Source of the DNA: Clostridium sp. CAG:413
Lineage (GTDB): Bacteria > Bacillota > Clostridia > Oscillospirales > Acutalibacteraceae
Assembly: GCA_000431775.1 (NCBI GenBank)
Contig: FR888239.1
Span: forward strand, 1 to 18,289
DNA length: 18,289 bases
Direction of reading: 5' to 3'
Both the position numbers and the translations under genes were made by a program. Of the stretch, positions 1-18,289 are shown in pieces (positions within the stretch are counted from its first letter, which is position 1; each line of letters starts with the position of its first letter). The notes under the pieces are model-generated. The model saw only the letters and a program-made list of their open reading frames with translations. It made no database searches and was not told the DNA's origin.

Positions 1-234
1 TGAAAAATCTGCAAAAACCATTGTTTGAAAGAAACATCAAGAATTGATTCCGAGCGTTGCTTTCGGCATTCTTTTTCTTTCCTCGCTGCTCACCATTCCG
101 AAATAAAGCTGACAGACATATGGGGGAAGGGGGCCGGCTTCGGTTCGGATGGGTGCCGCTCTTGATTTGCAGCGGGTGACAAGCCGTCATTCGAGGCATA
201 CCGGAGCACACCATCCTTACAATAAACTAAACTG
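1..234. other. intergenic segment, no supported gene
   Basis: I see no convincing gene here. A short minus-strand open frame (about 90-299) overlaps the 3' end of the next gene in another frame, has no ribosome binding site and resembles no family I know. No strong hairpin-plus-T terminator is visible for the gene ending at 235. The left boundary is cut by the window, so a neighbouring element may continue outside it. Confidence 0.4.
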
Positions 235-786
235 TTAAGAATAGATTTTATACAGTTTTGTTTCAGTGTCGATACTGCTTGCACGGGCAAAACTGTCATT
301 AAAACTCGATCCTTTGGACAAATGATAAAAAAGATTTACAATAAACAATAGACTTCCGTTGCCCTCGATGTAATCCGTCGGAGCAACGAAGATATTGTTA
401 TTTCGATTAAACTCTTTACATAGTTCTCCCGCACCTGTGGTGCATCCGGTGCATATAACGGTTTTATCCTTGATTTTTACCGAACCTTGTAATTCTTCAT
501 AACCGATATTATTCCTGCACTCATTCGGATAATAGACATTCTCTCCTAAAATCGGAACGATTATCTTTTCGTCGTCACCGTGACACCCGATAATTAAATA
601 GTCATAGTTAAAATTATGTTTCCCGCCGAATACATCAAAGTAATCCTGCGGTCTGCCTATGTTATACATAGTTACAATGTACCCGAAATATTCAAGAACA
701 CTTCTGATGGCAAAGCTTTCCAAACCTATACCATTGCCGTTTAATATATGCACTCTTTTTATATCCGTAACCTCCGCAAAATTCAT
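235..786 (-). CDS. stand-alone CHAT/caspase-like (clan CD) putative protease
   Basis: This 183-residue protein matches no named family I can recall with certainty, but its motif layout resembles the CHAT/caspase fold. A hydrophobic strand ends in His-Gly (LIIGCHG, H69-G70). About 46 residues later another strand ends in VICTGCTTG (C115), like the SACxTG catalytic-cysteine motif of CHAT domains. The tail (IFVAP...GNGSLLFIVNLFYHLSKGSS) resembles the helix that follows the active site in that fold. There is no signal peptide or membrane segment, so it should be cytosolic. No partner domain or obvious substrate is encoded with it. The gene has its own near-consensus promoter only about 6 bases ahead of the ATG and no Shine-Dalgarno, so the start is uncertain. 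It is AT-richer than the genes right of the tRNA. Fold assignment is inference; activity could be lost. Confidence 0.6.
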   Translation of the reverse strand: MNFAEVTDIKRVHILNGNGIGLESFAIRSVLEYFGYIVTMYNIGRPQDYFDVFGGKHNFNYDYLIIGCHGDDEKIIVPILGENVYYPNECRNNIGYEELQGSVKIKDKTVICTGCTTGAGELCKEFNRNNNIFVAPTDYIEGNGSLLFIVNLFYHLSKGSSFNDSFARASSIDTETKLYKIYS

Positions 787-798
787 TTTATCAAATTG

Positions 799-827
799 AT
801 TATATCAAAGAATGAAACTCTTGACAA
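799..827 (-). promoter_or_regulatory. promoter of the CHAT-like gene
   Basis: On the minus strand, TTGTCA (822-827) is followed after exactly 17 bases by TATAAT (799-804). The expected transcript start, about 792, is only some 6 bases before the ATG at 786, implying a leaderless or nearly leaderless mRNA. A weak 6-bp hairpin (817-822/834-839) overlaps the -35 region and might end transcripts of the upstream gene. Confidence 0.65.
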
Positions 828-854
828 TAATGAAAGAGTCAAACATCTGTGTTC

Positions 855-1559
855 TTATGTGCGGACAAACACATAAAAATCGGGTTCCTTACCGCCATAG
901 ATATAGTTTCCCATTTTCCACTCCATAAATAAATACTCTGTACCGTTTATAGCTTTTATTTCATAAGCAGCAACAGTTGTGCGATGTATGTTAATAACGC
1001 AGCCTTTTGTCCATTTATCGTGCCACACCTCGTCCATAGTAGTCTGTTCCAATCTGCCGTCAGAGAAGAAGTAGATTTCTTTCAGATAAAGATCGTCGCA
1101 AGTATTGTTTGGTGAAAAGCTTTCCATTGTATCAACAAAACCAACAGACTTCCATTTTCCTGTTATACGCTCATCATAAACAAACGGAAGTTCAATGTTA
1201 TCGTGCCTGCCGAGAGTCGCTTTTGTATAGTGCTTTGAATTGAACTTGACAAAAATCTCGGTTTTGTTTTTTAGTCTGAAAAACAGATATTCCTTGCCGT
1301 CAATTACTTGTATATCGTATTTGTATGTAAGAATAGGCTCGTTACCGCCGTAATGAATTAAAAGAACGCCTTTTGTCCAGCCTTCAAATATCCAGTACGG
1401 TTCACCGTTCGGCAAAAAGTATATTGTATCATATTCACCGCTTTTTTCATTTAATCCGATAAGCGAAGTACAATATGTATTTTCAATCCAACCGATATTA
1501 TTCCATTTCCCAATGACAGCTTCGTCATTTACAAACTGCATTCCATTCGCTATTTTCAT
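855..1559 (-). CDS. two-repeat beta-domain protein of unknown function
   Basis: A 234-residue soluble protein without signal peptide or membrane segment. It consists of two related halves of about 105 residues. Each half runs: GKW..(I/V)G(W/F)(I/V)(E/D), then (I)YF(L/S)(P/D)G, then WTKG, then a strand ending (V/A)I(D/N)G.EYLF. Repeat 1 spans about residues 15-105 and repeat 2 about 132-233. From memory, similar single copies occur as C-terminal extensions of BlaR1-like M56 proteins in Bacilli, where they look like small lipocalin-like beta domains; I cannot confirm this here. The start is supported by AGGAGA about 7 bases ahead of the ATG and a good promoter. It is AT-rich like its neighbour at 235-786, but each gene has its own promoter. 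No catalytic residues are evident, so a ligand- or protein-binding role is the best guess. Confidence 0.7.
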   Translation of the reverse strand: MKIANGMQFVNDEAVIGKWNNIGWIENTYCTSLIGLNEKSGEYDTIYFLPNGEPYWIFEGWTKGVLLIHYGGNEPILTYKYDIQVIDGKEYLFFRLKNKTEIFVKFNSKHYTKATLGRHDNIELPFVYDERITGKWKSVGFVDTMESFSPNNTCDDLYLKEIYFFSDGRLEQTTMDEVWHDKWTKGCVINIHRTTVAAYEIKAINGTEYLFMEWKMGNYIYGGKEPDFYVFVRT

Positions 1560-1602
1560 TATATCTCTCCTAAATTCCGATTTTTCGTTTTATTTCAAAA
1601 AT

Positions 1603-1631
1603 ATTATACCATATCTTTGCGAATTTTTCTA
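1603..1631 (-). promoter_or_regulatory. promoter of the two-repeat gene
   Basis: On the minus strand, an extended -10 (TGGTATAAT; hexamer at 1603-1608) lies about 45 bases ahead of the ATG at 1559. A weak -35 (TAGAAA, 1626-1631) sits 17 bases further upstream. The TG extension compensates for the poor -35. Confidence 0.6.
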
Positions 1632-1667
1632 CCGAAAAGCCTTATTTTAAGCGGTTTTCGGGCATAG

Positions 1668-1704
1668 AAAAAATCCACCGTAATTCTATCAAAATTACGG
1701 TGGA
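1668..1704 (-). terminator. hairpin terminator beyond the tRNA-end copy
   Basis: A perfect 12-bp stem (TCCACCGTAATT at 1674-1685, complement at 1693-1704) is followed on the minus strand by six T residues (1668-1673). This is a textbook Rho-independent terminator. It sits 4 bases beyond the copied tRNA 3' end at 1709-1724, so it may be the original terminator of the tRNA-Ser gene before the intervening segment arrived. Confidence 0.75.
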
Positions 1705-1708
1705 CTTA

Positions 1709-1724
1709 TGGCGGAGAGCAAGGG
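1709..1724 (-). repeat. 16-bp copy of the tRNA-Ser 3' end (att-like)
   Basis: TGGCGGAGAGCAAGGG here is identical to 1896-1911, the CCA end, discriminator, 3' acceptor strand and start of the T-arm of the tRNA-Ser gene. Bases beyond 1724 do not continue the tRNA. Direct repeats of a tRNA 3' end are the usual scar of site-specific integration into that tRNA. Here the two copies are only 187 bp apart, so any element would be a tiny remnant. Confidence 0.6.
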
Positions 1725-1805
1725 GCGCAGTCGGTCAGGTGGTTCACGGATATCGACTTATGCCGCTTGCGGGTCAGGTTTATCACGGAGTGTTCCCACG
1801 CCCTA

Positions 1806-1828
1806 AAAACGCTTCCCCGAAGCGTTTT
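1806..1828. terminator. perfect 10-bp hairpin inside the tRNA-flanking insertion
   Basis: AAAACGCTTC (1806-1815), a CCC loop and GAAGCGTTTT (1819-1828) form a perfect short hairpin with an A-run on one side and a T-run on the other, so it could terminate in either direction. No gene in the window obviously needs it, which suggests it is part of a mobile or repeated intergenic unit. Confidence 0.5.
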
Positions 1829-1858
1829 CTTAACGGGCTTTCGAATCCCTTGCATAAA

Positions 1859-1893
1859 AAATAAAGCTGACACCATGCGGTATCAGCTTTATT
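1859..1893 (-). terminator. terminator of tRNA-Ser
   Basis: AAATAAAGCTGA and TCAGCTTTATTT form a 12-bp stem with a loop of about ten bases, starting 2-3 bases after the CCA end of the tRNA-Ser gene. On the minus strand the stem is followed by a T-rich tract (complement of ATAAAAAA near 1854-1861), as expected for a Rho-independent terminator of the tRNA transcript. Confidence 0.65.
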
Positions 1894-1895
1894 TC

Positions 1896-1988
1896 TGGCG
1901 GAGAGCAAGGGATTCGAACCCTCGAACAGGTGATAGCCCGTTACACGATTTCCAATCGTGCTCCTTCGACCAGCTCGGACAACTCTCC
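1896..1988 (-). tRNA. tRNA-Ser (anticodon GGA)
   Basis: The minus strand folds as a class II tRNA. The acceptor GGAGAGT pairs with GCTCTCC (one G-T pair). The anticodon stem CACGA/TCGTG holds the loop TTGGAAA, giving anticodon GGA (reads UCC/UCU). A long variable arm typical of serine tRNAs is followed by T-arm GGGTTCGAATCCC, discriminator G and an encoded CCA. A promoter lies directly upstream and a hairpin terminator directly downstream, so it is a single-gene transcript. Its 3' end is duplicated at 1709-1724 and 14 bp of its T-arm region (1905-1918) recur inverted at 1840-1853. Confidence 0.95.
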
Positions 1989-2012
1989 GTATCTGCAATC
2001 AAATGCTCAATT

Positions 2013-2041
2013 ATTATATACGAGCCGGAGCAAAAAATCAA
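2013..2041 (-). promoter_or_regulatory. promoter of tRNA-Ser
   Basis: On the minus strand TTGATT (2036-2041), 17 bases, then TATAAT (2013-2018). The predicted start near 2006 leaves a leader of about 18 bases before the mature tRNA 5' end at 1988. No ribosome binding site follows, as expected for an RNA gene. Confidence 0.7.
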
Positions 2042-2190
2042 GTGTTTTTTCATAAAAATACGGAATAATTTGTTTTTTACACTCGGTCGGGCTCTTGAAT
2101 GCCTAAAAGTCGGTCGATTTTACATTGAAACGAAGATTTGCCCCGCCGCTGACAATTACCACTTGCAAACCGGCGATATTTAATGTATTA

Positions 2191-2196
2191 TATAAT
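2191..2196 (+). promoter_or_regulatory. -10 box for the exonuclease-rmlB operon
   Basis: A consensus TATAAT lies 35 bases ahead of the exonuclease start. I find no good -35 at standard spacing (a TTGCAA lies 22 bases upstream, too far), so this is only a candidate promoter. The intergenic region 1990-2190 otherwise holds just the divergent tRNA promoter. Confidence 0.4.
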
Positions 2197-2230
2197 GTAG
2201 TCATTCAAAATCGCTAAAAGGAATGTTTTG

Positions 2231-3106
2231 ATGCAGTATATTATAATGGATCTCGAGTGGAATAATACCTATGCCAAAAAGGCGGACGGCTATATCAACG
2301 AGATAATTGAAATAGGCGCGGTGAAGCTCGACGACGAGCTTGAGACGGTGGACACCTTCTCATGTATTATCCGCTCTCAGATAGGCAAGAAGCTCAGGGG
2401 CAGCGTCAAGCGCCTGACTCACCTGACAAACGACGATATCAGCACGGGAGTCCCGTTCACCAAGGCGTTCTCCGTCTTTCGCAAATGGGTCGGCACGAGC
2501 GAGACGGTGGTGCTCACATGGGGCGACGGCGACATACGGGTGCTGATAGATAATTACAAGTACCTCAACGGCATCAGGACTATTCCGTTCCTCAGCTATT
2601 ACTGCGACCTGCAAAAATATTATCAGACCAAGTTCAAATGCGACCGCAGCAAGCAGACGGGTCTTCTCGCCGCGGCGCAGAACCTCGACATTGACCCCGA
2701 GGTCTATATTCATCACCGTGCCCTCGGCGACAGTATGCTTACCGCCGATATATTCAAGGCGATGTATGACGAGCCGTTCTTTGCCGCAAACGTCATTGAG
2801 TGCAACGACGATTTCTATTCAAAGCTGCTGTATAAGGCAAAGGTTATAAGGAATATTGATAATCCGCTTGTGGATAAAAAACGCATGGAGCATATCTGCG
2901 AGACCTGCGGCAGACCCTGTCGCCAGCTCACCGAGTGGAAGTTCCGCGGGCAGTTCTTCAGGGCGAATTTCGTCTGCGAGCAGTGCAGCACCACCTACGC
3001 CGTAGGGGTGAGGTTCAGGAAAATGTACGATAAGGTCGAATACCGCAAGACCGTCTCGGTCAAGGAGGCCGAGCCGATCACTGATAATGAAGAAAAGGGT
3101 GAATGA
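2231..3106 (+). CDS. DEDDh 3'-5' exonuclease with C-terminal zinc ribbon
   Basis: A 291-residue protein of the DnaQ/RNase T exonuclease superfamily, which removes nucleotides from the 3' ends of DNA or RNA with two metal ions. The four acidic residues and the histidine of the DEDDh set are visible: MDLEWN (D7, E9), WGDGD (D101) and HRALGDS (H162, D167). After the exonuclease domain (about 1-180) comes a linker and a cysteine cluster CETC...CEQC (C223, C226, C249, C252), which looks like a zinc ribbon for nucleic-acid binding. ATG at 2231 is preferred over TTG at 2228 because AAAGGA lies about 8 bases before it. It resembles the KapD/ERI-1-like branch rather than the DNA polymerase III epsilon subunit. 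The next gene begins one base after its stop, so the two are probably co-transcribed; no functional link is obvious. Confidence 0.85.
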   Translation: MQYIIMDLEWNNTYAKKADGYINEIIEIGAVKLDDELETVDTFSCIIRSQIGKKLRGSVKRLTHLTNDDISTGVPFTKAFSVFRKWVGTSETVVLTWGDGDIRVLIDNYKYLNGIRTIPFLSYYCDLQKYYQTKFKCDRSKQTGLLAAAQNLDIDPEVYIHHRALGDSMLTADIFKAMYDEPFFAANVIECNDDFYSKLLYKAKVIRNIDNPLVDKKRMEHICETCGRPCRQLTEWKFRGQFFRANFVCEQCSTTYAVGVRFRKMYDKVEYRKTVSVKEAEPITDNEEKGE

Positions 3107-3107
3107 T

Positions 3108-4121
3108 TTGAAAATTCTTGTTACGGGCGGCGCCGGTTTCATAGGCTGCAACTTCGTCTATTATATGCTTGATAAGCATCCGGATTATGATATAGTCTGC
3201 CTCGACGCCCTCACATATGCGGGCAATCTCAAGAGCCTTAATAAGGCTATGGAGAATCCGAAATTTAAGTTCGTCAAGGGCAATATTGCCGACAGGGAGC
3301 TTGTTGACAAGCTCTTTGCCGAGGAGAAATTTGATATCGTGGTCAATTTTGCCGCCGAGAGCCATGTTGACAGGTCGATCGAGAATCCGTTTATATTCCT
3401 TGAGACAAACGTCACCGGCACGGCGTGCCTGCTCGACGCGAGCAGACGCCACGGCGTTTCACGCTATCACCAGGTCTCCACCGACGAGGTCTACGGTGAT
3501 CTGCCGCTTGACAGACCTGACCTCTTCTTCACTGAGACGATGAATCTTGTCACCTCAAGCCCGTATTCGGCTTCAAAGGCGTCCGCCGACCTGCTGACCC
3601 TCGCATTCCACAGGACCTACGGCCTGCCCGTGACGATAACCCGCTGCTCAAACAACTACGGCCCCTACCAGTTCCCCGAGAAGCTGATACCGCTCATGAT
3701 AGTCCGCGCTCAGGCGGATGAGAGCCTGCCCGTCTACGGCGAAGGTCTCAATGTGCGCGACTGGCTTTATGTTGAGGATCATTGCAAGGCGATAGATATG
3801 GTCATCCACTCGGGCAGAGTGGGGGAGATATACAATGTCGGCGGCCACAATGAGAAGCGCAATATAGACGTGGTCAAGACGATCCTTGCTGCTCTCTCAA
3901 AGCCGGAGTCGCTGATAACCCATGTCAAGGACAGAGCCGGTCACGACCTGCGCTATGCCATTGACCCGACCAAGATATCAACGGAGCTTGGCTGGCAGCC
4001 CGAGACCTCGTTCGACGTCGGTATCGCCGAGACTATCAAATGGTATCTCGATAACACCGAATGGATGGATGAGATAAAAAGCGGCGAATACGCCGAATAC
4101 AGTCGCAGGATATACGGTTAA
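3108..4121 (+). CDS. rmlB: dTDP-glucose 4,6-dehydratase
   Basis: This NAD-dependent enzyme converts dTDP-glucose to dTDP-4-keto-6-deoxyglucose, the second step of dTDP-rhamnose synthesis for cell-surface polysaccharide. With the TTG start it has 337 residues, close to the family norm. The Rossmann motif TGGAGFIG is at the N-terminus, the substrate-binding STDEVYG carries T125-D126-E127, and the catalytic YSASK gives Y153 and K157. RCSNNYGPYQFPEKLIP is a family signature. I chose TTG at 3108 because it gives the canonical MKILVTGGAGFIG start and has AAAAGGG 8 bases upstream. An in-frame ATG at 3087 would overlap the upstream gene and lacks a ribosome binding site. No rmlA, rmlC or rmlD is present here, so it is an orphan of its pathway within the window. 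Confidence 0.95.
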   Translation: MKILVTGGAGFIGCNFVYYMLDKHPDYDIVCLDALTYAGNLKSLNKAMENPKFKFVKGNIADRELVDKLFAEEKFDIVVNFAAESHVDRSIENPFIFLETNVTGTACLLDASRRHGVSRYHQVSTDEVYGDLPLDRPDLFFTETMNLVTSSPYSASKASADLLTLAFHRTYGLPVTITRCSNNYGPYQFPEKLIPLMIVRAQADESLPVYGEGLNVRDWLYVEDHCKAIDMVIHSGRVGEIYNVGGHNEKRNIDVVKTILAALSKPESLITHVKDRAGHDLRYAIDPTKISTELGWQPETSFDVGIAETIKWYLDNTEWMDEIKSGEYAEYSRRIYG

Positions 4122-4141
4122 ATCTGTTTTAATAAGTTTAT

Positions 4142-4176
4142 GCCCGTGCATACTTCATGTGTGCGCGGGTGTTTTT
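4142..4176 (+). terminator. terminator of the exonuclease-rmlB operon
   Basis: GCCCGTGCATAC and GTGTGCGCGGGT form a fully paired 12-bp stem (some G-T pairs) with a TTCAT loop, followed by GTTTTT. It begins 21 bases after the rmlB stop. Confidence 0.85.
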
Positions 4177-4236
4177 GCATCTTTGAAAACTTGTATTGAA
4201 ATTTATTAACTTTGTGTGAACATTTATATAAATCTC

Positions 4237-4265
4237 TTGACAAAAGTTTGAGATGGTGGTATGAT
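4237..4265 (+). promoter_or_regulatory. promoter of the RHH-clpB operon
   Basis: TTGACA (4237-4242), a 17-base spacer and TATGAT (4260-4265) make a near-perfect sigma-A promoter with an expected start near 4272. The -10 box overlaps an ATG at 4261 that would otherwise look like the gene start. A small inverted repeat CAAA-AG-TTTG (4241-4250) begins at the end of the -35 and could be an operator half-site pair, though it is short. I see no CIRCE (TTAGCACTC-N9-GAGTGCTAA) and no clear CtsR box. Confidence 0.75.
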
Positions 4266-4299
4266 ACAGTCAGAAAAGCAAAAAAAGGAGCTGATACTC

Positions 4300-4947
4300 T
4301 TGAAAAAGACCTTATACAGCCTGATGCTCAGCGACGAGGTCGTGAGAGAGGCGGATCGGCTTGCTCACCAAATGGGCACGAACCGTTCAAATCTGATAAA
4401 CCAGATCCTCGCCGAGTATCTCGGCATGACTACGCCGCAAAGGCGCATAAATGATGTCTTTCAGGCCATTGTCGAGGCCGTGGCACCATATGGGCAGCTT
4501 GTGCCGTTCTTTGCGCCGAATGACCTCACCATGTCGCTCAAAAGCAGCCTTGAGTATAAATACCGCCCCACCGTCAAATACGAGGTGGAGCTTTATGAGA
4601 GCGGGGAGGGTTCGATAGGCGAGCTTTCCGTTATATTCCGCACTCAGAGCGCTGCTCTTATCAGCGATATGACCGATTTCTTCCGCCTTTGGCACAAGAC
4701 GGAGCAGAAATACCTGCCGCGCAGGGGTGTTGTGAACGTCAATTATGCGCTCTATGACAACAAATTCTGCCGCAGCCTTGCCGTGCCGCACAAGGATTTC
4801 ACGCCGCAGGAGCTGGCGGGAGCTATCTCCGCCTATATCGAGCTTTTTGACGAGCTGATGAAGGGCTACCTCTCCGGCAGATATTCGGCAGCGGATATAG
4901 ACCGCCGTTACGGCGAGTATGCCGCGCGCCAAAACATTATTATTTAA
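4300..4947 (+). CDS. ribbon-helix-helix protein with large unknown C-terminal domain
   Basis: A 215-residue protein. Its first 42 residues match a CopG-like ribbon-helix-helix DNA-binding unit: strand YSLMLS (6-11), helix DEVVREADRLAHQMG, then RSNLINQILAEYLG after the TN turn. The remaining 170 residues (about 45-215) form a conserved-looking alpha/beta domain that I do not recognise, with a run of beta strands (KYEVELYESG, GELSVIFR, GVVNVNYALYDN) and a helical C-terminus. TTG at 4300 is chosen as start because AAGGAG lies 9 bases before it; the ATG at 4261 lies inside the -10 box and cannot be on the mRNA. It sits 31 bases ahead of clpB with no terminator between, so it probably shares a transcript and may regulate this operon. 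A dimeric regulator is likely; its signal is unknown. Confidence 0.75.
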   Translation: MKKTLYSLMLSDEVVREADRLAHQMGTNRSNLINQILAEYLGMTTPQRRINDVFQAIVEAVAPYGQLVPFFAPNDLTMSLKSSLEYKYRPTVKYEVELYESGEGSIGELSVIFRTQSAALISDMTDFFRLWHKTEQKYLPRRGVVNVNYALYDNKFCRSLAVPHKDFTPQELAGAISAYIELFDELMKGYLSGRYSAADIDRRYGEYAARQNIII

Positions 4948-4978
4948 GCAACCTATACTAAATTAAGCAGGTGATTTA

Positions 4979-7555
4979 ATGAACACTCAGAACTTCACTC
5001 AAAAAACCATTGAAGCGATCCAGAACGCTCAGAATATCGCGTCCGAGAACGAGAATCAGGCGCTCATGCCCGAGCACCTGCTCTATTCTCTGCTTGACCA
5101 GGACGGCGGCCTTATCCCGTCGCTCTTCGGCAAGATGGGCGTTGACAGCAACGCTGTCCTCGCTGAGCTGGATTCATATATTTCTACTCTTCCCAAGGTT
5201 TCGGGCGGCGATATGTATCTCTCCGCCGAGACCGACCGTATAATCCGCGCCGCCGAGAAAGCGGCAAAGAGCATGAAGGATGAATATGTCTCAGTTGAGC
5301 ATCTGATGCTCGGCATATTCGCCGACATGACCCCGCAGATAAGGAAGATATTCAACGCCCACGGCATCACAAAGAATGCTTTTACCGAGGCTCTCTCCAA
5401 GGTCAAGAGCGGCCCCGTAACGAGCGATAACCCCGAGGGCACTTACGATGCCCTCGCAAAATACGGCACCGACCTTGTCAAGCGTGCCCGCGATAACGAG
5501 CTCGACCCCGTTATCGGCCGTGACACCGAGATAAGAAACGTCATCCGTATTCTTTCGAGAAAGACTAAGAATAACCCCGTCCTGATAGGCGAGCCCGGCG
5601 TAGGTAAAACCGCTATAGCCGAGGGGCTTGCCCAGAGGATAGTCAGGGGAGACGTGCCTGAAGGACTGAAGGATAAGACCGTATTCAGCCTTGATATGGG
5701 CGCTCTTATAGCCGGCGCTAAATACAGAGGCGAGTTTGAAGAGAGGCTGAAGGCCGTCCTTGAGGAGATCAAGAAGTCCGAGGGCAAGATCCTGCTCTTC
5801 ATTGATGAACTTCATACTATAGTCGGCGCGGGTAAAACCGAGGGCAGCATGGACGCAGGCAACCTCCTGAAGCCCATGCTTGCAAGAGGCGAGCTGCACT
5901 GCATCGGTGCCACCACTCTTGACGAATACAGGAAGTATATCGAGAAGGACGCCGCTCTTGAACGTCGTTTCCAGCCCGTTATGGTCAATGAGCCTACGGT
6001 CGAGGATACCATCTCGATACTGAGAGGTCTTAAGGAGCGCTACGAAGTCTATCACGGCGTGCGTATCCACGACAGCGCGCTTGTCGCCGCCGCTACGCTC
6101 TCCGACAGATACATTACCGACCGTTTCCTGCCCGATAAGGCTATTGACCTTGTGGATGAGGCCTGCGCCTCCATCCGCACCGAGATCGATTCTATGCCCT
6201 CCGAGCTTGACGATGTCCGCAGGAGGATAATGCAGCTCGAGATCGAGGAAATGGCTCTTAAAAAGGAGACCGACAAGCTCTCCAAGGAGCGCCTTGAGAA
6301 GCTGGGCGCCGAGCTTGCGGAGAATAAGGATAAATACAACGAGATGAAATCCCGCTGGGATGCCGAGAAGCAGAGCGTTGACGAGGTAAAGCGCATCAAG
6401 TCGGAGATCGAGCAGATGCACGCCGACATCGAGCAGGCTCAGCTTCATTATGAATACGAAAAGGCCGCAAAGCTCAAGTATTACGACCTCCCCGCCCTCG
6501 AGAAGAAGCTCTCGGAGGCTGAGGAGCGCAGCGAGCAGCGCAAGGAAAACACCCTTGTCCATGACACCGTGGATGAGGAGGAGATAGCCGCCATCGTCGC
6601 AAAATGGACTGGTATACCCGTTACCAAGCTGATGGAGGGCGAGCGTGAGAAGCTGCTGCATCTCGATAAGGTCATCCATGAGAGAGTTGTCGGCCAGGAC
6701 GAAGCCGTGCAGAAGGTCACCGAGGCCATCCTGCGCTCCCGCGCGGGTATCTCAGACCCCAACAGACCCATCGGCAGCTTCCTCTTCCTCGGCCCCACGG
6801 GCGTCGGCAAGACGGAGCTTGCAAAGGCTCTGGCGGATTGCCTGTTTGACGACGAACACAATATGGTGCGTATTGATATGACCGAGTATATGGAGAAATA
6901 CTCCGTGTCCCGTCTTATCGGTGCGCCTCCGGGATATGTCGGCTATGACGAGGGCGGTCAGCTCACCGAGGCTGTGCGCCGCAAGCCCTACTCGGTCGTC
7001 CTCTTTGATGAGATCGAGAAGGCTCACCCCGATGTATTCAATATCCTGCTCCAGGTGCTTGACGACGGCCGTATCACCGACAGTCAGGGCAGGACGGTGG
7101 ACTTCAAGAATACCATCATCATCCTGACCTCTAACCTCGGCAGCCAGTATCTGCTCGACGGCATTGACGAGAACGGCAATATCTCGGAGGAAGCAAGGAA
7201 GGGAGTTATGGAGGAGCTGCGCCGCAGCTTCCGCCCCGAATTCCTCAACAGGCTTGACGAGACGATATTCTTCCGCCCGCTTACCAAGGATAACCTGAAC
7301 GGCATTATTGATATCATGCTCGCTCAGCTCAGAAAGCGCCTCGCCGACAGGAGCCTCGGCCTCGAGGTCACCGACAAGGCCAAGGAGCTTATCATCGACC
7401 GCGGTTACGATCCCGTCTACGGCGCAAGACCGCTCCGCAGATATCTGCAAAGCAGCCTTGAAACCCTCGTCGCCCGCAAGATACTCTCAGGCGACATTGA
7501 CGCGGACTCCACCATCACGGTCGACGCCGAGAACGGCGAGCTTGTCTGCAAATAA
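4979..7555 (+). CDS. clpB: ATP-dependent disaggregase ClpB
   Basis: ClpB is a hexameric AAA+ chaperone of the cytosol that threads aggregated proteins through its pore, working with DnaK. The 858 residues match the normal family length. Domain order: Clp N domain (1-145), NBD1 with Walker A GEPGVGKT (204-211), Walker [10 protein letters not shown] (271-279), pore loop KYRGEF and arginine fingers R329/R330; a coiled-coil M domain (about 405-525); then NBD2 with GPTGVGKT (605-612), VVLFDEIE (673-680), pore loop GYVGYDEGG and FLNRLDE (R757-containing arginine finger region). The M domain and absence of an IGF/IGL loop favour ClpB over ClpA/ClpC. AGGTGA lies 4 bases ahead of the ATG. It is the second gene after an unusual RHH protein; no known CtsR or HrcA site is visible, so stress control may differ from the Bacillus pattern. 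Confidence 0.97.
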
Positions 7556-7563
7556 TAATACAG

Positions 7564-7601
7564 TACCCCCTCGGAGTTTCAAGCTCCGAAGGGGTATTTT
7601 G
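7564..7601 (+). terminator. terminator of clpB (possibly bidirectional)
   Basis: A 13-bp stem with one mismatch (TACCCCCTCGGAG at 7564-7576 against CTCCGAAGGGGTA at 7584-7596) ends in TATTTTG. It lies 9 bases after the clpB stop and 7 bases before the convergent minus-strand gene end at 7608, so it can serve both genes. Confidence 0.8.
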
Positions 7602-7607
7602 CTGTGT

Positions 7608-9221
7608 TCAGTTGAATACCGTGCCGTCCTTGAGGACATCCTCGGGTGAGGAGTCGGCGGCGTAGTAGCGGAAGGCTGCGCCCTCGGCTCGTAAAGCGAT
7701 GATATATTTGCCGTCATCCGTTTTGAGTGTCAGCCTTACGCCGTCAAAGCGGTAGCTGCCGATGCCGAGATAGCTGCTGAGAAACCCGGGTGAAAACTCA
7801 AATTTGCCGTCCTTATCAAGCTTGAACGACGGTGTTGAATTTACCTTGCCGTCGTTGACAGTATCGCTGTAATAGGTCTTGTCGTATATAATCCCACCCT
7901 CGGTGACCTCACAGCCCGCAAGGGCGTCGATGAATTTTTCCACCTCTTTTGGTGAAACCACCCTATGCGAGTAGGACTCCTTGAAGTATCCGCACTCATA
8001 CATTTCGGCGAGATCCTTGCCGAAGCAGAAGAGAGTGTCCGTGCCGTTGACGTGGTTTATGCAGACGGTCAGATATGACGGGCGGTTCTCGGGGGTGGAG
8101 CCGTCGATGGGGCTTTTGTGTATCCTGATTTTTTTGAGAGCGTCGGTCGCCGATTTGACGGCTGCTTCGTCGGAGACGGTGAAGGTCTTGCCTTCATAGG
8201 CGACGGTTATGCTCGAGATATCGTCAAAGGCGCCGTCCGTGCCGGCAAAGTCGGTCATTTTGTCAAGGCGTACCCCTGCGGGGTCGGTCAGCAGGCATAC
8301 AGCCGCTGCAACGCAAACGACAACTGCGGATATTACGAGCCAAAATGCGGGTTTCTTGTAATTCAAAATATTTTTCACCCTTTCTTTAACTCCGACCTCC
8401 CCGAAGGCTATCGGGCAGGCGGCTGCGGTGCGCCTCGGGGCGCTGCAATCGAGCAGTGCCTGCGAATAGGCGCATTTTTTATCGCTTCCGAGGTCTTTTA
8501 TCACCCGTTCGTCGCATGCGATCTCAATGTCACGGCAAAGCAGGGCGTATGAGAGCCAACAGAGCGGGTTGAACCAATGCAGCGCAAGCGCGGCAAAGGC
8601 AGCGGGCTTCAGCAGGTGGTCTTTGCGTGCGAGATGCGCTCTCTCATGGGCGAGCACAAGCTCACGTTTTTCGCCGTCCATATCAGACGGCAGATAAATC
8701 TTCGGCCTGATAACGCCGAGAATGAAAGGGGAGCTTACCGAGTCGCAAAGCAGGATGTTGCCCTCGAGCGGTGCGGTCATTGCGACCTTTTTACGCAGCC
8801 TGACGTAGCTGACAGCGGCGCAGATAAGAGTTGCGACAACGCCTGCAAGCCATATCACGGCGAGGATCTCGGTCAAATTCACCGTTGACGCGGCAGCTTG
8901 CGGCGCATTTGTCACGGCGGGCAGGCTTGGGCTCGGGCTCGGGCTCGGCACGGCAGCGGGCGAAATAACGCTCTCGGCGGTCCTTGCAATCACCCGATCG
9001 GTCGGGCTGAAGCTTGGCACAAGGCTGAAAATGCTCCTGAATGAGAGCGGGCAAAGCAGCCGCACGGCGGTCAGCGCCCACATAAGGCAGATAAGCGAGC
9101 GCGGGGCTTTTTTGAGCAGCGCCCGCAGCAGCGCTACGGCAAGCATCATCCATGTTGCCGCCATGCTCATGTCGAGCACCTTGATGAATACCTCGGTAAG
9201 CGAATTCATAAAGCCGCCCAT
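7608..9221 (-). CDS. M56 (BlaR1-like) membrane zinc metallopeptidase
   Basis: A 537-residue membrane sensor-protease of the BlaR1/MecR1 peptidase family, which in known systems cleaves or inactivates a BlaI-type repressor upon a signal. Hydrophobic segments are near residues 21-36, 44-60, 118-140 and 293-311. The zinc motif HERAH is at 192-196, followed by HWFNPLCWLSY and DIEIACDERVI, where the third ligand glutamate lies. A proline/serine linker (PSPSPSPS, about 92-99) joins the first helices to the protease part. The outside C-terminal part (about 315-537) is not a penicillin-binding domain; it contains a small beta domain (YRFDGVRLTLKTDDGKYIIAL). It therefore probably senses something other than beta-lactams directly. 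A perfect AAGGAGGTG precedes the ATG, and the start overlaps the BlaI stop (TAATG), indicating coupled translation. Confidence 0.88.
   Translation of the reverse strand: MGGFMNSLTEVFIKVLDMSMAATWMMLAVALLRALLKKAPRSLICLMWALTAVRLLCPLSFRSIFSLVPSFSPTDRVIARTAESVISPAAVPSPSPSPSLPAVTNAPQAAASTVNLTEILAVIWLAGVVATLICAAVSYVRLRKKVAMTAPLEGNILLCDSVSSPFILGVIRPKIYLPSDMDGEKRELVLAHERAHLARKDHLLKPAAFAALALHWFNPLCWLSYALLCRDIEIACDERVIKDLGSDKKCAYSQALLDCSAPRRTAAACPIAFGEVGVKERVKNILNYKKPAFWLVISAVVVCVAAAVCLLTDPAGVRLDKMTDFAGTDGAFDDISSITVAYEGKTFTVSDEAAVKSATDALKKIRIHKSPIDGSTPENRPSYLTVCINHVNGTDTLFCFGKDLAEMYECGYFKESYSHRVVSPKEVEKFIDALAGCEVTEGGIIYDKTYYSDTVNDGKVNSTPSFKLDKDGKFEFSPGFLSSYLGIGSYRFDGVRLTLKTDDGKYIIALRAEGAAFRYYAADSSPEDVLKDGTVFN
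8929..8946 (-). repeat. GGGCTC x3 short tandem repeat
   Basis: Three exact tandem GGGCTC units lie inside the M56 gene and encode part of its Pro-Ser linker. The length keeps the reading frame if whole units are gained or lost, so the linker could vary in length between strains. Confidence 0.7.
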
Positions 9222-9586
9222 TACCGCACCTCCTTCGCCTCGTCTATCATGCGCCGGATGGTGTCAATCTCTTTGTCGGTCAACTTTTTGCGGCTTGAGA
9301 ATGCCGCTATAAAAGCGGGCAGCGAGCCGCCAAATACTTCGTCCACGAATTTTGCGCTCTGCATACCGTGGAGCTGCTCCTTGGTTATCAAAACGGTGAC
9401 GGTGCTGTCCTCGGTCTTGAATATGCCGTTGTCGCAGAATTTTCTGAGTGCGGAGTAGACGGTGGGGCGCTTCCAATTCAGCTGAGCGGCGCAGCGCTTG
9501 ACAAGCTCGCCCGTGGATATCGGGGCGTTGCTCCAGACAATGTCGGCGAATTTCTCGTCAACCGCGCCGAGCTTTAATTCGTTCAT
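9221..9586 (-). CDS. BlaI/MecI/CopY-family repressor
   Basis: A 121-residue winged-helix repressor. The region from about residue 8 to 68 carries the family pattern: DEKFADIVWSNAPISTGELVKR, then a recognition helix in WKRPTVYSALRKF, then the wing (GIFKTEDSTVTVLIT). The C-terminal helices serve dimerisation and, in known relatives, contain the site cut by the partner protease. ATG at 9586 is chosen: CAGGAGA lies 7 bases before it, whereas an in-frame ATG at 9622 sits inside the promoter. The gene ends in the TAATG overlap with the M56 protease gene, the standard arrangement for a repressor/sensor pair. A palindrome at its own promoter suggests autoregulation. Confidence 0.92.
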   Translation of the reverse strand: MNELKLGAVDEKFADIVWSNAPISTGELVKRCAAQLNWKRPTVYSALRKFCDNGIFKTEDSTVTVLITKEQLHGMQSAKFVDEVFGGSLPAFIAAFSSRKKLTDKEIDTIRRMIDEAKEVR

Positions 9587-9602
9587 ATTATCGTCTCCTG
9601 AC

Positions 9603-9655
9603 TGTCGGTAGCCTACCGACAATTATAGTTTACAGCCTACCGACACTTTTGTCAA
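9603..9655 (-). promoter_or_regulatory. BlaI-M56 promoter with operator palindrome
   Basis: On the minus strand TTGACA (9650-9655) is followed by TAAACT at 17 bases (9627-9632), or by an overlapping TATAAT (9622-9627) at 22 bases; one of these is the -10. Directly after it lies a perfect palindrome, TGTCGGTAG-N-CTACCGACA (9603-9621). The 12-base core AGCCTACCGACA is repeated at 9634-9645 between -35 and -10, 24 bases away. Two such sites straddling the -10 box are what a dimeric BlaI repressor would use. The sequence differs from the TACA-N2-TGTA core familiar from MecI/BlaI/CopY. Confidence 0.8.
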
Positions 9656-9666
9656 GCCCTTTTTGC

Positions 9667-9703
9667 AAAAAAATACAGCGCCTCTTTTGTGAAGAAGCGC
9701 TGT
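9667..9703 (-). terminator. terminator of the TetR-ABC-hydrolase operon
   Basis: A 12-bp stem (9675-9686 with 9692-9703, core ACAGCGC/GCGCTGT, one G-T pair) is followed on the minus strand by TATTTTTTT. It begins 8 bases after the hydrolase stop and separates that operon from the BlaI promoter. Confidence 0.88.
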
Positions 9704-9710
9704 AAGCGGT

Positions 9711-10406
9711 TTAATTGCGTGAGAGCGTCTCATGCTCCCAATTTTTCATGAATTCAAGCTGCTCCGGGGTGTGAAGCCAATGCTCGCCGCCCGGCATTAC
9801 GGTCAGCGTGCAGGGGTTTGCGGCAATGAAGCCGTCGATGACCCTGCGGGGGATAGTCTCGTCGCATTTGCCGTAGAGGATATCCGTCACGCCCTCGGCG
9901 GAAACGGGGTGGCTGCGGGCATAGCAGAGATAATCCCATGAGAGGGTTTGACCGAATTCGGTCGGTATCTCTTCCTCGGCCTCAAGGCTCTCCTCGCTCA
10001 CGCCCGCAAGCTGCATCAGGCCGCTTATCATATCGACCATGTCGAGCAGGGGAGAGACGAGCAGGCGGCGTTCGAGCCGCTCGCCCTTGAATGCGAGCAG
10101 AGAGAACCACGAGCCGATGCTGGTGGCTCTGAGAGATATGCTCTGCCAATTCGCCTTTGCGTATTGCATTACTTTTTGCAGCTCGGGTACGACCTCCCAA
10201 GGCAGCAGCTTTACGCCGTCCTGCCTGCCGTCGTGCTCGGGCAGGTCGATAGCGAGCACCTGCCAACCGAGCGGATTTGCGACCTCGGCGAAGCGCTCCG
10301 CCTCCTCCTTGCAGCCGAATTGACCGTGAACAAAGAGGAATACTTTATCGGATCTTTTGCCGTAAAGCGCTGCGGGGATACCGCTGATATCAAAAAATTC
10401 TTTCAT
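9711..10406 (-). CDS. alpha/beta hydrolase
   Basis: A 231-residue cytosolic alpha/beta-hydrolase. The likely oxyanion-hole motif is VHGQFG (H27-G28); the nucleophile elbow is ATSIGS (S96, with Ala-Thr before the serine instead of the usual G-x); D182 in YGKCDETIP and H209 in GGEHW complete the catalytic triad. The family includes esterases, lipases and acyl-peptide hydrolases; no substrate can be read from the sequence. It starts 6 bases after the ABC permease stop with no clear ribosome binding site, so it is the last gene of the TetR-ABC operon and probably translated by coupling. A role in modifying or hydrolysing the compound exported by the ABC pair is an inference. Confidence 0.85.
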   Translation of the reverse strand: MKEFFDISGIPAALYGKRSDKVFLFVHGQFGCKEEAERFAEVANPLGWQVLAIDLPEHDGRQDGVKLLPWEVVPELQKVMQYAKANWQSISLRATSIGSWFSLLAFKGERLERRLLVSPLLDMVDMISGLMQLAGVSEESLEAEEEIPTEFGQTLSWDYLCYARSHPVSAEGVTDILYGKCDETIPRRVIDGFIAANPCTLTVMPGGEHWLHTPEQLEFMKNWEHETLSRN

Positions 10407-10412
10407 AATTCA

Positions 10413-12020
10413 TTAGTTGCAGCTGAGATTTGAGAATATCTCAGCGCCTTTCTTTTTGCACCATGCAAAGAGTACGGCGCAGATTATCAAGCTGAGCGCC
10501 GCTATGCAGCCGAGGTAGGCTGCGGCGCCGAGGGGGTATGCGAAGAAGAAAAACGGGAGTGCGATGACTGCGCTGTATGCCCAGCCGCCGAACATGGCGA
10601 ACATAACGCTGCCGCCCTGCTTTATCGGGGTTATCTCGTTTGTCCAGGTGAGATTCGGCATTTTAAGACCGAGGACGAGGCCGAATACCGCGGCGAGGAG
10701 CGTGTATATTGCGATGATCGCAATAGTTATGAGTGATTCGGCAAGGGTCATCTTCAGCGTGAAAACGCCGCAGAGTGTGCAGAAGAGGGCGGGTACGCCC
10801 GAGAGAAGTATCTGCACCTTGAGCTTCGCCTTGAGCACCTGCCAAGCGTTGACAGGCAGTGACTGTGCGAGCCATATCGACTTGCCCTCGAGCGATATCG
10901 AGGGGGCTGTGATGTCTATCGCTGAGATCATGGCGCATATCGCGGCGCACAGAAGCACGGGCACGGTGTCGGGCTGCTCGACGAACGCAGCTTTAAGCAC
11001 TTCGCCGAGATAATTGCCCTTGATGAGCAGCGCAACGCCGCCGATGAACAGGAAGACAATGCCGAGGCCGCAGTTGAGCATATAGCTCGGGCTGGCAGTG
11101 AAGCGGCGCATCTCTTTGCCGAAGAGGGCGGAGGATACGCTCTTGACCTTTTCGGCTTTTTCTTTGTAAACCGTCTTTGTAACTTTGGCGGTCGATGTGG
11201 CTATGCCGATGAAGCTGCGTGAGAGCAGGAACCACAGCAGAGCCGTGAGCACAGCGACTATGACGGTCACGACGACGGCTGCCGTTATATAACCCTCGCC
11301 CATGCGGCCGAGGAAATAGAGCGGGTATGCCGAAGCCTTAATCTTTGCACCGTAGGTTGAGACGTTGACGATAAGATTCTGGATAATATCCTGAGCCTTG
11401 AAGGATATAAAGTAGTATACGCCGAAGAACAACAGCGAGACAAGCACGGTGATAAAGCTCTTATTCTTGAGCTTGAGGCTTACCTTGGCTACCACCCAGC
11501 CGAGCAGGCATGAGAGCAGCATGACTATCACCGAGACGAGCAGCGCAAGCACCAGTGAGCAGACCACTGCGGCTGCGCCCGGGGCGGCGATGACCCAATA
11601 GACTATTATTGCGGGCAGCATCACGACCTCGGAATACATAAGACCGATCAGATAAACGCCCAGCAGGCGGGAAATCATGATGTAGCGCACGGGTATCGGC
11701 ATTGAGAGCAGCAGGTCGTTATCCTTTGAGAGATAAAGCCCGGAGTAGGTGTTGAATACGCTGCCGAATGCGCCGAGGGCTATGGCGATAAGGCTCATTA
11801 TCGTGAAGTAGAGCCAGCCCGCTCCCGCAATGACCATGGGCTCGCACATGGATATCGACAGATAGGTGAATATGCCGCCAAGCACGCCGACCATGAGTAT
11901 GACGTATATGGCGAAGAACATAATCGTCGATGCTTTTGAGCGCTTTTTATTTTTCTTTGCGTCGTAGAAATAGCTGCGGAATATCTCCGTCATTTGCTTG
12001 TGAAGCAGAGTTTTGAGCAT
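10413..12020 (-). CDS. ABC transporter permease
   Basis: A 535-residue polytopic membrane protein with about twelve hydrophobic segments in two halves, with a charged cytosolic stretch around residues 285-310 (TAKVTKTVYKEKAEKVKS). It resembles the large ABC-2-like exporter permeases found beside single-domain ATPases in Firmicutes. The N-terminus is cytosolic and basic (DAKKNKKRSK). Its ATG overlaps the ATPase stop in a TAATG, so the pair is translationally coupled and should assemble as an exporter. The substrate is unknown: candidates are lipids, peptides or drugs, given the TetR control. Confidence 0.88.
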   Translation of the reverse strand: MLKTLLHKQMTEIFRSYFYDAKKNKKRSKASTIMFFAIYVILMVGVLGGIFTYLSISMCEPMVIAGAGWLYFTIMSLIAIALGAFGSVFNTYSGLYLSKDNDLLLSMPIPVRYIMISRLLGVYLIGLMYSEVVMLPAIIVYWVIAAPGAAAVVCSLVLALLVSVIVMLLSCLLGWVVAKVSLKLKNKSFITVLVSLLFFGVYYFISFKAQDIIQNLIVNVSTYGAKIKASAYPLYFLGRMGEGYITAAVVVTVIVAVLTALLWFLLSRSFIGIATSTAKVTKTVYKEKAEKVKSVSSALFGKEMRRFTASPSYMLNCGLGIVFLFIGGVALLIKGNYLGEVLKAAFVEQPDTVPVLLCAAICAMISAIDITAPSISLEGKSIWLAQSLPVNAWQVLKAKLKVQILLSGVPALFCTLCGVFTLKMTLAESLITIAIIAIYTLLAAVFGLVLGLKMPNLTWTNEITPIKQGGSVMFAMFGGWAYSAVIALPFFFFAYPLGAAAYLGCIAALSLIICAVLFAWCKKKGAEIFSNLSCN

Positions 12021-12727
12021 TATTCTCCCTCCAATTCAAGGAATACTTCCTCGAGCGAATCGTCGCCCTTGACCTCCTCCATGGTGCCGGAGCGGATGAG
12101 CTTGCCCGCCTTGATTATGGCAACCTTGTCGCAGAGCTTCTCGGCGACCTCAAGCACATGGGTGGAGAAGAATATTGCGCCGCCGTTGTCACAGACCTCG
12201 CGCATCATGCCCTTGAGCAGGTGGGCTGCCTTGGGGTCTAGGCCGACAAACGGCTCATCCATGATGATGAGCCTCGGCTCGTGTATCCATGCCGAGATGA
12301 TGGCGAGTTTTTGCTTCATGCCGTGTGAATAGGAGGCTATCGGCTGAGCAAGGTCGGCGGTCAGCTCAAATATGTCGGCGTATTTGTGTATGCGCTCCAT
12401 TCTCTCCGCCGAGCCAATGCCGAATATATCTGCGATGAAGTTCAGATACTTGATGCCCGTCATGTATTCATACAGGTCGGGGTTATCGGGGATATAGGCT
12501 ATCTGCTTTTTGCAGGTGAGGGGGTCGGCCTTGATGGAGGTGCCGCATACGGTTATTTCGCCCTCGTCAAACTTCTGAATGCCCACAACGGATTTGAGTG
12601 TGGTGGTCTTGCCGGCGCCGTTGTGGCCGATGAAGCCGTAGATCTCGCCCGGGGCGATGTGCAGCGAGAGGTCGTCAACGGCCTTTTTCTCGCCGAATGT
12701 TTTTGTAAGGTGTTCGATTTTAAGCAT
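12020..12727 (-). CDS. ABC transporter ATP-binding protein
   Basis: A 235-residue ABC ATPase that powers the adjacent permease. Walker A is GHNGAGKTT (34-42), the signature is a SHGMKQK variant of LSGGQ (134-140), Walker B is LIIMDEP (153-159), the D-loop is GLD and the switch histidine is H190 (FSTH). GGAGA lies 7 bases before the ATG. It starts 18 bases after the tetR stop. The SHGMKQK signature is common in exporter-type ATPases of ABC-2 systems. Confidence 0.95.
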   Translation of the reverse strand: MLKIEHLTKTFGEKKAVDDLSLHIAPGEIYGFIGHNGAGKTTTLKSVVGIQKFDEGEITVCGTSIKADPLTCKKQIAYIPDNPDLYEYMTGIKYLNFIADIFGIGSAERMERIHKYADIFELTADLAQPIASYSHGMKQKLAIISAWIHEPRLIIMDEPFVGLDPKAAHLLKGMMREVCDNGGAIFFSTHVLEVAEKLCDKVAIIKAGKLIRSGTMEEVKGDDSLEEVFLELEGE

Positions 12728-12745
12728 GATAATTCTCCAATCGGT

Positions 12746-13390
12746 TTAGTGATTTTCGTCGTTTCTGTAGCCCTCAATGACATCGGAAAAGACCTTAAAG
12801 CGGTCATAATTATTCTCTGTGAAGCCGGGTATCTGCTTGATGGCTCTGCACATGGCGACGCTGAAGCCGGTGATTATGTTGCTTATCTCCTCGTCGGAGT
12901 AGGGGCAGCCGCCCGTGACTATCAGCGTTGCGATGCTGTGGCCGACAAGGCACATATTGCGGAAATACCGCTCGGCTTCGGCGGCGGTCATGTCATATAT
13001 CCGCATTATCGGCTCCCTCAGCTGCTCGAAGGAATGGGTCGTTGACTCGATCGCGCCGTTTTTGCCGTCATGTGTCGGGGTGAGGAACAGCAGCCTGTAA
13101 AGCTCCGGCTCCTCCTTTGCGAATTTGATATGCTGCATTCCGAAGCCGTAGAACGGTATCTTCATGCTGAGCCCTATCGCCGTGTAGCGGTCATACAGCG
13201 CCATGGCGGCGGCGCGGACCTCTCTCTTTGCCTCCTCCATCGTGTTGAAGCAGGTGAATACCGGCTGAGTCGATACCCCCAGCTCGTCGGCGATAGCCCT
13301 TGCGGTGAGGGCGGATATGCCCTTGGCTTTAACAACGCTCAGAGCCGCCTGAACCATCTCGTCTCTCGTGAATTTGACTCTCGGCGCCAT
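12746..13390 (-). CDS. TetR/AcrR-family transcriptional regulator
   Basis: A 214-residue TetR regulator, normally a dimer that leaves DNA when a small molecule binds. The helix-turn-helix lies at about residues 9-55: TRDEMVQAALSVVKAKGISALTARAIADELGVSTQPVF. The C-terminal ligand-binding half (60-214) is helical and not assignable to a ligand. AGAGGA lies about 8 bases before the ATG. It is first in the operon tetR-ATPase-permease-hydrolase, whose promoter carries a 24-bp palindrome, so it likely represses itself and the exporter. Confidence 0.92.
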   Translation of the reverse strand: MAPRVKFTRDEMVQAALSVVKAKGISALTARAIADELGVSTQPVFTCFNTMEEAKREVRAAAMALYDRYTAIGLSMKIPFYGFGMQHIKFAKEEPELYRLLFLTPTHDGKNGAIESTTHSFEQLREPIMRIYDMTAAEAERYFRNMCLVGHSIATLIVTGGCPYSDEEISNIITGFSVAMCRAIKQIPGFTENNYDRFKVFSDVIEGYRNDENH

Positions 13391-13428
13391 TTCATCATCC
13401 TCTCTGCGAGAATTAACATGAATTCATT

Positions 13429-13452
13429 GATATATATCGAGCGATATATATC
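13429..13452 (-). promoter_or_regulatory. TetR operator palindrome
   Basis: Perfect inverted repeat: arms GATATATATCG (13429-13439) and CGATATATATC (13442-13452) around a 2-base centre. It lies just downstream of the predicted transcript start and 39 bases before the tetR start, where a bound dimer would block transcription. Confidence 0.8.
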
Positions 13453-13463
13453 TAACGGTGTTT

Positions 13464-13492
13464 ATTATACAATATTCGAGCCGCTGTGTCAA
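13464..13492 (-). promoter_or_regulatory. promoter of the TetR-ABC-hydrolase operon
   Basis: On the minus strand a fully consensus TTGACA (13487-13492), exactly 17 bases, and TATAAT (13464-13469). Such a strong promoter immediately ahead of an operator is typical of a repressed, inducible operon. Confidence 0.85.
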
Positions 13493-13524
13493 TAGTATTC
13501 TTAAACTGTAACTGTTTTGTAATA

Positions 13525-13564
13525 AAAGAACTCCGAGGCCGGCATTTTATTGCAGACCTCGGAG
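13525..13564 (-). terminator. terminator of the ligase-condensation-carrier operon
   Basis: Stem CTCCGAGG/CCTCGGAG (13557-13564 and 13531-13538) with an 18-base loop that contains an inner GCA/TGC pair, followed on the minus strand by TTCTTTTATT. It begins 16 bases after the phosphopantetheinyl transferase stop. Confidence 0.75.
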
Positions 13565-13580
13565 AGATAATTATTGAGTT

Positions 13581-14168
13581 TTAACTTTCTTTTTCGCATA
13601 CGGAGCAGATATAGCCGTCCGCAATGCTTATGAATTTGCAGGTGAAGCCCGGCTCGGAGCAGCGGATATCGTCGCCGTTCACGGTGAATGTGACGCTCTT
13701 AATATCCGAGCCTATCCCCGTGCCGACGCACTTGAAATACGCCTCCTTCAGAGTCCATATCTCAAAGAGCCGCCGTGGGTCGCTACCGATGTATTCAAGC
13801 TCCTCTGCCGACGCAAAGCGCTTAGCCACATCGGGGCGTATCTCGCGCAGGGCTTCGATATCAATGCCGACGGGCTTGCCCGATACGGCGCATACGGCGA
13901 TATTTCCGCTGTGGCTGAGGTTGAATTCTATGCCGTCCGTCGTCGGCTTGCCGTGCTCGTTTTTGCCGAATTTCACCTCGGCGGGGGATAGACCCAGAGC
14001 CTCGGCCGCTGCGGCGCGGCAAAGATGGTCGGCGGCGATACGCAGCCTTCGCTTATCCGCCTGCTGCATACGGTTTATCTCGCGTTGCTTATTTTCGTCC
14101 GCCTCGAGCAGCCACTCGGTGAGCAATTCGTCGCTTATTTCGGCGGAGTTTATGAATGTTATCTTCAC
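13581..14168 (-). CDS. 4'-phosphopantetheinyl transferase (Sfp type)
   Basis: Transfers the phosphopantetheine arm from coenzyme A to the serine of a carrier protein, here presumably the one encoded just upstream. The 195-residue form fits the Sfp family in size. Motifs: GKP (73-75), NLSHSG (83-88), the metal-binding GIDIE (D103, E105) and WTLKEAYFK (E142, K146) followed by GTGI. The start is GTG at 14168: it directly follows the carrier protein TGA stop with one base between, and longer open frame upstream is only the carrier gene read in another frame. No strong Shine-Dalgarno, so translation is probably coupled to the carrier gene. Placement in the operon suggests a dedicated activator. 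Confidence 0.9.
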   Translation of the reverse strand: MKITFINSAEISDELLTEWLLEADENKQREINRMQQADKRRLRIAADHLCRAAAAEALGLSPAEVKFGKNEHGKPTTDGIEFNLSHSGNIAVCAVSGKPVGIDIEALREIRPDVAKRFASAEELEYIGSDPRRLFEIWTLKEAYFKCVGTGIGSDIKSVTFTVNGDDIRCSEPGFTCKFISIADGYICSVCEKES

Positions 14169-14169
14169 C

Positions 14170-14391
14170 TCAGCAGTTCGCCCCGATGTATGCGGCGAGC
14201 TTGCCGACGGTGTCGCATCTCCTGAAATCATCAGCCCCGATCTTAACGCCGAATTCGTCATAGAGATCGTCGCCGAAGCAAACAAGGTCAAACGACGACA
14301 TTCCCAGCTCGCTCTTGATGCGGGTGTCGGGGGTTATCTCATCGTCGGGCTCAACATAGTTAAGGATGATATCGACAATTTTCTCAAGCAT
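14170..14391 (-). CDS. discrete acyl/peptidyl carrier protein
   Basis: A 73-residue acidic four-helix carrier protein. The attachment serine is S33 in LGMSSFDLV; the usual D-S-L is S-S-F, so the aspartate normally before the serine is missing, as in some secondary-metabolism carriers. Helix II continues as DLVCFGDDLYDEFGVKI and the C-terminal helix is DTVGKLAAYIG. GAGGT lies about 8 bases before the ATG. The start overlaps the condensation gene stop by 8 bases and the stop is one base before the transferase GTG, so the three are translated together. It probably holds the acyl or aminoacyl intermediate for the condensation-type enzyme; it is not the housekeeping AcpP, which normally sits with fatty-acid genes. 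Confidence 0.9.
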   Translation of the reverse strand: MLEKIVDIILNYVEPDDEITPDTRIKSELGMSSFDLVCFGDDLYDEFGVKIGADDFRRCDTVGKLAAYIGANC

Positions 14392-15832
14392 ATATATCTA
14401 CCTCGTCTTCCTTTATTTCATCAAGAATCTCACCGACGGTGATGCCCGTGTTCCGAGTGCCGAGCAGTATGGATTTTATCAGCTTGTTGTGGAATATGCC
14501 AAGCTCGTTGATGGGGTTGTTTTTTGTCCTGTATTCGTAGTTGAAGTCAAGCCCTGCGTCGTTGCTGCGATGCATGACGGTCAGATAAAGATTCTGCATT
14601 GAAGCATCGTTGTTATACCAGAAACCTCGACTTGAGTCACGCATTTTTTCATCAAGGCAAGGCACGGGCATATAGGGCTGGTATGAGAAGCTCATGCTCT
14701 CATAAACATCGTGCGTTTCGTTGCCCATTGCCTTGTGGCGGACAGCGATAGCCTCAAGCGAGCTGAGGTTTGAATGCTCAAAGACCTCGTTTTGCGCCTG
14801 CTCAATGACCTTGAGCGCCTCAAGGAAGGTCATCTCGGGCTTCACGATGCTCCTCATTGAGAAGAAGTGCATCCTCATGCCGCCGGATTTTTTTTCGAGC
14901 AGCGTAGCTCTGCGGTTGACCATCAGTTTGAAGGAAACGTCCTCCTCGTTGTCGTTGAAGGAGGAGAGGGCGCAGCGCAGACCCATCATCATTACACAGG
15001 GAACGGAAAGGCCTTTTTCGGCGCAGAGGGACATTATCTTATCAGATGTCTCCTTGCTCAGGCTGTATCTGAGAGTTTTGGAGGAGGGGTCGTCGCCGTC
15101 GTGGACGGAGGCGATACGAAGGTCGGGCTTATTCTCCCTGATTCTCTGCTCTATGAGCCTGCTCGGGCGAACATAATCGGTGTATATCGCCTCGGGGCGG
15201 TCGGTTATCGTGCTGACCCAATAGTCAATATCCTCGTCGTGGCGGTCGGATTCGGCATAGGCGAATTCCTTATCAAGGCACTCGAAATACGAACGCATCG
15301 GTTTCGGATAGGGCTTGCCGTATTTCTTGCTCAGGTATATCGCCATTATGTCGCTGATGAGCATTTTTGACGAATAGCCGTCAAAGCCGAGGTGGTGCAG
15401 CTTCAAATAAATGCCGTTATAATCATTCTCAAGATGAATTATCTTTATCTGATGCAGAGGTGCGTCTGCAAATGTGTCGATGAGCGAATGCCCGCGCTCC
15501 TTGATGAATTCGTGCGCCTCATCCCACGGCATATTTGAGAGATCCTCTTCCTCGACCTCAATGCCCGCTTCATCCGCAAGGTATTGAACGACCTTAAAGA
15601 GAGGGTGCTTCGCAAAGCGCAGGCGCATAACGTCGCAGCGGTCGATCGCCTCAAGAACGGCCTCCTTCATCACTTTACTGTCAAATTCACCTTGGAAATA
15701 GTAGCCCGTGCAGATATTCAGCACCGGCACATGGTTGCCGTATTGGATAGAAAGATAAAGCATGAGCTGTTGCGCCGGGGTGAGCGGATAGGATTCCACC
15801 GTCCTGCCGTCGGGCAAGGTATATTCCAACAT
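14384..15832 (-). CDS. stand-alone condensation-domain (HHxxxDG) acyltransferase
   Basis: A 482-residue free-standing member of the condensation/acyltransferase superfamily of non-ribosomal peptide synthetases, PapA5 and similar enzymes. The C1-like motif YPLTPAQQLMLY is at 15-26 and the active-site HHLGFDG (HHxxxDG) at 146-152, with H147 the likely base. The two-lobe length and later motifs (LVNRRA, SFSYQPYM) fit one C domain with nothing fused. It would join a carrier-bound acyl group to an amine (amide) or a hydroxyl (ester). GGAGG lies 7 bases before the ATG; the ligase stop is 34 bases upstream. Substrates cannot be read from the sequence. No thioesterase, reductase, second adenylation domain or regulator is fused or adjacent. 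Confidence 0.88.
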   Translation of the reverse strand: MLEYTLPDGRTVESYPLTPAQQLMLYLSIQYGNHVPVLNICTGYYFQGEFDSKVMKEAVLEAIDRCDVMRLRFAKHPLFKVVQYLADEAGIEVEEEDLSNMPWDEAHEFIKERGHSLIDTFADAPLHQIKIIHLENDYNGIYLKLHHLGFDGYSSKMLISDIMAIYLSKKYGKPYPKPMRSYFECLDKEFAYAESDRHDEDIDYWVSTITDRPEAIYTDYVRPSRLIEQRIRENKPDLRIASVHDGDDPSSKTLRYSLSKETSDKIMSLCAEKGLSVPCVMMMGLRCALSSFNDNEEDVSFKLMVNRRATLLEKKSGGMRMHFFSMRSIVKPEMTFLEALKVIEQAQNEVFEHSNLSSLEAIAVRHKAMGNETHDVYESMSFSYQPYMPVPCLDEKMRDSSRGFWYNNDASMQNLYLTVMHRSNDAGLDFNYEYRTKNNPINELGIFHNKLIKSILLGTRNTGITVGEILDEIKEDEVDIYA

Positions 15833-15866
15833 ATGTATTCCTCCGATTTATAAAAATATAATAGCT

Positions 15867-17441
15867 TTAATACTCTATTTTAACCGCGGTGCGTTTTATC
15901 TTGCCCGTCGTGGTCTTCTCAAACGGCTTGTCACGCAGGCGGATCTCGGCTATCCTGCGCTCCTCCGGCTCGCTATCGTTGAGCTGCTGTGCCTTCGCCT
16001 CAAGGTAGCCCTTGATATCGTCAATGCCGGCGGCGGATGCATATTCGGCGTCGGGGAATATCTCGGCAACTATCCTGTCCTTATCGCCGTAAACCACTAT
16101 CTCTTTGATGACCTTTTCATCGGCGAATTTATTCTCCAGCATCTCGGGCGATACGTTTTCGCCGTTTGAGAGGATTATCAGATTCTTGAGCCTGCCCGTG
16201 ACATAGATGTGGTCGCTCGAGGTTATCCTGCCGAGGTCGCCGGTCTTGAGGTAGCCGTCCTCGGTGAATACTTTTGCAGTTTCCTCGGGCTTTTTGTAGT
16301 AGCCCATCATCACCGAGCTGCCCTTGACCTGTATTTCGCCGTCAACTATCCTCACGTCGCCGATGCTTCGCAGTATCTTGCCGCTGGAGTCCTTGCATTC
16401 GTCGCCGAAATCCGCCGTCGATATCTTCGGGCTGACCTCGGTCATGCCGTAGCCCTGGCGCAGCATGATACCGTGTTTCTCATAATCGGCTACAAGTCCC
16501 TTGCCGAGGGCCGCTCCGCCGACGGCTATCCATTTGAAATTCTCGCCGAATACCAGCTCGGCAGCCTGCCTGTCGGTCAACTCGGGGTACTTCTTGTGGA
16601 GCATATGCACCTTTTTGATAAGTGTGTCGCATATCATCGGCACGGCTCTCATCGTGGTGGGCTTGAATGTCGCAAGGCTCCTGCCGATATTGCTTATCTC
16701 ACCGTTGAGGCATACGGTGATGCCGTCAAGCAGGGGCTTGAAATAATCGCAGGAGATGCAGAATATATGATGCATCGGCAGCACAGAGAGCATCACGTCG
16801 TTAGGGTCGAGCGCAAGCTCGGTATAAGTGACGTTTGATATCAGATTTCTTGACGAGAGCATTACTCCCTTGCGTACCCCCGTTGTGCCTGAGGTGTAGA
16901 TTATGGCGGCGCAGTCGTCGGGGTCAAGCTCGACCTCTGAGAGAGTGGCGTATTCGGAGCCCTCGCCGTATTCTGCATAGATCGAGGCGAAATGCTCGGC
17001 GTCGCCCATATTTACAACCGTCTTGAGCTGCGGGCATTTCTTGGCTATCTCCTTGGCTCTCTCGTCAAAATCCGCCTCATAAAACAGAGCTTCAACGTCG
17101 CCGTCGGCAAAAAGCTCGCACGCCTCATTGACCGAGATATTGGGCGCAAACGGCACAAAGACGTTGCCGCTCACGAGCGTGCCCGTCAGGGCGGTGATAT
17201 ATTCATAGGTGGTCCTGCCTATGACGGCTATATGCATCCTGCGGGGGCAGATCGAGCGGATGTAGCGGCTCAGCGCAAGGCTGTTTGACCTCAGCTCGCT
17301 AAAGCTCTTCTCCGTTATCCGGTCTCCTTCAAGATATTTGATAAAGGGCTTGTCGCCGTATCTCTCGGCGGCAAGGTCGATAAGGTCGCGCACGGTGTTG
17401 ACCTTTGCGTAATATTCCAGTCTGTTTTGCTCAGAAGCCAT
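15867..17441 (-). CDS. AMP-forming acyl ligase (acyl-CoA synthetase/adenylation family)
   Basis: A 524-residue ANL-superfamily enzyme that forms an acyl-adenylate and passes it to a thiol, here probably the phosphopantetheine of the carrier protein, or CoA. Core motifs are complete: YTSGTTGVRKG (A3, 182-192), LPMHHIF (A4 region), YGMTE (A5, 331-335), LKTGDLG (A7, 398-404), GRLKNLI (A8 hinge) and KTTTGKIKRT with catalytic K514 (A10). The LPMHHIF segment and overall length are more like long-chain acyl-CoA synthetases than amino-acid adenylation domains, so the substrate is more likely a carboxylic or fatty acid; this is inference. GGAGG lies 7 bases before the ATG. First gene of the operon. 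Confidence 0.9.
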   Translation of the reverse strand: MASEQNRLEYYAKVNTVRDLIDLAAERYGDKPFIKYLEGDRITEKSFSELRSNSLALSRYIRSICPRRMHIAVIGRTTYEYITALTGTLVSGNVFVPFAPNISVNEACELFADGDVEALFYEADFDERAKEIAKKCPQLKTVVNMGDAEHFASIYAEYGEGSEYATLSEVELDPDDCAAIIYTSGTTGVRKGVMLSSRNLISNVTYTELALDPNDVMLSVLPMHHIFCISCDYFKPLLDGITVCLNGEISNIGRSLATFKPTTMRAVPMICDTLIKKVHMLHKKYPELTDRQAAELVFGENFKWIAVGGAALGKGLVADYEKHGIMLRQGYGMTEVSPKISTADFGDECKDSSGKILRSIGDVRIVDGEIQVKGSSVMMGYYKKPEETAKVFTEDGYLKTGDLGRITSSDHIYVTGRLKNLIILSNGENVSPEMLENKFADEKVIKEIVVYGDKDRIVAEIFPDAEYASAAGIDDIKGYLEAKAQQLNDSEPEERRIAEIRLRDKPFEKTTTGKIKRTAVKIEY

Positions 17442-17474
17442 CTTTTGTCCTCCGTGGATTTTTTTGATAGGATG

Positions 17475-17504
17475 AATATAGCACTTTAGGCGAGAAAGTG
17501 TAAA
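17475..17504 (-). promoter_or_regulatory. promoter of the ligase-condensation-carrier operon with inverted repeat
   Basis: On the minus strand TTTACA (17499-17504), 18 bases, and TATATT (17475-17480), about 34 bases before the ATG. Between the two boxes lies an inverted repeat, CACTTT (17482-17487) and AAAGTG (17495-17500), with a 7-base spacer. Its position between -35 and -10 is right for a repressor site. Confidence 0.6.
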
Positions 17505-17545
17505 TATGCAATTACTTCATTTGTCTGAAGAAACCGATAAAATCA

Positions 17546-17600
17546 TATAAAAAGTGCCCGGTTTGTTAGACATTATTGAATATTGTCTGACAAATCGGGC
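17546..17600 (-). terminator. terminator of the small membrane-protein gene
   Basis: A 17-bp stem (17556-17572 with 17584-17600) around an 11-base loop, followed on the minus strand by ACTTTTTATATG. On the minus strand two of the pairs are A-C mismatches, while on the plus strand they are G-T pairs, but only the minus strand has the T-run. It starts 12 bases after the stop at 17612. Confidence 0.7.
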
Positions 17601-17611
17601 GGAGTTTGAGC

Positions 17612-17863
17612 TTATTCGGCGTTGTGCTCCCGCTGCTTTGAGAGGTATTCCGAGCCGAGAGTGCCCGCGCATACGAGCACCCCGAGCGGCCTCGTAGCGG
17701 CGAGCAGCTTCTCACTCATGTCAACGCAGGGGTAGTAGTCGAGCAGCCTGCCTGCCCCGAAGTAGAGGAAGGCGGACGCAGCCACCGCCGCTGCGGTCAG
17801 CAGCCCGCCGATGATAAGTATCCGCCTCGCGGGGCGGTGAAGCTCTGACAGTATCTTTTTCAT
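17612..17863 (-). CDS. small membrane protein, function unknown
   Basis: An 83-residue protein with a basic N-terminus (MKKILSELHRPARR), one clear membrane helix (about 16-41, ILIIGGLLTAAAVAASAFLYF) and a weaker second hydrophobic stretch (about 55-68, PLGVLVCAGTLG), ending in a charged tail (KQREHNAE). It resembles no family I know. ATG at 17863 is chosen because GGAGG lies 7 bases before it; a longer open frame to 17911 runs through the promoter. It has its own promoter and terminator, so it is a single-gene unit and not part of the flanking biosynthetic operon. It is divergent from nrdR. Confidence 0.75.
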   Translation of the reverse strand: MKKILSELHRPARRILIIGGLLTAAAVAASAFLYFGAGRLLDYYPCVDMSEKLLAATRPLGVLVCAGTLGSEYLSKQREHNAE

Positions 17864-17881
17864 TGTGACACCTCCGATATG

Positions 17882-17911
17882 ATTATACTTCAAGGCGGCG
17901 GTGCGCTTCAA
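17882..17911 (-). promoter_or_regulatory. promoter of the small membrane-protein gene
   Basis: TTGAAG (17906-17911), 18 bases and TATAAT (17882-17887) on the minus strand; the predicted start lies about 12 bases before the ATG, just ahead of the GGAGG. Confidence 0.6.
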
Positions 17912-17954
17912 TTCAAAAATTTTGCCAGCAATGGGTCGAATTATAAATATGCCC

Positions 17955-17983
17955 TTGAAAAACCGTTAGATTTTTGATATACT
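17955..17983 (+). promoter_or_regulatory. promoter of nrdR
   Basis: TTGAAA (17955-17960), 17 bases, TATACT (17978-17983); predicted start near 17990, followed by AAAGGAG at 18001-18007. Confidence 0.65.
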
Positions 17984-18017
17984 GAAAAAAGACAAAGCTC
18001 AAAGGAGTGTTATTGCC

Positions 18018-18289
18018 ATGAAATGTCCGTTTTGTTCCTGCGAAGAGAGCAAGGTTATAGATTCCCGCCCCACCGATGAGGGCGAGCGCATCCGCCGCCG
18101 CCGTGAATGCATCAACTGCGGCAAGAGATTCACCACCTATGAGGTCATCGAGAGCGTGCCCGTCATCGTAGTCAAAAAGGATCGCTCAAGAGAGGTCTTT
18201 GACCGCAACAAGCTCTTCAACGGTATGCTCAGGGCGTGCGAGAAGCGCCCCGTGGCACTTGAGGATATTGAGAAGTCGGTCGATTATAT
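18018..18289 (+). CDS. nrdR: transcriptional repressor NrdR (3' end beyond window)
   Basis: NrdR senses ATP/dATP and represses ribonucleotide reductase genes. Ninety codons are visible and the gene runs off the window; the full protein is usually about 150 residues. The N-terminal zinc ribbon is complete (C3, C6, C31, C34 in MKCPFC and CINCGKRF), with the DNA-binding RRRRE stretch between, then the start of the ATP cone ([29 protein letters not shown]). AAAGGAG lies 10 bases before the ATG. No NrdR box is evident at its own promoter. Confidence 0.95.

Follow-up and report, generated by a model that had tools for sequence, protein, structure and literature searches.

Which product would be assembled by four adjacent genes that encode, as separate proteins, a ligase, a condensation enzyme, a carrier and a phosphopantetheinyl transferase (PPTase), and has such a layout been described before? 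The genes lie on the minus strand of an 18,289-nucleotide stretch of DNA, analysed as a whole and called the window here. They can be read with considerable confidence as encoding, with a PPTase of their own, a pathway for fatty acid amides (FAA, or N-acyl amides) of the kind formed by OaaA, OaaACP and OaaC; the operon is real, and it is probably functional as a fatty acid amide operon.

The four genes and the borders of their operon

The genes and the two signals that flank them are as follows.

17475-17504, minus strand: promoter-like site upstream of the ligase gene (TTTACA-18 nt-TATATT, 10/12, TG before the second hexamer)
15867-17441, minus strand: ligase gene, 524 aa
14384-15832, minus strand: condensation protein gene, 482 aa
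14170-14391, minus strand: carrier gene, 73 aa
13581-14168, minus strand: PPTase gene, 195 aa, GTG start
13520-13572, minus strand: intrinsic terminator hairpin after the PPTase gene, from fold energy and shuffles

Each gene is a separate single-domain orf, and the leading Pfam match of each protein is far above chance: PF00501 (6.8e-55) for the ligase, PF00668 (1.8e-35) for the condensation protein, PF00550 (7.3e-10) for the carrier and PF01648 (9.6e-16) for the PPTase. According to the coordinates, a gap of 34 bases separates the ligase gene from the condensation gene, the condensation and carrier genes overlap by 8 bases, and a single base lies between the carrier and PPTase genes. The first-pass annotation, which had described four discrete parts in one unit with this order and these spacings, is confirmed by the orf coordinates and the family matches. 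The PPTase gene appears in the list of orfs as a longer frame with a TTG start, from 14291.

As for the borders, the promoter proposed at 17475-17504 is present as a site, but it is weak evidence that is consistent with a promoter and counts for little more, because a scan of the operon region yields 11 such sites where 4.5 are expected. The terminator proposed at 13525-13564 is borne out by the folding of 13520-13572 (-22.6 kcal/mol, z -6.57, none of 200 shuffles equally stable), after which comes a T-rich tail, though a scan for terminators with a simple single stem and a loop of 3-8 does not list this hairpin and finds 2 sites versus 5.4 in shuffles.

The closest sequence kin of the ligase are fatty acid and related acyl-CoA ligases, not amino acid adenylation domains, although it falls below the cut-off of every listed model. 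Among NCBIfam models it scores best with a long-chain-fatty-acid-CoA ligase subfamily (218 bits, cut-off 476), and the amino acid adenylation model is matched at 114 against a cut-off of 317; the leaning toward carboxylic or fatty acids that had been read from its motifs therefore holds. There is a secondary Pfam match to PF23562 (6.3e-8), the best solved relatives in a sequence search of the PDB are 4-coumarate-CoA ligases (2.6e-30), and the stretches that look catalytic, among others S184-G188, G330-E335, D402 and K514, are invariant among 14 aligned relatives. The protein is predicted to be an adenylating acyl-AMP ligase that charges the carrier with a fatty or related carboxylic acid after activating it.

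The best PDB matches of the carrier are acyl carrier proteins (1.2e-7), and its NCBIfam matches are acyl carrier protein models, all of them below cut-off; the phosphopantetheine site, as read from the sequence, is likely the second serine of LGMSS (frame residue 33). The PPTase has a further Pfam match to PF22624 (4.3e-7), matches Sfp (1qr0) at 9.6e-16 over residues 26-191, and contains the stretches GIDIE and WTLKEAYFK; it is predicted to be an Sfp-type 4'-phosphopantetheinyl transferase that converts the carrier to the holo form. The suggestion that these parts would load an acyl group and hand it to a small acceptor is a well supported reading.

The condensation protein and OaaC

A single-sequence search of the PDB with the condensation protein returns 12kh at 5.1e-69 over residues 14-471 and the next chain at 9.1e-11, which puts 12kh ahead of every other PDB chain by 58 orders of magnitude; with a 19-row profile of the family, the corresponding values are 2.9e-105 and 3.6e-20. 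Entry 12KH is OaaC of the OAA pathway of Coprococcus eutactus (PMC13142362), to which the window protein is 32% identical. Relatives of the condensation protein number 236 at E up to 1e-3, and the 120 listed ones were used, P0001 being the window protein's own cluster; P0102 was excluded from the condensation alignments because it is a probable assembly chimera, its first half an aminotransferase (PF00155/PF12897) and its second half 98% identical to the window protein.

A 100/100 branch of a 58-row tree unites the window protein with OaaC and 16 relatives and leaves out all 40 other rows; the row next to this OaaC-type group is one starter-like Bacillus plasmid domain (98/95). The comparison set is small: its 40 condensation domain hits come from the genome of one Actinospica and from 5 plasmid records, two of 42 hits having been dropped as copies of L001, and 38 domains were compared in the tallies below after two more had been dropped as second hits of one domain. 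The comparison domain nearest to the OaaC-type family (141 bits) is an N-terminal condensation domain of a Bacillus amyloliquefaciens plasmid (L011, about 12001-13215), in a stretch where no gene is listed. The gene order of L011 (dacB, MATE, ggt) is reminiscent of the plipastatin/fengycin locus. In the published phylogeny, FAA condensation domains are placed beside starter domains (PMC13142362).

The kinship extends to an insertion of about 20 residues, at residues 219-240 of the window protein, that aligns without gaps to an insertion of 22 residues in OaaC. It comprises at least 20 residues in all 119 family rows, whereas the NRPS domains have at most 11 there (median 4, n = 38) and none of the 38 has 18 or more. 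The helix of the OaaC insertion spans residues 214-224 (PMC13142362), and a helix is found at 225-233 in the predicted monomer model of the window protein (pLDDT 87.6). Fold searches with this model match condensation domains in general, and OaaC is absent among the 50 matches listed in either search, so that the fold comparison speaks neither for nor against the FAA type. Positions conserved in the family are the same in OaaC at 71 of 134, versus 42 in the best NRPS domain; at conserved positions that are rare in NRPS domains, OaaC matches 41 of 91 and the best NRPS domain 19. The comparison over 134 positions is the fairer one because the 91 were selected for rarity in those very domains.

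The active-site motif is HHLGFDG at residues 146-152, with DHRLMDS as its counterpart in OaaC. The first-pass annotation had proposed a check on this site, and it is intact: the second histidine and the aspartate (H147 and D151) are present in 120 of 120 aligned rows, OaaC included, as they are in over 99% of the published set (PMC13142362). The last residue of the motif is G in 94 and A in 25 of 119 family members and S in none, while in the published set it is S in 42%, A in 36% and G in 17%, with DHxxxDS occurring "frequently" (same source). The window motif, ending in G, is therefore in a minority state of the published FAA set and does not have the DHxxxDS form of OaaC. Judged from these sequence comparisons, the condensation protein belongs, as a free-standing enzyme, to the FAA (OaaC) type.

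Proposed reaction, known systems and the acceptor

In the proposed pathway, the PPTase would attach phosphopantetheine to the carrier serine, and the ligase would use ATP to activate a fatty acid, which it would transfer to the holo-carrier. Next, the condensation enzyme would bind the acyl-carrier, with H147 as the putative catalytic histidine, and a free small amine would attack the thioester, so that the N-acyl amide is released in the condensation step and no thioesterase would be needed. For the OAA pathway, the legend of Fig. 1 in PMC13142362 indicates that the attack of the amine itself releases the product. The operon contains no thioesterase, reductase or second ligase, as the OAA scheme predicts, because the amine releases the product. 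An N-acyl product, which along with an O-acyl one had been thought plausible from the ligase motifs, is supported; a fatty acid is the presumed donor, and an amine the presumed acceptor by analogy with the characterised relative OaaC.

The OAA pathway of Coprococcus eutactus comprises three proteins, OaaA, OaaACP and OaaC: the ligase, itself free-standing, charges the ACP with a fatty acid, and OaaC, an autoinhibitory homodimer, joins the acyl group to a free amine (PMC13142362). As in the window operon, ligase, acyl carrier protein and condensation enzyme are separate proteins, the last one stand-alone, and the set has no thioesterase; the two condensation proteins are homologous over their length, the insertion being common to both. 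The window differs in its 32% identity to OaaC and in having HHLGFDG for DHRLMDS, and it adds an Sfp-type PPTase, which is not one of the three proteins that the paper names for the OAA cluster. The FAA clusters of gut Clostridia are reportedly the subject of Chang et al. 2021 in Nat Microbiol. These clusters join fatty acids and small amines via NRPS-like proteins (Chang et al. 2021, as given in PMC13142362); they resemble the window in consisting of discrete NRPS-like proteins in Clostridia, a likeness by description only.

The first-pass annotation knew of no characterised system with such a layout and had named a match to a described system as grounds for abandoning that view; it is refuted on this point because fatty acid amide synthesis by separate proteins, namely ligase, ACP and stand-alone condensation enzyme, is published for gut Clostridia (PMC13142362, on Chang et al. 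2021), and the condensation protein of the window is related to that enzyme. The layout is already described, and the sequence, the motif and the co-encoded PPTase of the window operon are variations within that kind.

Two further sets of condensation enzymes are more distant. VibH, the condensation enzyme of vibriobactin synthesis, likewise stands alone and takes a free amine; VibE, VibB and VibD complete its set, which has a separate ligase, carrier and PPTase. Its donor is aryl and its context is a siderophore, in contrast to the window, and the sequence match is just 6.6e-8 (1l5a) versus 5.1e-69 for 12kh, so VibH is not the closest relative. The starter condensation domains of lipopeptide NRPS (e.g. 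RzmA, 7c1l), unlike the window protein, are portions of bigger synthetases, where they acylate amino acids bound to a carrier, and among the domains compared they do not have the insertion of about 20 residues.

The same machinery might pass the acyl chain not to a small biogenic-type amine but to another acceptor, be it an amino acid, amino lipid or alcohol, with an O-acyl compound or an N-acyl amino acid as the product. The active-site motif is unlike that of OaaC, about one third of the residues are in common, and the acceptor pocket may differ because 50 of the 91 family-specific positions differ from OaaC; however, OaaC, the closest characterised relative, takes a free amine, and amino acids are excluded by FAA enzymes (PMC13142362), which makes another acceptor unlikely. 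A related proposal, tentative and rather doubtful, is that the family constitutes a separate, uncharacterised FAA branch (236 proteins at about 30% identity to OaaC, with HHxxxDG and a PPTase of its own) whose acceptor would be new to the pathway, so that uncultured Clostridia would make a novel class of acyl conjugates active on the host.

If the amide-forming reaction holds, bacterial N-acyl amides would have one more source in this operon, which belongs to a branch that differs in its active site from the one solved structure. Such N-acyl amides are reported to be active on human GPCRs (Chang et al. 2021, via PMC13142362), and the pathway is of medical interest, its layout being one already described. 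Reconstitution should be easy for a self-contained set of four genes that includes a PPTase, and comparison with OaaC would probe what DHxxxDS versus HHxxxDG sites mean for the choice of acceptor.

Relatives and neighbouring genes

To assess linkage in relatives, the listed clusters of the two enzymes, 120 for the condensation protein and 120 for the ligase, were compared for exact matches in the length of the longest contig. Among the clusters listed there are 14 matches, whereas 120 shifted comparisons give 0.66 on average and never more than 4; in all 14 matched pairs the two source labels are in agreement. Therefore, the ligase and condensation genes share contigs in many relatives and travel as a pair, in relatives at about 44-66% identity, the lowest being at 44-54%. 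Synteny beyond close relatives, on which the first-pass annotation had staked its reading, is upheld in this indirect way, by contig matching, for the ligase and condensation pair only. The condensation clusters have 416 member sequences and the ligase clusters 805; therefore, the branch is not rare in sequenced samples. Elsewhere, in genome contigs, a scan with the single condensation protein confirmed 1 of 13 matched stretches, a distant NRPS-like locus of Actinospica at 19%, and a plasmid search matched 172 records, each under 60% identity, with the 20 listed at 18-25%. A scan of viral contigs with condensation alignment A1 gave no confirmed relative (55 stretches, 0 confirmed), and a search of phages with the condensation family gave no match.

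Downstream of the operon, the window contains the following features.

13492-13464, minus strand: promoter-like site of the TetR/ABC/hydrolase operon, perfect (12/12)
12746-13390, minus strand: TetR-type regulator (Pfam)
12020-12727, minus strand: ABC ATPase (Pfam)
10413-12020, minus strand: large ABC-type permease (Pfam)
9711-10406, minus strand: alpha/beta hydrolase, possible thioesterase by fold class; serine elbow ATSIG, weak Pfam match (1.8e-3, below cut-off)

The cluster might extend into these genes (9711-13390), which are on the same strand and directly downstream; the ABC ATPase and permease could then export the product, or the hydrolase, which has a serine elbow, could edit the carrier as a type II thioesterase. 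This extension is quite improbable: the stable terminator (13520-13572) and the 12/12 promoter stand in between, and relatives of the hydrolase share no longest-contig match with those of the condensation protein or ligase among those listed (0 matches for 120 listed of the 1293 that passed, with 119 distinct longest-contig values). For these reasons, the TetR, ABC ATPase, permease and hydrolase genes are a unit separate from the four-gene operon. The earlier statement that there is no thioesterase accordingly stands for the four-gene unit but not without qualification for the window, which holds the hydrolase in a separate operon without detected linkage. As a candidate for a missing thioesterase, the hydrolase was set aside, given its weak Pfam match, the lack of any PDB relative below E 0.5 and the contig result. 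It is highly improbable that the four genes prime a larger NRPS or PKS at another genomic locus with an acyl starter, or that they make a siderophore of the aryl-amide kind in the manner of VibE/VibB/VibH/VibD: VibH, itself stand-alone, does match, and the nearest NRPS relatives in the tree and the fold search are starter-type domains, but the match to OaaC is far stronger and no NRPS or PKS gene is seen within the window.

Farther downstream, at 7608-9622 on the minus strand, is a pair of genes for a BlaI-type repressor (PF03965) and a BlaR1-type M56 peptidase (PF05569), with no beta-lactamase gene beside it among the window proteins scanned. Upstream of the operon, a small orf without a family match (17612-17863, minus strand) lies before the start of an nrdR gene (18018-18287, plus strand; PF22811, PF03477), which is divergent from the four-gene operon.
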